Shown in pieces: positions 1-64,000 of a stretch of DNA of 64,000 nucleotides (its first letter is position 1; the number at the start of each line of letters is the position of its first letter). This DNA comes from Nitrospira defluvii (GTDB taxonomy: Bacteria; Nitrospirota; Nitrospiria; Nitrospirales; Nitrospiraceae), in contig FP929003.1 of the NCBI GenBank assembly GCA_000196815.1, forward strand, positions 248,001-312,000. The letters are read 5' to 3'. Made by a program: the position numbers and the translations under genes. The notes under the pieces are model-generated. The model was not told the origin of the DNA. It was given only the letters and a program-made list of their open reading frames with translations, and searched no databases.

Positions 1-1091
1 AGGCGTTGCAGGTCATCGCGGCGTTGTTGGATCAGGGACATGACGTGCGCGCCTACTGTGCCGATCTGGTGGAATATGTGCGGAACATGCTGGTGGCGGC
101 GGTCGTGCCGTCAGGGCCGGAGTTGCGGAGTCTCATCGAAGCGACCGAAGAAGATTTGACGCAGCTGGCTCGTGACGCCGAGCGGTTCACCGTCGAGCAA
201 TTGCAGGAATTGTTTCGAATGTATGCCGCTGCGGAAGACAGTTTGCGAGTCAGTGCCCATCCGCGGTTTGTGCTCGAAACGGCGGCGGTTCGTGCTACCA
301 GGCTATTGCGAACCGCTGAGGGCCAACCGGCATCCGGCGGCCTGAGTGTTCAACCCAATAAACCGGCAGCCGACCGCAGGGTTGTCACACAGACGTCTGC
401 GCAATCCCAGGATAAGGCGGTACCGTCTCCTGCGCCTGTGGTCAAAACTACTGGTGTGAAAGTCAGCCAGGACAACGTCGCAAAGACGTCACCTGCTGGT
501 GGGAGTGCCCCCAAGGCCCCCTCTGTCGCACCGCCGCGCGAAGTGGCGGCTCCGCCTGCCCGCACGCCTGCTGTTGCCCCCCCGGCTCCCGCGCTTGTTC
601 CGGCTTCCACTGCGCCGGTTCAGCAGGAACCCAAGGCGACCTCTGCTGCCGAGGCGTCGGCTTCCGCGGTTGAAGTGAATTGGGAGCAGTTCCAAGAAGC
701 GGTCTCTACGAATCATCCCAATATCGCGCCCTTCCTTGAAATGGGTCGTCTGGTCAAGATCGAGGGCGGGTTGATCACGTTGGGGTTTGCCAAGCAGGCC
801 ACGACCGCGCGGTCGATGTTGGAGAAGGAAGACAACCTACAAGCCTTGGCGGCGTTGGGAGAAGGTCTTTACGGGTGTGCCGTACGAATTCGAATCGTCG
901 AGGTGGCGGAGCAGGATCCAGGGGCCGCCCCTACGATGAAACAGATCCGGGTTGCCAAGGAGCAGGAACAGCGCCTGATCTTGACGCAACAGGCGAAGGC
1001 ACATCCCCTTGTTAAACAAGCTCTGGAGATGTTCGGCGGAGAGCTGGCGGAAGTTCGCACGACGGCTCCGGCGCAGGAGGTACAGGAATGA
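1..1091 (+). CDS. dnaX: DNA polymerase III gamma/tau subunit, C-terminal part (5' end outside window)
   Basis: The reading frame is already open at the window edge, so only about 360 C-terminal residues are present. The clamp-loader ATPase domain lies upstream. The first 100 residues look like the helical collar domain of DnaX. They are followed by a Pro/Ala-rich linker (roughly residues 115-220) and a small folded C-terminal domain, as in tau forms that contact polymerase alpha and helicase. The stop codon overlaps the next start as ATGA. The order with the YbaB and RecR genes is the classical dnaX-ybaB-recR operon and supports the call more strongly than the divergent C-terminal sequence alone. 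Confidence 0.88.
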   Translation, partial: ALQVIAALLDQGHDVRAYCADLVEYVRNMLVAAVVPSGPELRSLIEATEEDLTQLARDAERFTVEQLQELFRMYAAAEDSLRVSAHPRFVLETAAVRATRLLRTAEGQPASGGLSVQPNKPAADRRVVTQTSAQSQDKAVPSPAPVVKTTGVKVSQDNVAKTSPAGGSAPKAPSVAPPREVAAPPARTPAVAPPAPALVPASTAPVQQEPKATSAAEASASAVEVNWEQFQEAVSTNHPNIAPFLEMGRLVKIEGGLITLGFAKQATTARSMLEKEDNLQALAALGEGLYGCAVRIRIVEVAEQDPGAAPTMKQIRVAKEQEQRLILTQQAKAHPLVKQALEMFGGELAEVRTTAPAQEVQE

Positions 1092-1411
1092 AGAGTCCAT
1101 TCGGGAATATGTCCAACATCTTGAAGCAAGCCCAAGCGATGCAGGAGCAGATGGCCAAGGTACAGGAGCAGGCCGCGACCAAGACCGTTTCCGGGACTGC
1201 GGGTGGCGGGATTGTGACGGTAACGGTCAACGGGGCCATGGACCTGCTGAGCGTGAAGATCGATCCGGAAGTCGTGAAGGCCGGCGATGTCGAGATGCTG
1301 CAGGATCTGGTCGTGGCGGCCGGCAACGATGCGCTGAAAAAATCCCGTGAAATGATGGCGGAAGAAATGAAGGCCGTGACGGGCGGGATGAAGATCCCCG
1401 GGTTGTTCTGA
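1088..1411 (+). CDS. ybaB: YbaB/EbfC family nucleoid-associated protein
   Basis: The 107-residue product has the usual length of the YbaB/EbfC family. These are small dimeric DNA-binding proteins of the nucleoid. Seen in the sequence: an N-terminal helix rich in Gln/Met/Lys (KQAQAMQEQMAKVQEQ), then the family-typical segment with GGGIVTVTVNG and a C-terminal amphipathic helix. It overlaps the dnaX stop by four bases and is followed by recR after about 36 bp, so the three genes are probably co-transcribed. The function in recombination or nucleoid organisation is known for the family and not demonstrated here. Confidence 0.93.
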   Translation: MKSPFGNMSNILKQAQAMQEQMAKVQEQAATKTVSGTAGGGIVTVTVNGAMDLLSVKIDPEVVKAGDVEMLQDLVVAAGNDALKKSREMMAEEMKAVTGGMKIPGLF

Positions 1412-1447
1412 TGGCGGCGGCGTGCTTCCCGGATGTGATGATGCGTT

Positions 1448-2050
1448 ATGAGTGTTGATCAGCAGGGTCTGTTAGCGAAGTTAGTGCGAGAGTTGGTGCG
1501 TCTGCCCGGGATCGGTCAGAAAAGTGCGCAACGGCTGGCCTTTCATCTGCTCAAGGCGGAGCGGGAAGATGCGATGCGCCTCGCCGAGGCGATTCAGGCG
1601 GTGAAAGACGGACTGTCGTTCTGCCGACAATGCCGGAATATTGCCGAGGGGGAACTCTGTGAGTTCTGCCGGGATCCCAAGCGGGACCGCAGCAAGATCC
1701 TCGTCATTGAAGAGCCCAGCACGTTGTACGCCATCGAACGGGCCGGCGGCTATCGAGGCCTGTATCACGTCCTGCTCGGAGTGCTGTCTCCCCTGGATGG
1801 CGTCGGACCATCGGACATTCGTGCCGAGGAGTTGCTGGATCGAGTGAAGGCGGGAGGCGTGGAAGAGGTCATCGTGGCGACGAATCCCACGATCGAGGGT
1901 GAAGCGACCGCCATCTACTTGACCCGGCTCTTGAAGCCGCATCATGTTCGGGTGACCCGCATCGCTTACGGCATTCCTGTCGGGATGGATATCGAGTATG
2001 CGGACGAAGTCACCCTCGTGAAATCGATCGAAGGCCGGAGGGATCTCTGA
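1448..2050 (+). CDS. recR: Recombination mediator protein RecR
   Basis: The 200-residue protein is full length for RecR, which acts with RecO/RecF to load RecA at gaps. An N-terminal helix-hairpin-helix is visible (LVRLPGIGQKSAQRLAFHLL). It is followed by a four-cysteine zinc motif (C59, C62, C71, C74) and a Toprim domain beginning at about residue 82 (KILVIEEPSTLYAIE) with the conserved VIVATNPTIEGEAT segment. It lies third in the dnaX-ybaB-recR cluster. The ATG at 1448 gives the expected N-terminus. Confidence 0.96.
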   Translation: MSVDQQGLLAKLVRELVRLPGIGQKSAQRLAFHLLKAEREDAMRLAEAIQAVKDGLSFCRQCRNIAEGELCEFCRDPKRDRSKILVIEEPSTLYAIERAGGYRGLYHVLLGVLSPLDGVGPSDIRAEELLDRVKAGGVEEVIVATNPTIEGEATAIYLTRLLKPHHVRVTRIAYGIPVGMDIEYADEVTLVKSIEGRRDL

Positions 2051-2106
2051 CCAGGATTTTCGGGCTCAGGCATGGGTGATGGCTCGGCGAAGGCTCGAAG
2101 AACCGA

Positions 2107-2136
2107 TTGACCCCTTTGATTTCCGGCTGCTATAGT
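2107..2136 (+). promoter_or_regulatory. Candidate sigma-70-type promoter for the dksA-like gene
   Basis: TTGACC (2107-2112) and TATAGT (2131-2136) are separated by 18 bp and lie about 55 bp upstream of the following ATG, in the 141-bp gap after recR. The match to the -35/-10 consensus is good, but no transcription data are available. Confidence 0.5.
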
Positions 2137-2191
2137 CGAGTTTCTGTATACGGTCTGAAGACAATACCGGCATCTCGATTCCGAGTATTCG

Positions 2192-2608
2192 ATGAAGACT
2201 CCCGCGAAAAAAAACACGGTCGCTCGGCGAAAGCCACCCAAAGCCAACAAGGCGAACGGGGTCAAGTATCCCGATATCCTGGCAGACCTTGAAGGGCAGC
2301 GTGCGGCGATCTTGGCTGAAGCCGGCGTGGTGCTGACGAATCCGACCGGTTTGGAAGTATTCCCCGATGTGAGTGACCAGGCTTCCGCTGAAGCCGACCA
2401 GCATTTCTCGTTTCGTATTCGGGAACGGGAGCGAAAACTGCTCAAGAAAATCGATGAGGCGCTGGGGCGGTTTGCCACGCAGACCTACGGCATTTGCGAG
2501 GGCTGTGAAGGCGATATTCCCTACAAGCGCCTGAAAGCCCGCCCTGTGACCACGTTATGCATTGAGTGTAAGACCAGTCAGGAAGAAGCCGAAAAGTCCC
2601 CCCGCTGA
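2192..2608 (+). CDS. dksA: DksA/TraR family zinc-finger transcription factor
   Basis: The 138-residue protein carries the C4 zinc finger of DksA/TraR proteins (C102, C105, C123, C126; CEGC and CIEC). A long coiled-coil region precedes it, with an Asp-containing turn (DVSDQASAE) resembling the DksA coiled-coil tip that enters the RNA polymerase secondary channel. The N-terminus is a Lys-rich, probably disordered tail. The family modulates initiation with ppGpp. The gene appears to be transcribed on its own from a promoter in the gap after recR. Bacteria often hold several DksA-like paralogues, so the exact orthology is inferred. Confidence 0.87.
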   Translation: MKTPAKKNTVARRKPPKANKANGVKYPDILADLEGQRAAILAEAGVVLTNPTGLEVFPDVSDQASAEADQHFSFRIRERERKLLKKIDEALGRFATQTYGICEGCEGDIPYKRLKARPVTTLCIECKTSQEEAEKSPR

Positions 2609-2675
2609 TCTGTCCCCACGTTTCTCACGTTCGGCTCCATGCCGGGCGAGTGTTCACTCTGCAATCCAAATAGGC

Positions 2676-3821
2676 CTACTGGTGCTTGAGTGCTTGCACG
2701 CGTTTTTGTGCGAGCGCGGCACGGTCCGTTTCTTCGAGTATGCCTTCGACGAGGGCCAGGTACGTTTCGTATTCCGTAATAGCCCGCCTCGGGTTGTCAT
2801 CTGCGATGGCCTCGGCCACGTTGAAGCGGGCAATCGCGTAGTTAGGGCGCATCAATATGGCTTTTTCGAAGGAGGCCAGGGCATTTTTCTTCTCGCCCAA
2901 CTTCCAGTACACGGCACCAAGGTTGTTGACGACTTCCGGAGAATTGGGACGTAGGGCTAAGGAGGCGAGGAGTTCGCTTTTAGCCTTCTCCAGGTTGCCG
3001 GCCGCTTCCCAGGAGACGCCCAATCGGTGGTGAAGCTCCGCTTGCCAGACTGTGCCGGTGAATCCTGAGGCGCTGGCTTTCTGGTAGGCGTCGAGGGCGA
3101 TGACCTGATTTTTCGTTCCGCAATAGGCCAGTTGCGCGGTTTGACCGCGGGCAAACTGTTGCAGCGATGCGAAGGGTTCCTTGTCCTCGGCCCCCTGCGT
3201 ATCGAGGTGCTGGCCGCCGGTGTGTTGAGCGGTATCGCGGAGGCGGTCAAGGAACTCCTTGCGATAGGGAGAAAAAAGCTTCACGTAGGGATCGACCGTA
3301 AAGGAGGCTTCGAGGAGGCGTTGGTTACTGCGATCGCCCAGCACGAGGTATCGGGTGGTTGTCTTTTCGTCGCCGGTGTCATAGATGGTGCTGCCTTCCA
3401 TGTTCTGACGATCGGCCAACTGGGCCACGGTCAAATAGAACTCCAGGCTGGGTTTCAGTCGGGAGAGGGTATAGCGGAGTGTTTTGTAGGGGGCGAGATC
3501 GAGTCCGGAACGAAACACGAACAGCATACCGACCAATGTTCCGTCTTCGTCGAAAAAGTATGACTCGTCACTCTTGGAGCGGCTTTGCTCAGACGGGATT
3601 TGGAGTTCCTGCCCGCTGCCCCAGGCTTGGGTGTGGGGGATGACCCCAGGATGTGCCGCTAGGAACGTCTGGCGGGAATCGCAGAGTTTTGTGGGGCCCA
3701 GGAGGTCAAGGTCACTCTCCGAGGGAGGAAGCGGGGGCCGAGCCGGTGGTGGAGTTTCGCATCCTGCCCACAGGACGCAGACAGCGAACAGGAACGGCAG
3801 CAGTGAGCGTTGACGATACAT
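2676..3821 (-). CDS. TPR-repeat lipoprotein
   Basis: The 381-residue product begins with a lipoprotein signal peptide ending in a lipobox (LWAGC, Cys21), followed by a Pro-rich stretch. It should therefore be lipid-anchored in the envelope. The C-terminal half holds TPR-like helical repeats (for example NSPEVVNNLGAVYWKLGEKK and the next repeat with FEKAILMRPNYAIARFNVAE). The middle part is not recognised. TPR lipoproteins usually serve as protein-protein scaffolds. The partner here is unknown and the neighbouring minus-strand lipoprotein gene offers no obvious clue. Confidence 0.8.
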   Translation of the reverse strand: MYRQRSLLPFLFAVCVLWAGCETPPPARPPLPPSESDLDLLGPTKLCDSRQTFLAAHPGVIPHTQAWGSGQELQIPSEQSRSKSDESYFFDEDGTLVGMLFVFRSGLDLAPYKTLRYTLSRLKPSLEFYLTVAQLADRQNMEGSTIYDTGDEKTTTRYLVLGDRSNQRLLEASFTVDPYVKLFSPYRKEFLDRLRDTAQHTGGQHLDTQGAEDKEPFASLQQFARGQTAQLAYCGTKNQVIALDAYQKASASGFTGTVWQAELHHRLGVSWEAAGNLEKAKSELLASLALRPNSPEVVNNLGAVYWKLGEKKNALASFEKAILMRPNYAIARFNVAEAIADDNPRRAITEYETYLALVEGILEETDRAALAQKRVQALKHQ

Positions 3822-3971
3822 GGCCGGATTCGATGCCCCGCTTCAACATGGCACACGATCGAAGTGGCGAGCATACCTGAACGGCAAGTGAGATGCGACT
3901 GGCAATAGGCGGGCAAGGAACGCGTGCCTCGCCGCCGGGAGAGGTCCCGGCAGGCAAGGTCCCGAGCAGGG

Positions 3972-4301
3972 TCATCGTCGCTGCGAGTCGATCATGGAAT
4001 CTTCGGACGTATAACCGAAGAGATAGGGTGCGTGTTTGGCAATGGCGTAGAGCGGGCGGTTTACGGTGTAGTCAACGAGGTGACCGACGGGATGGAGGAT
4101 GAACGCAGCCCATCGATAAGGGTGGTCGTTGGCTTGTGAGGCGGCCATGGGATCGGAATAGACCAGTGAGGTGCTGTCCATCGCACTATAAATGCTGAGC
4201 GGCGCATTATAGTTCTGGTCTTGTGTCGCCACCTGATTGGTGGTCGAGCAGCCTGTGGTTAGAACCAGTCCCAATATGATCGTTGCTGCAGTCCCGCGCA
4301 T
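3972..4301 (-). CDS. Small lipoprotein of unknown function
   Basis: The 109-residue protein is predicted from the ATG at 4301, which has an AGAGAGG ribosome-binding site six bases upstream. A longer start at 4331 exists but lacks one. It opens with a hydrophobic signal segment and a lipobox (LTTGC, Cys18). The mature part contains a short hydrophobic patch (WAAFILHPVGHLVDYTVNRP) seen in small outer-membrane-associated lipoproteins, but I do not recognise the family. It is the last chromosomal gene before the element 1 att site. Confidence 0.72.
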   Translation of the reverse strand: MRGTAATIILGLVLTTGCSTTNQVATQDQNYNAPLSIYSAMDSTSLVYSDPMAASQANDHPYRWAAFILHPVGHLVDYTVNRPLYAIAKHAPYLFGYTSEDSMIDSQRR

Positions 4302-4495
4302 ACCATGCCTCTCTTTCTTCTGTCGGAACATTCGTAAAAACGAAGTCTGTTCCTTGTGAGAAAAGTCTAGCTCAGGCGCTTGATTCTGTCCAGTTGAGGG
4401 CGGGGCAGCTGGCTGCAGTAGGATGTCGAGATAAATTGAGCTGTTGCAGGATGATAGTGGTGTTGGGACGGTCGGGATATGACGGTAGGAATATG

Positions 4496-4544
4496 AATGG
4501 TGGGCGATACTGGTATCGAACCAGTGGCCTCTTCCGTGTGAAGG
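4496..4544. repeat. att direct repeat, distal copy of element 1
   Basis: These 49 bp are identical to 10977-11025. They correspond on the minus strand to the 3' half of tRNA-Val, from the anticodon loop through the CCA, but the 5' half of a tRNA is not present here. This marks the chromosomal junction distal to the integrase. Confidence 0.92.
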
Positions 4545-4888
4545 CGAAAAGCTAGATTTTTACAAGGTTCGTTGTTGCAATGGTTTCCCTACAAAAGCGC
4601 TACAAATCAAGCATTTAAGAGCTTTCTATTGCATCGATTGGTTACAGGAGATTTTGAGGTTTTGGATAGTTTCTGACACAAAAATGACCACAGTGAAATG
4701 GCCTCGGACAACATGACCGTTAAGCGGCAGGCGACGCCGAAAGGAGTGGTTTGGCGGGGACGGTCACAATCGAGCCCTCAGAGAATGAAGCGACAAACGA
4801 TAGGCGAGCGGTTCGCAAAATCGCGAGCGCTGACTACAGAGCCACAGCACCATGGTATACTGCCGCAGATACACTGGATGCGTTGCCG
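4545..4888. other. Non-coding left end of element 1
   Basis: Between the att repeat and the antitoxin gene I see no convincing gene. The stretch contains the putative arm-type repeat at 4674-4695. Short open frames from 4698 and 4751 run into the antitoxin but have no ribosome-binding site or family resemblance in their first part. Confidence 0.6.
4674..4695. repeat. Putative arm-type integrase site (distal arm), element 1
   Basis: This 22-bp sequence is exactly repeated at 10914-10935, in the same orientation, close to the other att copy. The preceding 26 bp are also weakly similar in both places. On the minus strand it reads with the pattern TGTGnTnnnTTTTTGTG, which resembles the sites at 48282-48304 and 52446-52468 in element 2. 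Function as an integrase arm site is inferred. Confidence 0.5.
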
Positions 4889-5143
4889 ATGAAAGCCGTG
4901 AAGTACACCAAAGAAGGCGTGGTGATTCCCTCCTCCTGGATGAAGGGGTGGGGTAAAGCTGTGGTGGCACACCGGGACTCCGATGTGCTGATTTTGGAGT
5001 CTCCGGCCAGAGCAGCCAGTCGGAAGAAGCTGGCTCGCATGGTCGGCAAGGTGCGCAGTGCGGCACGCGAGCTAAGCATCACTCCTGAACAAATTGCCGC
5101 TGAGGTGGCAGCGGTTCGGCGCGAGCGTGCGCGTCGTTCTTGA
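4889..5143 (+). CDS. Probable antitoxin paired with PIN toxin
   Basis: The 84-residue protein starts at ATG 4889; an in-frame upstream extension to 4751 looks spurious. The N-terminal part (KYTKEGVVIPSSWMKGWGK) resembles the short beta-rich start of AbrB/MazE-like antitoxins. The C-terminus is basic, helical and disordered-looking, as expected for the toxin-binding tail. Its end overlaps the PIN-domain gene by 17 bp, the usual antitoxin-toxin coupling. The exact antitoxin family is uncertain. In such pairs the antitoxin neutralises the nuclease and represses the shared promoter. Confidence 0.7.
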   Translation: MKAVKYTKEGVVIPSSWMKGWGKAVVAHRDSDVLILESPARAASRKKLARMVGKVRSAARELSITPEQIAAEVAAVRRERARRS

Positions 5144-5546
5144 TACCAATATCTTCGTGTCCGGTCTGCTGTCCGCCGCAGGGCCTCCTGCACGGATCAT
5201 CCAAGCCGTCCTGCAGCGTCGCCTCATCCCCGTCATGAGCCCTGAGACCTTCGCGGAACTGGAAGCCGTTCTGCGGCGGCCAAAACTCCAGCGAGCGTTT
5301 ACTCGGGCCGGGGTGGATATCACGAGCTTTCTGGCGACCATCCAAGCTGAAGTGCAGTTCGTTGATTCCCATCCCACGAATACTCCGTTGCGTGATGCGC
5401 AGGATCGACCGTTCCTCGATCTCATGGCGACCACACCCCCGCCCCAATATTTCGTGACCGGGGATAAGGATTTCGAGGCGTCACACTACAGCGGAGTGCC
5501 GGTCATTTCAGCCGCTGAGTTTGCCCGCCTGCTCGCGCACCGGTAG
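5127..5546 (+). CDS. PIN-domain toxin (VapC-like, COG1569 type)
   Basis: The 139-residue protein begins at GTG 5127 with MRVVLDTNIFVSGLL, a typical PIN-domain start. Acidic residues expected for metal binding are visible: Asp in VLDTN, Glu in the AELEAVL helix, Asp in RPFLDLM and the GDKDF motif. PIN toxins are Mg-dependent ribonucleases that cleave tRNA, rRNA or mRNA. An in-frame upstream TTG at 5094 would add unneeded residues inside the antitoxin gene. As cargo in element 1 the pair may stabilise the element or act against phage. Confidence 0.85.
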   Translation: MRVVLDTNIFVSGLLSAAGPPARIIQAVLQRRLIPVMSPETFAELEAVLRRPKLQRAFTRAGVDITSFLATIQAEVQFVDSHPTNTPLRDAQDRPFLDLMATTPPPQYFVTGDKDFEASHYSGVPVISAAEFARLLAHR

Positions 5547-5835
5547 GTGATCCATACGGTTGTACACCGAACGAAGCAACGCACACGGACATTTGATTGG
5601 GCCAGACGTTGAGGTATTTGCGCCATGATAGATCTATGTGCGCGAGAGAAATGGCACATTCGTGGCGATCGCGAGTTTGTCCGGAACGGTGCGGTCGAAA
5701 TCGCACGTTTCAGGCGATTCAGAAACGAAAGGACATCTAATTCTCCAAGACACTGTGCATTGACGCTGAAGAAATAGTTTGGGCCAGCAAGAGAGCCTTG
5801 GCTCACTCAGGACAAGAATAGTTGGGACTCTATAC

Positions 5836-6554
5836 CTACCAACCTCTAGATTTCCGGGTCGATTCAAGTTTTTCCAGAGACTCCTTAAGGATGGGCTGCG
5901 GGTCTGGAGAAATTTGATTGATGTTGATGATCCCTGGGAGACATATACTTTGTCTGCCATGGGTCTCTTGGCAGAGTTTATTGATCCGGGCATCAACAAC
6001 GTCAGTTACGTGCTTTCGCTCATGTTGCTTTAAGTAACTGAGCACCGGATATATGACATCGGCAATATCCTGCCCATAGGCAATAGCTTCTTCGCGTGTG
6101 GGGAATTTGCCTCTATGGATCACCTTGTTTCTGAATGTGATCTGTTTCTGGGGCAGAGCCGGCGGCGGGATTCTGTGCTCGAGTGTGTAAGTCATGGTGT
6201 AGGCGCCTAATACTCTTTCCGATTGTGCCACCAGCCGATTGAGAGATTCTTCAAAGCGGTCCGAAGCAACTTCTTTCTTCCCTCCAATTACTCGAAGGTA
6301 AAATTCGCAGAAGGCCTCAAAGGCACCAGTGAAGGAGGCAACTGCTTCTCTGTAGTAACCATCGAGGACTGCGTACGCTGCCGATTGATACAGCATCTCA
6401 AACCGCTCCTCTCGGAGATAGGCTGTCGTGCTGTGACCGTTTGGACACTTGTAGCTGTAAACCCCGGATTCTTGAACCTCCCAAGACTCACAGATCCAGC
6501 TGGCGGAGGCGTTGTTGGCCTATAGCACTCTAAACACACAACCGGTACGCGCAT
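5836..6554 (-). pseudogene. Zinc-ribbon/HEPN-like protein, interrupted by a frameshift
   Basis: The intact part (from ATG 6396, 186 aa) contains RNKVIH (R89-x4-H94), the RX4-6H motif of HEPN ribonuclease-type domains, in a helical context. Reading upstream in the same frame without a stop to 6519 adds a segment ending in YKCPNGH that looks like half of a zinc ribbon, but there is no start codon. A second frame from ATG 6554 begins MRVPVVCLECYRPTTPPPA, which supplies the matching CxxC half. The two pieces join if one base shift occurred around 6500-6520. I infer a broken or mis-sequenced gene. The role may be RNA cleavage in defence, but this is not established. Confidence 0.55.
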
Positions 6555-6907
6555 GGTTCGCCATCCTTCATTGTTATCTTAACCCTACCTCTGTGATGCT
6601 GAATTCTACGAAGCTTTGGACAACTCGATGCACGCTCCTTGAATTGACGACCTTGTCGCTCAAATCTCTTTCTTGCCTATCTGGCTGGACGAACCGTCTT
6701 CTTAAGTTCTCTGATCCGAACCATATTCACGCGGGTTGTCCGTAGTTGGCTTTCCAGTGATGAAACTTTTCTTCTTTTCCGTACTCCTGCCTTTGATGAG
6801 GTGTGAAAAGCATCATCCTCCAATTTGTGCTGAATGAGGTGTGAGTTGGGCAGAGGTTACGAATCTGTTCCCTCCGCTTCGAATCCAACTGAACCTGAGG
6901 TGCCTTA
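6555..6907. other. No gene recognised between HEPN-like and DUF2513 genes
   Basis: This AT-richer stretch holds only short open frames without family resemblance. An 11-bp direct repeat (ATGAGGTGTGA at 6796 and 6834) is present and may be chance. It probably contains the promoter or remnants of decayed cargo. Confidence 0.5.
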
Positions 6908-7270
6908 CTAGAGCCCTAATGCAGATGACGCGAGAGAGGCCAAAAGCTTCATGATTAACTCAATTGTTACACTGCCTGCTTTCTCCTTTGTTAGCTCCAT
7001 GGCTTTCGCCCAAAGCTCCTCATTTCGTGCGGCGTCTGCAAACTCATGACCAGCCCAGGTAAGACTCGTGGCTATAGCTTCCGGACTCTTGGCACCATGC
7101 GTGGTAACATCGGCCCCTCGAATAAGTCCTGCTTCCAGCATGACATGCAAGTGGTATCCGATTTCTTCTTGAGTGTACCCATCAATTGCTAGGGTCCTTG
7201 GAGCAAAGCCGGATGGGCTAGCCTCTATTGCCAAAACAAGATGTCGGACTAGGCTCATATCTCGTCTCAC
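6908..7270 (-). CDS. DUF2513 family protein
   Basis: The 120-residue protein is best started at GTG 7270, preceded by GAGG five bases upstream, giving the family-like N-terminus MRRDMSLVRHLVLAIE. The body has the DUF2513 pattern: a winged-helix-like segment (YTQEEIGYHLHVMLEAGLI), then SLTWAGHEFADAARNEELW. DUF2513 proteins are common on prophages and islands and their molecular role is unknown. A second upstream GTG at 7276 is possible. The gene lies between the HEPN-like and TIR genes, all on the minus strand, as part of the accessory cargo. Confidence 0.82.
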   Translation of the reverse strand: MRRDMSLVRHLVLAIEASPSGFAPRTLAIDGYTQEEIGYHLHVMLEAGLIRGADVTTHGAKSPEAIATSLTWAGHEFADAARNEELWAKAMELTKEKAGSVTIELIMKLLASLASSALGL

Positions 7271-7395
7271 GGCCACCTCACTTGCCTAATTCCAATAGGC
7301 TATTGGTTTTGATGTCGACTTGGAAAGCGATAGAGCACATGTGAGCCTCGCAACGTCCGAAGACATGACTTGGCCACCAGTTATGCGTTCTACCC

Positions 7396-7974
7396 TCACG
7401 AAAGAAGAGCACGCTTCAGACGCTCGTACCATTCCGAAGTATCAGTACGAAGCCAATGAATATCTCGAAGACTACGCGGCGGCTGACATTCGTCGATAAT
7501 GATAGGAATGATATAGCGGGAGCCCTCGGGCCTAAGTTGATGTTGATCCAGTGCGTACTTGAGCTCTCGCTGGAAGTAGCCAGTCTTGGAAACACTAGTT
7601 GCGGATAGAAACACTAGGACAAAATCAGAACTTTCGATTGCCTCGTCGATCTTTCGTTTCCAGTCATCACCTGGCAGCAACTCCTTCTCATCAAACCACG
7701 CAAGTACCCCATCCTGAAGCAAGCGATGAGCTAGGTCTCTAATAAAACGTGCGTCCTCCTTTGCGTGCGAAAGAAACACAAGCTTAACAGGAAGCGTTAC
7801 GGTGCCATTGACAATCTGAAGGTCTGAATACATCGTCCAATCCGTCTGATCTGGGAGCTGAACATGAACTGTCACTGTGCCTGGACGAGAACCAAGACTC
7901 ACGCGTAGTAGTGTCCCCTGGGGCACTTCTTTACGTCCTTCAGTAATAATATTTTTCAAATCGAGCTCAGGCAT
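7396..7974 (-). CDS. TIR-domain protein, candidate defence effector
   Basis: Residues about 63-190 of this 192-residue protein form a TIR domain: KLVFLSHAKEDARFIRDLAH, WFDEKELLPGDDWKRKIDEA, FVLVFLSATSVSK and YFQREL. Glu137 in the last motif is at the position of the catalytic glutamate of NADase TIRs. The N-terminal 60 residues look beta-rich and are unassigned. Bacterial TIR proteins often degrade NAD or make cyclic ADP-ribose signals during phage defence. Whether this one is active alone or needs a sensor is unknown. There is no clear ribosome-binding site before ATG 7974, so the start is tentative. Confidence 0.85.
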   Translation of the reverse strand: MPELDLKNIITEGRKEVPQGTLLRVSLGSRPGTVTVHVQLPDQTDWTMYSDLQIVNGTVTLPVKLVFLSHAKEDARFIRDLAHRLLQDGVLAWFDEKELLPGDDWKRKIDEAIESSDFVLVFLSATSVSKTGYFQRELKYALDQHQLRPEGSRYIIPIIIDECQPPRSLRDIHWLRTDTSEWYERLKRALLS

Positions 7975-8257
7975 TTCTAGCCATGTTAATCGACTGTCTA
8001 CTCAATCGACTCTCGGTATTTGGCCAAGCCAAAAGCTGAACGACGAGGCCGGAAAAATTAGCACTCCCTCACCAATCCTGCAATGCTGTCGCTACAAGAC
8101 GGCTTATTCGTTTCAAACTTTTTTTCGCGCACGGGTCAAAAACGAGCTGATTTTGGGTCGCTCCCTGTCCCGCCTTCGAACGATGCGCACAATTGCCGCT
8201 CTGAGCGCATGAAAGCGCACATACGCCTCCTTATGCTCACTTCCTTTTGCGTCTGAG

Positions 8258-8307
8258 CTGTCACAAACTTTGTCCTCTGCTGTCCCCTCGTGACCCCTAG
8301 TGACCTC
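8258..8307. repeat. Five phased 10-bp iteron-like repeats, element 1
   Basis: On the plus strand these read CTGTCACAAA, CTTTGTCCTC, TGCTGTCCCC, TCGTGACCCC and TAGTGACCTC. The complementary strand aligns unit by unit with 50908-50957. They are possible binding sites for Rep or a repressor. Confidence 0.55.
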
Positions 8308-8486
8308 TTCCGGGGCCTTGGCTTCGGTCCGGTGATTCGCCTAGGGTGAGACGAACGGAAACAGGGCTCACCAAGAGGTGCAGATGTCTGAGTTGGAGCG
8401 CGTCACACAGCAACACCATCGTCCGTGGGCGGGAGGCAAAGCCGGTCCGCGCCGCATGCCGATAGGCTGCGGGGCGGAGCGGAATG

Positions 8487-8511
8487 GCCCCCGTCTTGGT
8501 AACACGGGGGC
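8487..8511. repeat. Stem-loop upstream of rep, candidate nick site, element 1
   Basis: GCCCCCGT pairs with ACGGGGGC around a 9-base loop CTTGGTAAC, 39 bp before the rep start. Stem and loop are identical in element 2 (50705-50729). The CTTG-N-TA loop is reminiscent of nick sites of some rolling-circle replicons (CTTG/ATA type). Confidence 0.55.
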
Positions 8512-8550
8512 GCTACCTACAGCGCTCATTACAGGAGTTCGATAGGTTCC

Positions 8551-9557
8551 ATGGATTCTGGCTTCACCCTGACGATTGATTGGTTGGCTTTTACGGTCCT
8601 GGCCAGCAATCCCCAGGAGACCATGAAGGTGCTCGGCGGAGATTGGAGTAAGGCCAAAGGCGGCTTTCGAGGCTATCCCTTGTCCTGGATGCGAGTTGAC
8701 GGCCTGCGTGGGGTGGGCAAATTGGGCACGAATGCCCCTCGGCGTCCGAATGAAATCCATGTGGATTTGTCGGGCGGCCTGGCGTCCGCCCTGACACGGG
8801 ATCAAATTCGCACTCTCCTTAGGTGGGTGCATGCTCAACAGGGGCATGTCACGCGCATTGATTGCGCCCTTGATGACCGAGCAGGCACGGTGCCGGTGGC
8901 GACCATCAGAGAAGCGGTCTCGGCAGGCCAGTGCGTCACGAGGGCGGCTCAAGTCCGCATATCGTCTCCAACCTCACGCATGGGACCGGAGCGACCACGG
9001 GCGAGACCATGTACTTCGGCAGTCCGCAGAGTCAGACGTTACTCCGCATCTATGACAAGCGGTTGGAACTCCAGAGCAAAGGACAAGAGCACTATCAGGA
9101 CTACGGGACACGATGGGAATTAGAGCTCAAGAAGGATCGGGCCGAACAATGTGCCCGAGCATTGGCCACGTTAGACGAAGTCGATTGGAAGGAGCTGGTG
9201 GTCGGCTTGCTGAGATCGTATGTGGACTTCCAGCAGATCCCGAAGGATGCCGAGGATGAAGAACGGTACCGGGCTCCAGTCTTGGAGTGGTACGCCCTCC
9301 TGAGGGAGGGATTTGAGAAGGGGTGATTGGCCCAGGAGAAGCAGGTGCAGACCCTGCAGAACGTGAAACGATGGGTGAGTGACACCCTGACGCCGATGTT
9401 GGCGGTCATTTGTGCCACCCCTGGAGGGGAAGAATGGCTATTACAGGAAATTGTCAGGGGCATTGCTCGGTGGAAAGACCGACACCGCAATTTGCTCAAA
9501 CAACCACCCACTCGGTTTCACCGGTCTGCCGGCGGTCACGCGGGCAGCCCATGCTAG
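8551..9557 (+). pseudogene. Rolling-circle replication initiation factor (Rep_trans-like), inactivated
   Basis: The sequence aligns end to end with the intact 335-aa Rep of element 2. It starts at ATG 8551 (MDSGFTLTIDWLAFTVLASN). One G is missing at about 8957-8958 (GTCCGCAT here, GTCCGGCAT in element 2), shifting the frame. Later a CGA codon has become TGA (9324-9326). Reading resumes in frame to 9557. The family motifs IDCALDD and RIYDKRLELQ are present in the pieces. Two independent lesions indicate a decayed gene rather than a single sequencing error. The element may depend on a related Rep in trans. Confidence 0.85.
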
Positions 9558-9564
9558 GGGGACT

Positions 9565-9586
9565 GGGGGTGTCGATAGACTCCCCC
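9565..9586. repeat. Conserved stem-loop between rep and xis, element 1
   Basis: GGGGG-T-GTC, loop GATA, GAC-T-CCCCC forms an 8-pair stem with one T-T mismatch. The equivalent structure in element 2 (49629-49650) has the same stem and a GCAA loop on the gene strand. It may attenuate transcription between rep and the excisionase gene or serve as a second origin element. Confidence 0.5.
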
Positions 9587-9599
9587 GGTGTATCTGCAT

Positions 9600-9914
9600 A
9601 TGCTTACCGTCAAAGAGCTCTCGGCTTGGCTCAATATCAAGCAATCCACGCTCTACCTCTGGGTTTCCAAGAATAAGATTCCTTGCCGTCGCATACACGG
9701 CCTCGTCCGCTTTGAACCTGAGGCGATCCAGGTCTGGCTGAACAGCTTTTCTTCTACGTCGAATATGAGGCCTCACCGGGTGTCCCGGCGTAAAGCTGGT
9801 GACGTAGACCACCTCATTGAAGCGGCTAAACGTGCCGTCTATACTTCCCGCCACGGGGAAACCAGACCAACAGCGAGCCCTCTTGGAAAGGAGAACAACG
9901 ATGGGGCTCGTTAA
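9600..9914 (+). CDS. Helix-turn-helix excisionase-like DNA-binding protein
   Basis: The 104-residue protein begins with a MerR/excisionase-type winged helix (MLTVKELSAWLNIKQSTLYL, then VSKNKIPCRRIHGLVRFEPE), the family used for recombination directionality and for small regulators. A GTG at 9588 would add four residues; neither start has a clear ribosome-binding site. The C-terminal half is basic and unassigned. The last 14 bp overlap the integrase start, implying coupled translation. A homologous gene occupies the same place in element 2. Excisionase function is inferred from fold and position. Confidence 0.78.
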   Translation: MLTVKELSAWLNIKQSTLYLWVSKNKIPCRRIHGLVRFEPEAIQVWLNSFSSTSNMRPHRVSRRKAGDVDHLIEAAKRAVYTSRHGETRPTASPLGKENNDGAR

Positions 9915-11022
9915 GCGAGGGAATATTTGGTGGATGAATATTGTGTTTCAAGGGAAACGGATTCGCCGTTCGACAGGGTCATCGAATCGAGCCTTGGCTG
10001 ACGCCATCATGGCGAAGGTGAAGGTGCAATTGATCGAGGGGCAGTATTTTGAGCGGGCGGAGGAACAGTCTCGAACCTTCGCGGAATTGATGGATCGTTT
10101 TGAGCGGGAGCACCTCGTGAAATTGGCCAGCCGACAAACCGGACAAGCCTTCCTGAAGCGTTTCCGTGCCTTCTTCGGAGACCGGACGTTAGCGGAGATT
10201 ACCCCCAAGCTGATCGTGGAGTATAAAAGTCGACGGTCCGCCACTGGGGTGAAACCGGCCTCGATCAATCGGGAGCTGACCTGTCTCAGAAAGGCCTTCA
10301 GCCTGGCGAAGCGGGAGTGGGAATGGTGCCGAGACAATCCCGTCAGTCGAGTGTCTCTCGAAAAGGGGGCGACGAAACGAGACCGGTGGCTGATGGAGGA
10401 TGAAGAGGCGCGATTGCTTGATGCCTGTCCGTCCTGGTTACGCGAGCTCGTGGTGTTCGCGCTGCATAGCGGGATGCGATTGGGCGAGATCCTGTCACTG
10501 ACCTGGAACGGCGTGGATCTGTTCCGAAGAACTGCGACCGTGTTTGAGTCGAAAAACGAGGAGCGGCGGACAGTGCCATTGAATCAGACAGTAATGGCGC
10601 TCCTGACGGAGAAGGCCAAAGTGCGGCACATCAAAACCGCGCTGGTCTTTCCCAGTCTCGCCGGTACACGGTTAGATCCCAACCATCTGCGACGGGCGTT
10701 GCGGCCTGCGATGGCCAAAGCGGGGATTGTGAATTGCCATTTTCATGACCTCCGCCACACCTTTGCGACGCGGCTGGTCCAGGCGGGAGTGGATCTCTAC
10801 AAGGTGCAACGGCTCCTCGGGCACAAGTCGCCGCTCATGACGCAACGTTATGCGCATCATTACCCGGAAAGCCTGCGAGATGGAGTGGAGATTTTGGACC
10901 GACGGTCACACCGTGACACAAAAATGACCACAGTGTTGCGTGTGTCGGAGAGTGTTGTCGTGCAAGTGATTGAAAAAATGGTGGGCGATACTGGTATCGA
11001 ACCAGTGGCCTCTTCCGTGTGA
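9901..11022 (+). CDS. int: Tyrosine integrase of element 1
   Basis: The 373-residue protein starts at ATG 9901, preceded by AAAGGAG. An in-frame upstream extension to 9817 lies inside the xis gene. It has an N-terminal AP2-like/arm-binding region (GLVKRGNIWWMNIVFQGKRI), a core-binding SAM-like domain and the catalytic domain: Arg in HSGMRLGEIL, HDLRHTFATRL, and LGHKSPLMTQRYAHH with the nucleophile Tyr. The final residues (VGDTGIEPVASSV) are encoded inside the att core, where the gene runs antiparallel into tRNA-Val. It should catalyse site-specific integration and excision at the tRNA. Confidence 0.95.
   Translation: MGLVKRGNIWWMNIVFQGKRIRRSTGSSNRALADAIMAKVKVQLIEGQYFERAEEQSRTFAELMDRFEREHLVKLASRQTGQAFLKRFRAFFGDRTLAEITPKLIVEYKSRRSATGVKPASINRELTCLRKAFSLAKREWEWCRDNPVSRVSLEKGATKRDRWLMEDEEARLLDACPSWLRELVVFALHSGMRLGEILSLTWNGVDLFRRTATVFESKNEERRTVPLNQTVMALLTEKAKVRHIKTALVFPSLAGTRLDPNHLRRALRPAMAKAGIVNCHFHDLRHTFATRLVQAGVDLYKVQRLLGHKSPLMTQRYAHHYPESLRDGVEILDRRSHRDTKMTTVLRVSESVVVQVIEKMVGDTGIEPVASSV
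10914..10935. repeat. Putative arm-type integrase site (integrase-proximal arm), element 1
   Basis: This is an exact 22-bp match to 4674-4695, located within the 3' end of the integrase gene and 41 bp from the att core. The same arrangement, with a related sequence, occurs in element 2. Confidence 0.5.
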
Positions 11023-11025
11023 AGG
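10977..11025. repeat. att direct repeat, tRNA-proximal copy of element 1
   Basis: This 49-bp copy is contiguous with the 5' half of tRNA-Val, restoring an intact tRNA gene. It includes the integrase stop codon at 11020-11022. Confidence 0.93.
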
Positions 11026-11053
11026 AAGCGCTCTCCCCCTGAGCTAATCGCCC
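10982..11053 (-). tRNA. tRNA-Val, anticodon CAC
   Basis: A full cloverleaf can be drawn: acceptor GGGCGAT/ATCGCCC, D-stem GCTC/GAGC, anticodon stem CTTCC/GGAAG with loop TTCACAC (anticodon CAC, valine GTG codons), T-stem ACTGG/CCAGT with loop TTCGATA. The discriminator is A, and CCA is encoded at 10979-10981. A run of T residues follows immediately on the minus strand and lies within the element, so integration supplies a terminator-like tail. Confidence 0.95.
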
Positions 11054-11248
11054 ACGCGGCCAGAGTCTAGCATGGTCTGGCAAAAGGGAGCAACAAACTC
11101 AGAGGGCCTTTTCCAGCCCGCCTTCGATTGATCGGCGTCAGATGCGTCATGGGCAGGGTCATCGGGAATCAGCCCTCCGTTTCTTGACATCGAGAAAAGG
11201 CGATTCCTACAATGAGCCTCCTTCCATCTTTTCAAAGGTTTCCCATTC

Positions 11249-12565
11249 ATGCGTGAAGACATTGTGATCATCGGGGGTGGTCTGGCCGGCACGGAGGCCG
11301 CCTGGCAAGCAGCGAATCGCGGGGCCAAGGTGACGCTCTACGAAATGCGCCCCAAAGAGATGACCAAAGCACATAAGACAGGTGATCTGGCGGAGCTCGT
11401 GTGTTCGAACTCCCTTGGATCCGCCGATCCGCTCAATGCGCCCGGCATTCTGAAGACGGAGATGCGTCGCCTGAACTCGCTTGTGATTCGTGCGGCGGAG
11501 GAGGCGCGTGTGCCGGCCGGCTCGGCGTTAGCGGTCGATCGCGAGCAGTTCGCCCGGGTGATTACACAGGCGCTGGAGGGGCATCCGAATATCCGGATCA
11601 TGCGCGAGGAAGTTACGGAGATCCCGCAGGACGCCGTCTGTATCATTGCGACCGGTCCGCTCACGTCGGAAAAGTTATCGAAAGCCATCAGCGAATTGAC
11701 GCACGAGCGGCATCTCTATTTCTTTGACGCGATTTCGCCCATTATCGATGCGGAGTCGATCAACATGGACATCGTCTATCGTGCGTCACGGTACGGCAAG
11801 GGGGGGGCTGATTACCTCAATTGCCCGCTGGATGAAGCGGCGTACAATGCGTTGTACGCCGCGATGATGACGGCCGAGAAGGTCCAGCCGAAAGAGTTCG
11901 AGAAAATTGCCTATTTTGAAAGTTGTATCCCGATCGAAGTCATGGCCGAGCGCGGTCGGCAGACCATGCAGTTCGGACCGCTCAAGCCGGTCGGGTTGGA
12001 GCATCCAAAGACAGGCGTGCGCCCGTACGCCGTGGTGCAGCTTCGTACCGAGAACGCGCATGGGACCTGTTACAACATGGTCGGGTTTCAGACCAAACTC
12101 ACGTATCCGGAGCAGCGACGGGTGTTTCGTCTCATTCCGGGGCTGGAGAATGCCGAATTTCTACGGTTGGGTAGCCTCCATCGCAATACCTTCATCAACT
12201 CGCCGCAATTGCTGCGCGACACGCTTCAGCTCAAGTCACGCGGCACCGTATTTTTTGCCGGACAATTGGTCGGGGTCGAAGGGTACACCGAGTCGGCCGC
12301 GATGGGAGGGATTGCAGGTATCAATGCGGCGCGAGGCCTGGCGGCCCAGCCGTTAGTGACTCCGCCGCCGAACAGCGCCCACGGCTGCTTGATTGCGCAT
12401 ATTACCAAGAGCGACCCGGCTCACTTTCAGCCCATGAACACCAACTTCGGGCTGTTCCCACCCGTCACCGTCAAGACGCGCGACAAGGATCAGAAGCGGC
12501 GTCTCATCCAGCAACGAGCTGTTGAGGATTTTGACGCATGGATCGCGCAATCCGGACTTTCCTAG
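11249..12565 (+). CDS. trmFO: Folate/FAD-dependent tRNA (uracil-54-C5)-methyltransferase TrmFO
   Basis: The 438-residue protein matches TrmFO in length. It has an N-terminal FAD-binding GIDA-type Rossmann motif ([20 protein letters not shown]), the SNSLGS segment and the C-terminal [16 protein letters not shown] motif. The enzyme uses methylenetetrahydrofolate and FADH2 to form ribothymidine at position 54 of tRNA. It overlaps xerC by 28 bp and leads a trmFO-xerC-hslV-hslU operon, an arrangement found in many bacteria. It starts about 195 bp beyond the tRNA-Val gene. Confidence 0.96.
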
Positions 12566-13491
12566 ACGTCCTGGCTGTCCAGCAGAACGCGTCCTCCCAA
12601 ACTATTCGTGCCTATACGTCCGACCTGGCCCAGTTCCACGCCTTCGCGCTCGGTGTGCAACAGCCTGGTGGGACGCTGGTGCCCGAATCGGTCACGCCTG
12701 CTCTGATTCGTGAGTTTCTCGCTGCCCGTGATCGAACGGGCGACAAAAAGACGTCACTCGCGAGAAAGCTGGCCTGCTTGCGCAGTTTCTTCCGGTATTT
12801 GGTGCGCATCGGGCAGTTGGATGTGAATCCCGCAGAGGATGTGCGTGCCCCGAAACTTCCCAAGCACCTTTCCCAAGTCCTCACGAAAGATGACGCCGGC
12901 GCGTTGATGGAGTTTCCCGGTGGAACGGAGCGGGTGGGGCTACGGGATCGCGCGATTCTCGAGACGTTGTATTCCACGGGGGCTCGTGTCAGCGAATTGG
13001 TCGGCATGAATTGCGATGATATCAGCCGGAGCGAAGGGCTGGTGCGTCTGCGAGGGAAGGGGCGGAAAGAACGGGTGATTCCGCTGGGAATCATTGCGCT
13101 GGAGGCGATCGATGCGTACCACGCGCAGATCCAGGCGGTGCCGGGACCGTCCTCCGGGAGGTCGGACGCCGCGGCCGTCTTTCGCAATAGCCGCGGGGGC
13201 CGATTGACCACCAGAACCATTGCGCGCATTGTGGCAAAATATTCGCGGCAACTGACCGGAGGCGCGGTCCATCCCCACACCTTGCGCCATTCGTTTGCCA
13301 CGCATTTGCTGGACGAAGGTGCCGACCTGCGCGCCATTCAGGAAATGCTGGGTCATGCCTCGCTCAGTACGACCCAAAAATATACACATCTTGCGACGGA
13401 CCAACTACTCGCGTTATACGATCGCACGCACCCTCGTGCCGTGGGTGCCACGGAGGCGAGCGAGTCCACCAAGCAGAAGGGGTCGCGATGA
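12538..13491 (+). CDS. xerC: Tyrosine recombinase XerC
   Basis: The 317-residue protein has the two-domain Xer architecture. The SAM-like core-binding domain comes first ([20 protein letters not shown]). The catalytic domain follows with Arg in [11 protein letters not shown], Lys in [25 protein letters not shown], His in [13 protein letters not shown] and the nucleophilic Tyr. It should act with XerD at dif to resolve chromosome dimers. Placement in the trmFO-xerC-hslVU operon marks it as the housekeeping enzyme and distinguishes it from the element integrases. Confidence 0.93.
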
Positions 13492-14024
13492 CGATTCGAT
13501 CCACGACGGTGTTATGTGTGAGACGAGGCAGTCAGGTGACGATGGGCTGTGATGGTCAGGTCACGGTGGGCACCACGGTCATGAAGCACAATGCCAGGAA
13601 AATGCGCCGTATGCACGGCGATACGGTGTTGGCGGGGTTCGCCGGCGCCACGGCCGATGCCTTCACTCTGTTTGAAAAGTTTGAGGCCAAGTTAGCCGAG
13701 TACCGTGGAAATCTCACGAGAGCCGCCGTGGAACTGGCGAAGGACTGGCGGACCGATCGCGTATTGCGGCGCTTGGAGGCCCTGCTGGCCGTTGCCGATC
13801 TCGATCACTCCTTCATCATCTCCGGAACGGGAGATGTCGTTGAGCCGGAAGACGGCATCCTGGCGATCGGATCGGGGGGACCCTATGCATTGGCCGCCGC
13901 CCGCGCATTACTAGGGCATTCCGAACTGGTTGCCGAACAGGTCGTGCGGGAATCCCTGATGATTGCCGGCGGGATCGACATTTATACCAACCAACAGATT
14001 GTGATCGAATCGCTCTCGCGTTAG
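13488..14024 (+). CDS. hslV: HslV peptidase subunit of the HslUV protease
   Basis: The 178-residue protein is a proteasome-beta-like threonine peptidase. The catalytic Thr is the first Thr of TTVLCVRRG, leaving a five-residue N-terminal propeptide (MTIRS) to be removed, longer than the single Met of E. coli HslV. The conserved GCDGQVTVG and [17 protein letters not shown] segments are present. It overlaps xerC by ATGA and is followed 12 bp later by its ATPase partner hslU. The complex degrades misfolded and regulatory proteins in the cytoplasm. Confidence 0.96.
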
Positions 14025-14036
14025 GATCTGCCTGCC

Positions 14037-15440
14037 ATGACGACCGAATCGACGCCCCGTCCTGTCAATGTGAATAGTCTGACGCCCCGGCAGATCGTCG
14101 AAGCGCTGGACCGCTATGTGATCGGTCAGCACGATGCCAAACGCATGGTCGCGATTGCGCTCCGTAACCGCTGGCGCCGTCAGCAGCTGGCTCCTGAGCT
14201 GCGTGATGAGGTCATGCCGAAAAACATCATTATGATCGGGCCGACCGGCGTGGGGAAAACGGAAATTGCCAGGCGTCTGGCGAAACTCGCCGAAGCGCCT
14301 TTCATCAAGGTGGAAGCCTCGAAGTTCACGGAAGTCGGGTATGTCGGCCGGGATGTCGAATCCATCATTCGCGATCTCACCGAGCTGGCGATCAGTTTGG
14401 TGAAGACCAAACACTTGGAAGAGGTGCAGGGGAAGGCGTCGCGCCATGGAGAAGAGCGGCTGCTCGATCTTCTGTTGCCTGGTGCACCGTCCCGTCCGAC
14501 TTCTCCTGGATTTGAACCTTCCGGGGCGCGTACCGATGCCTCTGAGCAGATCGAATCGGCTGATGCCACGCGATCCAAGCTTCGTCTGCAACTCCGCGAG
14601 GGCAAACTCGATCAGCGATCTGTGGAAGTAGAGGTGAAAGAGAGAGCATTGCCGCTGGGGGTGATTTCCAATGCCGGCGGTATGGAGGATCTTGAAGGGA
14701 ATCTGCGCGACATGCTGGGCGGCATGTTCCAAGGGAAGAAAAAGAAACGGATGATGAAAGTGCCCGATGCGCTGAAGCATCTCACCCAGGAAGAGGCGCA
14801 AAAGTTGATCGATATGGACGAAGTCGTCCGGGAAGCCATCACGAAGGTCGAACAGACCGGCATTGTCTTTTTGGATGAGATCGACAAGATCGCCGGGCGT
14901 GAGCGCGCGATGGGACCGGATGTGTCCCGCGAAGGGGTGCAGCGCGACCTGCTGCCGATTGTGGAAGGTTCCACAGTCAGCACCAAACATGGCGCTGTGC
15001 AGACCGACCATATTCTGTTCATCGCCGCCGGTGCCTTTCATGTCGCCAAGCCGTCCGATCTAATCCCCGAACTGCAGGGCCGCTTCCCTATCCGCGTCGA
15101 GTTGGCACCGCTCACCAAGGACGACTTCGTGCGTATCCTGACCGAACCGCGGGGTGCGCTGGTGCGTCAGTATCAGGCGTTGATGGCGACAGAGGGGCTC
15201 ACGGTCGAATTTGCTGATGACGGATTAGCGGAGATTGCCGCAACGGCCGTGCAGGTCAACGAACGGACCGAAAACATCGGCGCCAGGCGGCTGTTTACGA
15301 TCATGGAGCGACTGCTGGAACAGGTGTCGTTCGAAGGATCCGAGATGAAAGAAAAGACCATCGTCGTGGACGCCGGGTATGTGCGGGAGCGTTTGCAGAA
15401 TATTGTGAAGGATCAAGACTTGAGCCGCTATATTCTGTAG
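14037..15440 (+). CDS. hslU: HslU ATPase subunit of the HslUV protease
   Basis: The 467-residue AAA+ unfoldase has the family start ([23 protein letters not shown]), Walker A GPTGVGKT at residues 68-75, and Walker B in [14 protein letters not shown]. Between them lies the variable I domain (about 110-220), here Pro/Ser-rich at its start. The sensor/arginine segment [12 protein letters not shown] and the C-terminal tail ending DLSRYIL, which docks into HslV, are present. It is adjacent to hslV in the same operon. Confidence 0.97.
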
Positions 15441-15466
15441 GCGGCAGGCAGGAGCGGGGGGAGCGC

Positions 15467-16363
15467 ATGAACAAACTGATTAAAAAAGCGGACGTGCTGA
15501 TCGAGGCCCTGCCCTACATCCGCACCTTCAAGGGCAAGACGGTCGTCATCAAGTACGGGGGGCATGCGATGACCGATGCCCCCTTAAAGGAGCGGTTTGC
15601 CCAGAACGTGGTGCTGTTGAAATATGTGGGGCTCAATCCGGTGATCGTGCATGGCGGCGGTCCGCAAATCGATCAGATGCTGGATCGGTTGGGAATGGTC
15701 GCAAAGTTTCGTCACGGGGTTCGGGTGACCGATGCGGCGACAATGGAAATTGTGGAGATGGTCCTGGCGGGTCGGATCAACATGGAGATCGTCGATCTCC
15801 TGAATCGGCACGGCGGGCAGGCGGTCGGGCTCAGCGGCAAGGACGGCGGGTTGATGTTGACCAAGCCGCTCACGGCGAAGGCCTGGGCGGAAAGCATTGA
15901 AAAGGACCTCGATTCGGATGGCTCGGATGCCGATTTCGGGTTTGTAGGCGATGTGAAATCGATCGATCCCACGCTGCTCCTGAAGCTGCAGGAAGACAAT
16001 TACATTCCCGTCATTGCGCCGATCGGAACGGACCGGGAAGGCAATACGTACAACATCAATGCCGACCTCGTGGCGGGCGCGATTGCTGCCGCGTTGAAGG
16101 CGGAAAAACTCGTGATGTTGACCGATGTAAAGGGCATCCGCGATGCCAATGGCCGCCACCTGCCGACGGTCTCCCGCAAAGACGTGCAGCGGATGGTCAA
16201 GCGCGGCACGATCAGCGAGGGCATGTTGCCGAAAGTTCATGCCTGTCTGGACGCATTGGCCGGCGGGGTGGGAAAGGCGCACATCATCGACGGTCGTACA
16301 CCCCATGCCATTCTGTTGGAAATCTTCACTCACAAGGGGATCGGCACAGAGATCGTCGCGTAG
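15467..16363 (+). CDS. argB: Acetylglutamate kinase
   Basis: The 298-residue protein belongs to the amino-acid kinase family and catalyses the second step of arginine biosynthesis, phosphorylating N-acetyl-L-glutamate. Visible motifs are VVIKYGGHAM near the N-terminus, NPVIVHGGGPQID, the substrate-binding INADLVAGAIAAAL, and LTDVKGI. The start ATG 15467 is preceded by a GGGGAGCGC ribosome-binding region. It follows hslU by 26 bp and may be the last gene of that transcription unit. The N-terminal helix (NKLIKKADVLIEALPYI) resembles arginine-sensitive hexameric forms, so feedback control is plausible. Confidence 0.96.
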   Translation: MNKLIKKADVLIEALPYIRTFKGKTVVIKYGGHAMTDAPLKERFAQNVVLLKYVGLNPVIVHGGGPQIDQMLDRLGMVAKFRHGVRVTDAATMEIVEMVLAGRINMEIVDLLNRHGGQAVGLSGKDGGLMLTKPLTAKAWAESIEKDLDSDGSDADFGFVGDVKSIDPTLLLKLQEDNYIPVIAPIGTDREGNTYNINADLVAGAIAAALKAEKLVMLTDVKGIRDANGRHLPTVSRKDVQRMVKRGTISEGMLPKVHACLDALAGGVGKAHIIDGRTPHAILLEIFTHKGIGTEIVA

Positions 16364-16587
16364 TCGTTCATGACGCGGCGCTTCAACGATCCGCAGAGGG
16401 AGGTCGTCGCGTGGACTCGTGCGGCGGTGTCACGGCACAGGGCCGTGCCGGCCGGTGGCTTCCAATTTGCGGCGAATCTCGGACGTCCGCCTTTCCATCA
16501 CGCGCGGTAGGTTGACTCTCAATCTGAGGAGCCCGGTTGTCGTCGGCGCCGGGACAGCGGCAACAGGTGTGGCCGGTATGGAGCATC

Positions 16588-17286
16588 ATGGTTCGTAAAC
16601 TGAAGAACGTGGGGACGGCCGCTCGGCGGGCGACGAAGGATATCTTCGCGCGCCTCGACTACGGGCGACTGGGCCCGATCTATTGCGACGAAGGCGGGGA
16701 TGAATTTTGGGCTGCGAAGCGCGGGCTTTGTCAGCGGCTTGGTCTGAAGCTGGCGAAGGCGCTCCTGCCGCGGCTTCGGACGGGCGGCACCAGTTTATAT
16801 GTGGGCGCGGGGGTGGCGGAAATTCCGCTCCTTCTGATGGAAAGCCTGGATCTCGGGAGACAGGTCCTGGCCTGTAATCTACGCAAGCAGGAAGTGCAGG
16901 TGCTCAATCGTGCCTGTGCTGGGTTCCCGATCCGGTTCCGTCATCAGGACGCCGGGTCCGTGAAAGATCGGGTGGATCACCTCTGGCTCGTCAGCGTGCT
17001 AAACGATCCCGAGCGGTTTCCGGAGTTATCGGCCTTGTCCTACGGTCGTGCGAATCCGGTGACGTTCGATGCGCGAAAATTTCTGCCTCAGCAGCGCACG
17101 GTCGCCACCTTGGTGGATCGGTGCTTGAATCGATTAGTGATTCCGGGATCGGTGACAACGACGGTTGAGGAGGCTGTGTGGGTGGCCGAGTGGTGTCATC
17201 GGCGGGGAGTTCGTTACCGGATCGACCAGCGTACGTATGCCTCACCGACGGTTGGTGACCCCGTCTGCCTGATGCGGTTGGGGTGA
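16588..17286 (+). CDS. Methyltransferase-like protein of unknown function
   Basis: From ATG 16588 (GGAG four bases upstream) the product is 232 residues; an in-frame upstream start at 16537 is less likely. A glycine-rich segment (TSLYVGAGVAEIPLLLMESL) looks like motif I of SAM-dependent methyltransferases, and LACNLRKQEVQVLNRAC could be the following acidic-loop region. Overall similarity to a named family is not evident. It is followed at 17304 by the convergent carbonic-anhydrase-like gene. The substrate is unknown. Confidence 0.6.
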   Translation: MVRKLKNVGTAARRATKDIFARLDYGRLGPIYCDEGGDEFWAAKRGLCQRLGLKLAKALLPRLRTGGTSLYVGAGVAEIPLLLMESLDLGRQVLACNLRKQEVQVLNRACAGFPIRFRHQDAGSVKDRVDHLWLVSVLNDPERFPELSALSYGRANPVTFDARKFLPQQRTVATLVDRCLNRLVIPGSVTTTVEEAVWVAEWCHRRGVRYRIDQRTYASPTVGDPVCLMRLG

Positions 17287-17303
17287 GAAGTGAACTGATG
17301 GTA

Positions 17304-17843
17304 TTAGACCCAGAATCCGGGGCGAGGCTTGTCGGGGCCGGAGAGGTATTGGCGGGAATAGCGGATGTAGTTTTGCGCCGACTCTCGGATCCAGGCGAGT
17401 TCCTGGTCGGTGACGGGGCGTTTTACTTTGGCCGGTGAGCCCAGGATGAGACTCTTGGGCGGGACGACAGTGCCTTCGGTGATCAATGCTCCGGCGCCGA
17501 CTACCGAGTCTTCTCCGATGACCGCTCCGTCCATGATGATAGCGCCCATTCCGACCAGCACGCGGTTCTGAATGGTGCAGCCATGCAGGACCACGTTGTG
17601 TCCGATGGTCACGTCGTCGCCGATGATCAGGGGATGGGTGTCGTGTGTGACATGCAACATGCAGAGGTCCTGCACGTTCGTGCGGTGCCCGATGCGAATG
17701 TAGTTCACATCGCCGCGAATGACGGCATGAAACCAGGCGCTGCACTCTTCGCCCATGACGACATCGCCGATGACCACGGCGGTCTCTTCAATAAAGCAGG
17801 ACTGCGGAACGGTCGGGGTGATGCCCTGAAATGTCCGTATCAT
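17304..17843 (-). CDS. Gamma-carbonic anhydrase family protein (YrdA-like)
   Basis: The 179-residue protein is a left-handed beta-helix built from hexapeptide repeats (VIGDVVMGEECSAW, IGDDVTIGHNVVLHG, VGMGAIIMDGAVIGEDSVVG). Three histidines expected to bind zinc lie in HVTHDTHPL and GHNVVLHG. Members form trimers. Some are carbonic anhydrases, others have undefined roles, so enzymatic activity is not certain. It is divergent from rimO with 84 bp between the starts. Confidence 0.88.
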   Translation of the reverse strand: MIRTFQGITPTVPQSCFIEETAVVIGDVVMGEECSAWFHAVIRGDVNYIRIGHRTNVQDLCMLHVTHDTHPLIIGDDVTIGHNVVLHGCTIQNRVLVGMGAIIMDGAVIGEDSVVGAGALITEGTVVPPKSLILGSPAKVKRPVTDQELAWIRESAQNYIRYSRQYLSGPDKPRPGFWV

Positions 17844-17889
17844 GCGTTCAATTTAGGATAGCTGCAGACGGAATAGCAAGAGAGCTCGT

Positions 17890-17919
17890 TTGACAGAGTT
17901 TTCCGGCGTCTCGTAGACT
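17890..17919 (+). promoter_or_regulatory. Candidate promoter of rimO
   Basis: TTGACA (17890-17895) and TAGACT (17914-17919) with an 18-bp spacer lie only 8 bp before the rimO ATG at 17928. If used, transcription would start almost at the initiation codon, giving a leaderless or nearly leaderless message. Confidence 0.45.
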
Positions 17920-17927
17920 GCCAGGTT

Positions 17928-19382
17928 ATGGCCTCGTCATTGATTACCCCGTCACGCGCGAAACGCGACAAACCCACGATCGGTTTTGTGAACCTCGGTT
18001 GTTCAAAGAACCAGGTGGACTCAGAAGTCATGCTCGGTACATTGGTCGCCGGAGGCTTCCAACTCACGGGCGACGCGCGCGCCGCGGAAGTCGTTATCAT
18101 CAATACCTGCGGCTTTATCGAGGAAGCCAAGCAGGAATCGATCAACAGCATCATCGAACATGGGCGGTTGAAGAAGTCCGGATCCTGCCGCGTCCTGATT
18201 GCCGCGGGATGCCTGGCCCAGCGGTACCAGGGCGAACTGTTGAAAGAGTTGCCTGAGTTGGACGGCGTCGTGGGAACGGGCGAGTTCGGGCGCATTGCGG
18301 AGATCTGCCGCAGTTTGCTGGCGCCGAAAGCTCGTCAGCAGCGACTCTGGATCGGACAACCGCCCTATCTGTACGATGCCGAGACTCCACGCATTCGCCT
18401 CGGAACTCCCCACAGCGCCTACCTGAAAATTGCCGAAGGCTGTAACCGGAACTGCGCGTTCTGTGCGATTCCCATCATGCGGGGCAAGCAGCGCAGCCGC
18501 CCGATTGAGTCGATTGTGGCTGAGGCCGGACGGTTGGTTCAGGAAGGGGTGAAGGAACTCAACCTGATTTCGCAGGACACGATCAACTACGGGGTGGACC
18601 TTGGATTGAAGCAGGGGCTCACGGCGTTGCTTCGGGAACTGGTAACGGTGAAGGATGTGCGCTGGATCCGGCCCTTCTATCTATACCCGCAACAGGTGAC
18701 GGATGAGTTGCTGGATCTGTATGCCGGAGAGGCGCGTATCACCAAGTATCTCGACATGCCGTTGCAGCATATCAGCGACGGCATGCTGAAGCGGATGCAC
18801 CGATTGGGAGACCGCAAACACGTCACTCAGCTGGTTGAACGTATCCGCGCCAAGATTCCCGGCGTCTTTTTCAGGACGGCGTTTATCGTCGGGTTTCCCG
18901 GTGAGACCGATGCCATGTTCGAGGAACTGAAGCAATTCATCCTCGATATGGAATTCGATCGCGTGGCGGTGTTTCTCTATTCTGATGAAGAAGGCACATC
19001 GGCCGTCGATCTCGACCGGAAAGTCGACCTGGCGGTAATGGAAGAGCGGCGCAACGAGCTGCTGGCTCTGCAGGAGTCCATCTCAGAAGCCAAGAATCGT
19101 GCCTATCTCGGCCGCACGATGGAGGTCCTTGTGGATGGGATCTCAGAAGAATCTGACCGGCTGCTTGAATGCAGGCACGAAGGGTTGGCGCCTGAGATTG
19201 ACGGGGTGGTTTTCTGTGATCGCAACGCGGCGAAGCCGGGTGAGTTTGTTTCGGTCACCATCACCGATGTGGCCGGATATGATCTCATTGCCCAGCCGGT
19301 TAGCCGGGCCGACGCGCCGACTGCTGCGCCCGCTGTTCCGACTCTCCTCATGCCCAAAAAATCCGGGGCAGGCTACCGATAA
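17928..19382 (+). CDS. rimO: Ribosomal protein S12 methylthiotransferase RimO
   Basis: The 484-residue radical SAM enzyme has the three domains of the MiaB/RimO family. The N-terminal domain carries cysteines for the second cluster (VNLGCSKNQVDSE, INTCGFIEEAKQESI, AAGCLAQRY). The radical-SAM core has CNRNCAFC in EGCNRNCAFCAIPIMRGKQR. A C-terminal TRAM-like domain follows. It methylthiolates an Asp of ribosomal protein S12. The ISQDT and LDMPLQH segments favour RimO over MiaB. The last about 20 residues are a low-complexity tail. Confidence 0.95.
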   Translation: MASSLITPSRAKRDKPTIGFVNLGCSKNQVDSEVMLGTLVAGGFQLTGDARAAEVVIINTCGFIEEAKQESINSIIEHGRLKKSGSCRVLIAAGCLAQRYQGELLKELPELDGVVGTGEFGRIAEICRSLLAPKARQQRLWIGQPPYLYDAETPRIRLGTPHSAYLKIAEGCNRNCAFCAIPIMRGKQRSRPIESIVAEAGRLVQEGVKELNLISQDTINYGVDLGLKQGLTALLRELVTVKDVRWIRPFYLYPQQVTDELLDLYAGEARITKYLDMPLQHISDGMLKRMHRLGDRKHVTQLVERIRAKIPGVFFRTAFIVGFPGETDAMFEELKQFILDMEFDRVAVFLYSDEEGTSAVDLDRKVDLAVMEERRNELLALQESISEAKNRAYLGRTMEVLVDGISEESDRLLECRHEGLAPEIDGVVFCDRNAAKPGEFVSVTITDVAGYDLIAQPVSRADAPTAAPAVPTLLMPKKSGAGYR

Positions 19383-19388
19383 GCCTGC
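19368..19388. terminator. Stem-loop at the 3' end of rimO
   Basis: GCAGGCT (19368-19374) pairs with AGCCTGC (19382-19388) across the rimO stop codon, in the short gap before the convergent protease gene. There is no clear T run, so terminator function is tentative. Confidence 0.4.
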
Positions 19389-19425
19389 GCTCACCAGTCG
19401 CCTGCCCCGCTCTATTCGGACCCCC

Positions 19426-20904
19426 TTAGATCTTGGCGCTGAGGTATAGGGACGCGCCTCTCCGATTGACCAGCACCAGCACCGTTTGCCCCTTCTTGAG
19501 GTCCGATGCGGCCCGATCGAAATCCTTCATCGAGGTGACCGGTTTGCGGTTGATCTCCCGGATCACGTCGCCCGGCATCAACCCGGCGCGTTCCGCGTCG
19601 CTCTCCGGATCGACGGTCGTGACCACGACGCCTTGAATTTTGCCTTTAATCCCGAGTTCCTGGGCAGTTTCACGGTCCAACTCCTGCACGGCGAGTCCGG
19701 CCAGCGGTTGTTCCGACGGACCGGTCTCCGCCTTCGCGACCTGCGGGTTGTCCGGCAGTTCACCGATCGTGACGGTCAGGTCCTTTTCGCGACCCTCTCG
19801 CATCACGGTTATCGTCGCCTTGCTGCCGACGGAGCTTCTTGTAACGGCGCGCTGAAGGGTGACGGCGTCTTCGATCGGAGTTCCCTGAAAGGACAGGATC
19901 ACGTCTCCCTGCTTGAGGCCGGCCTTGTCCGCAGGCCCCTCTTCTTTGACATCGGTGACGATCGCGCCATTACTTCCTTTGACGTTGAACGACTTGGCCA
20001 ACTCCTGATTCAGATCCTGTATCCCGACGCCCAGATACCCACGTACAACCTTTCCGGTCTTGACCAGACTCTCATAGATCGGTTTGCTCATGCCCGTGGG
20101 GACGGCGAAGCCGACGCCCTGGTAGCCGCCGGTCTGAGAGAAGATCGCCGTGTTGATGCCGATCAATTCCCCCCTGGTATTCACGAGCGCGCCGCCGCTG
20201 TTGCCAGGATTGATCGCGGCATCCGTCTGAATGAAATCTTCGTACTGCGTAATGCCCATATGCCCGCGGCCAAGGGCGCTGACAATGCCCAGTGTGACTG
20301 TGGAGTTCAAACCAAACGGGTTCCCGACAGCCAGCACATATTCACCGACCTGGAGGCGGCTGGAGTCGCCCCACGTCACTGTCGGAAGCTGAGTGCCATC
20401 GATCTTGACCACAGCAATATCGCTCTTGGGGTCACTACCGACGATACGCCCTTTGAACTCCCGCTTGTCCGGAAGGGTGACGGTGACGGTTTTGGCTCCT
20501 GCAATCACGTGGTTATTGGTCAATACATACCCGTCCGGGGTGACGATCACGCCAGATCCCTGCCCTCCGCCACGACGTTCCCGGGGCTCCATCGGTGGCC
20601 CGAACCGGCGGGGACCGAACGGCGATCCGAAAAAGTCTTCCATCCGGCCGCGCGGGCGTGTGGAATCAGCCACTTCTTCTGCGCCGCTCGTGGTGATGTT
20701 CACGACGGCCGGGGTGACCGTCTTGGCCACATCTGCGAATCCGGCTGCGGGAAGGGTTCCCGTCAGCGTGGCCGGGCGCTCTTCTGCGGCCGGTGAGGGA
20801 TTCGAAGCGTGTGAGGTGGTAAGCGGGAGATAACTCCATAACAAGGCAGCGCCCAGGGCGGCGATGCCGGCAATGGCACTGACGGACTGCGTAGGTCGTT
20901 TCAT
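19426..20904 (-). CDS. DegP/HtrA-type periplasmic serine protease with two PDZ domains
   Basis: The 492-residue protein starts at ATG 20904, preceded by AGGAGGAGG; an upstream in-frame extension has no support. A signal/anchor segment is followed by a Gly/Arg-rich stretch and the trypsin-like domain. The catalytic His is in LTNNHVIAGA, Asp in SDIAVVKI and Ser in GNSGGALVN. Two PDZ domains follow (YLGVGIQDLNQELAKSF, and LAVQELDRETAQELGIKG onward). It should degrade or chaperone misfolded envelope proteins. It lies just downstream of the two-component genes on the same strand, perhaps coupled to an envelope-stress response. Confidence 0.94.
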   Translation of the reverse strand: MKRPTQSVSAIAGIAALGAALLWSYLPLTTSHASNPSPAAEERPATLTGTLPAAGFADVAKTVTPAVVNITTSGAEEVADSTRPRGRMEDFFGSPFGPRRFGPPMEPRERRGGGQGSGVIVTPDGYVLTNNHVIAGAKTVTVTLPDKREFKGRIVGSDPKSDIAVVKIDGTQLPTVTWGDSSRLQVGEYVLAVGNPFGLNSTVTLGIVSALGRGHMGITQYEDFIQTDAAINPGNSGGALVNTRGELIGINTAIFSQTGGYQGVGFAVPTGMSKPIYESLVKTGKVVRGYLGVGIQDLNQELAKSFNVKGSNGAIVTDVKEEGPADKAGLKQGDVILSFQGTPIEDAVTLQRAVTRSSVGSKATITVMREGREKDLTVTIGELPDNPQVAKAETGPSEQPLAGLAVQELDRETAQELGIKGKIQGVVVTTVDPESDAERAGLMPGDVIREINRKPVTSMKDFDRAASDLKKGQTVLVLVNRRGASLYLSAKI

Positions 20905-21018
20905 GGGGCTCCTCCTCCTGAAGTCGGTGATCTGTGTGCGCGGGAGAGATCCCGCAGCAGTCACTCTGGAAAGTAGCAACCGTGGATGAGAAACCAATTA
21001 ACGAGGGATTAGAAGTTG

Positions 21019-22422
21019 TTAAGCTGTCGGCGGAGCGAGGGGCAGCACGATGGTGAAGGTCGACCCTTGGCCGATTTCGCTCTGGACCTCGATGTGTCCG
21101 TGGTGTGCCTCGGCAATCCAGGCGCAGATGGCCAGGCCGAGCCCGGTGCCCTTTTTCGTGTGGGCGCGCGCGTCGTCGGTGCGGAAGAACCGGTCAAAAA
21201 TTTGTTTGTGCGCGTCCTGGGGGATGCCGATCCCGTGGTCCCGCACGGAAAGGCGCGCCGTGCGGCCTTCCACCAGCAGATCGATATCCACCGTGCCCTG
21301 CGGGTAGGAGTATTTCACGGCATTGTCCACGATGTTCAAAATGAGTTCCCGCAGGCGGAGTTCATCGCCACGGACGGTTGCCGGTTGAATGGTGCCCATG
21401 ATCACGTCTACCCCACGCTCTTGTCCGAGCAGGCAGGCTTGACGCTGGATATCTTCCACCAATGCCTCCAGGCGGACCGGCTCACATTCTGTTTTGACCT
21501 GGCCCAGATCCGCCCGCGAGAGGAAGAGGAGTTCCTCCACGATGCGCGACATCCGGTCGATTTCTTCTAGGTTGCTTTCCAGGACGGCGATATAGTCTTC
21601 GACGGGACGAGGACGACGGAGAACCAGCTCGCTTTCGCCCTTCATGACGGTCAGCGGGGTCCGGAGTTCATGCGACGCATCGCTGCTGAATTGCCGGATT
21701 TGCGCGAAGGAGGTTTCCAGGCGCGCGATCATGTTGTTGAAGGTGTCGGTCAATCGTCCGATTTCGTCCGTGGAACGTTCCGAGGTCAGGCGCTGTGTGA
21801 GGTCGCCTGCGGCAATGCGTTGCGCGGCGATGGTGATGGAATCGACGGGCCGGAGGGCGCGTCCGGCCAGAAACCATCCTCCCACCAATGAGACCACCAG
21901 GGCGATCGGCGCCATCACCACGAGGACGAGCAAGAACCGGCGGAGGGTTTCCTCGACACCTTCCAGGGTGGTTCCGACTTGCACGATATAGAGCAGGGAG
22001 CCGCGGTAGATGATGGGAACTGAGACCAGGCGGAGAGGAGGTTCGTTGGGATACCTGGCCGATTCGAAGACGGTGCTGCCCGTAAAGGCGGCCTCCAGCG
22101 CATGTCGGCTCAATGGCACGTCATGCTGCCGGATGTTGGGAGAGCGGATGGTGATGGTGCCGGTGGGACTGAAGATCTGGAAGAATTTGTCGATGCGGGT
22201 CAATTCGGGGAATTGGCTCAACAGCGCGTCTTCGTCGATCAAGGGGAGAAATCCGCGCTTCTCCAGTGAACGCACGGCTGCCGAGGCGGTTTCTTGGAGC
22301 GACTCATCGACTTGATCTCGGAGGCCGCGCGCTGTGATCGTATAGAGCACCACGGAAAAGGTCAGCAGGATGAGAGCCAGGGCCGTTCCGTACCAGAGTG
22401 TCAGCCGGACTCGAAGCGGCAT
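21019..22422 (-). CDS. Membrane sensor histidine kinase (HAMP, two-component)
   Basis: The 467-residue kinase has an N-terminal transmembrane helix (LTLWYGTALALILLTFSVVL), a periplasmic sensor region and a second membrane segment (LLVLVVMAPIALVVSLVGGW). A HAMP linker, the H-box FSSDASHELRTPLTVMKGE and the ATPase N, G1 (VRDHGIGIP) and G2 (GTGLGLAIC) boxes follow. Architecture resembles heavy-metal/copper sensors of the CusS type, but the signal is unknown. It directly follows the response regulator with a one-base overlap, so the two form an operon. Confidence 0.94.
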   Translation of the reverse strand: MPLRVRLTLWYGTALALILLTFSVVLYTITARGLRDQVDESLQETASAAVRSLEKRGFLPLIDEDALLSQFPELTRIDKFFQIFSPTGTITIRSPNIRQHDVPLSRHALEAAFTGSTVFESARYPNEPPLRLVSVPIIYRGSLLYIVQVGTTLEGVEETLRRFLLVLVVMAPIALVVSLVGGWFLAGRALRPVDSITIAAQRIAAGDLTQRLTSERSTDEIGRLTDTFNNMIARLETSFAQIRQFSSDASHELRTPLTVMKGESELVLRRPRPVEDYIAVLESNLEEIDRMSRIVEELLFLSRADLGQVKTECEPVRLEALVEDIQRQACLLGQERGVDVIMGTIQPATVRGDELRLRELILNIVDNAVKYSYPQGTVDIDLLVEGRTARLSVRDHGIGIPQDAHKQIFDRFFRTDDARAHTKKGTGLGLAICAWIAEAHHGHIEVQSEIGQGSTFTIVLPLAPPTA

Positions 22423-23093
22423 CAGTCCACCTTGAGCATGTACCCACTCCCTCGAATCGTATGGATCAACTTTCGCGCGCGTCCGCGATCGATCTTATTC
22501 CGCAAGTAGTTCACATAGACGTCGATCACATTCGTGAAGGTGTCGAAGTCCTGATTCCAGACATGGTCGGAAATCATGGGACGAGTCAGTACCCGCCCGG
22601 CATGGCGCATGAAATATTCGAGCAGCGCATATTCCTTCACCGTCAGGTCGATGCGTTGTCCGCCGCGCGTGACTTCGCGTGTGGCCGGATTGAGCAGGAG
22701 ATCGTCGATCTGGAGCGTGCCGGAAGATTCGGCCGTGCCGCGTCGCAACAGGGCCCGCACACGCGCGAGCAATTCATCGATGGCGAAGGGCTTCGTGAGG
22801 TAGTCGTCCGCGCCGGCGTCCAGTCCCTTGACCCGCTGGTCCACTTTTGATTGCGCCGTCAGGATCAGCACGGGGGTCTGAATCTTTTCCTTGCGGAGGC
22901 GTGTGAGTACTTCCAGCCCGGGCAGGCTCGGCAGCATGAGATCGATCATGATGAGGTCGTAACTGCCGCTCAAGGCCATGTCGAGGCCTTGCGCGCCGTC
23001 CTCGCAGAGATCGACGGCGTAACTCTCCTCCTCAAGCGCTCGCTTGATGAAGGAGCCTACCTTGGTTTCATCTTCAACGACGAGGACACGCAT
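22422..23093 (-). CDS. OmpR-family response regulator
   Basis: The 223-residue protein starts at ATG 23093 (MRVLVVEDE); an in-frame upstream start would add only five residues. The receiver domain shows the acidic pair (VEDE), the phospho-acceptor Asp in YDLIMIDLMLP and the Lys in DDYLTKPFAIDELLAR. The C-terminal winged helix is of OmpR type (GGQRIDLTVKEYALLEYFMR, then VYVNYLRNKID and RGSGYMLKVD). It pairs with the adjacent kinase. Targets are unknown; the DegP-type gene downstream is a candidate by proximity only. Confidence 0.94.
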   Translation of the reverse strand: MRVLVVEDETKVGSFIKRALEEESYAVDLCEDGAQGLDMALSGSYDLIMIDLMLPSLPGLEVLTRLRKEKIQTPVLILTAQSKVDQRVKGLDAGADDYLTKPFAIDELLARVRALLRRGTAESSGTLQIDDLLLNPATREVTRGGQRIDLTVKEYALLEYFMRHAGRVLTRPMISDHVWNQDFDTFTNVIDVYVNYLRNKIDRGRARKLIHTIRGSGYMLKVD

Positions 23094-23161
23094 GTGTGTA
23101 GCCCACAAGTCGGAGGATTATAGCAGAGGCCGTCGGATCTGTGAGCAGGGGAATCGCGGCG

Positions 23162-24304
23162 CTAAGGCAGGTCGGGGGAGGTCGAGGCGGAAGGCCCGCC
23201 GGCCTGCAGGCGACAAAGCGAGCGTATATCTTTCCAGTCTTCTCCGGGAAGAAGCCGTTGGGCGTCGGACGGAGGAGGGGCGGCCAGTGCGATGAGCGTG
23301 GCGAGCCGTTCCCCCATGTCCGGATGGGTGGAGAGGAAGGCCGGCGGCCCGACCTGATCCTGGGCACCTCTCTCCATGGTCCCATAGAAAGCAATCATGG
23401 CGGCGGGATCGAGGCGGGCGGCCTGCATCATACGAAGTCCTTCGAGATCGGCCTCCGTTTCATGAGTACGGCTATAGTGTAACGAACCCATCGTGCGCGC
23501 CCCCTCCAGGCCCCAGGCGAGCCCGCCGGACATGTCGCCGGAGACGGCGGTCAGCAGCAACGTGGCGGCTGTCTGTTCCAGAATGGCCTTGGTCGTATGA
23601 CGTTGATAGATATGTTGGAGTTCGTGGGCGAGTACTCCGGCCAGTTGATCCGGGCTGGCTGTCCGTTCCAGCAGGCCGCGGAGAATCACCACCCGGCCGC
23701 CTGGTGCGGCGAACGCGTTGATGGTCGGGTCATCGACGACGGAGAGGGTGATCCGATAGGGGGACTCAGGATAAGTGGCGGCCAGAGTTTGCACGATGAG
23801 GTCGAGTTTGCGCAGTCGCTCCGGGTTGCGACACTGCTGTGTTTCCGGCGCAAGGTGTGCGACGACCTGCCGGCCAAGGGATTCTTCCCAGGCCACGGGT
23901 ATATAGGGCGTGGCGGCGGAGGCGATACCGGGGATGCCCCATCGATAGAGGCCCACGACCATGAGGGTGACTGCTACTGCGGCACCCGCGGTCCAGCCGA
24001 TGCGCGCGTTTCGTCTGGCCGGGTTATGGAAGTGCCGTGCGAGAGCCGGCGCCGCCCCGTGAATGTCCTTCAGCAACGCGGCTGTGGAAATTACGATGGC
24101 TTCGGCCGGCTCAGGCCCGAATTCGAGGCGGACCGGTTCACCGCGGTAAGTCCCCTGCGTCTGGCGGATCTCGTCATAGGGCCATTGTTTGGCACTGCCG
24201 TCGGGCATCGCAATATGCAGGGTCGCGGGGGTGACCGTGAGGGTGACACGATGGCGCGTGGCCGTGCGACCGTCGAGATAGTGGGCGCTCCGGCTGGTGG
24301 GCAT
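23162..24304 (-). CDS. M48-family metallopeptidase with N-terminal membrane anchor
   Basis: The 380-residue protein starts at ATG 24304, five bp after the DUF898 stop. The longer open frame upstream is only the antisense-like shadow of DUF898. After a beta-rich N-terminal domain of about 95 residues comes one transmembrane helix (about 103-122). The zinc peptidase domain has HELQH at residues 227-231 and the third ligand Glu in THETEAD (about 284). M48 peptidases of this kind work in membrane or periplasmic protein quality control. It closes a three-gene operon with the DUF898 and ankyrin/TPR genes. Confidence 0.9.
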   Translation of the reverse strand: MPTSRSAHYLDGRTATRHRVTLTVTPATLHIAMPDGSAKQWPYDEIRQTQGTYRGEPVRLEFGPEPAEAIVISTAALLKDIHGAAPALARHFHNPARRNARIGWTAGAAVAVTLMVVGLYRWGIPGIASAATPYIPVAWEESLGRQVVAHLAPETQQCRNPERLRKLDLIVQTLAATYPESPYRITLSVVDDPTINAFAAPGGRVVILRGLLERTASPDQLAGVLAHELQHIYQRHTTKAILEQTAATLLLTAVSGDMSGGLAWGLEGARTMGSLHYSRTHETEADLEGLRMMQAARLDPAAMIAFYGTMERGAQDQVGPPAFLSTHPDMGERLATLIALAAPPPSDAQRLLPGEDWKDIRSLCRLQAGGPSASTSPDLP

Positions 24305-24309
24305 GGGGG

Positions 24310-25578
24310 TCAATCCATATCGAAGCCGGTGTCGAGCAGATTCGACAGGCCTTCGCCGGTGACGGATGTTTCGGTGGTGTCTTGCAGGACGCGATCGAGA
24401 TCCGTCACACCCTGCAACGAAAGCGTGCCGGTGAAGAAGCGGGCGTTGCGGACGGTCACCCATGGCCAGGCCCACCCCAACGTGAGCAGCAAGAGGGCAA
24501 GGTTGCCGAGGTAAAGGCCGAATAGTTTTTGCCAGGTGATGCTGGATGAAAATCGTGCTTTGCCGAACGTGGTGTGATCCCAGTAGTACTTCTGTTTCTG
24601 CCCGAGTAGCCACACCCACACCGGACCGAGCACGAAGGGAATCAGGAGCAGCGTGAGCCCGGCGTTCGTCAACTGGAGGGCCAGGGCGAGGCCGCACAGG
24701 CACAGTACCGCGTAGGTGGTGAAGAGGGTGACGGCAAAGGGCACCATCAGGCCCGATCCGTGTCCGGTAAACTGGAAGCGCTGATTGCCGAAATAGGTGT
24801 GGGAGTGGAGAAATGCCTGTCGCTCCGTCTGGAAATAGGGATAGTAGGTGCCCAGGGTCAGGAGGGTGAAGAGCCACCCTTTGAAATAGAGCTTCAGGAA
24901 GTCCGCCGTTCGTCCTCGGAACGAGAATCGGATGCCTCGCCAGGAGGTGCGCGTGCAGCGATACCGCCGCGCATTGACGATGGCGACCGGGACATAGAGG
25001 AACAGCACCAGAGCCGCCATCGCTTGTAAGAGGACGTCGACCGCTTGCGGGAGGGCCAAAAAGCTATGCGCGGCGCCTAACGAAAAATAGGGAATGCCGA
25101 AGACCAGCATCGCTTTCAGGAACCCCTGATACAGTTCCTTTCCGGTGCCGTGATAGACAAACCGGTCTCCCGCGAATGCGGTTTGACTGAACAGGTACCG
25201 GCGGATCTTCGCTTTGGCCCAAAAGTGGTAGGCGCCAAGGGTGAGGATGGTCAGGCAGACGTTGACGATCTGCATGCCCAGCAAGGTGCCGCCGGTTCCG
25301 TGAAAGGACCCGCGTCGCATAGAGGGCGTGGATTCAGGGGCGTCGGTTGCCGGGGGCGGGAGGAGCACCGGCGAAGGGACCTGCCCTTCAATCTGCCGTT
25401 GATCTACAGCAGGTGCGGCGACCACGACGGCGAATCGTGCCCCGCAAGTCGGGCAGATGCTTCGGGATCTGCCCGTCAATCGACGTGCGTCGCGAATCCG
25501 ATAGCGACCGAGGCAACGATTGCAGGTTACGCGTGGGGAGCGGTCGTCGGTCACGGTAGGCTCGTCGGTTGTGGTCAT
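24310..25578 (-). CDS. DUF898 (YjgN-like) membrane protein with N-terminal zinc ribbon
   Basis: The 422-residue protein opens with a zinc-ribbon-like four-cysteine motif (C19, C22, C42, C45; TCNRC and CPTCGARF). It continues with several hydrophobic helices typical of DUF898/YjgN, including the recurring pattern TLGAYHFWAKAKIRRYLFSQ and LTLGTYYPYFQTERQAFL. Such proteins are inner-membrane proteins of unknown function. Three-to-five-base gaps on both sides tie it to the upstream ankyrin/TPR gene and the downstream M48 protease. DUF898-M48 adjacency hints at a shared membrane-quality-control role. Confidence 0.88.
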   Translation of the reverse strand: MTTTDEPTVTDDRSPRVTCNRCLGRYRIRDARRLTGRSRSICPTCGARFAVVVAAPAVDQRQIEGQVPSPVLLPPPATDAPESTPSMRRGSFHGTGGTLLGMQIVNVCLTILTLGAYHFWAKAKIRRYLFSQTAFAGDRFVYHGTGKELYQGFLKAMLVFGIPYFSLGAAHSFLALPQAVDVLLQAMAALVLFLYVPVAIVNARRYRCTRTSWRGIRFSFRGRTADFLKLYFKGWLFTLLTLGTYYPYFQTERQAFLHSHTYFGNQRFQFTGHGSGLMVPFAVTLFTTYAVLCLCGLALALQLTNAGLTLLLIPFVLGPVWVWLLGQKQKYYWDHTTFGKARFSSSITWQKLFGLYLGNLALLLLTLGWAWPWVTVRNARFFTGTLSLQGVTDLDRVLQDTTETSVTGEGLSNLLDTGFDMD

Positions 25579-25581
25579 GGT

Positions 25582-26895
25582 TCAGCAGGCCGCCCGATGT
25601 CCGAAGGTGCAGGCCTGTTGCAGTTCCTGCAAGAAACCTTTGTGGTCTCCCTTCGCCCGTTTCACGATCGCTCGTTCAAAATGGGCGCGGCCGTCCTGTG
25701 GTCGTTGTGCCAGGTATCGGCTCCACAAGGCTAAGGCCTGGTCCCACTGTCGGCGGGCATTGTGCACCGAGGCCGCGGCGCTATAGGCCTCGAGGAAGGT
25801 TGAATTGAGGCGGATCGCGGCTTGAAACGCGATGAGTGCTTCATCGGGAGAGTCCTTTTCGAGCAGCGCGGTGCCGCGGTCGAAATAGGCTTCCGGATCG
25901 TCCGGGTCCAGGTTCAGGGCTTCGGCATACGCGAAGAGCGCCTTATCGACTTGCCCCTTCTTCTGGAAGGCCACGCCTTGGGCACGACGGGCCTTGGCCT
26001 GGGAGAATTCTCTGCCTCCGTACGCGCGCAGCAGCGCGATCAATTCCCGATCCTCGTCGTGCTGCGCGATCTCAAGGGCGGTCTCTCCATGGCTCTTTTG
26101 GTTTGCGGCGATGCCCTGCTCCAGCAGGACTTGCGCGGCAGCCAGATGCCCTTTCCGTACGGACCGGTGTAATGCCGAATCGCCACAGGTGCACAGCGCA
26201 TCGATATCGGCATTGTTGGACAGGAGCACGGCAATGGTGTCGGCATGTCCGTGCTCAGCCGCCGTCAGGAGCGCGGTCATGTTTTGTTTCATCTTCGCGT
26301 TGGGATTGGCTCCATATTGCAGCAGCACCGTGACCACCGGTGTCTGACCGCGCTTGGCTGCTTCCAACAAGGCCGTTCGTCCATTGTTATTGTGTCGGTC
26401 GACCGGGCTCCCGTCCTCCAGCAGCGATGTCACCTCGGAGACATCTCCTCGTGCCGCTGCGAGGTGAAGCGGTGTCCAACCGTTGGCTTTCAAGATGATC
26501 GGGGAGAGCGTCAATTCATCGATGTCATAGGGATCATGCGTCGATTTGATCTGATTGAACATCCAGGACGCCATGCCGGCCAGCAGGGCATAATTCAAGA
26601 CGCAGGCCAACACCGCCACTGCGAGGCCCACGAGTCGCCTCGACATGTCCGTGGCATCAGGCCCGTCTGCTGACGATGGGGCGACCATGTCCTCATCGGC
26701 TGGTTGCCCGGCCGGGTTGAGAATCAGCAGATTTTCGTTGCAGGAGTGACAGGGACATTGACGCAGGGGGACGCTGGCAACAAGCGAGCAGGAGGTGACG
26801 GTTTGGCAGAAGGGGCAGACGATCGCCTGCGTCGAATCCGGCGGCGAAGGGATGGCGGACGTAGATATCGCTGTGCCTGGGTGAACGGTTGCCAT
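25582..26895 (-). CDS. Zinc-ribbon, ankyrin and TPR repeat membrane protein
   Basis: The 437-residue protein begins with clustered cysteines (C27, C30, C47, C49, C52) suggestive of a zinc ribbon. One transmembrane helix follows (about residues 85-112, VGLAVAVLACVLNYALLAGM). Four to five ankyrin repeats come next, starting at GWTPLHLAAARGDVSEVTSL, and the protein ends with TPR repeats (VAFQKKGQVDKALFAYAEAL and two more). Both repeat types are protein-binding scaffolds. It is the first gene of a three-gene operon. The shared cysteine-rich N-termini of this protein and the DUF898 protein are notable. Confidence 0.85.
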   Translation of the reverse strand: MATVHPGTAISTSAIPSPPDSTQAIVCPFCQTVTSCSLVASVPLRQCPCHSCNENLLILNPAGQPADEDMVAPSSADGPDATDMSRRLVGLAVAVLACVLNYALLAGMASWMFNQIKSTHDPYDIDELTLSPIILKANGWTPLHLAAARGDVSEVTSLLEDGSPVDRHNNNGRTALLEAAKRGQTPVVTVLLQYGANPNAKMKQNMTALLTAAEHGHADTIAVLLSNNADIDALCTCGDSALHRSVRKGHLAAAQVLLEQGIAANQKSHGETALEIAQHDEDRELIALLRAYGGREFSQAKARRAQGVAFQKKGQVDKALFAYAEALNLDPDDPEAYFDRGTALLEKDSPDEALIAFQAAIRLNSTFLEAYSAAASVHNARRQWDQALALWSRYLAQRPQDGRAHFERAIVKRAKGDHKGFLQELQQACTFGHRAAC

Positions 26896-27002
26896 GGTGC
26901 CTAACGACCCTTCGCCCGGGCGTATTGTGAACGGTCCCGCGAGTGGAGCGATCGGTGATTATTGAAAAGAATAGCGCAAAACGGTAGGAGCGCAACCGGC
27001 CC

Positions 27003-27023
27003 GACGGCCTGAGCCGGGCCGTC
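27003..27023. terminator. Stem-loop downstream of sdhA
   Basis: GACGGCC (27003-27009) pairs with GGCCGTC (27017-27023), loop TGAGCCG, in the gap between sdhA and the ankyrin gene on the same strand. No T run follows, so an intrinsic terminator is only possible. Confidence 0.35.
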
Positions 27024-27072
27024 TCAGAGACAACTCACCGTACAGAGGAGTGCTTGTGCGGAAATTGAGGCG

Positions 27073-28728
27073 TTATGCGGGCGGGAATCGTGTAATGGTG
27101 ACGGGGGCATAGCTCAGCTGCGGGCCGTCCTCCTGACGGTGGCTGACGGTGTGACGGAGCCACGCACTGTCGTTTCGAGTCGGGAAATCGGCCCGATAGT
27201 GGGCCCCGCGGCTTTCTTCCCGTCCGAGGGCGCTCACGACGATGGTGTCTGCGATGTCGAGTAGGCACTGGAGTTCAAGCGCCTGGATCAGGTCGGTGTT
27301 GAAGATCCGTCCTTTGTCCTGAACGCACATCCGGTTTGCACGGGCCTTGAGGGCTTGAATGGCCCCCAGAGCCTCTTGCATGGACTGTTTCGTGCGAAAG
27401 ATGCCTAGATTGAGGCTCATGGTCTTACCGAGGTCATCCCGTATCTGCCAGGCCCGCTCCGGGCCTGGATTGGTCAGCAAGGTGTTCAGTCGCTGTTCTT
27501 CACTCTTGAGGACGTCTTCGGGAACTGGTCGCAGGTCGTAGTCGCGGATCGCGGCGGCGGCTCTCGTGCCGGCACGACGCCCGAAGACAATGGTTTCGAG
27601 GAGTGAATTCCCTCCCAGGCGATTGGCTCCGTGCACACTCACGCACGCGCATTCGCCTGCGGCGAAGAGTCCCGGCAGGCCGGTTTCTCCCCAGGCGTTG
27701 GTTTGCACGCCGCCCATTTGGTAATGGGCGCCGGGCCGAATGGGAATGGGCGTTTCGATCGGATCGAGTCCGGCGAATTCCAGGGCCAACTCTCGAATCT
27801 GCGGGAGCCGCTCCAGAATACGGGTACGGCCGAGGTGTCGAAGGTCGAGCAAAACGCAGCCGTCGACGCCGCGTCCTTCTTGAATTTCCTGGCCGATGGC
27901 CAGCGACACCGTGGATCGGGTCGCCAGCTCCATCTGCTCCGGCGCATACCGTTTCATGAACCGCTCGCCGAGCGTGTTCAGCAGATATCCGCCCTCGCCG
28001 CGCGCGCCCTCGGTGATTAGAATGCCGGTGTCCTTCAAGGTGGTCGGATGGAACTGGACGAACTCCATATCTTCCAGCGGGAGGCCCGCGCGATAGGCCA
28101 GGGCCATACCGTCCCCCGTGTTGATGACGGCATTCGTACTCGTGGAAAAGACGCGGCCGCTCCCTCCGGTGGCCAGAATGACGGCCTTGGCGCGCAGGGC
28201 CTGCAGGCCTCCATGGACCAGATCCCAGGCCATCACTCCGCAACAACGGCCCTGTTCGACCAGCAACGCCGTGACGTACCATTCTTCATAGACCCGGCAA
28301 CGTCGCTTCATCAGCTGTTCATACATGGCGTGCAGCAGCGCATGTCCGGTGCGGTCGGCGGCGTAGCAGGTTCGTGGAAATCCGGCTCCCCCGAACGGCC
28401 GTTGGGCGATTCGCCCTTCCGGGGTGCGGCTGAAGATGACTCCCATGCGTTCAAGCTCTAAAATGTCTTGCGGAGCTTCCCGGCACATGGCCTCGATCGC
28501 ATCCTGATCGCCCAGGTACAGTCCCCCCTTGGCCGTGTCATAGGCATGGGCTTCCCAGGAGTCCTGCTCCCCGATGGCCGCGTTAATCCCGCCTTGGGCC
28601 GCCACGGAGTGGCTGCGGACCGGATGAACTTTGGAGAGGAGTGCCACATTCAGGTCAGGCGGTGCGGCAATAGCCGCCCGCATTCCGGCGAGTCCCGCTC
28701 CGACGATCAAAATGTCATGTGTGATCAT
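27073..28728 (-). CDS. sdhA: Succinate dehydrogenase/fumarate reductase flavoprotein subunit
   Basis: The 551-residue protein starts at ATG 28728 ([23 protein letters not shown]-binding Rossmann motif). The segment [17 protein letters not shown] carries the flavin-attaching His region. The catalytic Arg lies in [14 protein letters not shown], and [15 protein letters not shown] is the capping signature. These features favour SdhA/FrdA over the related L-aspartate oxidase NadB. It would oxidise succinate (or reduce fumarate) in the TCA cycle. The iron-sulfur and membrane subunits are not adjacent here: upstream is divergent gcvP, downstream an unrelated operon. Confidence 0.9.
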
Positions 28729-28933
28729 GGGTCTTCGTATCCTGGCCACCGTGTAGCTGTGCGATCGACGTCCCTGGAGGGACATCCGATGTCACTATTA
28801 CGCTATGGAATTTCGGAAAACAAGCGATGGCGATGGCGGCTGAACGCTTGGAAAAATCGGTCCTGCATGGTAGGTTAGCTCACACCGCTTCGAATGTGAC
28901 GAGCGCGCCAACTTTTAGCAGGATTTCACCCCC

Positions 28934-31819
28934 ATGCCACAACCCAATTTCCTTGAGCCGACCGATACGTTTGTGCCCCGCCATATCGGCCCGACGGATT
29001 CCGACATCCAGGAGATGCTGGCCACATTGAGCCTGCCGTCGTTGGAATCACTCGTGGAGGCGACGGTCCCGTCCGATATCCGCTTGCAGACCTCCTTGAC
29101 GGTGCCCTCCCCGCGGGGCGAGCAGCAGGTCCTGGCGGAATTGCGTGACATGGCCGGACAGAATCAGGTGTGGCGGTCTCTGATCGGCATGGGGTACTAC
29201 GATTGCGTCACCCCGTTGGTGATCCAGCGAAACATTCTGGAGGATCCCGGATGGTATACGCAGTACACCCCGTATCAAGCCGAGATTGCGCAGGGGCGTC
29301 TCGAAGCACTGGTCAATTTTCAGACCATGGTCGCCGATCTGACCGGGTTACCGCTTGCCAACGCGTCGCTCCTCGATGAGGCGACTGCCGCAGCCGAAGC
29401 GATGACGATGTGTGCGGCCATGTCTCGAGCGGCCGGGCATGAGCGCAAGAAATTCTTCGTCTCTGAAAATTGCCATCCGCAAACGATTGCGGTGGTGCAG
29501 ACCCGTGCGGAACCGTTGGGCATCGTCCTGCAGATCGGTGCGATTCAGTCGTTGGATCTTTCCCGGGACGAGTTCTTCGGGCTGTTGCTCCAATATCCCT
29601 CGACGGACGGGTACGTCGGTGATTACAGCGAGTTCATCACGCGCGCGCATGCCTCGGGGGTCTACGTCGTGGTGGCGACCGACTTATTAGCGCTCACGCT
29701 GCTGCGTTCACCGGGAGAATTCGGTGCGGACGTGGCGGTCGGATCCAGCCAACGATTCGGTGTCCCGCTTGGATTCGGTGGGCCCCATGCGGCGTTTCTT
29801 GCCACCAAGGAAGAGTTTCGCCGACAGATGCCGGGCCGGATTATCGGCGTTTCGAAAGATGTGACGGGCCGCGTGGCCTATCGCTTGTCGCTGCAGACCC
29901 GGGAACAACATATCCGGCGCGAGAAGGCCACCAGCAATATTTGCACGGCGCAAGTGCTGTTGGCGGTCATGGCGGGCATGTATGCGGTCTATCACGGTCC
30001 TGCAGGGTTGCGGCGGATTGCAGAGCGGATTCACGGTTTGACGATGGTACTGGCCGAGGGGTTGCGCCGGCATGGTTGTGTCGTCGGCCTGGAGCCGGTG
30101 TTCGACACGTTGCGTGTTCCGCTGTCGCCGGCACAATCGGAGACCATTCTAAACCGAGCGCGACAGCAAAAGATCAATCTCCGTCGGTACGACGATCAGA
30201 GCTTGGGGCTCTCGTTGGATGAGTGGAGTACGGTTGAGGAAGTCCAGCAAGTGCTGGCGCTCTTCGTCGGTCATGAGATTCCAGCCGAAGAATTCACGGC
30301 CATCCTCGCCTCGGTCGATGTGCGTTATCCCGCTCCGCTCGCGCGCACGAGCCCCTATCTCACGCATCCGGTGTTTCACCGGTATCATGCCGAACATGAA
30401 CTCTTACGCTATATCCGCCGGCTTCAGTCCCGCGACTTGTCGCTCGTGCATTCCATGATTCCCTTGGGGTCCTGCACGATGAAGCTGAACGCGACGGCGG
30501 AAATGTTGCCGGTGACCTGGCCGGAGTTCGGGCGTCTGCACCCGTTTGCTCCGTCCGAACAGGCGCAGGGCTACCAGGCGCTGTTCCGGCAGCTCGAAGC
30601 CTGGCTGGCTGAACTGACCGGGTTTGCCGCCCTTTCGCTGCAACCCAATGCCGGGTCGCAGGGGGAGTATGCAGGGCTGATGGTGATCCGTGCGCATCAT
30701 CGACATCGCGGCGAAACGCAACGCGACGTCTGCTTGATTCCGGTGTCGGCGCACGGGACCAATCCTGCGAGCGCGTCGATGTGCGGAATGACGGTGGTCC
30801 CGGTGGCCTGTGATGAGCGTGGCAATGTGGATCTGAACGATCTTGAGGCCAAAGCCACCCAACATCGCAACCGTCTCGCGGCGTTGATGATCACTTATCC
30901 CTCGACCCACGGTGTTTTCGAGGAAGGGATTCGCCGCATGTGCCAGATCGTGCACACGCATGGCGGGCAGGTCTATATGGACGGGGCCAACATGAATGCC
31001 CAAGTCGGGCTCTGTCGGCCGGCCGACCTGGGGGCGGATGTCTGTCACCTGAATCTTCATAAAACGTTCTGTATCCCTCACGGAGGTGGCGGGCCAGGGA
31101 TGGGACCGATCGGAGTCGCCCGTCATTTGGTTCCGTTCCTGCCCGGACACCCGGTCACCAAACTGGGTGGCCCGGAGTCGATCGGCCCGATCGCCGCCGC
31201 GCCATACGGGAGCCCGAGCATCCTTACGATTTCCTGGGTCTATATCGCCCTGATGGGACGAGAGGGCCTGACCAAAGCCACGCAGGTGGCCATTCTGAAC
31301 GCCAACTACATGGCCAAACGATTGGAAAAATACTATCCCGTTTTGTACACCGGCACCCGTGGTCTCGTTGCACATGAGTTCATTTTGGATCTGCGTCCGC
31401 TCAAGGAAAGCAGCGGTGTGGAGGCGATGGACGTGGCGAAGCGTCTCATGGATTACGGGTTCCACGCTCCCACGGTCTCGTTTCCGGTGGCCGGCACCTT
31501 GATGATCGAGCCGACGGAGAGCGAAGTGAAGGCGGAGTTGGATCGGTTGTGCGAAGCCTTGATCGCGATCCGGGGCGAGATCGAATCGATTGCCGAAGGC
31601 CGACAACCGCGTGCGGGCAATGTTCTAAAAAATGCTCCGCACACGGCCTTATCTGTGACCGCGGCCGAGTGGACGAAGCCGTACTCGCGTGAGCAGGCGG
31701 CGTTCCCAGCTCCGTGGGTGCGTGACAATAAATTTTGGCCGAGCGTGGGTCGTATCGATGAAGCCTATGGCGACCGCCACCTCTTTTGCACCTGTCCTCC
31801 GATGGATCCTGCGTCCTAA
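28934..31819 (+). CDS. gcvP: Glycine dehydrogenase (decarboxylating), P protein of the glycine cleavage system
   Basis: The 961-residue protein is the full-length single-chain P protein, with fused N- and C-terminal halves that are separate subunits in many bacteria. It begins [20 protein letters not shown]. The PLP-binding Lys is in [21 protein letters not shown] in the second half. The enzyme decarboxylates glycine and passes the aminomethyl group to lipoylated GcvH. gcvT lies about 5 kb downstream on the other strand and gcvH is not in the window. The start ATG 28934 follows AGCAGGA. Confidence 0.97.
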
Positions 31820-31826
31820 TCGATCT

Positions 31827-32465
31827 GTGGGCGGTGGTTCCTCGACTGAACGCGCGACACATCGCCTGCCACAGGTGCATGCCGGACTTTCGGTCGCCGC
31901 CGGTTGTCTCCTGGGGATCTTGTTTTTCTCGCCGCCGGCTTGGGCTGATGTAGAATCGGGTGCGGCTGCGGAGACGCCACAGAGCAGTCCCATCCTCGAT
32001 GTCGATCCCGGTGTGATGTACCGCGCCGGCGCCAGGCTCAGAATTCCAGGGACCGATTGGTCGTTTCTGGTGCCGACCGGTTGGCAAAGTACTCGCCCCG
32101 AGGATTCGGAAATGCCCTTTCTGATGGCAGAGGAAGGGAAGAGCCTGGGGATGATGTTCCCCCTCACCGATGTGACCCGGGAGACAGTCCGTGATCACCT
32201 CAGTCAGCCCCTGTCGCTGTTGCACGGGTTGTCGTTTATTCCTGCCGGTTCTGACGTTGAGACCGATCTCTCGATTGCCCGCTCATATCAGGGTGAAGAC
32301 CTGGCCGGTCGTGCCTTGGCAGTCCTCGGGCCCGGCAATACGTCGGTGATATATTTTCTCATGGGCCCTCCCGACGAGGCGTCCGGGTATCAGTCCGTTC
32401 TGGAAGGCCTTGGGCAATTTACCCGATTTTCCGCGCCGGTATCCGGGCGTGACGTCGGCTTGTAA
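31827..32465 (+). CDS. Exported protein of unknown function
   Basis: The open frame follows gcvP immediately. A GTG at 31827 gives about 212 residues with a signal peptide ending in FFSPPAWA just before DVESGA. Alternative upstream ATGs (31758, 31767) would overlap gcvP and make an unusually long signal region, so the start is uncertain. The mature part contains IPGTDWSFLVPTGWQSTRPEDSE, typical of small secreted proteins with a PsbP/Mog1-like alpha-beta fold, but the family is not established. It ends 32 bp before the nucleoside hydrolase gene. Confidence 0.62.
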   Translation: MGGGSSTERATHRLPQVHAGLSVAAGCLLGILFFSPPAWADVESGAAAETPQSSPILDVDPGVMYRAGARLRIPGTDWSFLVPTGWQSTRPEDSEMPFLMAEEGKSLGMMFPLTDVTRETVRDHLSQPLSLLHGLSFIPAGSDVETDLSIARSYQGEDLAGRALAVLGPGNTSVIYFLMGPPDEASGYQSVLEGLGQFTRFSAPVSGRDVGL

Positions 32466-32497
32466 TAGGGATCGATTCCCTATCAAATCTTCTAGGC

Positions 32498-33484
32498 ATG
32501 CAGAGACCCTCTCCCACGAAAGTGATTCTCGATACCGATCCAGGAGTCGATGACGCCCTGGCGCTGTTACTGGCGTTCGCCTCGCCCGAACTGCAGGTCG
32601 TCGGGGTGACCACAGTGTGCGGGAACGTGCCGGTGGGACAGGCGACGAAGAATTTGTTCCGTCTGCTGAACGTTGTACAGCCACCCCGGGGGCTGTTGGT
32701 CGGACAGGGCGCGGCGCGGCCTTTGGAGGAGGATCTTGTGACAGCGGTCCAGGTCCACGGGAGCGACGGGCTTGGCGAGCTCGACTCTGTCGTGGCCGAG
32801 GAGGGGGCGCCGCGATATCCTCAGGTCCGGTTGCCGTCCGTGCTCTCAACCGCTCAGGATGTGTGGAATGAATGTGTCCGCCGGTATCCCGATGAGGTCA
32901 CGTTGATCACGTTAGGACCGCTGACGAATGTGGCCGTGGCACTGAAGGTGAATCCCCTGACGGTTCAGAAGTTTCGTTCGGTGATCGTGATGGGGGGCGC
33001 GATCGGCGTCCCCGGCAATGTGGCCCCCGCAGCCGAATTTAATATGTATGTGGATCCGCACGCGGCGCATCGGGTGTTTCAGGCCTCGCTCCCCCTCACG
33101 CTCGTTCCGCTCGATGTGACGACACGCGTCGGAGTGACACGGGAAAGCTTGATGACCTGGGTCGCTGAGTCGCGTGCCCCGCTCGCCCGGATGACGACCG
33201 ACATGACACGGAAGGCATTCCAGTTCGCTGAAAAGGTGGAAGGGCATGGGCTCTTCTATTTCCATGATCCGTTGGCCGTTCTGGCCGCCGTTGATTCCTC
33301 CTTGTTGAAGGTGGAGCCATTGCACGTGTCGGTTGAAATGGCCGGGCGAGTGTCTCGCGGGATTACCATCGCCGATCGTCGTCAGCGCACGCCGGAGGAG
33401 AAGGCACGGCCCAACATGCGCGTGGCCGTTGATGTCGATGTCGACCGGACGCTGAGTCTCTTACGCAACCGGCTGTGCCCATGA
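32498..33484 (+). CDS. Nucleoside hydrolase (IU-NH family)
   Basis: The 328-residue enzyme carries the calcium-binding signature of inosine/uridine-preferring nucleoside hydrolases (VILDTDPGVDDALALLLAFA) near its N-terminus. Further on are TVCGNVP, VTLITLGPLTNVAVAL and AEFNMYVDPHAA. It cleaves the N-glycosidic bond of nucleosides to base plus ribose. Its stop overlaps the start of a ribokinase-like gene as ATGA, so cleavage of nucleosides and phosphorylation of the released ribose are probably coupled in one salvage operon. Confidence 0.93.
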   Translation: MQRPSPTKVILDTDPGVDDALALLLAFASPELQVVGVTTVCGNVPVGQATKNLFRLLNVVQPPRGLLVGQGAARPLEEDLVTAVQVHGSDGLGELDSVVAEEGAPRYPQVRLPSVLSTAQDVWNECVRRYPDEVTLITLGPLTNVAVALKVNPLTVQKFRSVIVMGGAIGVPGNVAPAAEFNMYVDPHAAHRVFQASLPLTLVPLDVTTRVGVTRESLMTWVAESRAPLARMTTDMTRKAFQFAEKVEGHGLFYFHDPLAVLAAVDSSLLKVEPLHVSVEMAGRVSRGITIADRRQRTPEEKARPNMRVAVDVDVDRTLSLLRNRLCP

Positions 33485-34407
33485 TCCTAGTGGTCGGGTC
33501 CAGCAATATCGATTTGGTCGTGTCGGTCGATCGTCTGCCGGGTCGAGGAGAAACCGTCCTCGGGTCTCGTTTCGCCCAATCATTCGGCGGCAAGGGTGCG
33601 AATCAGGCCATAGCGGCAGCCCGCGCCGGTGCGGATGTCGCATTTCTCAGCAAGCTGGGGGCGGATGCCAACGGACTCTTGATCGAACGGCACTTGGCCG
33701 AGCAGGGGCTGTTGCGACCGATCCTTCTTCGCGATGCCGAATTCCCCACCGGAGTTGCGATGATTCTCGTCGACCACTCCGGAGAGAATCAGATTGCGGT
33801 CGTGCCGGGGAGCAATGGGCGTCTGACACCAACTGATGTGCTGCAGCACCGTGAGTTGATAGCCGGGGCACGAGTGCTGCTGGTTCAAATGGAAATTCCG
33901 CTGGAGACGGTTCTTGAAGCGTTGAGGCTTGGCCGCGAATGTGGTCTCACCACAATTCTTAATCCGGCTCCGGCTGCTCCATTGACGCCGGACCTCCTGC
34001 GATTGGTCGATATCCTCACTCCCAACGAAACCGAAGCGCAGATGCTGACCGGTTCAACGGATCCGGAGGAGGCAGCACGGATTCTTACTGGTCGTGGGGT
34101 CGGCACCGTGGTCGTGACCTGTGGCCCAGGCGGGGCGTTCCTGACAACTGGTAACGACGTAATTCATGTCCCCGGTTTCCGTGTCGAGACGATTGATTCG
34201 ACGGGTGCCGGAGATGCGTTTAGCGGTGCTTTGGCCTCTGCTGTGGCTGAAGGGGTACCGCTCACGAGCGCGATCGAGCGGGCCAATGCAGCCGGTGCAT
34301 TGGCCACCGCCGGGCGTGGGGCGCAGGAGTCGATGCCGACCAAAGATGACATCGAGCAGTTATGTCGATCCAGGATGAGGGAGATGGAACCGCCGCAGCG
34401 TTCGTAA
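33481..34407 (+). CDS. rbsK: Ribokinase-like PfkB-family sugar kinase
   Basis: The 308-residue kinase shows both PfkB signatures: GGKGANQAIAAARAGADVAF near residue 40 and DSTGAGDAFSGALASAVAEG near residue 240, with the catalytic Asp in the latter. NPAPAAPL and NETEAQMLTG match ribokinases. It starts at ATG 33481 within the ATGA overlap with the nucleoside hydrolase. Phosphorylation of ribose to ribose 5-phosphate fits this context. Substrate specificity is inferred from the neighbour. Confidence 0.9.
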   Translation: MILVVGSSNIDLVVSVDRLPGRGETVLGSRFAQSFGGKGANQAIAAARAGADVAFLSKLGADANGLLIERHLAEQGLLRPILLRDAEFPTGVAMILVDHSGENQIAVVPGSNGRLTPTDVLQHRELIAGARVLLVQMEIPLETVLEALRLGRECGLTTILNPAPAAPLTPDLLRLVDILTPNETEAQMLTGSTDPEEAARILTGRGVGTVVVTCGPGGAFLTTGNDVIHVPGFRVETIDSTGAGDAFSGALASAVAEGVPLTSAIERANAAGALATAGRGAQESMPTKDDIEQLCRSRMREMEPPQRS

Positions 34408-34449
34408 GTCGGTAGGCCTGAATTCAGGCGAGTGGGAAAAGCGGGAGGC

Positions 34450-35091
34450 TCAATTACCTTTGGCTGCCTGGGCTCGCAACTGAGACAGGACTTGCCGGGC
34501 TTCGGGAATGAAGTCTGCGCGCTGAAGGCTTTGTGCGAGATCCAGTGCCTTTGTGGCAATGGCAACCGCTTCTTCATGCCGCCCATTGGCGCAGTAGCTC
34601 TTTGCCAGGCTCAAACGGGCATTGACGGAAGCCGGTTCCCTGGCAATGACCTGACGCAGCAGCGTCTCCCCTTTTTCTTTATCCCCACCCATGAATGCCG
34701 GAATTCGCACCAGAACGGTTCCTTTGGCTGAGAGGGCATCCAAATGATCCGGAGCCAGTTCGAGGGTGCGGTTCAACTCCTTCATCATGCGTCGGAAGCC
34801 GAAGAGCGAGGTCAGGCTTTCTCCGTCGATCCGCAATTGCTCACCGAGGTTACAAAACAGCGAGAAGTGGGCATCGGGCGATAAGTCGTCTTTTTCAACC
34901 GCCTGTTCTCCAAACGCTTGACCTTGTGCGAAATGTTGAACGCGCTCCGTACGAGTCTGAGCTTGACGGCCCAGCGCACATTCGCGCATCGCATCTGCTG
35001 TGAGTTGTTGCACAGGGGGGCCTGCGGAAGCCGGATCGGCAACGAACAAGAGAGCGATCGCAAGGCTCAGCGTGATGGGAAAACATTTCAT
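34450..35091 (-). CDS. Exported TPR-repeat protein
   Basis: The 213-residue protein starts at ATG 35091 with a cleavable signal peptide (MKCFPITLSLAIALLFVADP, then ASAG). An in-frame upstream extension of about 150 residues has no support. The mature protein contains helical TPR-like repeats: AFGEQAVEKDDLSPDAHFSL, LNRTLELAPDHLDALSAKGT and LRQVIAREPASVNARLSLAK. It is probably a periplasmic scaffold. No partner is evident. Confidence 0.75.
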   Translation of the reverse strand: MKCFPITLSLAIALLFVADPASAGPPVQQLTADAMRECALGRQAQTRTERVQHFAQGQAFGEQAVEKDDLSPDAHFSLFCNLGEQLRIDGESLTSLFGFRRMMKELNRTLELAPDHLDALSAKGTVLVRIPAFMGGDKEKGETLLRQVIAREPASVNARLSLAKSYCANGRHEEAVAIATKALDLAQSLQRADFIPEARQVLSQLRAQAAKGN

Positions 35092-35189
35092 GGAGTGTCC
35101 GTTTCGGTGTACCTGAGGAAAATCAGCCGCAGATTTTACAGCAGGTCCCCGGCGAAATTCCAGCAGAGCATGTGGCGTGGCATGGATCG

Positions 35190-35735
35190 TCAGGGACGAC
35201 TCTTGAGGCCGCTCTTGGCCCACGGTGTCAGCGTACGAAAAGCCTCCAGCATGGAATGGTAGGGATAGGATGCGTTTCGCCCGCTCGGATTGGGGAGTAA
35301 CACGATTGTAGCGTCGCACAGTGTCGTTGGTTGCGGACCTGGTTTTCGCCCTGCTTGTTTTGGTTCGAGCGGAAAGAGGATCGGGTAGAGCGTCATGCCC
35401 AGCAGGGCGACGACACGCGGCCGATATCGGAGAATTTTCTCCATGAGCACAAGTCGGCTGGTCGCATAATCCTGCAGCGTGAGACTCGCCATACTCGCGG
35501 TCGATCGGCTGACCAGATTGGTGAGTCCCAATCCCCATTCCGGTAGTCGCCCGTCATCTCGGTAGCTGAGTGGTTCCGGCACAAGGTTCGCATCGTAAAT
35601 CAGTTTCCAGAAACGATTCGAATGTCCCGCATAGTGATGGCCCAGCTCGGCTGAGCGTCGCCCGGGATTGATGCCCACGAATACGATGTTGAGTTCCGGG
35701 CGGAGATGATCCGGCAGGAGAGGTTGTTTTGTCAT
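35190..35735 (-). CDS. mug: G/T(U) mismatch-specific DNA glycosylase
   Basis: The 181-residue protein belongs to the Mug/TDG branch of uracil-DNA glycosylases. The motif GINPGRRSAELGHHYAG is the active-site region with the catalytic Asn of GINPG. LLPNPSGRNASYPY is the second motif near the C-terminus (NPSGRN), which intercalates into DNA. NRFWKLIYDANL is also family-typical. It removes uracil or thymine mispaired with guanine. It appears monocistronic on the minus strand. Confidence 0.93.
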   Translation of the reverse strand: MTKQPLLPDHLRPELNIVFVGINPGRRSAELGHHYAGHSNRFWKLIYDANLVPEPLSYRDDGRLPEWGLGLTNLVSRSTASMASLTLQDYATSRLVLMEKILRYRPRVVALLGMTLYPILFPLEPKQAGRKPGPQPTTLCDATIVLLPNPSGRNASYPYHSMLEAFRTLTPWAKSGLKSRP

Positions 35736-35974
35736 GATGGTCGTGAGAGCGTGCCTTGTCGCGTCTGCAGAATCGACTGATGAGGCGGTTTAGTATCGTC
35801 CAGGCTATTCTGCCACAGAATCGAGCCATGCTTTCTGTAGCATTACGAAGCGCGATGAATGACATGTCCGAAAAAACAACAGTTTAGATCTGTGGGTGTA
35901 TGAGGCAAGGACTTTGCTTTACCGAACATCCGTCGGTCGTTGGTAATTTCAAACCTAACAGGAGGTGAGTCAGT

Positions 35975-36199
35975 ATGAAGAAGATGATGTTGACGGTGAT
36001 GGCGGCTGCATTGTTGGTGGCGTTCAGCGCTCCTTCGTTCGCCGGTGACGACAAGAAGAAGGAAGAGAAGAAGGGCGGACACTTCTCCCAGACCCTCTTC
36101 GGCGATGACAAGAAGAAGGAAGAGAAGAAGGGTGGACACCTGTCCCAGACCGTGTTCGGCGAAGACAAGAAGAAGGACGAGAAAAAGGGCGGCCACTAA
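35975..36199 (+). CDS. Small exported Lys-rich repeat protein
   Basis: The 74-residue protein has a signal peptide (MKKMMLTVMAAALLVAFSAP, then SFAG) and a mature part made of two full 19-residue repeats and one truncated repeat (D/E)DKKK(E/D)EKKGGH(F/L)SQT(L/V)FG. The repeats are visible in DNA as 57-bp units at 36047, 36104 and 36161. A strong ribosome-binding site (AGGAGGTGAG) precedes the ATG and a strong stem-loop follows the stop, so it is probably well expressed. The highly charged mature peptide is likely unstructured or binds metal or polyanions. Function unknown. Confidence 0.82.
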   Translation: MKKMMLTVMAAALLVAFSAPSFAGDDKKKEEKKGGHFSQTLFGDDKKKEEKKGGHLSQTVFGEDKKKDEKKGGH

Positions 36200-36235
36200 A
36201 CACAACACCGTTTCTGGCGAGGCTAGCTGGCTTGG

Positions 36236-36266
36236 GAGGTCTCCCATCCTGGAGGTGGGAGACCTC
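36236..36266. terminator. Bidirectional terminator-like stem-loop
   Basis: GAGGTCTCCCA (36236-36246) pairs perfectly over 11 bp with TGGGAGACCTC (36256-36266), loop of nine bases, between the convergent small exported protein and nudix genes. Confidence 0.65.
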
Positions 36267-36275
36267 TTGGGTCGT

Positions 36276-36794
36276 CTACCGGTATCGCTCCTGCCGAATA
36301 TAGACTGCTTGTAGCCCTACGATCGTTTTTCCATCCCGAATGGTTCCATCCTCAATCTTCGAAATGGCCTCGCGGAGAGGCATTTCGACCACTTCCAGAA
36401 CTTCATCCTGATCCAGATTTTGCGTGCCGATCGTCAAGCCCGTCGCAAGATAGATGTGGATGACTTCATCCGCAAATCCCGGCGCGGTGAAAATGCTGGA
36501 GAGGAGTTCGAATCGACCGGCCTTGTAGCCGATCTCTTCTTCGAGTTCGCGAGCCGCACAGTCGAGCGGGTCTTCTTTCGGATGGAGTTTCCCGGCGGGG
36601 ATTTCATAAATAAAACCGTTCGCCGCATGACGGAATTGGCGGATCAGCACCACCGTTCCATCTTCTTTCATGGGAACGACGGCGGAGGCACCGGGATGGC
36701 GGATGACTTCCAGATCGATTGTATGGCCGTTCGGCAGGCGCACCGTATCGACGTTGAGCGTGACCACCGTGCCTTTGTAAATCGGTTTCACCAT
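36276..36794 (-). CDS. NUDIX hydrolase, ADP-ribose pyrophosphatase type
   Basis: The 172-residue protein contains the complete Nudix box (GKLHPKEDPLDCAARELEEE, then IGY), with metal-binding glutamates in RELEEEIG. The surrounding beta strands (VVLIRQFRHAANGFIYEIPA) and the post-box segment SIFTAPGFADEVIHIYLA match ADP-ribose pyrophosphatases, which hydrolyse ADP-ribose to AMP and ribose 5-phosphate. It follows gcvT by 3 bp and is probably translated from the same message. Confidence 0.9.
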   Translation of the reverse strand: MVKPIYKGTVVTLNVDTVRLPNGHTIDLEVIRHPGASAVVPMKEDGTVVLIRQFRHAANGFIYEIPAGKLHPKEDPLDCAARELEEEIGYKAGRFELLSSIFTAPGFADEVIHIYLATGLTIGTQNLDQDEVLEVVEMPLREAISKIEDGTIRDGKTIVGLQAVYIRQERYR

Positions 36795-36797
36795 GAG

Positions 36798-37907
36798 TTA
36801 CGGCGTGCCCGCTGGTTTCTTGTAAAACGGTGGTTTTACGACGACGGCGGGGCAAGCCCTGCCTCGAATATCGATCAGAATGGACGATCCCGGTCGAGCT
36901 GTAGCAGGCGGGACATACCCCATCCCGATACCCTTTTGCAGCAAGGGCGACAAGTTTCCGCTGGTGACCTCGCCGATTTCGGTATGAGGTGTCTGCGCGC
37001 TCAGAATTTTGAATCCATGACGCGGCACAGCCTTTTCGACGAGCTCGAACGCCACGAGCCGTCGTGCTGTTCCCTGTGCTTGCTGGGCAAGCAATTCAGT
37101 TCTGCCGATGAAGTCTCCCTTATCGAATTTCACGACCCATTCCGCCCCGGCCTCGATGGGAGTTGTCTCCTCATTCATGTCGTTGCCATAGAGCAGGTAG
37201 GCCATTTCAAGCCGGAGCAAATCACGTGCGCCCAACCCTGCCGGCTTAATGCTCAGTGGACGTCCCGCTTCGAGGAGTTGTTCCCAGACCTTCGGCGCCC
37301 TTTCGGCCGGAAGATACAACTCATATCCCAACTCGCCGGTATACCCGGTCCGTGTCACCAACAGTGAATCATCACCGAGCGTGGCGTCCAGGCAGTGACG
37401 AATTTTCAGCGTGCTGAGATCGGCAATGCCCGCGGCTGCCAGGATGTCACGTGAGGCCGGACCTTGGATCGCGATTTGCGCGAGGGAAGCTGACTGGTCC
37501 TGGACTTTGCAACCCTGGGCCTGCTCCACCTTCTCATGCAGCCATGTCACGATCTTTTCCCGGTTGGAGGCATTCACGCAAACTAGAAACTCATACGGCT
37601 TTACGTGGTAGACGAAGATGTCGTCTTTGATGCCGCCGTTCTGCGCGCAGATCATGGAGTAGTGCGATTGCTGCACGGAGAGTGTGGACACATCGTTCGT
37701 GGTGACGCGCTGTAAAAACGCCAGCGAGCCCGGTCCGCTGACGCGGATGCGCCCCATGTGACTCACATCGAACAGTCCTGCGTGCCGGCGGACGGTCTGA
37801 TATTCGTCCACCACGCCGGAATATTGGATGGGCATTTCCCAGCCTGCAAAATCGACGAGTTTGCCCTGGGCTTTGCGGTGTGCGTCGATGAGGGGTGTCT
37901 GTTTCAT
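36798..37907 (-). CDS. gcvT: Aminomethyltransferase, T protein of the glycine cleavage system
   Basis: The 369-residue protein starts TPLIDAHRKAQGKLVDFAGW, the folate-binding T-protein opening, and contains FDVSHMGRIRVSGPGSLAFL, TGYTGELGYELYLPAE and GLGARDLLRLEMAYLLYGND. It transfers the methylene group from GcvH-bound aminomethyl-lipoate to tetrahydrofolate, releasing ammonia. It is separated from gcvP (28934-31819) by several unrelated genes, and its immediate downstream partner is a nudix hydrolase. Confidence 0.96.
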   Translation of the reverse strand: MKQTPLIDAHRKAQGKLVDFAGWEMPIQYSGVVDEYQTVRRHAGLFDVSHMGRIRVSGPGSLAFLQRVTTNDVSTLSVQQSHYSMICAQNGGIKDDIFVYHVKPYEFLVCVNASNREKIVTWLHEKVEQAQGCKVQDQSASLAQIAIQGPASRDILAAAGIADLSTLKIRHCLDATLGDDSLLVTRTGYTGELGYELYLPAERAPKVWEQLLEAGRPLSIKPAGLGARDLLRLEMAYLLYGNDMNEETTPIEAGAEWVVKFDKGDFIGRTELLAQQAQGTARRLVAFELVEKAVPRHGFKILSAQTPHTEIGEVTSGNLSPLLQKGIGMGYVPPATARPGSSILIDIRGRACPAVVVKPPFYKKPAGTP

Positions 37908-37961
37908 CAGGTGCGTCTAACGTCCAGGGTGGTGAGTGAATGCCTCGCGTGTAACACGATT

Positions 37962-38405
37962 CTACCGGACTTCCAGCAGTTCCACGTCGAAGACAAGGGT
38001 CGCATTCGGCGGGATCACGCCGCCGGCTCCACGCGCGCCGTATCCAAGTTGCGAGGGAATGGTCAGTTTCCGTTTTCCGCCGACTTTCATTCCCGCGACG
38101 CCTTCATCCCATCCCTTGATGACCCTGCCGGCACCGAGTGGAAAGGAGAACGGCTCGCTGCGGTCGACGGAGCTATCGAATTTCTTCCCGTTGGTCAGCC
38201 AGCCGGTATAGTGGACGGTCACCAGGTTTCCCGAGGCGGCCTCACGGCCTGTGCCCACTGCGACGTCTGTGTAAGTAAGGCCGGAAACGGTTGTGATTTC
38301 AGGCGTTGAGGCGGGTTGTTCACTCTGTGCCATGATTGGTCTCCCTATGCTCAGAAATAAGAATCCCACGATACCGCAAGTCGTCAGCCAGAAGCGAGTG
38401 TTCAT
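37962..38405 (-). CDS. FKBP-type peptidyl-prolyl isomerase, exported
   Basis: The 147-residue protein starts at ATG 38405 with a signal peptide ending near MAQSEQP. It is followed by a single FKBP domain: VTVHYTGWLTNGKKFDSSVD, PFSFPLGAGRVIKGWDEGVA, GMKVGGKRKLTIPSQLGYGA and GVIPPNATLVFDVELLEV. It should catalyse proline isomerisation during folding of envelope proteins. The longer open frame to 38468 is less likely because it puts charged residues before the signal peptide. Confidence 0.92.
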   Translation of the reverse strand: MNTRFWLTTCGIVGFLFLSIGRPIMAQSEQPASTPEITTVSGLTYTDVAVGTGREAASGNLVTVHYTGWLTNGKKFDSSVDRSEPFSFPLGAGRVIKGWDEGVAGMKVGGKRKLTIPSQLGYGARGAGGVIPPNATLVFDVELLEVR

Positions 38406-38464
38406 AACGGTGTCCTTGTCCAGTCTGCAGATCCGGTGGCGTGACCTGCAGGCGCTGATGGTAG

Positions 38465-39691
38465 TCAATGTTTCGAGGCTTGTGTGTCTGATCGATCCGG
38501 TTCAGAAAAGATGGCGATGCTCGCCGTATAACCGTGGAGAAAATTACGTCCGCCGACCGGTCCCAGCTCCCCCTGTGCGAAAAATCCCGCCAGAGGAATA
38601 GCGCCCAATTGTTCCCCCAGGACAGACGCGTCATGGTTGGGAACCCCGAAGAGCCCTTTCCCGCGTCCGCAACAACTGAAGAGCAGCGCCCCCAGTGGTC
38701 GTTGTGATTCATCGAGACGGGAAGCCGCGAGTAAGGCGTGGAGATCCTCATCTGCGGACTGTGCGTCTCGGACTTGGAATTGAACGGTTTGTCCTTCCTG
38801 GATGACGTCGCCGACGACGATGGCCCCGGTTTGCTGGTCTGCTCCAAGTAGATTGCGGATCAGAAAATCCCCGCGGGTAAATTGCGCGCGTTGCTCATCC
38901 ATGGCGATGCCGATATGGAGCGCCCGTTGGGCCTGCGCGCGTTCATCCATGGAGAGTTGCCCGAAGACGGTCTGCAGACAATGCAAGGCAGGGATTCCGC
39001 CGAGTTCTTGAATGACGTTGTGCTCCGCCTTTGTGACGATAAACCGGTCTCCGATCGGACGACAGCCTTGCGAAATAACGGTGCGCACCGAGATGTTTCC
39101 GGAAAGCGCGACCCCGACCAAACCGTCGCTGTACACCTCGTCATCTAGAAACAGGCGATTCTCGGCAAGATCCTGCCCGCCACCTGCCAGCCCACCGAGC
39201 GCACGAGCATGCGGGTAACGCTCCTCAATGAGGCCCAATACGTCTTGCAGCGGGGTGGAGAAGGGATCTGCGAAGAGGAGCATGACGGGGGCCGACTCGC
39301 CTCCATAGTCCAGGTCGGGCCAGTCACGCAGTGAAAACTGATCGTGGACGCTTGAAAACGACAGTCGTAACGGATGTGCGATGACTCCTGGCAAATGGGC
39401 TGCCCACAGGGTTGCGGCCGGTCCTGTTTCGACTTCTCGTCCGGTGGCAATGACTCCCTCTCCTGTACAGCCGACCAGGGTATCGGGGCCGAGTGCCGTG
39501 CGGAGCGCATGCGAGAGCGTCTCGGCCTGATCGGCATGTTGGACGGAGATGAACAGGAAGGCGACGTCGATGCGTGAGGAGCCTAATTGCTCACGAATAG
39601 ACCGGATCAACTCGTCGGCTGCAGTTTGCACGTCGGCGTGACGGGTGAGAGCGGAGGCGAACCGCAGTGTTGATGGAGGTGTCAGAATCAC
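38465..39691 (-). CDS. FIST-domain sensory protein
   Basis: The 408-residue protein (GTG start at 39691) has the FIST N domain (DVAFLFISVQHADQAETLSH, LVGCTGEGVIATGREVE, ALGGLAGGGQDLAENRLFLD) and FIST C domain (GAIVVGDVIQEGQTVQFQVR, GALLFSCCGRGKGLFG, PLAGFFAQGELGPVGGRNFL). FIST domains are thought to bind small ligands such as amino acids and are usually linked to signalling domains. This is a stand-alone form. The ligand and any partner are unknown. Confidence 0.9.
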   Translation of the reverse strand: MILTPPSTLRFASALTRHADVQTAADELIRSIREQLGSSRIDVAFLFISVQHADQAETLSHALRTALGPDTLVGCTGEGVIATGREVETGPAATLWAAHLPGVIAHPLRLSFSSVHDQFSLRDWPDLDYGGESAPVMLLFADPFSTPLQDVLGLIEERYPHARALGGLAGGGQDLAENRLFLDDEVYSDGLVGVALSGNISVRTVISQGCRPIGDRFIVTKAEHNVIQELGGIPALHCLQTVFGQLSMDERAQAQRALHIGIAMDEQRAQFTRGDFLIRNLLGADQQTGAIVVGDVIQEGQTVQFQVRDAQSADEDLHALLAASRLDESQRPLGALLFSCCGRGKGLFGVPNHDASVLGEQLGAIPLAGFFAQGELGPVGGRNFLHGYTASIAIFSEPDRSDTQASKH

Positions 39692-39738
39692 AGGTCTGTC
39701 TTTACCGATAGGATCAGGGAGTAACTTGCCGGGCTCGA

Positions 39739-39966
39739 TTAGACGCCAGGATTCATGCGCTCAGGTCGGTCCGACGCGAGTTTTTTGTAATAGCGCCACA
39801 TATACGAATGAAAGTCATCGAGCTGGGCGAGCAAGTAGTGGAGTTCGGTCGGGTCCTGGGTTTCCAGTGCTTGCGTCATGCGCGTCTGCAAAAATTCAGC
39901 GAACTTGCCGTTTTTTTCGAGCGCGGTCAGAAGTGTGAGGCCACCTCCGATAGGATAATCAGCCAT
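39739..39966 (-). CDS. Small conserved-looking protein of unknown function
   Basis: The 75-residue reading frame from ATG 39966 (GGAGGG just upstream) encodes MADYPIGGGLTLLTALEKNG and a helical, acidic continuation ending near DFHSYMWRYYKKLASDRPER. A TTG at 40024-40026 would extend it by 20 residues. The composition is protein-like and it fills the gap between the FIST gene and the inverted-repeat element, but no family is recognised. Confidence 0.5.
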   Translation of the reverse strand: MADYPIGGGLTLLTALEKNGKFAEFLQTRMTQALETQDPTELHYLLAQLDDFHSYMWRYYKKLASDRPERMNPGV

Positions 39967-40061
39967 AGCCCTCCGGATGACGTACTGATAAGCCAGGAGA
40001 ATAGCCGTGAGGCCCTGCAAAAGCAAGGTATCGACGGCTTAGTCGGGGAGACGGCGGGCTG

Positions 40062-40242
40062 CTAGCCCGGACTATTCATGAATACCTGCTCCGGCGTCCG
40101 ATCCTTTCGCCCAGCGAGGCTGTTCTCGTTCGGCCTCCTCGACGGACTGCCAGTACGCCTGCGTCGGCCTTACGTGCGAGCAGCCTCGGCGGGCTTCCGC
40201 CTCGAACGCCTCGCGACGTCATTCATGAATAATCCGGGCTAG
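40062..40242. repeat. MITE-like element with 22-bp terminal inverted repeats
   Basis: The ends 40062-40083 and 40221-40242 are inverted repeats matching at 21 of 22 positions (CTAGCCCGGA, C or T, TATTCATGAAT). About 137 bp of GC-rich, non-coding sequence lies between. The size and lack of coding capacity fit a miniature inverted-repeat element or a chromosome-dispersed palindromic repeat. The right arm overlaps the last codons of the P1-peptidase gene and provides its TAG stop. Confidence 0.65.
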
Positions 40243-41504
40243 GGCCCGGGCGTGGCACCGGGGGAGAGGAGTTCACGCAGACGAGGGATGGAGATGGCTT
40301 CGGCCCGAAACCCGTCGCGCCCGGTGACGGTGGTGGCTCCGGTGAGCGCATTCAGAATCGCTTCTTCTGTGGCCTCAACCGTGGCGGTTATCACCGGATT
40401 GAGGTGGGTGTCGGCCAGGTGTGTGAGTGAAAAGGTGGGGTCGGACGGGTAATGGGGGATGACGTTGCCGGTGGAGAAGGCCAGCATGAAATCCCCGCTC
40501 CCGTGGCGGGCGGTTGAGCCGGTGCGGGCGAGTCCTAATGCGGCTCGTTTTCCGAGGCGGGTGAGTTGCCGACTATCCAACGGCGCATCGGTGGCAATGA
40601 CGACAATGATCGACCCTTCGGCGTTGCCGCTGGTTCCTTCGCGGGAGGTGTGAAGGGAGCGCGAATACGGATCCGGCGACAGGCTGGATTGGGTTGGAGC
40701 GGCACCGTACCGTTGCCCAACCGGTACCCCGCCCATGGTGAGCTCCGGTCTGCGGCCATGGTTGGCGTTCACCAACACCCCGATCGTAAATCCGCCATTG
40801 GCTTCAGGGAGCCTCCGCGAGGCCGTGCCGATGCCGCCTTTGAATCCATAGGAGATCATGCCGGTTCCGGCTCCCACGCTGCCTTCCGCCACTGGGCCTG
40901 CGGAGGCTTCATCCAAGGCCCGCATGACGTCGGTTTCTGAGACGTGACGCCCTTGAATGTCATTCAAGCGTCCGTCGTCACATTCCGCCACGACGGGGGT
41001 CAGGGTGTCATCGGTAATGCCGATGCCCGGATATTGCTTGAGCATCCAGCTGATCACGCCATTGGCCACCCGGGGCACATTGAGGGTGTTGGTCAGCGCG
41101 ATGGGGTATTCGAGAAAGCCCGATTCTGCGACCCAGGATAGCCCCGTCATTTCTCCGGTGCCGTTCAGGACAAAGGCTCCGGCCGGGACTTTCTTGTGCC
41201 ACACATCATCCCGTGGCACGATAACTGTGACGCCGGTTCTGACCGGTCCCTGTCCGGGCTGCAGGGGGCCTTCCCCTTGCCGCAGCGTCACCTGGCCGAC
41301 CTTGACCCCCGGCACATCGGTGATGGCATTCAAGGGACCGGGCTGAAATTGTCCGGGGTGCAGCCCCAATGCGCGCGCGCGGACTCGGCCCTGGTCCACC
41401 GAATCGGGCGATCCCTCCAGGCACCAGGCCGGAGACGCGCAGGCAATCAGCAGAATCACGGCACAAGCCCGTACCGCATTGAGAATCGTTCTTGACGGGT
41501 TCAT
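40239..41504 (-). CDS. P1 family peptidase (DmpA/aminopeptidase type), exported
   Basis: The 421-residue protein has a signal peptide (AVILLIACASPAWC) and the P1/DmpA fold: GPLNAITDVPGVKVGQVTL, TGVTVIVPRD, NGTGEMTGLSWVAESGFLEY and ALTNTLNVPRVANGV. The GSIIVVIATDAPL segment contains the Gly-Ser site at which these N-terminal nucleophile hydrolases self-cleave, exposing catalytic Ser. Members are L-aminopeptidases or D-esterases, so the substrate here is open. The stop codon lies in the inverted-repeat element at 40221-40242, hinting that the C-terminal end was altered by its insertion. Confidence 0.9.
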   Translation of the reverse strand: MNPSRTILNAVRACAVILLIACASPAWCLEGSPDSVDQGRVRARALGLHPGQFQPGPLNAITDVPGVKVGQVTLRQGEGPLQPGQGPVRTGVTVIVPRDDVWHKKVPAGAFVLNGTGEMTGLSWVAESGFLEYPIALTNTLNVPRVANGVISWMLKQYPGIGITDDTLTPVVAECDDGRLNDIQGRHVSETDVMRALDEASAGPVAEGSVGAGTGMISYGFKGGIGTASRRLPEANGGFTIGVLVNANHGRRPELTMGGVPVGQRYGAAPTQSSLSPDPYSRSLHTSREGTSGNAEGSIIVVIATDAPLDSRQLTRLGKRAALGLARTGSTARHGSGDFMLAFSTGNVIPHYPSDPTFSLTHLADTHLNPVITATVEATEEAILNALTGATTVTGRDGFRAEAISIPRLRELLSPGATPGP

Positions 41505-41548
41505 GACTGCCGATTTCCTCCCTGAGTGGGTGTGCCCGAGCAGCGGGG

Positions 41549-42946
41549 CTAGATCTCGTATATGCTGTCTTTGGCCGGGACCACGACAGCCATCCCGGGG
41601 TGTTCTGTCTGAATGGCCGCTCCCAGCGACAAGGCTTGCTTTTCTTCTCCGTGGACCACGAACACTTGCTGAGGGGCGGGAGAGATCGCCCGCACGTACG
41701 CAAGCAGATCGTTCCGGTCCGCATGGGCCGACAATCCATTAAAGACGACCACCTGGGCGCGGCGCGGCGTCGGGATTCCGAAAATCGGCACAACATCCCA
41801 TCCTTCAACCAGTCTGCGCCCCAGCGTATGTTCGGCCTGAAAGCCCACGATGGCGATGATGTTGGCTTCGTCCTGGATGCCATGTTTGAGATGGTGCACG
41901 ACGCGCCCTCCTTCGCACATGCCGGAAGAGGCGATGATCACGCAAGGGCCTTTCATCTCATTCAGTCGTTTGCTTTCTTCCGGCGAGGAGACATACCGGA
42001 TATATCGGGCCGCAAAGGGATCCCCTTCCGATGTGAACGTACGGAAGGTCTCCTCGTCGTAACACTCGGGGTGCTTTCGGAACACGTCTGTCACTTTCGA
42101 GGCCAGCGGCGAATCGATATAAATCGGGAGCGGGTCGATTCGCCCCTCCGCCACCAATCGTTTGATCCGCATGACCAGGTCTTGCGTGCGCCCGAGCGCG
42201 AACGCGGGCACGATGATCTTGCTCTTATGTTCCTTGGCATGGGCGACCAGTTGCTGGGCTTTTTGGGTCAGCGCCTCCCCGGCTTCTTCGTGCAGGCGGT
42301 CGCCGTAGGTGGATTCGATGATCAGCACATCGCAGCTTGGCGGCGGGGTCGGATCGCGGAGGATCGGCATCTGCGAGCGTCCCAGGTCACCTGAAAAAAG
42401 TACCGTCGTACTGTTGCCGCGCGCGGAGTATTTGAGGCGAATGGCGGCGGATCCCAGAATGTGCCCGACGTCGTGAAAGGAGGCGGTGACGCGAGGGGTG
42501 ACCTTGATTGTGTCCCCGTACCGCGCGCCCACGAAGCGACGAATGATCGCACGGGCATCGCGGCTCTCATAGAAAGGTTGCAGGCAGCGCTTGCCCCGAC
42601 GGTTTTCTTTCTTGTTCAGATAGGCGCAATCGTTTTCCTGCAGACGGGCCGAATCCTCCAGCATCACCGCGGCAAGATCGACGGTCGCACGGGTCATGTG
42701 CACATTCCCGCGGAACTGATGTTTGCCCAGTACGGGAAGAGCCCCGGAATGGTCGATATGGGCATGGGACAACAACACGGCTTGGATCGAGCGCGGGTCG
42801 AATCCCAGAAACCGGTTTTGACGGTCCGCTTCCTGGCGCTGTCCCTGAAAGAGGCCGCAATCCAGGAGAATTCTATTGCCGGGCATTTCGAGCAGATGGC
42901 GGCTTCCCGTTACGGATCGTGCGGCTCCGTGGAATGAGAGTTTCAT
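41549..42946 (-). CDS. Metallo-beta-lactamase/beta-CASP RNA-processing exonuclease-like protein
   Basis: The 465-residue protein starts MKLSFHGAARSVTGSRHLLE. It has the MBL zinc motif SHAHIDHSGALPVL, further ligands in FHDVGHILGSAAI and FSGDLGR, the beta-CASP insert (about residues 200-390, with PAFALGRTQDL and ASSGMCEGGRVVHHL) and the C-terminal RMMBL segment (FNGLSAHADRNDLLAYVRA). Family members cut or trim RNA, as in CPSF73 or RNase J relatives. It overlaps the LOG-family gene by ATGA, implying one operon. Confidence 0.93.
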   Translation of the reverse strand: MKLSFHGAARSVTGSRHLLEMPGNRILLDCGLFQGQRQEADRQNRFLGFDPRSIQAVLLSHAHIDHSGALPVLGKHQFRGNVHMTRATVDLAAVMLEDSARLQENDCAYLNKKENRRGKRCLQPFYESRDARAIIRRFVGARYGDTIKVTPRVTASFHDVGHILGSAAIRLKYSARGNSTTVLFSGDLGRSQMPILRDPTPPPSCDVLIIESTYGDRLHEEAGEALTQKAQQLVAHAKEHKSKIIVPAFALGRTQDLVMRIKRLVAEGRIDPLPIYIDSPLASKVTDVFRKHPECYDEETFRTFTSEGDPFAARYIRYVSSPEESKRLNEMKGPCVIIASSGMCEGGRVVHHLKHGIQDEANIIAIVGFQAEHTLGRRLVEGWDVVPIFGIPTPRRAQVVVFNGLSAHADRNDLLAYVRAISPAPQQVFVVHGEEKQALSLGAAIQTEHPGMAVVVPAKDSIYEI

Positions 42947-43800
42947 CTGGCGGACGGGCCTCCATGGCTTCGGCTGATGAGATCCCAGGCCTGCTGAGCC
43001 GTTTCTGCAAAGTGGAAGAGCGAGAGGTCCTCGGGGCCCACCAGGCCTTCTTCAATTAACAGCGGCCAATTGATGAGGCGCTCCCAAAAGGCTTGCCCCA
43101 TCAGGATGATGGTGATGTTGCGCGTTTTGCCGGTCTGGAGAAGGGTCAGTGTCTCGAAAAGTTCGTCGAGTGTACCGAACCCACCGGGGAACACGACCAG
43201 GGCCCGGGCTCGGAGGAGAAAATGCATCTTGCGCAGCGCGAAATACCGAAACTGAAAACAGAGGTCTGGCGTGATGTAGGGATTGGGCCGCTGCTCGTGC
43301 GGTAGCGTGATGTTGAGCCCCATGGACTTGGCGCCTGCGTCCGCGGCTCCACGATTGGCCGCCTCCATAATGCCCGGGCCGCCACCCGTGACGATGACGT
43401 AGTCGCATTGCCCGTCGATTTGGCAGGTTGAGGACACAAGCCGGCCGAATTCCCGGGCGACATCATAGTATCGCGAGAGGGCCAGACGGCGTTCGGCTAC
43501 GGCGACACGTTGCTGACAGGTTCGATCGTCGGGACAGGCCTGTAATGCTGCCGAGGCTTGTTCCAGCGCTTGGAGTGCGCGCGATGGCTCCAGCAGTCGT
43601 GCGCTCCCGAAAACCACGATCGTCGAGCGGATACCCTGCTCGGTCTGTATCAATTCCGGCTTGAGCAACTCCAGCCCGAGGCGCAGGGGGCGCAGTTCGT
43701 CGCGCTGGAGAAAGTCGATGTCGTGATCAGCCGGGATATAGGAGGATGATGTGCCGGGGGCCTGTTGGCTCGATGACTCGTCGGAAGAACCTGCACCCAT
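42943..43800 (-). CDS. LOG-family (lysine decarboxylase-like) nucleotide-binding protein
   Basis: From ATG 43800 the product is 285 residues; ATG 43809 or 43836 are alternatives and none has a clear ribosome-binding site. The Rossmann-like LOG signatures are present: IVVFGSARL, VTGGGPGIMEAANRGAADAG and VVFPGGFGTLDELFETLTLL (PGGxGTxxE). LOG enzymes release cytokinin-type bases or hydrolyse nucleotide monophosphates. The long N-terminal region (about 130 residues) resembles the longer group of this family. It is co-directional with and overlaps the beta-CASP nuclease gene. Confidence 0.88.
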   Translation of the reverse strand: MGAGSSDESSSQQAPGTSSSYIPADHDIDFLQRDELRPLRLGLELLKPELIQTEQGIRSTIVVFGSARLLEPSRALQALEQASAALQACPDDRTCQQRVAVAERRLALSRYYDVAREFGRLVSSTCQIDGQCDYVIVTGGGPGIMEAANRGAADAGAKSMGLNITLPHEQRPNPYITPDLCFQFRYFALRKMHFLLRARALVVFPGGFGTLDELFETLTLLQTGKTRNITIILMGQAFWERLINWPLLIEEGLVGPEDLSLFHFAETAQQAWDLISRSHGGPSAR

Positions 43801-43866
43801 GAGCGGCATTATAACGAGATGTGCCGGGGGCGGCAATTCACCGATTCGGCACTCATTGAAGAAGGG

Positions 43867-44289
43867 TCAGAAGGGATAGGGTGTGAACGGCGGTGCCGGG
43901 CGGTGACGCACGAAGGCGTGGTGAGTGACAATCCAATGGTCGTCGCACAGGAGTTCGAACGCGTCTGTGCCCAGGCCGGAGCGCGAGAACACCAGGTCGG
44001 GATCCACGGGCGACCAAGGCTTCAGTAGCCAGCCGAAATTGACCCGCGAATATTTGGCGTTGAGGAACCGGTAGGTGACGATGGTTCCTGTTTCCGTATC
44101 GGTAATGGAATCCGGTGCTCCGAGTGTGTCGACGACATCGGCCAGTGTGGTGCGGCCTTCCGCAATGAAGGCGACCGATTCCGGCGTCAGGGGGGTGTTG
44201 ATCGTGAGGCGGGCCACGTTACAGCCGGACAAGGCCAGGGCAATGACTGCGGAGCACAGCAACGTGACGGAGCGGTTCCAGCCGGTCAT
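43867..44289 (-). CDS. SmpA/OmlA-like lipoprotein (second of a pair)
   Basis: The 140-residue protein has a lipoprotein signal with lipobox ALSGC (Cys23) and a BLIP/OmlA-like domain: SVAFIAEGRTTLADVVDTLG, APDSITDTETGTIVTYRFLN. This is the two-helix, four-strand fold of BamE-type proteins. The C-terminus is His/Pro-rich. It is separated by 4 bp from the upstream, related 126-aa lipoprotein, so the two are co-transcribed paralogues. A role in outer-membrane assembly or stability is possible. Confidence 0.75.
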   Translation of the reverse strand: MTGWNRSVTLLCSAVIALALSGCNVARLTINTPLTPESVAFIAEGRTTLADVVDTLGAPDSITDTETGTIVTYRFLNAKYSRVNFGWLLKPWSPVDPDLVFSRSGLGTDAFELLCDDHWIVTHHAFVRHRPAPPFTPYPF

Positions 44290-44293
44290 GACC

Positions 44294-44674
44294 TTAGTCT
44301 CCGAATGGCCAGAAGCGGAATTCCAGGCCCTCTGTTCGTTTTGAGGCGATCACTTCCTCGACGGTCCCTTCCCGATTGATCACCACAAACAGATCATCGC
44401 TCTTGATCGACACGCGCGAAAAATTGAGCACGATCAACAGCAGACTGCCGACCTTGGCATCGTACCGGTAGTACTGAAAGAGATCACGTCCGTTCAGTTG
44501 AAGGAGTCGGTCAGGAGCGCCGAGTAGAGCCAGGACTTCCGACCTGGTGGTTACTCCCTTCTTGATGGAGTTGACGGTGTCGGTCTTGATCTCGTCGCCG
44601 AGGGTGCCTCGGCTGAACGCGCAGGCGTTCAATGTGAGGAGCATCAGAACCAAAAGCACACTCACTCGTCGCAT
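44294..44674 (-). CDS. SmpA/OmlA-like lipoprotein (first of a pair)
   Basis: The 126-residue protein has a strong ribosome-binding site (AAGGAGG), a lipobox (LNAC, Cys18) and the OmlA/BamE-like sequence SIKKGVTTRSEVLALLGAPD followed by YYRYDAKVGSLLLIVLNFSR and a final strand pair (LFVVINREGTVEEVI). It is followed closely by the second lipoprotein gene. Envelope function is inferred from the fold. Confidence 0.8.
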   Translation of the reverse strand: MRRVSVLLVLMLLTLNACAFSRGTLGDEIKTDTVNSIKKGVTTRSEVLALLGAPDRLLQLNGRDLFQYYRYDAKVGSLLLIVLNFSRVSIKSDDLFVVINREGTVEEVIASKRTEGLEFRFWPFGD

Positions 44675-44709
44675 TTGATCCTCCTTATACGGACATCGAT
44701 CGGACTGAC

Positions 44710-45228
44710 TTATGCCTTTGTGCCGACGCTGTGTGGTCTGGGCAGGACAAAGTCAGATTCGTACACCTGGTAGGTGGATGGCAAGAGCCCGACTCGTTCA
44801 TAGACGCATTTGGCGATGTGATTGTCGCCTTCGACGTACAGCCGGACGCCGCACACCCCTCTTTGCGATTGCGCGAAGTTGATGATGGCGCCATGCATCG
44901 ACCGATAGATGCCTTTGCGTCGCCAGTCAGGGTGAACAAACACACTCTGGATCCACCAGAATTGGGCGTTCCGCCAATCGCTCCACTCGTACGTGATGAG
45001 CAGTTGGCCTACGGTTATTCTATCGGCTCGCGGCTTTGGCCGCACGTCTGCCACGTAAAACTGCCCTCGTTCAGGCTGTTCGAGAACCGCTCGGGTTCCC
45101 AGGCGTAAGCGTGCGCGATCCAGTATGCGTTGCTCAGTTTCCAGAGCCATGGCGGCGCTGAATGTCGTGAGCGCGTCGAGGTCGTCCAGTGTGGCGGGAC
45201 GTACGGTCAGGCTATCGACTAGGCTCAT
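44710..45228 (-). CDS. GNAT-family N-acetyltransferase
   Basis: The 172-residue protein starts at ATG 45228, overlapping the DUF502 stop by ATGA. The longer open frame to 45612 is a shadow of DUF502. It shows the GNAT fold: LTVRPATLDDLDALTTFSAA, the beta4/acetyl-CoA motif SVFVHPDWRRKGIYRSMHGA (R/Q-x-x-G-x-G/A-like) and VRLYVEGDNHIAKCVYERVG. The acceptor substrate is unknown. Confidence 0.88.
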   Translation of the reverse strand: MSLVDSLTVRPATLDDLDALTTFSAAMALETEQRILDRARLRLGTRAVLEQPERGQFYVADVRPKPRADRITVGQLLITYEWSDWRNAQFWWIQSVFVHPDWRRKGIYRSMHGAIINFAQSQRGVCGVRLYVEGDNHIAKCVYERVGLLPSTYQVYESDFVLPRPHSVGTKA

Positions 45229-45851
45229 GACGGGTTCCGTGCGGGCGACGTCAGCCAGCCTGATAAGGGACGATAGAGTCCCGCTGAAAACTCCAACTTC
45301 AATGCCTCTTCCGGCAACAGGTTCAGCGGGTGCAATTGTGTCTTGGGAATCATAGCCAAGTATCCCGTGAAGGGATGGATGGCGGTCGGGACAAAGACCA
45401 TCACCAATTCCACCATCGGTGCGATTTGAAGTGCCGCCGGTGGAGAGCCCATGACGAAACCCAGGGCCCAAAGGCCGTCGCGTGGAAAGGGGAAGGCCAC
45501 CACGGTGCTTTGTCCGAAGCGTGCCCGGTAGTTCAGCAAATCCGTCATGCCCTTGAGGGTCATATAGATGCTGCGAATCAAGGGGATCCGGTCCAGGGCG
45601 GCCTCGGTCCAATGCACCACTCGTTGCCCAATGACTTGCGTCGCAATGGCTCCGGTTGTGAGTACCATTCCAATGAGCAGCAGGAGGCCAAGGCCCGGGG
45701 CATAGGGCTGGATCTGCCGGCCGATGAGATTGAGCAAGAAGGAATCCAGTGTTTCGAACAGCGCGGCCAAAATGAGAAACGTTGTCCAGGCCGGAAGGAG
45801 CACGAGGAGTCCGGTAAGGAAAATGCGTCCGAGCCGATGCGAAGCAGTCAC
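45225..45851 (-). CDS. DUF502 family membrane protein
   Basis: The 208-residue protein (GTG start at 45851) has the DUF502 pattern: an N-terminal helix GRIFLTGLLVLLPAWTTFLI, a second membrane segment (GLGLLLLIGMVLTTGAIATQ), the conserved IPLIRSIYMTLKGMTDLLN, then VVAFPFPRDGLWALGFVMGS and PTAIHPFTGYLAMIPKTQLH. It is an inner-membrane protein of unknown function. It is translationally coupled to the downstream GNAT gene. Confidence 0.92.
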   Translation of the reverse strand: MTASHRLGRIFLTGLLVLLPAWTTFLILAALFETLDSFLLNLIGRQIQPYAPGLGLLLLIGMVLTTGAIATQVIGQRVVHWTEAALDRIPLIRSIYMTLKGMTDLLNYRARFGQSTVVAFPFPRDGLWALGFVMGSPPAALQIAPMVELVMVFVPTAIHPFTGYLAMIPKTQLHPLNLLPEEALKLEFSAGLYRPLSGWLTSPARNPS

Positions 45852-46005
45852 GTCGCGTCCCGATGTTGGTGAGTGAAGGGGGAATAGATCAATGACGATA
45901 TCAGAAAGGAGGGCGATTTGGTATATTCTTGATCTGTCGATCCATTTGGACTATCTTTCCCGTAACCATCAGTCACCCCGATCGGGTGAGATTGTGAGAG
46001 ATATT

Positions 46006-46290
46006 GTGAGCAATGCCGCAGGAAAAAAAGTGAATCTCGACAAGGATCTGTTAACCATACTGTGTTGCCCCGAAACAAAGCAGGCCGTGGCTCTGGCCGA
46101 CGAGCAGTTGATTCAAAAGGTGAACGGTGCGATTGAACGCGGGGTGCTCAAAAATAAAGCCCAAAAGCCGGTGACGGAGAAGCTCGACGGAGGATTGATC
46201 CGGTCCGACAGCAAGATTCTCTACCCCGTTCGAGAAGACATTCCTGTCATGTTGATCGACGAAGGTATCCCTCTCGATCAGGTTTCCTGA
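46006..46290 (+). CDS. Trm112-like/UPF0434 small zinc-ribbon-type protein
   Basis: From GTG 46006 (GAGAG five bases upstream) the product is 94 residues; the upstream frame to 45892 is not protein-like. The sequence LDKDLLTILCCPETKQAVAL matches the start of Trm112/YcaR proteins. The end (GGLIRSDSKILYPVREDIPV, MLIDEGIPL) is the characteristic second half. Only the first cysteine pair is present, as in many bacterial members. These proteins serve as small partner subunits of methyltransferases in other organisms; the bacterial role is less clear. Confidence 0.85.
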   Translation: MSNAAGKKVNLDKDLLTILCCPETKQAVALADEQLIQKVNGAIERGVLKNKAQKPVTEKLDGGLIRSDSKILYPVREDIPVMLIDEGIPLDQVS

Positions 46291-46449
46291 TTACCCTCCC
46301 TCAGTCCTTTCTTCCTTAGCGCGAGTACTCCCTTGGCAGGCGCTCGCGCTTTGTCATGGGTAGTGATGTCCTCGGCGTAGGGTTCGGCGTGTTATGGGTG
46401 AACGCACATGCTGCAGTGATCGTTTGGCCGTAAATGGCGGCCCGTTTGC

Positions 46450-46737
46450 TTACGGGGCGAGCAGTCCACCTTCTGCCGAAGCACTTTCCGTCTTTGAGCC
46501 GGTTGAGGCTCCGCATTGAGCACAGAAGTATTCGTAGAGATTGCCTGTCGGCAGGACGAGCAGGAGCCGTTGACGTGTAGGAGTTGCCTGGCGGCATTGT
46601 CCGCAGTAGAGCAGGGAGGCATTAAACGAGTCATATTGATCTGTCTGGCGTTGGCCTGGCTGTGACGATGCGGGGCGCGGTCGTATGGCGCGTGGCGGCC
46701 AATTGGGCGGCGAGGGTCTGTTCGAACGTGGCTGCAT
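46450..46737 (-). CDS. Small zinc-ribbon protein of unknown function
   Basis: The 95-residue protein (ATG 46737) has a Pro/Arg-rich, probably disordered N-terminus. A compact double CxxC unit follows: C45/C48 in YCGQC and C72/C75 in FCAQC, with RQRLLLVLPTGNLYEYF between them. This spacing fits a single zinc ribbon. No named family is recognised. It lies in a run of four short minus-strand genes of unknown function (46450-47879). Confidence 0.65.
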   Translation of the reverse strand: MQPRSNRPSPPNWPPRAIRPRPASSQPGQRQTDQYDSFNASLLYCGQCRQATPTRQRLLLVLPTGNLYEYFCAQCGASTGSKTESASAEGGLLAP

Positions 46738-46799
46738 GAGCGGTATTCTACTGAGGGAAATCGATGCGGTGCAACAGGACGATGCCTGCCCGATTGGAA

Positions 46800-47039
46800 T
46801 CAAGAGTGGCCGATACGTTGATCCTCGGGTGTTTCCGGCTCCTCAGCGTTCCTGCCGCGAAAAATCCACCAGAGTGAACGGATGACCTGAACCACGACAT
46901 AGAGCGCGACGCCTGAAAGCAACCCGTAGAGCCAGGCTTTGCTCCATGGCCACAGGTCAGGCGCGTGCAATACCACGGCAAGGGCAATATGGCCTCCCAA
47001 GCCGAGACAAACGGCGAAGATGATCCACTCACGGGCCAT
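46800..47039 (-). CDS. Small two-helix membrane protein
   Basis: The 79-residue protein starts at ATG 47039, with GAGGG about six bases upstream. It has two transmembrane helices (IIFAVCLGLGGHIALAVVL and AWLYGLLSGVALYVVVQVIR) and an acidic cytoplasmic tail. No family is recognised. Confidence 0.68.
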   Translation of the reverse strand: MAREWIIFAVCLGLGGHIALAVVLHAPDLWPWSKAWLYGLLSGVALYVVVQVIRSLWWIFRGRNAEEPETPEDQRIGHS

Positions 47040-47096
47040 AGTCGCCCTCGGAGGAGGCCATGACGAAGGATAAGCCTGGAGACAATCGACAGGCGG

Positions 47097-47465
47097 TTAC
47101 ACGGAGGTTTTGGCGGATTCGATCTCAGTTGCCGTGATCAGGCTGGACAAGTAGTCCGCCACGAAGGTCAGGGCTTCCTCGCGTCCGTCGGCCCGTCGGC
47201 CTTTTTCGCGTCGCTGTACGGAGAGCTCATGATCCAAGTCCGATTTCACTTCCGTCAGGACACGTTGCAGTGTCGTGGGAGTGATATTGGCATCCATGTC
47301 CTCCAGCTCCTGACAGCGATCCAAAACCCAGTTCAGCCCCTCGATCCGCCCGGCATAGTGCTCCTGCTCGGCAGTGTCGATCCGAGACATGGTGGTGGCA
47401 AAAGTCTGGGCTTCGTACACCAGATTATAAAAACTCGTAACGGCGCGCTGTAACGTGGGATTCAT
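47097..47465 (-). CDS. Helical protein of unknown function
   Basis: The 122-residue protein is preceded by a clear ribosome-binding site (AAGGAG, four bases before ATG 47465). The sequence is strongly helical and charged (QRAVTSFYNLVYEAQTFATT, EHYAGRIEGLNWVLDRCQEL), suggesting a coiled-coil or helical-bundle cytoplasmic protein. No family is recognised. Confidence 0.68.
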   Translation of the reverse strand: MNPTLQRAVTSFYNLVYEAQTFATTMSRIDTAEQEHYAGRIEGLNWVLDRCQELEDMDANITPTTLQRVLTEVKSDLDHELSVQRREKGRRADGREEALTFVADYLSSLITATEIESAKTSV

Positions 47466-47549
47466 AGTACTCCTTGGCTCATTAAGAGGTTCTCGTGATT
47501 ATACCTGAGAATGGGAGGCCGACAAGGTATTTTTTTACTGGGTAGTGAC

Positions 47550-47879
47550 TTACGTAAACAGGAGGGAATGAAACTCGTTCATGAATCCATAATACAGCGG
47601 GGCAAAATCTTTCAGACTATCCGGACTATTTTCTTTCAGTCGCTTGAAGAAGAAGACCTGGGCGCGTGGATCCAGCTCCTCGAGAAGACGACTGAGTTGT
47701 GCCATCGTGTAGCTCCCGGCAGGAACGCTCAGTACGTAGTGAACCAATCGCTCAACAAACTGTTGTCCGATGTATTCACTCGTGAGAAGCCCCTCGGGGA
47801 TCTTGCCCGAAGCGAGATACTCGTCGAAGGGAATAGCCTGTGCTGCAAACGGAGCGGACGGCTGAGGACGTGAGGTCAC
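47550..47879 (-). CDS. Conserved-looking protein of unknown function
   Basis: The 109-residue protein shows normal protein composition, with helical segments such as EYIGQQFVERLVHYVLSVPA and YTMAQLSRLLEELDPRAQVF. It has no signal peptide or membrane helix. No family is recognised. It is the last chromosomal protein gene before tRNA-Gly and element 2. Confidence 0.6.
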   Translation of the reverse strand: MTSRPQPSAPFAAQAIPFDEYLASGKIPEGLLTSEYIGQQFVERLVHYVLSVPAGSYTMAQLSRLLEELDPRAQVFFFKRLKENSPDSLKDFAPLYYGFMNEFHSLLFT

Positions 47880-48110
47880 GCTAAGGGTACCTCGCTGATG
47901 AGGATGGAGTGGGCCGACATTTGACTCACTCTACTCAAGCCTCGCAGGTCCGTCAAGTGGACAGAAGAAGCACGCAGGTCTGAGTCGAAAGGCTGTATCT
48001 TTTCGAGAAGAGGGGCCATCCGCGCTTCGTGCAGACGGTCGGTTGTGATGGTGGCTCTGTGTAGGCAGATACGTAGAGTCGCGGTAGTGAGGATATTTCT
48101 GCTGCCTGGC

Positions 48111-48140
48111 TTGACAGTCTTTACGCATGGCCGGTAGAAT
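48111..48140 (+). promoter_or_regulatory. Promoter of tRNA-Gly
   Basis: A consensus TTGACA (48111-48116) and TAGAAT (48135-48140) with an 18-bp spacer sit 22 bp before the tRNA start, as expected for a strong housekeeping promoter. Confidence 0.65.
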
Positions 48141-48162
48141 CCCGCTTCTTCTGTCGGTGGAA

Positions 48163-48234
48163 GCGGGAATAGCTCAGTGGTAGAGCATCGCCTTGCCAAG
48201 GCGAGGGTCGCGGGTTCAAATCCCGTTTCCCGCT
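48163..48234 (+). tRNA. tRNA-Gly, anticodon GCC
   Basis: A full cloverleaf can be drawn: acceptor GCGGGAA/TTCCCGC, D-stem AGCTC-type arm, anticodon stem TCGCC/GGCGA with loop TTGCCAA (anticodon GCC), T-stem GCGGG/CCCGT with loop TTCAAAT. The discriminator is T, and CCA is encoded at 48235-48237. It is the integration site of element 2. Confidence 0.96.
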
Positions 48235-48240
48235 CCAATT
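48193..48240. repeat. att direct repeat, tRNA-proximal copy of element 2
   Basis: This 48-bp core runs from the anticodon loop of tRNA-Gly to three bases beyond the encoded CCA. It is identical to 52599-52646. Confidence 0.95.
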
Positions 48241-48243
48241 TTC

Positions 48244-49317
48244 TCAAGCACTTGCACAACACTCTCCGGCAGTAGCAGTCTCCCTGTGATAGTTTTGTGA
48301 TATCTCAGGGTGAATGCGTTCCAGAATTAACACTCCCTCTCTCAGACTCTCCGGTGAGTGATGCGCGTAGCGCTGTGTCATCGCGGCGCTCTTGTGCCCC
48401 AGTAATCGTTGCACCTTGTACAGATCCACGCCTGCTTGCGCGAGACGTGTGGCAAATGTATGCCGCAAATCGTGAAAGCGCACGTCGATCAACTGGGCTT
48501 TCTTCGCCGCCAGTCTGAATGATCGCGTGAGATTGCGAGCATCGACTAATGTCGAAGCCGCGCTGCTAAACACGAACGATCCCTTTGCTTGCATGGTCGC
48601 TTTTCTGCGAAGCAATTCGACCAGGCGGCCATTCAAGGGGACGGTCCGCTTTTCGCCGTTCTTGCTTCGCATGACCACCAAGACCTGTCGGATGAGATCA
48701 ACAGCTTGCCACTGCAAGTTGAGAATCTCGCCCCGTCGCATGCCGGTGTTCAACGCAAAGACAATCATGTCTTGAAGCCAGGGTGCCGAATTTGCCAGGA
48801 GCCGTCCTTCTTCTTCGGAAGAGATCCAACGGTCTCGCTCATTGCGCACTGTTTCCATGCAGACTCGCTGCATGGGATTGTCCCGGCACCATTCCCATTC
48901 TCGAATGGCGACATTGAAGCCGTGGCGGACCAAGCCTAACTCTTTGTTGACTGTTGCCGGCTTGGTCGTCTCGCGTCTCTTCGCTTTATAGGCCGCGAGG
49001 AGCTTCGGTGTGATCTCCGCGAGAGTCAGTGGACCAAATGCGTCTCGCAGATGTGCGAGGCATTGCTCGTCCCGCTGTCGGCTTGCCGGGGCTTTCGTGA
49101 TTGATCGCTCTTTGAGATATCGATCCATCATGTCGTTGAACGTGTGGTCTTTAGCTTCCAACGTGTCAAAGAATCGGCCCTCGACAATCTTCACCCGGAT
49201 TTTTCCCAGGATAGCCTCAGCGAGGCGCCTGTCTGTTGTTCCTGTGGAACGTCGTACCTGCTGGCCCTGATGAATGAACGTCATCCACCACACTTTATTG
49301 CGTCTAAATAGCCCCAT
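48244..49317 (-). CDS. int: Tyrosine integrase of element 2
   Basis: The 357-residue protein starts at ATG 49317, preceded by AAGGAGG; a longer frame to 49473 lies inside the xis gene. Domains match the element 1 integrase: an N-terminal arm-binding region (GLFRRNKVWWMTFIHQGQQV), the core-binding domain, and catalytic residues in NTGMRRGEIL, HDLRHTFATRL and LGHKSAAMTQRYAHH. The two integrases are clear homologues but diverged, consistent with different tRNA targets. It ends 3 bp outside the att core. Confidence 0.95.
   Translation of the reverse strand: MGLFRRNKVWWMTFIHQGQQVRRSTGTTDRRLAEAILGKIRVKIVEGRFFDTLEAKDHTFNDMMDRYLKERSITKAPASRQRDEQCLAHLRDAFGPLTLAEITPKLLAAYKAKRRETTKPATVNKELGLVRHGFNVAIREWEWCRDNPMQRVCMETVRNERDRWISSEEEGRLLANSAPWLQDMIVFALNTGMRRGEILNLQWQAVDLIRQVLVVMRSKNGEKRTVPLNGRLVELLRRKATMQAKGSFVFSSAASTLVDARNLTRSFRLAAKKAQLIDVRFHDLRHTFATRLAQAGVDLYKVQRLLGHKSAAMTQRYAHHSPESLREGVLILERIHPEISQNYHRETATAGECCASA
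48282..48304. repeat. Putative arm-type integrase site (integrase-proximal arm), element 2
   Basis: CCCTGTGATAGTTTTGTGAT and three further bases match 52446-52468 at 18 of 23 positions in the same orientation. Both contain two TGTGnTA boxes spaced by one helical turn. A related TGTG-TTTTTGTG pattern occupies the equivalent places in element 1. Confidence 0.48.
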
Positions 49318-49615
49318 CTGCATCCTCCTTACGGATGAGGCTTGACTGAATGGTTTCCCCGTGCCGGGAAGTATAGACCTCGCGTTTTGAGGCTTCAATG
49401 AGCTGGTCAAGGTCACGGGTGTCGTGGCGAGTCGGCAGTATGAATGGCTTGCCATGACTGGTCTCAAAGCCATTCAGCCACGCCTGGATGGCCTCAGCTT
49501 CAAAGCGGACCAGTCCATGTATGCGACGGCAAGGAATTTTGTTCTGTGAGGCCCAGAGGTAGAGTGTGGATTCTTTGATCTTGAGCCAAGCCGAGAGTTC
49601 TTTGACGGTAAGCAT
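49304..49615 (-). CDS. Helix-turn-helix excisionase-like DNA-binding protein
   Basis: The 103-residue protein is homologous to the element 1 gene at 9600-9914. The winged-helix core reads MLTVKELSAWLKIKESTLYL and NKIPCRRIHGLVRFEAEAIQ, then a basic tail. A GTG at 49627 would add four residues. It overlaps the integrase start by 14 bp, as in element 1. A role in excision or in repression of rep/int is inferred. Confidence 0.78.
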   Translation of the reverse strand: MLTVKELSAWLKIKESTLYLWASQNKIPCRRIHGLVRFEAEAIQAWLNGFETSHGKPFILPTRHDTRDLDQLIEASKREVYTSRHGETIQSSLIRKEDADGAI

Positions 49616-49628
49616 ATGCAGATACACC

Positions 49629-49650
49629 GGGGGAGTCTTGCGACACCCCC
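49629..49650. repeat. Conserved stem-loop between rep and xis, element 2
   Basis: On the gene strand GGGGG-T-GTC, loop GCAA, GAC-T-CCCCC forms the same stem as at 9565-9586 with a different tetraloop. Stem conservation with loop change supports a structural role. Confidence 0.5.
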
Positions 49651-49657
49651 AGTCCCC

Positions 49658-50665
49658 CTAGTATGGGCTGCCCGCGTGACCGCCGGCAGACCGGTGAAAC
49701 CGATTGGGTGGTTGCTTGAGCAAATTGCGGTGTCGGTCTTTCCACCGAGCAATGCCCCTGACAATTTCCTGTAGTAGCCATTCTTCCCCTCCAGGGGTGG
49801 CACAAATGACCGCCAACATCGGCGTCAGGGTGTCACTCACCCATCGTTTCACATTCTGCAGGGTCTGCACCTGCTGCTCCTGGGCCAATCGCCCTTTCTG
49901 AAATCCCACCGTCAGAAGGGCGTACCACTCCAACACGGGAGCCCGGTATCGTTCTTCATCCTCGGCATCCTTCGGAATCTGCCGGAAGTCCACATAGGAC
50001 CGCAGCAAGCCGATGACCAACTCCTTCCAATCGGCTTCGTCTAAGGTGGCCAATGCTCGGGCACACTGTTCGGCCCGATCCTTCTTGAACTCTAATTCCC
50101 ATCGCGTCCCGTAGTCCTGATAGTGCTCTTGTCCTTTGCTCTGGAGTTCGAGGCGTTTGTCATAAATTCGCAGCAAGGTCTGACTCTGCGGACTTCCGAA
50201 GTACATCGTCTCGCCGGTCGTCGCTCCCGTCCCATGCGTCAAGTTGGACACGATATGCCGGACCTGAGCCGCCCGAGTCACACACTGGCCGGCAGCGACG
50301 GCCTCTCGAATCGTGCTGACCGGGACCGATCCGGCTCGGTCATCCAGGGCGCAGTCGATCCTCGTGACGTGTCCCTGTTGTTTATGCACCCACTGGAGCA
50401 GGGTGCGGATTTGATCCAGTGTCAGGGCGGACGCGAGGCCGCCCGACAGATCCACATGGATTTCATTCGGACGACGAGGGGCATTGGTGCCCAATTTGCC
50501 GACCCCGCGCAGCCCGTCAGTTCTCATCCACGATAAGGGATAGCCTCGGAAGCCGCCTCTGGCCTTGCTCCAGTCCCCGCCTAAGACCCGCATGGTCTCT
50601 TGGGGGTTACTGGCCAAGACGGTAAAGGCCAGCCAGTCAATCGTAAGGGTAAAACTGGAATCCAT
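49658..50665 (-). CDS. Rolling-circle replication initiation factor (Rep_trans-like)
   Basis: The 335-residue protein is the intact counterpart of the broken gene in element 1. It opens MDSSFTLTIDWLAFTVLASN. Characteristic parts of replication-initiation-factor proteins are IDCALDD, YFGSPQSQTLLRIYDKRLEL with the probable catalytic Tyr, and RWELEFKKDRAEQCA. Such proteins nick a double-strand origin and remain covalently attached. Similar folds also act as MobT-type relaxases, so a role in mobilisation is possible. AGGAG lies 13 bases before ATG 50665, so the spacing is unusually long. A stem-loop and phased repeats lie just upstream. Confidence 0.85.
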   Translation of the reverse strand: MDSSFTLTIDWLAFTVLASNPQETMRVLGGDWSKARGGFRGYPLSWMRTDGLRGVGKLGTNAPRRPNEIHVDLSGGLASALTLDQIRTLLQWVHKQQGHVTRIDCALDDRAGSVPVSTIREAVAAGQCVTRAAQVRHIVSNLTHGTGATTGETMYFGSPQSQTLLRIYDKRLELQSKGQEHYQDYGTRWELEFKKDRAEQCARALATLDEADWKELVIGLLRSYVDFRQIPKDAEDEERYRAPVLEWYALLTVGFQKGRLAQEQQVQTLQNVKRWVSDTLTPMLAVICATPGGEEWLLQEIVRGIARWKDRHRNLLKQPPNRFHRSAGGHAGSPY

Positions 50666-50704
50666 GGACGCTATCGAACTCCTGTAATGAGCACTGTGGG
50701 TAGC

Positions 50705-50729
50705 GCCCCCGTGTTACCAAGACGGGGGC
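50705..50729. repeat. Stem-loop upstream of rep, candidate nick site, element 2
   Basis: An 8-bp perfect stem with loop CTTGGTAAC (on the rep strand), 39 bp upstream of the rep start, is identical to 8487-8511 in element 1. Confidence 0.55.
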
Positions 50730-50907
50730 CATTCCGCTCCGCCCCGCAGCCTATCGGCATGCGGCGCGGACCGGCTTTGTCTCCCAGTGATGGACGACGG
50801 AGTTGCCTTGAACAGGGCTCCATTGGTGGTGTCCTTGCATCCCTGTGACCGTTCCGTTGCACACTCCGACCTTATGCAAACGCCACCACGCAGTAAAGAA
50901 CCCTCGA

Positions 50908-50957
50908 GGGGACAGCAGGGGGCACGAGGGGACAATAGAGGACAGATTTTGGGACAG
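50908..50957. repeat. Five phased 10-bp iteron-like repeats, element 2
   Basis: The units keep a consensus near GGGGACAnnA, one per helical turn. Their distance from rep (242 bp) equals that in element 1 (243 bp, 8258-8307). Individual units differ between elements while the period is kept. Confidence 0.55.
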
Positions 50958-51292
50958 CTCAGACGCAAAAGGAAGTGAGCATAAAGATGCGTATGTGCGC
51001 TTTGCTGCGCTGGTGGCGGCAATTGTGCGCATCGTTTGCAGGAGGGCCAAGGAGCGAACAGAAATCAGCTTGGTTTTGACTGGTGCGCGAAAAAAAAGTT
51101 TGGCAGGCATTCCTTGGGTTATGGGCTAGGATCAGAGCAGCCGACAAGAGTGGAACCGGATCACAGAGGTAGGGCAGAGCGGTGTCCTCACACTTTTCGA
51201 TGACCGTGGCTGGTGCGTACATCGGGAAATGCCGGGAAGACGAGGCTCGCCTGAGTGACATCGCACGAGGCAATAAGCGAAAGGACGGCGGC

Positions 51293-52063
51293 ATGAGGTC
51301 ATACAAGATCATGGGAGCACTACTGGTGCTGTGGGTAGGCTTCGGCACGCAAGTCTTCGCAGGACAGATGGAGCCGAGCGAATTTGCTCAGGGCGTTGAG
51401 TATACGTTGCTGATGAGCAAGAACGACAAGGTTTGCAAGCATATGCTTACGATGTTCAATCAGGATCTCGTCAAGTTTGGAACTGAAAAATACGACGAAC
51501 ATGACGAGTTTCGCTTGATTGGTTGGAAAAAAGAAACAGTCACCCGTATGGACGGAGACCGGGAAGTAATGGATCTTGTTGAGGTTGCGCAATTCGATAT
51601 CGACAATGATGGGAAGATGAACTTAGTTTTCCGACGAACAGGTCCCGTGAGCGGATACGATAGAGATACTCTCTATATCTTCCCGAGCCTAGGACCAAGC
51701 GAGAAACGATGGACACTTATGGAAATTACCCATAGCCCCGGCAGGATTTCTCACGACGGCTACTTCTTGCTCTCTCAGAGTCGTGCTGGAAACAAGAAAA
51801 GTAGCACTATTCCATCAATGGCAAGTATCTCTCGCTTGGAGCCCTTTGTGCTTGAAGGGACGGTCTATGTTGCCCTGCGCCCATTGTATGAACTCGCCAG
51901 CGGAACAGATCCAGTAACAGAGTTTTCGAAAGTGCTGGTGATCACGAAGTATCGCGGAGGGAAGTACGGTGGTGGTCCAGATCCGGATGAAAAAGAATCG
52001 GGCAAGAGGGACGATGTGTGCTATTTGAAAGTACGAACAGAGCCATTTTCTGGAGGTCAGTGA
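51293..52063 (+). CDS. Exported protein of unknown function, element 2 cargo
   Basis: The 256-residue protein starts at ATG 51293 with a signal peptide (MRSYKIMGALLVLWVGFGTQ, then VFAG). The longer open frame to 51182 would bury this signal. The mature part is alpha/beta and contains FDIDNDGKMNLVF, resembling a calcium-binding FG-GAP/VCBS-type loop, and later strands (LEPFVLEGTVYVALRPLYEL). No family is recognised. It is the main cargo gene of element 2 and has AT-richer codon use than the chromosome. Confidence 0.7.
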   Translation: MRSYKIMGALLVLWVGFGTQVFAGQMEPSEFAQGVEYTLLMSKNDKVCKHMLTMFNQDLVKFGTEKYDEHDEFRLIGWKKETVTRMDGDREVMDLVEVAQFDIDNDGKMNLVFRRTGPVSGYDRDTLYIFPSLGPSEKRWTLMEITHSPGRISHDGYFLLSQSRAGNKKSSTIPSMASISRLEPFVLEGTVYVALRPLYELASGTDPVTEFSKVLVITKYRGGKYGGGPDPDEKESGKRDDVCYLKVRTEPFSGGQ

Positions 52064-52125
52064 TGATAACCGGATGGCATACGACTTATTTGCAGGGGTT
52101 CTACAGGGCAGAAAGAGATTATTAG

Positions 52126-52419
52126 TTGAAGGTTGCTGAGGCGAATTTATTGCGGCTAAGGACTAGCACCAGACAGCTCAAGCCCCACGCGGACGGTAAA
52201 CTTTCAAATGAAAGCGTGGCTATTGGATATGGTTATGATCTCTTGGATCGTGGAAAAACCGTTCAACAGATCAAGGATGATCTGAATGCCGTAGGTGTGA
52301 CACTCACCCGACATGATGAAACCGTGGCTCACGGATTACCGAAATGGTTCGACTACCATCACGAAGGCCTTTTTAGTCCAACCGGTAAAGCCAAATGCCT
52401 TTACGTAAGTCACTGCTGA
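52126..52419 (+). pseudogene. Lysozyme-like fragment, element 2 cargo
   Basis: The 97-residue frame (TTG start) contains LKPHADGKLSNESVAIGYGY and DLLDRGKTVQQIKDDLNAVG. This resembles the IGYGYDL region of phage-type lysozymes/endolysins, which normally follows a catalytic Glu-containing helix. That N-terminal helix with its Glu is not recognisable and the C-terminal lobe is missing. I infer a remnant rather than an active enzyme. It lies 60 bp after the exported-protein gene. Confidence 0.45.
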
Positions 52420-52445
52420 TCAGCTTGACTAGTTAGAGCCACTTT

Positions 52446-52468
52446 CCCTGTGCTAGATTTGTGCTAGA
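52446..52468. repeat. Putative arm-type integrase site (distal arm), element 2
   Basis: CCCTGTGCTAGATTTGTGCT and three further bases resemble 48282-48304 in the same orientation, with two TGTGCTA boxes. It lies about 130 bp inside the distal att core, the same distance as in element 1. Confidence 0.48.
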
Positions 52469-52598
52469 AGTTGTCAGAACCGCTCAATTCCATCATAGCC
52501 TATCGACTCAATAGACAGCGCCTAAGCTGAGCCACTATCAGGGAAAATCGGGGAAACCACGGCTCAATCAAGCCCTTACGAAATTACTCTTTTCAGAA

Positions 52599-52646
52599 TT
52601 GCCAAGGCGAGGGTCGCGGGTTCAAATCCCGTTTCCCGCTCCAATT
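52599..52646. repeat. att direct repeat, distal copy of element 2
   Basis: These 48 bp are identical to 48193-48240. They contain the 3' half of tRNA-Gly without the 5' half, so this is not a second tRNA gene. Confidence 0.95.
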
Positions 52647-52877
52647 CACACTCCTCCTTAGCTCGCTCGTGGCCCATATCGTTCTGGACAACAACGGTCA
52701 GTCCTTGACCCGTCTCTTTGCCCGCTGAAATCCTAGCTGAGCATCATCTGTCGTTTTGTTCGCCCTGTCAGGACTTGATTGGCGGCTGGACTTTCCGGCC
52801 GCGCACGCCCTTTTCTTTCGCTCCCGGTTATCCTCTTTGTGTCTCAGTCGACGGCTGAAGCGTGGCCTCACTCCGCA

Positions 52878-55082
52878 CTATTGTGGTGAGCGGGTGGTCG
52901 CTCGTTCCAGCGTGCGGAGCCTGCGCAGCAGGTTTTCGGCGGTGCTGTGGTCTTCGGGCGTGAGGGAAGCGTGACCGAATCGGACTCGAGTATAGAGTTG
53001 TGTAAGGGCATCAGCGAAGGGCCAGGCTTCAGCCCATTCTTCTTGAACATGGCGAAGCAACTCCATGGGGGTTGTGCTCGCTGACTTCACGATGCCCTGT
53101 TGCGCCAGGCAGTGCAACATATGGGTGTAGAGCGTGACGACAGTGCGTTGATGGGCTGAAAGCGCATCCGGCGGCGACGTTGTGTTTCGGGACGACCGCC
53201 GCAGCAGTCGACCCGCAGACGCCGCGCCGATGGCCAGAATGATCACGAGTAGAGCTTCCGGCATACCGGCCGTTGTGAACGAGGACATGAACCGCCTGAA
53301 CATGGCGGAGCTTTGGGCGGAGAGGGAGTTGAGGGATTCGGAGAGTTTTGTCCGAACGGCTACCCCGCTCTCCCGAAGGCCTTGTACGACAGTGAGTTGA
53401 TCGTTTGCGCTGAAATGGACGAAGAGGCGATCCCATTGAAGCCGGACCGAATCCATCACACGACCGGCGGATTGCCACCAGGTTTGCCCGATGCTCTCCG
53501 GAGCAGGCGGCGTCGGATCCATCGTAATCCAGCCTGACTGCGGGAAATACACCTCCACCCAGGCATGGGCGTCCCGCTGTCGAACCGTATAGTAGCCGCC
53601 GAACTCATTCCATTCAGTCGCAAGGAATCCTGTGACCAATCGGGCCGGGATCCCGGTGGCGCGGAGCAGCACCACCATCGCGGTGGCGTAATGTTCGCAA
53701 TAGCCTGTTTTCCGAGTCAGCAGAAAGTCTTCAAGCGGGTGAGCCGATTGGAGCGAGGGCACGTCCAGGTTGTAGCGATAGTTGGCGAGCAAGTGCGAGT
53801 GGATCAGGCTGACGGCCTGAGAGACACTAGTGGCCGGTTGAGTGACCCGATGGGCGAGATCAACGATCTGCGGGCTGACGGCTGGAATTTGTAGATACTG
53901 CTGAAGAATAAACTCCGGGTACGGCACCGCGGCGGCGACCCGTTCCGCCGGATTGAGGGTGGTTGCTACGGAGTAGACCGTGTACTGGATGCGGCTATGA
54001 GCAGGAAACGCCAGGTGCAGCGATCCCATCAGATCGGATTGGACCGAGTGGAAGTCGCCCTTGACGGCGAAGGCAAGGGGGGCACCGAACAGCACGGCCG
54101 TATCGAGCGGTTCCAGTAGAATATCTTGTCGGAGTGCGCGTGCCTGGGGCAGCGGTTTGGCACCCGGTGTTCGGAGCGTGAAGGTACCTTGGGGAAGTTC
54201 CGTGAGCATACGGCGGTACAGCAGGTTGTTGCTCCAGGATTTTCCGTCATATCGATTGTAGGCGACGCCACGGAGATACAGCGGCCCCCGTGCCGAGGGA
54301 GTTCCGGGACTGTCCGGCAGCTCCACGCGCATGACAATACTGGGATCCTGTTTCACCGGGCCTATGACGCCCAGATCGACCTGCTCTGAAAACCCCGTCG
54401 TTCTCAGGCTTTCCCCATGGGAGTGTTGCAACAGGCCAACCCCTACCCGTGGGATCGAAAAGAAAAAGAGCAATGTGAGGCCGAACGCGCCGGCTGCCAC
54501 CGCATTGGTCGTCCAGAAAAAGCGGGCCGTCATGTGCGGCAGTGTCGAGTCAAGCGGTGCTGCTTGGCTGCCGAGCACCTGATGACCGGTACTCTCTTCG
54601 TGTTCCTGCAGCAGGTGATACAGGAGCAGCGTCCAGACTCCGGCCACCAGATAGACAAAGAAGAAGGGGGCGTACCAGATTTGCGTGGTCAGCGCGGCGG
54701 AGGCCAGAAGCGTGATGAGGCTAATGGCATAGAGGTGAAGAAAATCCCGCCGCTGGTCGAGGTTCGAGAGTTTATTCACCAGAAGCAGCACGAGGAAATG
54801 GATCCCGGCCGGGAGAAGTTCCTGCGAGACGAGTAACAGATCGATCCAGAAGCCCGCGAAGGCGAGGAGGAGGAAAATATTCCATGTCAGAGCCGAGAGG
54901 CGGACCTGTTGCAAGATTCCGGACAGGCCTGAGGGGAGATTCACTCTCAGGAGTGCCACGGCGAAGGCTGCTCCGGACAAGACGAGAAGCCAGAATGGCA
55001 AGGCGATCGCGAGCGTCAGGCTCGCGAAGCCGGTTGCCGCCAGCAGAATTGAGCTAAGCCGAAAGGCTCGATCCAGTGTCAT
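52878..55082 (-). CDS. TgpA-like membrane transglutaminase
   Basis: The 734-residue protein starts at ATG 55082. It has a block of transmembrane helices in the first about 190 residues, a periplasmic domain and a transglutaminase-like core. The catalytic Cys is in TRKTGYCEHYATAMVVLLRA, His in RQRDAHAWVEVYFP and Asp in WITMDPTPP. One more membrane helix and a DUF4129-like cytoplasmic C-terminus follow. It overlaps the DUF58 gene by 29 bp and sits in a TgpA-DUF58-MoxR operon, a widely conserved trio of unclear but probably envelope or proteolytic function. Confidence 0.92.
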   Translation of the reverse strand: MTLDRAFRLSSILLAATGFASLTLAIALPFWLLVLSGAAFAVALLRVNLPSGLSGILQQVRLSALTWNIFLLLAFAGFWIDLLLVSQELLPAGIHFLVLLLVNKLSNLDQRRDFLHLYAISLITLLASAALTTQIWYAPFFFVYLVAGVWTLLLYHLLQEHEESTGHQVLGSQAAPLDSTLPHMTARFFWTTNAVAAGAFGLTLLFFFSIPRVGVGLLQHSHGESLRTTGFSEQVDLGVIGPVKQDPSIVMRVELPDSPGTPSARGPLYLRGVAYNRYDGKSWSNNLLYRRMLTELPQGTFTLRTPGAKPLPQARALRQDILLEPLDTAVLFGAPLAFAVKGDFHSVQSDLMGSLHLAFPAHSRIQYTVYSVATTLNPAERVAAAVPYPEFILQQYLQIPAVSPQIVDLAHRVTQPATSVSQAVSLIHSHLLANYRYNLDVPSLQSAHPLEDFLLTRKTGYCEHYATAMVVLLRATGIPARLVTGFLATEWNEFGGYYTVRQRDAHAWVEVYFPQSGWITMDPTPPAPESIGQTWWQSAGRVMDSVRLQWDRLFVHFSANDQLTVVQGLRESGVAVRTKLSESLNSLSAQSSAMFRRFMSSFTTAGMPEALLVIILAIGAASAGRLLRRSSRNTTSPPDALSAHQRTVVTLYTHMLHCLAQQGIVKSASTTPMELLRHVQEEWAEAWPFADALTQLYTRVRFGHASLTPEDHSTAENLLRRLRTLERATTRSPQ

Positions 55083-56196
55083 CGAAAAGCTCTCTGTGGG
55101 ACTGAGGAGACACGATGTAATCGACCGAGGAAAATTCCTCATTTCGGGCAGGATCGATCCAGGGGGAGAGCAGGATCGTTGGGCCTTCATGCGCTTCTGC
55201 AAGCGCCCGGGCCATGGACTGTCGGATCACAGCTCCCGTTGTCGTCGGGCATCGCTCGCAGAGCGCCAGGGCGTGAAATAGATTCAGGGATTGGTCGGTG
55301 CCGCAGGCGAGAAGGTCCTGCTGATCGCCCAGTATCAACCGGACTTGGTACCCGTCTCTCAGAAAGTGATCAATGAGGGAGGCGCCGATCGAGAGCCCCC
55401 GTTCGAAGCTGTTTTCCGCCTCATCCGGCGCAACGGTCGAGATAGCCACCGTGATCGATCGTCTATCCTCCGCCTCGGTTTCCTTGAGCATTAATTTCGC
55501 CGTGCGGGCCGTGGTCATCCAATGAATGGCGCGGGAATCGTCCCCCGGCCTGAATTCGCGCAAGTTGTGCAGTGAGTTGCCCGGCCCGCGCCGCGCGCGC
55601 GCGTGATCCTGCCCCAGGGCATTCACTTCCAGCAGTTGCAGCGGCGGAAGGGGAATGATTTCCGGACAGACGATCAGCGTGGCTTCGAGGGGATAGAACG
55701 ATTTCTTGTAAAACAGGCCGAACGGAAACGGGGTCACGATACGGATCCCGTCGAGCCGGTATGGTCCACGCTGTCGCACCAGTAGCGGGTACGAGCAGAG
55801 GGTGGAGGCGGCAGGCGCGAGGTGCGTGATATGAATCCCCCGATCGAGATCGTTTCCGGCAACGACATCAAGGAGGCGTAACGAGACACTCGGGAGTCGT
55901 GATTTGTGATTGACGACTCGAAGCGTTGCGGTGGTCGGCTGATTGACAAAGAGGTAGTCCGGGAGGTGCCGATGGAGATCGAGTCGCCGCACGCATTGTT
56001 CCGACAGCAACCCGGACAGCACGACTAGGCTCAGCATCATGGCCAGCAGGAGATAGAACAGATTATTGCCGGTGTTGACGGCGGCGATCCCGACGGCCAG
56101 GGTCAACAACAAGAAGCGGATGCCTTCCGTTGTCACCCGGATGGTGCGGTCCCGGAACAGCCGGCGAAATAGAGCCTGGAGGGTGTTGGTTGCCAC
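55054..56196 (-). CDS. DUF58 domain protein
   Basis: The 380-residue protein has two N-terminal transmembrane helices (FLLLTLAVGIAAVNTGNNLF and LLLAMMLSLVVLSGLLSEQC) and a DUF58 signature (NLREFRPGDDSRAIHWMTTA). The von-Willebrand-type fold follows (ITVAISTVAPDEAENSFERG). DUF58 proteins are typically partners of MoxR AAA+ ATPases. The gene lies between the MoxR and transglutaminase genes and is probably co-transcribed with both. Confidence 0.92.
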   Translation of the reverse strand: MATNTLQALFRRLFRDRTIRVTTEGIRFLLLTLAVGIAAVNTGNNLFYLLLAMMLSLVVLSGLLSEQCVRRLDLHRHLPDYLFVNQPTTATLRVVNHKSRLPSVSLRLLDVVAGNDLDRGIHITHLAPAASTLCSYPLLVRQRGPYRLDGIRIVTPFPFGLFYKKSFYPLEATLIVCPEIIPLPPLQLLEVNALGQDHARARRGPGNSLHNLREFRPGDDSRAIHWMTTARTAKLMLKETEAEDRRSITVAISTVAPDEAENSFERGLSIGASLIDHFLRDGYQVRLILGDQQDLLACGTDQSLNLFHALALCERCPTTTGAVIRQSMARALAEAHEGPTILLSPWIDPARNEEFSSVDYIVSPQSHRELFDDTGSSLSA

Positions 56197-56271
56197 GCTG
56201 ATGGACTACTGCCGGCCAGACCGCATTACTTGCGACATTTCGCGCTGCCGGCGTTCGACCCCTGGCGGTTG

Positions 56272-57213
56272 TTACACGGGAACCGGGACTGTCTCAAGGA
56301 TGTCTTGAATGACCCGTTCCGTATGTTCGACGGTGTTCGTGCGCATTCCCTGGGACCGACTGAGCATGACACGGTGCGAGAGGACGGTTGGCGCGAGCTC
56401 TTTAATGTCTTCGGGGAGGCAATAGGTCCGGTCGCGCACGAGAGCCAGGGCTTTCGCTGCTCTGCACAGCGCAAGGGCGCCCCGGGTACTCACGCCTAAC
56501 GACAGCAGTTCGTTGTGCCTGGTGGCGAACACGATGGCGAGGAGATAGTCCATCAGGCTATCTTCCATCCGGACCTTTTCCGCCTGCGCTTGAAGATCGA
56601 CGATATGCTGCGCGCTCAGTACCGGTTGAATTTCGTCGGCCGGGTGCAGCAGCTGGGGACGATCCAGCACTTTCTTTTCCTCATCCGGAGTCGGATAGCC
56701 GATACGAAGTCGCATGAGGAACCGGTCGAGCTGGGATTCAGGAAGCGGAAAGGTGCCGTGATATTCCGCCGGGTTTTGTGTGGCGATCACCATGAACGGC
56801 TGCTGAAGCGGATAGGTTTGGTTGTCGACGGAAATCTGGGATTCGCTCATCGCTTCGAGGAGGCTGCTTTGAGTCTTCGGCGTGGTGCGGTTGATTTCGT
56901 CGGCCAGGACGATGTTGGCAAACAGCGGGCCCGGCATGAACTCGAACGCTTGCTTTTGGCGGTTGAACATGGAAATGCCGACGATATCGGAGGGCAAGAG
57001 GTCGCTGGTGAACTGAATACGTTTGAAGGAGCAATCCAGGGAGCGCGCGAGGCTATGGGCCAACGTGGTCTTCCCGACTCCGGGTACGTCCTCGATCAGG
57101 AGGTGTCCGCGTGCCAGCAGGCAGACAACGGCCATTTCGATCACCCGTGGTTTCCCTTTGATGACCTGCGCGATATTGTCCTGTAACGATTTGATAGATT
57201 GAGAAGAATTCAC
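56272..57213 (-). CDS. MoxR-family AAA+ ATPase
   Basis: The 313-residue protein is started at GTG 57213 (an ATG at 57276 would add 21 unlikely residues). Walker A is in LLIEDVPGVGKTTLAHSLAR and Walker B in NIVLADEINRTTPKTQSSLL, followed by MVIATQNPAEYHGTFPLPES and QLDRFLMRL. MoxR ATPases act as chaperone-like partners that assemble or activate complexes with DUF58/VWA proteins. It is the first gene of the MoxR-DUF58-TgpA operon. Confidence 0.94.
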   Translation of the reverse strand: MNSSQSIKSLQDNIAQVIKGKPRVIEMAVVCLLARGHLLIEDVPGVGKTTLAHSLARSLDCSFKRIQFTSDLLPSDIVGISMFNRQKQAFEFMPGPLFANIVLADEINRTTPKTQSSLLEAMSESQISVDNQTYPLQQPFMVIATQNPAEYHGTFPLPESQLDRFLMRLRIGYPTPDEEKKVLDRPQLLHPADEIQPVLSAQHIVDLQAQAEKVRMEDSLMDYLLAIVFATRHNELLSLGVSTRGALALCRAAKALALVRDRTYCLPEDIKELAPTVLSHRVMLSRSQGMRTNTVEHTERVIQDILETVPVPV

Positions 57214-57371
57214 GATGGGATGTTTCTGACGCGGGTTACGGTCGGCACCAGAGGCGTTATGCCCGAAGTCTAACAAAGGGTCTGGAGACCGTCAATTTAT
57301 ACGGACTTTCACGCGGCGGGACATGCGGAGGTTGTGGGGGCTGCTAGGTTGACGCGACTTTTGCGGGCCTG

Positions 57372-58700
57372 TCACGCGGTCGGCGCTGGTTCAGGAACAA
57401 GAGTAAGAAACCAGGGGGGAGTTTCTTCCGCCATTCCCTGAAACCGTCGGGCGGTGCTGCTGGCGGGACGACCTTCGAACAGGGCGCCACGCTGAATGGT
57501 CACTTGTCGGAATCGGTAGGCTGCGGTTCGGCCGGCAGGGGTGCGCAGTACCGAAGGAAAAGCCCGGCGCAACGGTGTGAGGTCGGACAATAGGCAAGAG
57601 CCGCCGATCGGGAGCGCTGAGAGCTTGTGGTAGGTCTCTCCGAAGACCTCGGGCAAATTCTGCGCAGACAGGATGAGATCACGGGGTCTGACCCGCGGAT
57701 CTTCGATCAATTGCGACAGGGTTTCCCAAAATACTTGGGAGTCAACAGCTCCCAGGACGCAGAGCGCCCCGCGTGTGGCCATCAATTCCAAGAGGGCAAG
57801 CGGGCCGCGGATATCGAATTTCCAGGGTGGAAAGAGGAGACTTCGTCCTCCGTGTTGGACTTCGAGGGCGGACTCTTTGCCGTGTCGGACTTGTCGGGAC
57901 TCGCCCTTTGTGCGTCGCAGTTCTTCAGCGAGGCAGGCTGCAGAGAGGCGCGTGGGTTCATAGGCAAAAGTCGGGGTGGCCGGTGCCCAGCACGTGACGA
58001 TTAGATAACGCTCGGCAAGGCGTTGATCCTGTTCGAGTGGGTCGAGTGCAAACATGTCTTGATCGCCGTAAAAACGAAATTGCAGTCCGGGCCTGGAGCG
58101 CAAACGGTTCAGGCGAAGCGGATGAGCGTGCAGCGGGCCGCCCAGTTGCGAGCCGGGATCCAACCGGTCAAGGCAGTGTAATATGAGGGGCCTGCTTTGG
58201 GCAGCAAGTTGAGGTTCGTACTGGGTGGCCAACTCTTCGGCAAACGACAGGTCGCCGGCTCCGAGATCCAGGACTGAAGCCGGGGACTGCTCTGTCAGCA
58301 GGTCGAAGGGGTTGTGGTGCCGCTGGATACACATGTCGATGGTATCTGCTGTGACTGCGGGTAACGGCCATTTCGGGGATGGTTTCGAGCGCACTCCAAA
58401 AAAAATGCACAGAGCTCGTAAGGCCTTGGAGGTCGGAAGTCCCGTCAGGTGCTTGAGCGATTCCGCGGAGGCGATGCGGTTCGTGCTCTCGTGCCCAGGC
58501 AGCAGGGCTTCAACAAGGCTGCGTTTGATCGTATCCGGAACAGTCGAGGTGTCGATCGCGTTGACCAGCGCTTGAAGCGTTATCGGCCAGTGAGCCGCGT
58601 TGACCAGGTGACGCGAGGCCTCCCAGGCTTGTGCATCCAGTGACCGTGCCGAAGTGATCTGTTTCCGAAAGGCCGCCAGGTTGTCAGAGTCAAGGTGCAT
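57372..58700 (-). CDS. Methyltransferase-like protein of unknown function
   Basis: The 442-residue protein has a helical N-terminal domain of about 130 residues. A probable SAM-binding motif I follows (PASVLDLGAGDLSFAEELAT), with LILHCLDRLDPGS as a candidate second motif. The C-terminal half (CVLGAVDSQVFWETLSQLIE, LPIGGSCLLSDLTPLRRAFP) is unassigned. No signal peptide or membrane helix is seen. It lies downstream of the divergent ChaN-like gene and upstream of the MoxR operon, apparently alone. Substrate unknown. Confidence 0.62.
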   Translation of the reverse strand: MHLDSDNLAAFRKQITSARSLDAQAWEASRHLVNAAHWPITLQALVNAIDTSTVPDTIKRSLVEALLPGHESTNRIASAESLKHLTGLPTSKALRALCIFFGVRSKPSPKWPLPAVTADTIDMCIQRHHNPFDLLTEQSPASVLDLGAGDLSFAEELATQYEPQLAAQSRPLILHCLDRLDPGSQLGGPLHAHPLRLNRLRSRPGLQFRFYGDQDMFALDPLEQDQRLAERYLIVTCWAPATPTFAYEPTRLSAACLAEELRRTKGESRQVRHGKESALEVQHGGRSLLFPPWKFDIRGPLALLELMATRGALCVLGAVDSQVFWETLSQLIEDPRVRPRDLILSAQNLPEVFGETYHKLSALPIGGSCLLSDLTPLRRAFPSVLRTPAGRTAAYRFRQVTIQRGALFEGRPASSTARRFQGMAEETPPWFLTLVPEPAPTA

Positions 58701-58839
58701 GATTCGATCAGCGGTGTACGGATTACTGTGTCGCGTGGGGTTACAAGCTGCTGTGCGTGCGGGCAGAGTATCGGGCGCGTCGTGAGGGAGTCAAGAGAGC
58801 CGCCTTGCGACCACTGGGGCCATATGTTAGGTAGACCAT

Positions 58840-59856
58840 ATGAATACATTCACTACAGCGTTGGTTCAAAAGACTCGCCCAGTTTCCGGCCGGTTGCTTA
58901 TCCTGCTTGGTCTTATCCTGGTGATGTTCGGTTGCCAGGCGAAAGATCGCTCAGCGATTGTCACCCATCAGGCCTGGGACGAATGGGCGGTGGGCCAGGT
59001 GGTGGATGCCAGGACCGGTCTCGCGGTACCGATGCAGCCGTGGTTGGAGACGCTGGCCACATACGATGTGATCTACCTGGGAGAAGAGCATCACAATCGA
59101 TCGCATATTGACGCGGCGTTGAGGGTGGTGCGCTCCCTTATGAGCCACGGTCGTCGGCCGTGGCTCGCGATGGAAATGTTCGGGTGGGACGGTCAGCCGG
59201 CACTCGATCGTTATCTGCGTTCGGAAAAGATTGTTCGCTCGGAGTTCCTGGAGCAAGTCTTGTGGAAGCAGAATTGGGGCGGCGCGTTTGAAGATTACGA
59301 GCCGTTGATGGAATTTGCGAAAGGCCAGCATCTTCCGCTCCTGGCAATGAATCCGCCCAAAAGTCTAATCAGGCAGGTGGTGAAGCAGGGCTTGATCCAA
59401 GCCAAGGAGCAGCCGGAGTGGCGTCAATGGGGCATGGCGGGGGAGGACATCGTGGATGCACCAGCCTACCGGTCCCGGATTTTATCTCAACTGCAGGACT
59501 GCCACGGCGGTGGGTCGCCCGAGGACTACCAGACCATGTATGAAGCCTCCATGGTCAGAGACGAGGGGATGGCGAAGACCCTGGCCGCAGCGGTGAAGCA
59601 ACTACGGGTCGATCCCAGCTCTGGTCAGGGCCCCCTGCTCAGTTATACGGGCGGCGGCCATGTGCAATATCGGCTGCCGGTTCCGGATCGGGTGGCTCGA
59701 CGGGTTCCGGAAGGGCTCAAGCAGGTCACGGTCTATATGGCCACATTCGAGCGAGAGCGGGCTGCGGAGCTGCATCAGGCCATGCAAGAAGGAATTGCCG
59801 ACTATGTGTGGCTGACCCCCCAGGGGGCTCAAGGACCTCCTCGACGCTGCCGATAA
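58840..59856 (+). CDS. ChaN-family lipoprotein
   Basis: The 338-residue protein has a lipoprotein signal with lipobox MFGC (Cys32) and the ChaN-like fold: VIYLGEEHHNRSHIDAALRV, WLAMEMFGWDGQPALDRYLR, YEPLMEFAKGQHLPLLAMNP and YTGGGHVQYRLPVPDRVA. ChaN proteins bind haem and are associated with iron uptake in other bacteria. The conserved EEHHN and GGGHVQ motifs carry the candidate ligand residues. It is divergent from the 442-aa methyltransferase-like gene. Confidence 0.85.
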   Translation: MNTFTTALVQKTRPVSGRLLILLGLILVMFGCQAKDRSAIVTHQAWDEWAVGQVVDARTGLAVPMQPWLETLATYDVIYLGEEHHNRSHIDAALRVVRSLMSHGRRPWLAMEMFGWDGQPALDRYLRSEKIVRSEFLEQVLWKQNWGGAFEDYEPLMEFAKGQHLPLLAMNPPKSLIRQVVKQGLIQAKEQPEWRQWGMAGEDIVDAPAYRSRILSQLQDCHGGGSPEDYQTMYEASMVRDEGMAKTLAAAVKQLRVDPSSGQGPLLSYTGGGHVQYRLPVPDRVARRVPEGLKQVTVYMATFERERAAELHQAMQEGIADYVWLTPQGAQGPPRRCR

Positions 59857-59998
59857 GAATCTCCAGTGGCGGCACAAACATTCTGCTTGGCCGCGATCCA
59901 TTCCTCACAATTCCCCCCGCCTGCGGGATGGCCGTTCAGGAGAGCCTGTCATACACTCAGGTCTCGCCGGACAGGTGGACGTCAGAGGTGGTGATTCC

Positions 59999-60937
59999 AT
60001 GACACTGCGGCGATCGCTCGATAGGCTGCAAGGACGACTTAGCGGTACCAATCATTCCACAGGTGGCACTATGAAGGGCAGAATCGCGTGTTCGGCCGAT
60101 CGTCTGAGTTTGTTGGAAGCGTCCATGATTAGCTCGGTGGTGGAGCCCAACGCGTTTCAAATCGGAAAGCAGTATCAGTCGGAACGCCGCGTGCAAATGA
60201 CGGATGCGTCGGATACGGAAGTGACGTCGTCGGTGATGGGCAATTCCGGGTTGTACGAGCAAACGATTCGTCTCATTGATGGTCATCTGGAGGCCAGGTG
60301 TTCGTGCACGTTATCCGAGCAGCCGATCTGCCGACACGGGGTGGCCGCACTGCTTGAGTATCAGCGGTGGTCAAAGGCTCGCATTGTCCCCAAGCCCAGA
60401 GTCGCCGCTCCCCGCCTCGAAACAGAAAAACCAGTCGCTTCTGCCGTGCCTTCCGGTGATGTGAAGTTGAGCGAATTGAACCAATTTACAGAGTGGATGC
60501 AGCGAACCGTTCAGGCGATTCAATCCGGCAAGCCCCTTCCTGACCAACCTCCTATCGGACCGGGCCTCGTGTCGACCTGGACCCAGGTCATCCAACAGAT
60601 GGATGACCGCAGGCGAGAGAGCGAAGGCGCTCAGGTTGAGCTTGATGCGGACATTCGCAATCGAGAAGCTGTCGTGGCGCGCCTCACTCAGGATCTGGAG
60701 GCTTCAGTCAAAGAATCTAAATCCCTACAGGTCCTTTGCCGAGACCTTCAACGGGAGATAGAAGCGCAGAAGGCTGCGGCAGGCAAGACGACCGATCTTG
60801 CCCGGCAGGTTGAGCAGGTCGAAGTCGAGGTGAAAGCGATGTCCGCCCTGTTGACGGACAAGGGGCGGCGCTTGGAAGGTCTTTCGGATACCTGCCGAGA
60901 AGTGTCTTTGCTGCTCAAGTCTTTGGGAAAGGCCTGA
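59999..60937 (+). CDS. SWIM zinc-finger protein with coiled coil
   Basis: The 312-residue protein starts at ATG 59999 with GAGGTGG seven bases upstream; internal ATG 60071 is an alternative. The N-terminal part contains the SWIM zinc finger CxCx(n)CxH (ARCSCTLSEQPICRHGVAAL). The C-terminal half is a long charged coiled coil (about residues 190-305). SWIM domains bind DNA or protein and are common in SWI2/SNF2-type helicases, but no ATPase motifs are present here. Function unknown. Confidence 0.78.
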   Translation: MTLRRSLDRLQGRLSGTNHSTGGTMKGRIACSADRLSLLEASMISSVVEPNAFQIGKQYQSERRVQMTDASDTEVTSSVMGNSGLYEQTIRLIDGHLEARCSCTLSEQPICRHGVAALLEYQRWSKARIVPKPRVAAPRLETEKPVASAVPSGDVKLSELNQFTEWMQRTVQAIQSGKPLPDQPPIGPGLVSTWTQVIQQMDDRRRESEGAQVELDADIRNREAVVARLTQDLEASVKESKSLQVLCRDLQREIEAQKAAAGKTTDLARQVEQVEVEVKAMSALLTDKGRRLEGLSDTCREVSLLLKSLGKA

Positions 60938-61005
60938 TTCGCCGGTCGGTCGTGCTGGAAGCTCCCACCCCGATTTTCCTCCAATTCCCTCTCTGCGAAA
61001 CCCCC

Positions 61006-61035
61006 TTGCGTCATCCAGGGTCACTTCAGTACAAT
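61006..61035 (+). promoter_or_regulatory. Candidate promoter of the 58-aa protein gene
   Basis: TTGCGT (61006-61011) and TACAAT (61030-61035) are 18 bp apart and lie 40 bp upstream of the small gene's ATG. Confidence 0.4.
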
Positions 61036-61075
61036 GCGGGCCTCTTTGGGTATTCCTTGATTACAAGGGGGGATC

Positions 61076-61252
61076 ATGAACAAGCTGATAGCAGGATTGA
61101 TTACCGGTATCGGGGCGCTTCAGTCAACCAATGCGTTTGCCAATGTCAGTGAAGGTCCACCGGACTACAGTGGAATTACGGGCCTGTATTACACCTTGAT
61201 CGCTCTGATTTTGGGTTTCGGGGTCTACGACACTTTCTTCAAGAAGAGCTAA
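61076..61252 (+). CDS. 58-residue exported or membrane miniprotein
   Basis: The short gene has a strong ribosome-binding site (AAGGGGGG, ATG five bases on). It encodes a signal-like N-terminus (MNKLIAGLITGIGALQSTNA, then FAN), a short polar stretch (VSEGPPDYSGITG) and a C-terminal transmembrane helix (LYYTLIALILGFGVYDTFFK). A terminator-like stem-loop follows. The organisation (signal peptide, tiny periplasmic loop, one helix) suggests a small membrane subunit or regulator. No family is recognised. Confidence 0.7.
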   Translation: MNKLIAGLITGIGALQSTNAFANVSEGPPDYSGITGLYYTLIALILGFGVYDTFFKKS

Positions 61253-61271
61253 CCAGCTTTCAGGACCTTGT

Positions 61272-61330
61272 GGCGTGAAATATTCCTCCGCATGATGTCG
61301 CGGGGTGGATGTTTCACGCCTTCTTCTTTT
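61272..61330. terminator. Terminator-like stem-loop between convergent genes
   Basis: GGCGTGAAA (61272-61280) pairs perfectly with TTTCACGCC (61312-61320) and is followed on the plus strand by a T-rich run (61321-61330). It would terminate the miniprotein message. The 3' arm overlaps the end of the convergent esterase gene. Confidence 0.6.
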
Positions 61331-62117
61331 TCGCTGGCGAGTTGTTGGTTGAGGCGTCTTTTAACACGGGGAGCAGGCTCCGGAGCACGTTCTTGACCAC
61401 GATTCGATACCCCTCTCCCGTCGGGTGGATGCCGTCAGCTTGATTGAGGGTTCGTTCTCCTCCGACTCCCTCCAGCAGAAATGGGATAAGCGGAAGCTCA
61501 TACAGCTGCGCGAGATCCCGATACATGGCTTCGAATCGAGCGGTATACTCTTCGCCGTAATTTGGGGGAAGCTTCATTCCCGCTAAGATCACTCGCACGT
61601 GCGCATCCTTTAGCTGCCGGATGATCGCGTCGAGGTGCGACCGGGTTTCAGGCAACCCGAGGCCCCGTAGTCCGTCATTCCCGCCCAACTCAAGAATCAC
61701 CACCTGCGGCTTGCCGGCAAGGACCCAGGATACACGGCGGAGTCCTCCTGCTGACGTGTCCCCGCTGACCCCTGCATTGAGTACTTGATAGCGATAGCCT
61801 AAGGCGTCGAGTTGTTTCTGAAGCTGGGTCGGGTAAGACTGCTCCGGGGCGACTCCAAGTCCGGCAGTCAAACTGTCTCCAAACGCGACGATGCGGGGTC
61901 GATCGTCAGGAGGCGGAGTCGGCGTGGCCGGAAGCGATTTGCGGAGGGGCGTGTGTTCGGCGGATGGAGGCGTTGCGGACGCAAGGCCGTCGGACGAGGA
62001 CGGAACAGTGGATGTATTCGATTGATCGCATCCTGATAGTCCGCTGAGGACCCATGCCAGAAGGCAAGCCGTTCCCAGGCGCGCGATAAACTTCAAAAGC
62101 TCCGAGCAGGTCAGCAT
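61314..62117 (-). CDS. SGNH-hydrolase lipoprotein (TesA-like arylesterase/lysophospholipase)
   Basis: The 267-residue protein starts at ATG 62117 with a lipobox (LSGC, Cys30), a Pro/Ser/Thr-rich linker and a TesA-type SGNH domain. Nucleophile Ser82 is in VAFGDSLTAGLG. Gly and Asn oxyanion residues are in NAGVSGDTSAGG and LELGGNDGLRG. The Asp/His pair is in NQADGIHPTGEGY. It should hydrolyse lysophospholipids, thioesters or aryl esters. It is divergent from the YbbA-YbbP-type ABC genes, the arrangement known for tesA in enterobacteria. Confidence 0.92.
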   Translation of the reverse strand: MLTCSELLKFIARLGTACLLAWVLSGLSGCDQSNTSTVPSSSDGLASATPPSAEHTPLRKSLPATPTPPPDDRPRIVAFGDSLTAGLGVAPEQSYPTQLQKQLDALGYRYQVLNAGVSGDTSAGGLRRVSWVLAGKPQVVILELGGNDGLRGLGLPETRSHLDAIIRQLKDAHVRVILAGMKLPPNYGEEYTARFEAMYRDLAQLYELPLIPFLLEGVGGERTLNQADGIHPTGEGYRIVVKNVLRSLLPVLKDASTNNSPAKKKKA

Positions 62118-62175
62118 CTGTACAGTATAATATGAAATCGTTTTGCGGGTACTCCACGGAGGAATCATCCAAGCA

Positions 62176-62880
62176 ATGATTGCTACTCAGCATGTGACGA
62201 TGCAACTGGCCGCAGGCGGTCAGCGGGTGACCATTCTTGACGATGTCACGATAGACATTCCGGAAAAGCAAACGGTGGCGATTATCGGGCCTTCCGGGAG
62301 CGGGAAGTCCACACTCTTGGGTCTGATTGCGGGGCTCGACCGACCGACATCCGGAACCATTTGGTTGAACGGGGTCGAGATCACGGCGCTCACTGAGCAG
62401 GCGATGGCGCGGCTGCGCTTGGCCAACGTCGGCTATATCTTTCAATCGTTTCATCTCATTCCAACGCTCACGGCTCTGGAAAATGTGTCGATCCCGCTTG
62501 AACTCGCGGGTGACTCTCTGGCCTCCAAGCGAGCGGAGGAATTGCTGCACGCTGTCGGGTTGGGACATCGGATGTCGCACTATCCGGTTCAGCTGTCGGG
62601 AGGAGAGCAACAGCGGGTCGCAGTGGCGCGTGCGTTTGCCTGTCGTCCGCCGATTCTGCTGGCCGATGAGCCGACCGGCAATCTGGATTCCTCCACAGGC
62701 CAGCAAGTGATCGAACTGATCATGGCCTTGCACCGTGATGCCGGGACTTCCCTGGTCTTGGTGACTCATGACCAGCACCTGGCGGCCTCCATGGAACGGG
62801 TGATTACGCTCCGCGACGGGCGAGTGGCGTCAGATCGACTCGCCTCACTTCACCAGAGGATGCCTGACCTGGAACCATGA
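62176..62880 (+). CDS. ABC transporter ATP-binding protein, YbbA-like
   Basis: The 234-residue ATPase has Walker [11 protein letters not shown]-loop [10 protein letters not shown], signature [16 protein letters not shown] and Walker [13 protein letters not shown], followed by the H-loop [11 protein letters not shown]. It is of the LolD/MacB/YbbA type that energises FtsX-like permeases, and the permease gene overlaps it by ATGA. ATG 62176 gives the expected N-terminus, though GGAGG lies 13 bases upstream. Divergence from the tesA-like gene supports YbbA. Confidence 0.92.
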
Positions 62881-64000
62881 TTCCCTTCTGGCTCATGATG
62901 GCCTGGCGGGAACTACGTTCCGCCTGGCGGCACTTTCTGTACTTCCTCGGCTGCATTGCCCTGGGAGTCGGGGCAGTGGTCGGGGTCTCACTCTTTTCTA
63001 CCAATGTTGAGCGGGCCGTTCTGAAGGAAGCGCGCGGCCTGCTGGGAGGGGACCTGGAGATTCGTCTGTCCAGACCTGTGGGTGCGGCAGGCTCGGCTGT
63101 GCTGCAGGGGCTCACAGAGCGAGGAATCGTACGCACACGAGTGAGTGAACTGGTCGCGATGGTGGCTCGAGTTGATCGCGCACAAGGCACGGCAAATGTG
63201 ACGCAGTTAGTCGAATTGAAAGCGATCGAATCAGGGTATCCGCTGTATGGAATTGTCCGGGTTGAACCTGACCGGCCGCTGATGGAATTGCTGCGCCAAA
63301 CTGGAAACAGTTGTCGAGAGACCTGCCATGGGGCAGTGGTTCAGGAGAGCCTTCTGATTCGGTTGGGGTTGGTCGTGGGCGATGCGATCAAAATCGGACA
63401 GGCGTCATTCCACATTACCGGCGTCATTCATACTGAGCCGGATCGAATGGCGAATATGTTTAGCCTGGGACCGCGTGTGCTGATTTCCCAAGACGGTCTT
63501 GTGGCAGCCGACCTCGTCAAACCAGGAAGTCGCCTTCGCGAACGGCATCTCCTCAAGTTACCCGCTGCCATGGCCCTGACTCCGCTGCTCCATGAGCTCC
63601 GTGGGCGCCTTTCCGCGGAGTCCGCACGGCTGTCTTCCTATCGGGATGCTCAGCCACAGCTCAGACAGTTTCTCGATCAGCTGGCCCGGTACTTGGGGCT
63701 AGTGGGATTGACGGCGTTGTTTGTCGGTGGGATTGGCGTGGCCTTGTCGATTCAAGCGTTTGTTCGGGAAAAACTCCAGTCGATTGCGATTCTCAAGACA
63801 TTGGGCGCCGATACGAAGACCATCATCTATTCGTATCTGGGACAAGCAGTCGGATTGGGATTGCTGGGCAGCGCGGTCGGTATTGGAATAGGGCTCCTGT
63901 TGCAAGCCGTGTTGCCGCAGGCCGTCTCCACCTTGCTTGCGACGGATGTTCTGCAGCAGGTCGAGTTTACGTCCGTGCTGTCTTGGACGGCTCTGGCGCC
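62877..64000 (+). CDS. FtsX-like ABC permease, YbbP-like (3' end outside window)
   Basis: The frame opens at ATG 62877 in an ATGA overlap with the ATPase gene and continues to the window edge (374 residues seen, no stop). It has an N-terminal transmembrane helix (FLYFLGCIALGVGAVVGVSL), then a large periplasmic MacB-type domain (NVERAVLKEARGLLGGDLEI onward). A membrane block starts near YLGLVGLTALFVGGIGVALS and continues with the FtsX-like SIAILKTLGADTKTIIYSYL. Full family members exceed 800 residues. It probably exports or extracts lipophilic substrates with the adjacent ATPase and TesA-like lipoprotein. Confidence 0.9.
   Translation, partial: MIPFWLMMAWRELRSAWRHFLYFLGCIALGVGAVVGVSLFSTNVERAVLKEARGLLGGDLEIRLSRPVGAAGSAVLQGLTERGIVRTRVSELVAMVARVDRAQGTANVTQLVELKAIESGYPLYGIVRVEPDRPLMELLRQTGNSCRETCHGAVVQESLLIRLGLVVGDAIKIGQASFHITGVIHTEPDRMANMFSLGPRVLISQDGLVAADLVKPGSRLRERHLLKLPAAMALTPLLHELRGRLSAESARLSSYRDAQPQLRQFLDQLARYLGLVGLTALFVGGIGVALSIQAFVREKLQSIAILKTLGADTKTIIYSYLGQAVGLGLLGSAVGIGIGLLLQAVLPQAVSTLLATDVLQQVEFTSVLSWTALA

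Follow-up and report, generated by a model that had tools for sequence, protein, structure and literature searches.

Two tRNA genes in one short stretch of the Nitrospira defluvii chromosome each harbour a small integrated element built on the same rolling-circle type of replication gene, which raises the question of what kind of mobile element this is and by what means it travels. The stretch analyzed, here called the window, comprises 64,000 nt (GCA_000196815.1, contig FP929003.1, positions 248,001-312,000, forward strand), and all feature coordinates below are positions within it, position 1 being its first letter.

Element 1 is bounded by an exact 49-nt direct repeat, the distal att (4496-4544) and the tRNA-side att (10977-11025), the latter overlapping the target gene, tRNA-Val(cac) (10979-11053, minus strand). 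Just inside these ends, a 22-nt repeat on the plus strand, at 4674-4695 on the distal side and 10914-10935 on the tRNA side, is likely to provide the integrase arm sites. The core of the element reads on the plus strand and consists of a GCGCAC-type control block (approximately 8181-8246), an iteron block of the type TGTCCCCT (approximately 8260-8315), a two-hairpin origin (8436-8523; origin model R1, E 8.6e-21; DNA fold of 8440-8545, z -4.9), a rep gene of the Rep_trans family (8551-9557) broken by a frameshift near codon 136 and then a stop downstream, a gene for a xis-like HTH_17 protein (9588-9914; PF12728, E 9.7e-10), and a tyrosine integrase gene (9817-11022; PF00589, E 2.4e-40). The cargo includes a 130-aa ORF (4751-5143) immediately 5' of the gene for a PIN_3 toxin-like protein (5094-5546, plus strand; PF13470, E 3.2e-18) and, on the minus strand, genes for a 186-aa protein with nothing above the Pfam cut-off (5836-6396), a DUF2513 protein (6908-7276; PF10711, E 2.3e-28), and a TIR-domain protein (7396-7974; PF13676, E 1.3e-27).

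Element 2 lies between exact 48-nt repeats, the tRNA-side att (48193-48240) overlapping tRNA-Gly(gcc) (48163-48237, plus strand) and the distal att at 52599-52646, with likely integrase arm sites on the minus strand whose positions, 48285-48299 (tRNA side) and 52449-52463 (distal side), were derived from offsets. Its core reads on the minus strand: the tyrosine integrase (48244-49473; PF00589, E 7.2e-37), the xis-like HTH_17 protein (49304-49627; PF12728, E 2e-10; excisionase phrog_66, E 5.1e-7), an intact rep of 335 aa (49658-50665; Rep_trans, PF02486, E 1.6e-33; phrog_453, E 5.9e-21; PDB 4cij, E 3e-18), the two-hairpin origin (50693-50780; model R1, E 8.7e-21, this origin being one of the 18 copies from which the model was built; DNA fold of 50685-50790, z -5.7), the TGTCCCCT iteron block (approximately 50900-50955), and the GCGCAC-type control block (approximately 50970-51035). 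An Rfam search with this origin returned no family. The cargo contains the gene for a 293-aa protein without a Pfam match (51182-52063, plus strand).

The direct repeats at both tRNA genes, the common order origin-rep-xis-int, and the lack of relation between the two cargoes are thus as stated in a preliminary description of this DNA. Its collinear backbone of 2.9 kb holds for the order of int, xis, rep and origin but not for the DNA, in which similarity extends over only ~1.75 kb (84.4% identity over 1762 nt, 8114-9864 in element 1) plus patches in the integrase gene (72% over 271 nt and 76% over 80 nt). The alternative that it had named, a segmental duplication including the flanks, was checked and is ruled out, because the flanks, compared over ~3 kb on each side, show no similarity at E 1e-3. 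The chromosome holds not two copies, as had been assumed, but three rep places. The third lies at tRNA-Arg(cct), where the repeat is 44 nt long; its rep is likewise broken, as in element 1, which makes two of the three. A fourth element of this genome, at tRNA-Lys(ttt), carries a related origin, xis and int between 45-nt repeats, and no rep was found in it; two prophages at this tRNA have integrases 87% identical to its own.

Window-type rep is present in 23 of the 29 genomes of the genus (one a fragment), and rep-xis-int elements at other tRNA genes, with varying cargo and att sites, bear out the breadth that had been predicted for the family. Empty sites occur in relatives at both tRNA genes, which, with att at the tRNA and an adjoining integrase, marks these as site-specific tRNA integrative elements. 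Repeats of 34-56 nt delimit 26 of 39 element loci, and the other 13 show no repeat of at least 34 nt within the stretch examined. Between elements, Rep identity is ~94%; integrases are ~94% identical for the same tRNA target versus 57% for different targets, and 47 of 63 cargo ORFs of at least 150 aa are confined to one element. Insertion is tRNA-targeted, and integrases and cargo have been exchanged while the rep-origin core stayed nearly constant. The earlier picture stands as regards a compact family that targets tRNA genes, has a rolling-circle type of Rep and takes up cargo at its distal end, with the addition that the integrase is swappable too. The distal cargo is often defence-like, and defence or metal-resistance cargo is found among the satellites, as the loci defined below are called.

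The core also connects these elements with viruses. Although built from 18 satellite elements only, the origin model matches 24 of 24 prophage loci 5' of rep (E 1.3e-8 to 6.8e-4), with just two weak matches elsewhere in 443 kb (E 0.43 and 0.99, the latter on the opposite strand of an origin). The hairpin-2 motif lies ahead of rep at 118 loci (satellites, 62 of 69; prophages, 30 of 38; other rep loci, 26 of 29), versus 119 occurrences in the full sequence of these loci (4.4 Mb, both strands counted), many places being represented twice among the loci. When 25 other rep loci (469 kb) were screened with profiles of the element-type control DNA at a threshold of E 0.1, every match lay upstream of rep. 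Among 20 prophages, 12 carry the iterons, 4 the GCGCAC block, 4 neither and none both, whereas 21 of 37 window-type loci carry both and 16 neither. Elements in those 21 loci thus combine the two control-region types that prophages carry singly. The Reps of one element and one prophage, the representatives tested, both match phrog_453. The family shares its replication module (origin, control DNA and Rep family) with filamentous prophages of this genus that bear Zot. In CTXphi it is the loop of the second hairpin of the origin that is nicked, between G and T (PMC4439123).

The identity of the prophages was assessed through their own genes. Zot was confirmed in the one prophage tested for it (L096; phrog_197, E 4.6e-48) and an Ace-like protein in the one tested for that (L095; phrog_306, E 4e-9). 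A 422-aa protein of L096, standing in the place of pIII, has no PHROG match, and by tblastn a relative of it precedes Zot in 39 of 39 prophage loci. Satellites were defined by int following soon after rep with no zot nearby, and the absence of Zot from them is partly a matter of this definition, since the class was drawn by gene order; a tblastn search with both L096 proteins, Zot and the one of 422 aa, finds neither between rep and int of these loci. At three loci (L062, L128, L131) a Zot 6.26 kb from rep is taken to belong to a neighbouring prophage. Among 20 prophage loci, L101 alone yielded a second att copy (47 nt).

Taken together, the common origin, control DNA and Rep family point to phage satellites rather than free-standing elements, and we consider it probable (roughly 60%) that both elements are integrase-bearing, cargo-carrying satellites of Nitrospira filamentous phages. 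The preliminary description was right on a tRNA-targeted rolling-circle family but missed the kinship with filamentous prophages, which favours satellites. A replication origin in common with filamentous viruses suggests that the elements travel by borrowing those viruses. The common origin shows that the replicons share an ancestor, which is insufficient as proof of packaging; that a helper phage packages the elements is inferred. The satellite would excise when a filamentous phage enters or is induced, and Rep would nick the loop of the second hairpin (GGTAA) to give single-stranded circles, which would be extruded in filaments that coat and assembly proteins of the helper build. On reaching a new cell, a circle would become double-stranded and integrate in its tRNA gene, where the distal cargo, often defence-like, may repay the host for the satellite's stay.

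Excised circles were sought by scanning viral contigs for the attP-like pattern of the commonest arm type, and none of the family was found; three contigs matched, with integrases 24-32% identical and without rep. The tRNA-Val arm type was sought within the collected loci. A Rep scan of viral contigs gave just two distant relatives, at 25 and 30% identity. Neither a circular form nor a packaging signal emerged from these scans. One attP-like junction, in L134 (5575-5835), was considered as a circle and is better explained as a tandem remnant, in which an integrase tail and att are followed by another element.

It has also to be considered that the elements are self-contained integrative replicons that are disseminated through natural uptake or in some other rare way, their phage-like origin being mere common ancestry. 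Zot occurs in 16 of the 29 genomes, and 13 genomes have both satellite and Zot, 10 satellite only, 3 Zot only and 3 neither (one satellite being a fragment), so that no association is seen (Fisher p = 1); the 10 genomes with the family and without Zot, and the deep clade that the window's Reps form on their own, agree with such independence. However, 21 of 37 loci keep two prophage-type control blocks 5' of rep, which would have no evident use absent contact with phages, and this counts against self-contained replicons, which we regard as unlikely.

Alternatively, these could be integrative mobilizable elements, with Rep as a MOBT-type relaxase, the hairpin cassette as oriT, and transfer by a conjugative machine. 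Pfam finds a Rep_trans-family protein together with an integrase in the elements, as in the MOBT-type elements of Firmicutes; MOBT relaxases, too, belong to Rep_trans (PMC11389934; PMC7563843, by its title). The best PDB match of Rep is the rolling-circle Rep 4cij, and among 200 plasmid records matched by Rep, 172 are typed mobilizable, identity being 26-29% among the 15 matches listed. Unlike those of Firmicutes, however, the elements have a replicon common to Zot prophages of the same genus, control DNA included, and PF02534, the one coupling-protein family searched, is absent from their own genome and present in only 6 of 29 genus genomes versus 23 for window-type rep. By eye, no mobilization protein stands beside rep, except a small ribbon-helix-helix-like ORF in some elements. 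Mobilization of this kind is also unlikely. The missing resident conjugative machine counts no more than the missing resident Zot: the genome of the window has none, and by tblastn no Zot lies inside the elements, unlike an Inoviridae prophage with its Zot/pI-like ATPase and coat proteins.

That these are filamentous prophages decayed in place by loss of structural genes is very improbable, for although origin, Rep family, xis and integrase type are the same and two of three reps in this genome are broken, the window's Rep clade (51 rows in a quick tree, elements being told from prophages by gene order) has no prophage among its members, 42 of them being elements whose int directly follows rep and 9 being truncated, many species show this gene order, and long matching att repeats remain at most element loci. 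The main prophage clade of the same tree contains no satellite. Satellites overall are not monophyletic in it, with 11 label changes (truncated rows counted as another label), at least 4 of them forced by well supported branches.

Several known systems resemble satellites of this kind. RS1 carries a phage-type replication module and is packaged by its helper. It is a satellite tied to a filamentous helper phage, CTXphi of Vibrio cholerae (PMC11389934, PMC4439123). RS1 relies on the host's Xer recombination and encodes the antirepressor RstC (PMC4439123), whereas the Nitrospira elements enter tRNA genes by a tyrosine integrase of their own and bring large, variable cargo; no antirepressor was noticed in them. 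The inovirus satellite plasmid of Schmid et al. (2024, Appl Environ Microbiol) is, going by its title, a filamentous-phage satellite and autonomous, in contrast to elements integrated in tRNA genes. PICI, P4-like and PICMI satellites are small, integrated and phage-spread, as proposed here, P4-like ones having defence-gene hotspots. Their helpers are tailed phages, while the replication module of the Nitrospira elements matches filamentous phages. The elements are best read as RS1-like in principle and PICI-like in build. More distantly, Rep matches occur in 12 of 50,697 phage records, all below 60% identity, and the Dulem and bajarodino virus records, from small phages in animal samples, match at 22-28% identity (best E 6e-21).

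What is new is that the replicon has close relatives within filamentous prophages of this genus that bear Zot. Tailed-phage satellites are known to carry defence genes, and to our knowledge few satellites of filamentous phages have been described. The family, with its own integrases, several tRNA targets and swappable cargo, occurs in most of the genomes sampled from an important nitrifying genus. If the satellite reading is true, filamentous phages too would drive island-borne gene flow, and a concrete origin and Rep are supplied for testing it. The origin model together with rep-xis-int is a ready tool to search for further elements.

A tentative and rather doubtful extension recognizes three tiers: full phages, satellites with Rep, integrase and defence or metal-resistance cargo, and rep-less elements with a related origin that would borrow Rep. 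Many of the satellites retain control sequences of both phage types next to each other and so could respond to either helper. If true, it would be the filamentous-phage counterpart of PICIs. The rep-less tier has one clear case, at tRNA-Lys in the window's own genome. Ten matches to the origin model without rep close by were chosen by eye for follow-up. Of these, L201 and L202 are contig ends that probably belong to prophages; in L051 an IS-like insert splits a satellite origin; L198 lacks a related integrase, and L204 has an ambiguous context. The origin in L205 lies near another protein, of 362 aa, and those in L199, L200 and L203 near proteins 88-94% identical to it; L010 is a clear rep-less element.

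The integrative elements of the Nitrospira defluvii window are probably a satellite lineage of filamentous phages, a reading to which we assign a probability of about 0.6. The window occupies 248001-312000 of one 4,317,083-bp contig and contains two of them, element 1 at 4496-11025 (49-nt repeats, tRNA-Val(cac)) and element 2 at 48193-52646 (48-nt repeats, tRNA-Gly(gcc)). Toward the tRNA, both are arranged alike as cargo, control region, origin, rep, xis-like gene and integrase, and their DNA is 84.4% identical over a 1762-nt stretch running from the control region into xis, beyond which identity is reduced to patches in the integrase; between their flanks, no similarity was found. The rep gene is intact in element 2 and broken in element 1. 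Rep and DNA searches of the genome revealed a third copy at 1228150-1234595 (tRNA-Arg cct, 44-nt repeat), whose rep is broken in its first third, and the origin search a fourth element at ~3548466-3553176 (2467-7177 of locus L010; tRNA-Lys ttt, 45-nt repeat). This tRNA-Lys element has an origin-like site (E 4.4e-5), xis and int, and the rep search gave no match in it. The integrase shares 87% identity with those of two Nitrospira prophages at this tRNA and 63% with that of element 2, and the element carries a DpnII/MboI-type restriction enzyme (PF18742, E 3.6e-59). A protein weakly resembling deoxyribosyltransferases, under the Pfam cut-off, is also encoded there.

A second group of Reps, ~50% identical to the first, is located in filamentous prophages, in which rep precedes a zinc-ribbon-like ORF, then a 422-aa protein that stands where pIII would be and has no PHROG match, an Ace-like protein and Zot. 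Often these are followed by xis and a tRNA-gene integrase, or in some by a serine recombinase. By script, 141 rep loci, with many places counted twice through duplicate records, were classed as 68 satellites (int soon after rep, no zot near), 42 prophages, 21 truncated and 10 other. Three of the scripted prophages, L062, L128 and L131, have the satellite order with Zot 6.26 kb away and are counted here as satellites beside a prophage, giving totals of 71 satellites and 39 prophages. In a quick tree of 111 distinct Reps, the window's clade (SH-aLRT 100) comprises 51 rows, 42 satellite, 9 truncated and no prophage, and the main prophage clade (SH-aLRT 97) comprises 34, 25 prophage, 9 other and no satellite. 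Outside both are 9 satellite rows, 10 rows including 7 prophages and some long branches; neither satellites nor prophages form one clade overall. At L095, L156 and L192, rep or a prophage precedes, by eye, a large serine recombinase that neighbours purine-like genes; relatives of this family can also use recombinases of the serine type.

The origin, directly upstream of rep, consists of a long hairpin rich in G+C and a second one containing CCCCC...GGTAA...GGGGG; the window's two copies fold with z of -5.7 and -4.9. Among loci possessing hairpin 2, each distinct sequence taken once, hairpin 1 fell under z -2 against shuffles in 47/47 satellites, 21/22 prophages and 24/24 others. A covariance model built from 18 satellites detected the origin in all 24 prophage loci, and in the genus it gave 82 matches across 25 of 29 genomes (150 candidates scored per genome). 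The shared origin shows that the satellite and prophage replicons have a common ancestor. Upstream of the origin, BLAST located both a GCGCAC block and the TGTCCCCT iteron block in 21 of 37 window-type loci and neither in 16; in prophage control DNA (n=20), iterons were present in 12, the GCGCAC block in 4, both in none and neither in 4. The presence of both blocks suggests that satellites may respond to two helper types. By eye, L061, L062 and L071 have a small ribbon-helix-helix-like ORF upstream of rep, in the place of the iteron region of other elements. Another element type in Nitrospira genomes (L199, L200, L203, L205) has a similar two-hairpin origin with a CAGTAAC loop, followed by cargo, a gene of MerR type and a 362-aa protein that is conserved, has no Pfam match and, by eye, resembles Rep_trans in its motifs RVDFCFD, LRVYDK and WRIEW; the next ORF in L199 is serine recombinase-like.

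As satellites, the elements would be packaged by a helper phage. Counting against this reading, Zot was not found in the own genome, satellites showed no association with Zot presence across the 29 genomes of the genus, and no circular form was seen in the viral contigs scanned. Movement by conjugative help is less likely: one coupling protein family occurs in 6 of the 29 genus genomes and is absent from the own genome. One satellite plasmid of an inovirus is reportedly known, going by a title (Schmid et al. 2024). Among the matches listed from open papers, with subscription papers and preprints outside the scope, there were no integrated, cargo-bearing filamentous-phage satellites and no such elements in Nitrospira. 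RS1 is a known filamentous-phage satellite according to passages of PMC11389934 and PMC4439123, and a word search of the main text of the inovirus survey PMC6813254 returned neither 'satellite' nor 'Nitrospira'.

Among the delimited elements that carry window-type rep (22, element 1 excluded), Reps have a median pairwise identity of 94% regardless of tRNA target. For integrases, the median is 94% in the 37 pairs that share a tRNA and 57% in the 173 pairs that do not, leaving out two rows whose tRNA is unnamed; the replicon has thus stayed constant while integrase modules were swapped around it. Cargo ORFs were called mechanically in 26 elements, and some are surely not genes; relatives in other elements are lacking for 100/151 of those at least 70 aa long and for 47/63 of those at least 150 aa long, and 20 of the 26 elements have an unshared ORF in the latter size class. 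A PIN protein forms the largest shared cluster, which spans 6 elements. Of 93 cargo ORFs at least 110 aa long, 68 were compared with Pfam and PADLOC, where one protein can match several families; the Pfam matches listed included PIN (4), TIR (2), TonB_C (2) and single cases of AbiTii, Fic, radical SAM, NYN, GGDEF, SBF transporter and others, and the PADLOC matches listed included TIR/ThsB, SoFic, AbiTii, Dsr1 and viperin models. The cargo of L082 resembles an arsenic cluster by eye. Cargo with TonB C-terminal domains is encoded at 11097-12431 of L069 and 8038-8808 of L073; because TolA, similar to such proteins, is a filamentous-phage coreceptor in other bacteria, this cargo might block phage entry.

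Rep occurs in 38 of the 100 related genomes searched and 9 of the 36 genera, and window-type rep (80% identity or more) in 23 of the 29 genomes of the genus, one as a fragment. In a Rep scan, matches with organism names come mostly from Nitrospira or its family. Among 39 loci having the element gene order, an att-like repeat of 34-56 nt delimits 26; in the stretch examined, no repeat of 34 nt or more was found in 13. The 26 elements, 4.1 to 10.4 kb in size and including two from other genera of the family (L082, L085), lie in tRNA-Val, -Gly, -Arg, -Thr and -Glu genes, with the target unnamed for three, and 23 have a short inner repeat pair at near-fixed distances from both ends, probably integrase arm sites. 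Relatives have the tRNA-Val and tRNA-Gly sites unoccupied. At tRNA-Val, the two neighbouring genes share a contig in 19 of 29 genomes, separated by 907-972 bp in 9 and by 2.3-10.0 kb in 10, of which 5, own genome included, have rep of the family; the own gap of 7427 bp is, by subtraction, 946 + 6481. At tRNA-Gly, the gap in 17 such genomes is 475-1165 bp in 8, 3.9-7.7 kb in 6 (rep of the family in 3) and 19 kb or more in 3; it is 5001 bp (595 + 4406) in the own genome and 596 bp in G023, the closest relative by flanking gene. At 5575-5835 of L134, an old integrase tail is followed by an att and another element, a probable tandem remnant.
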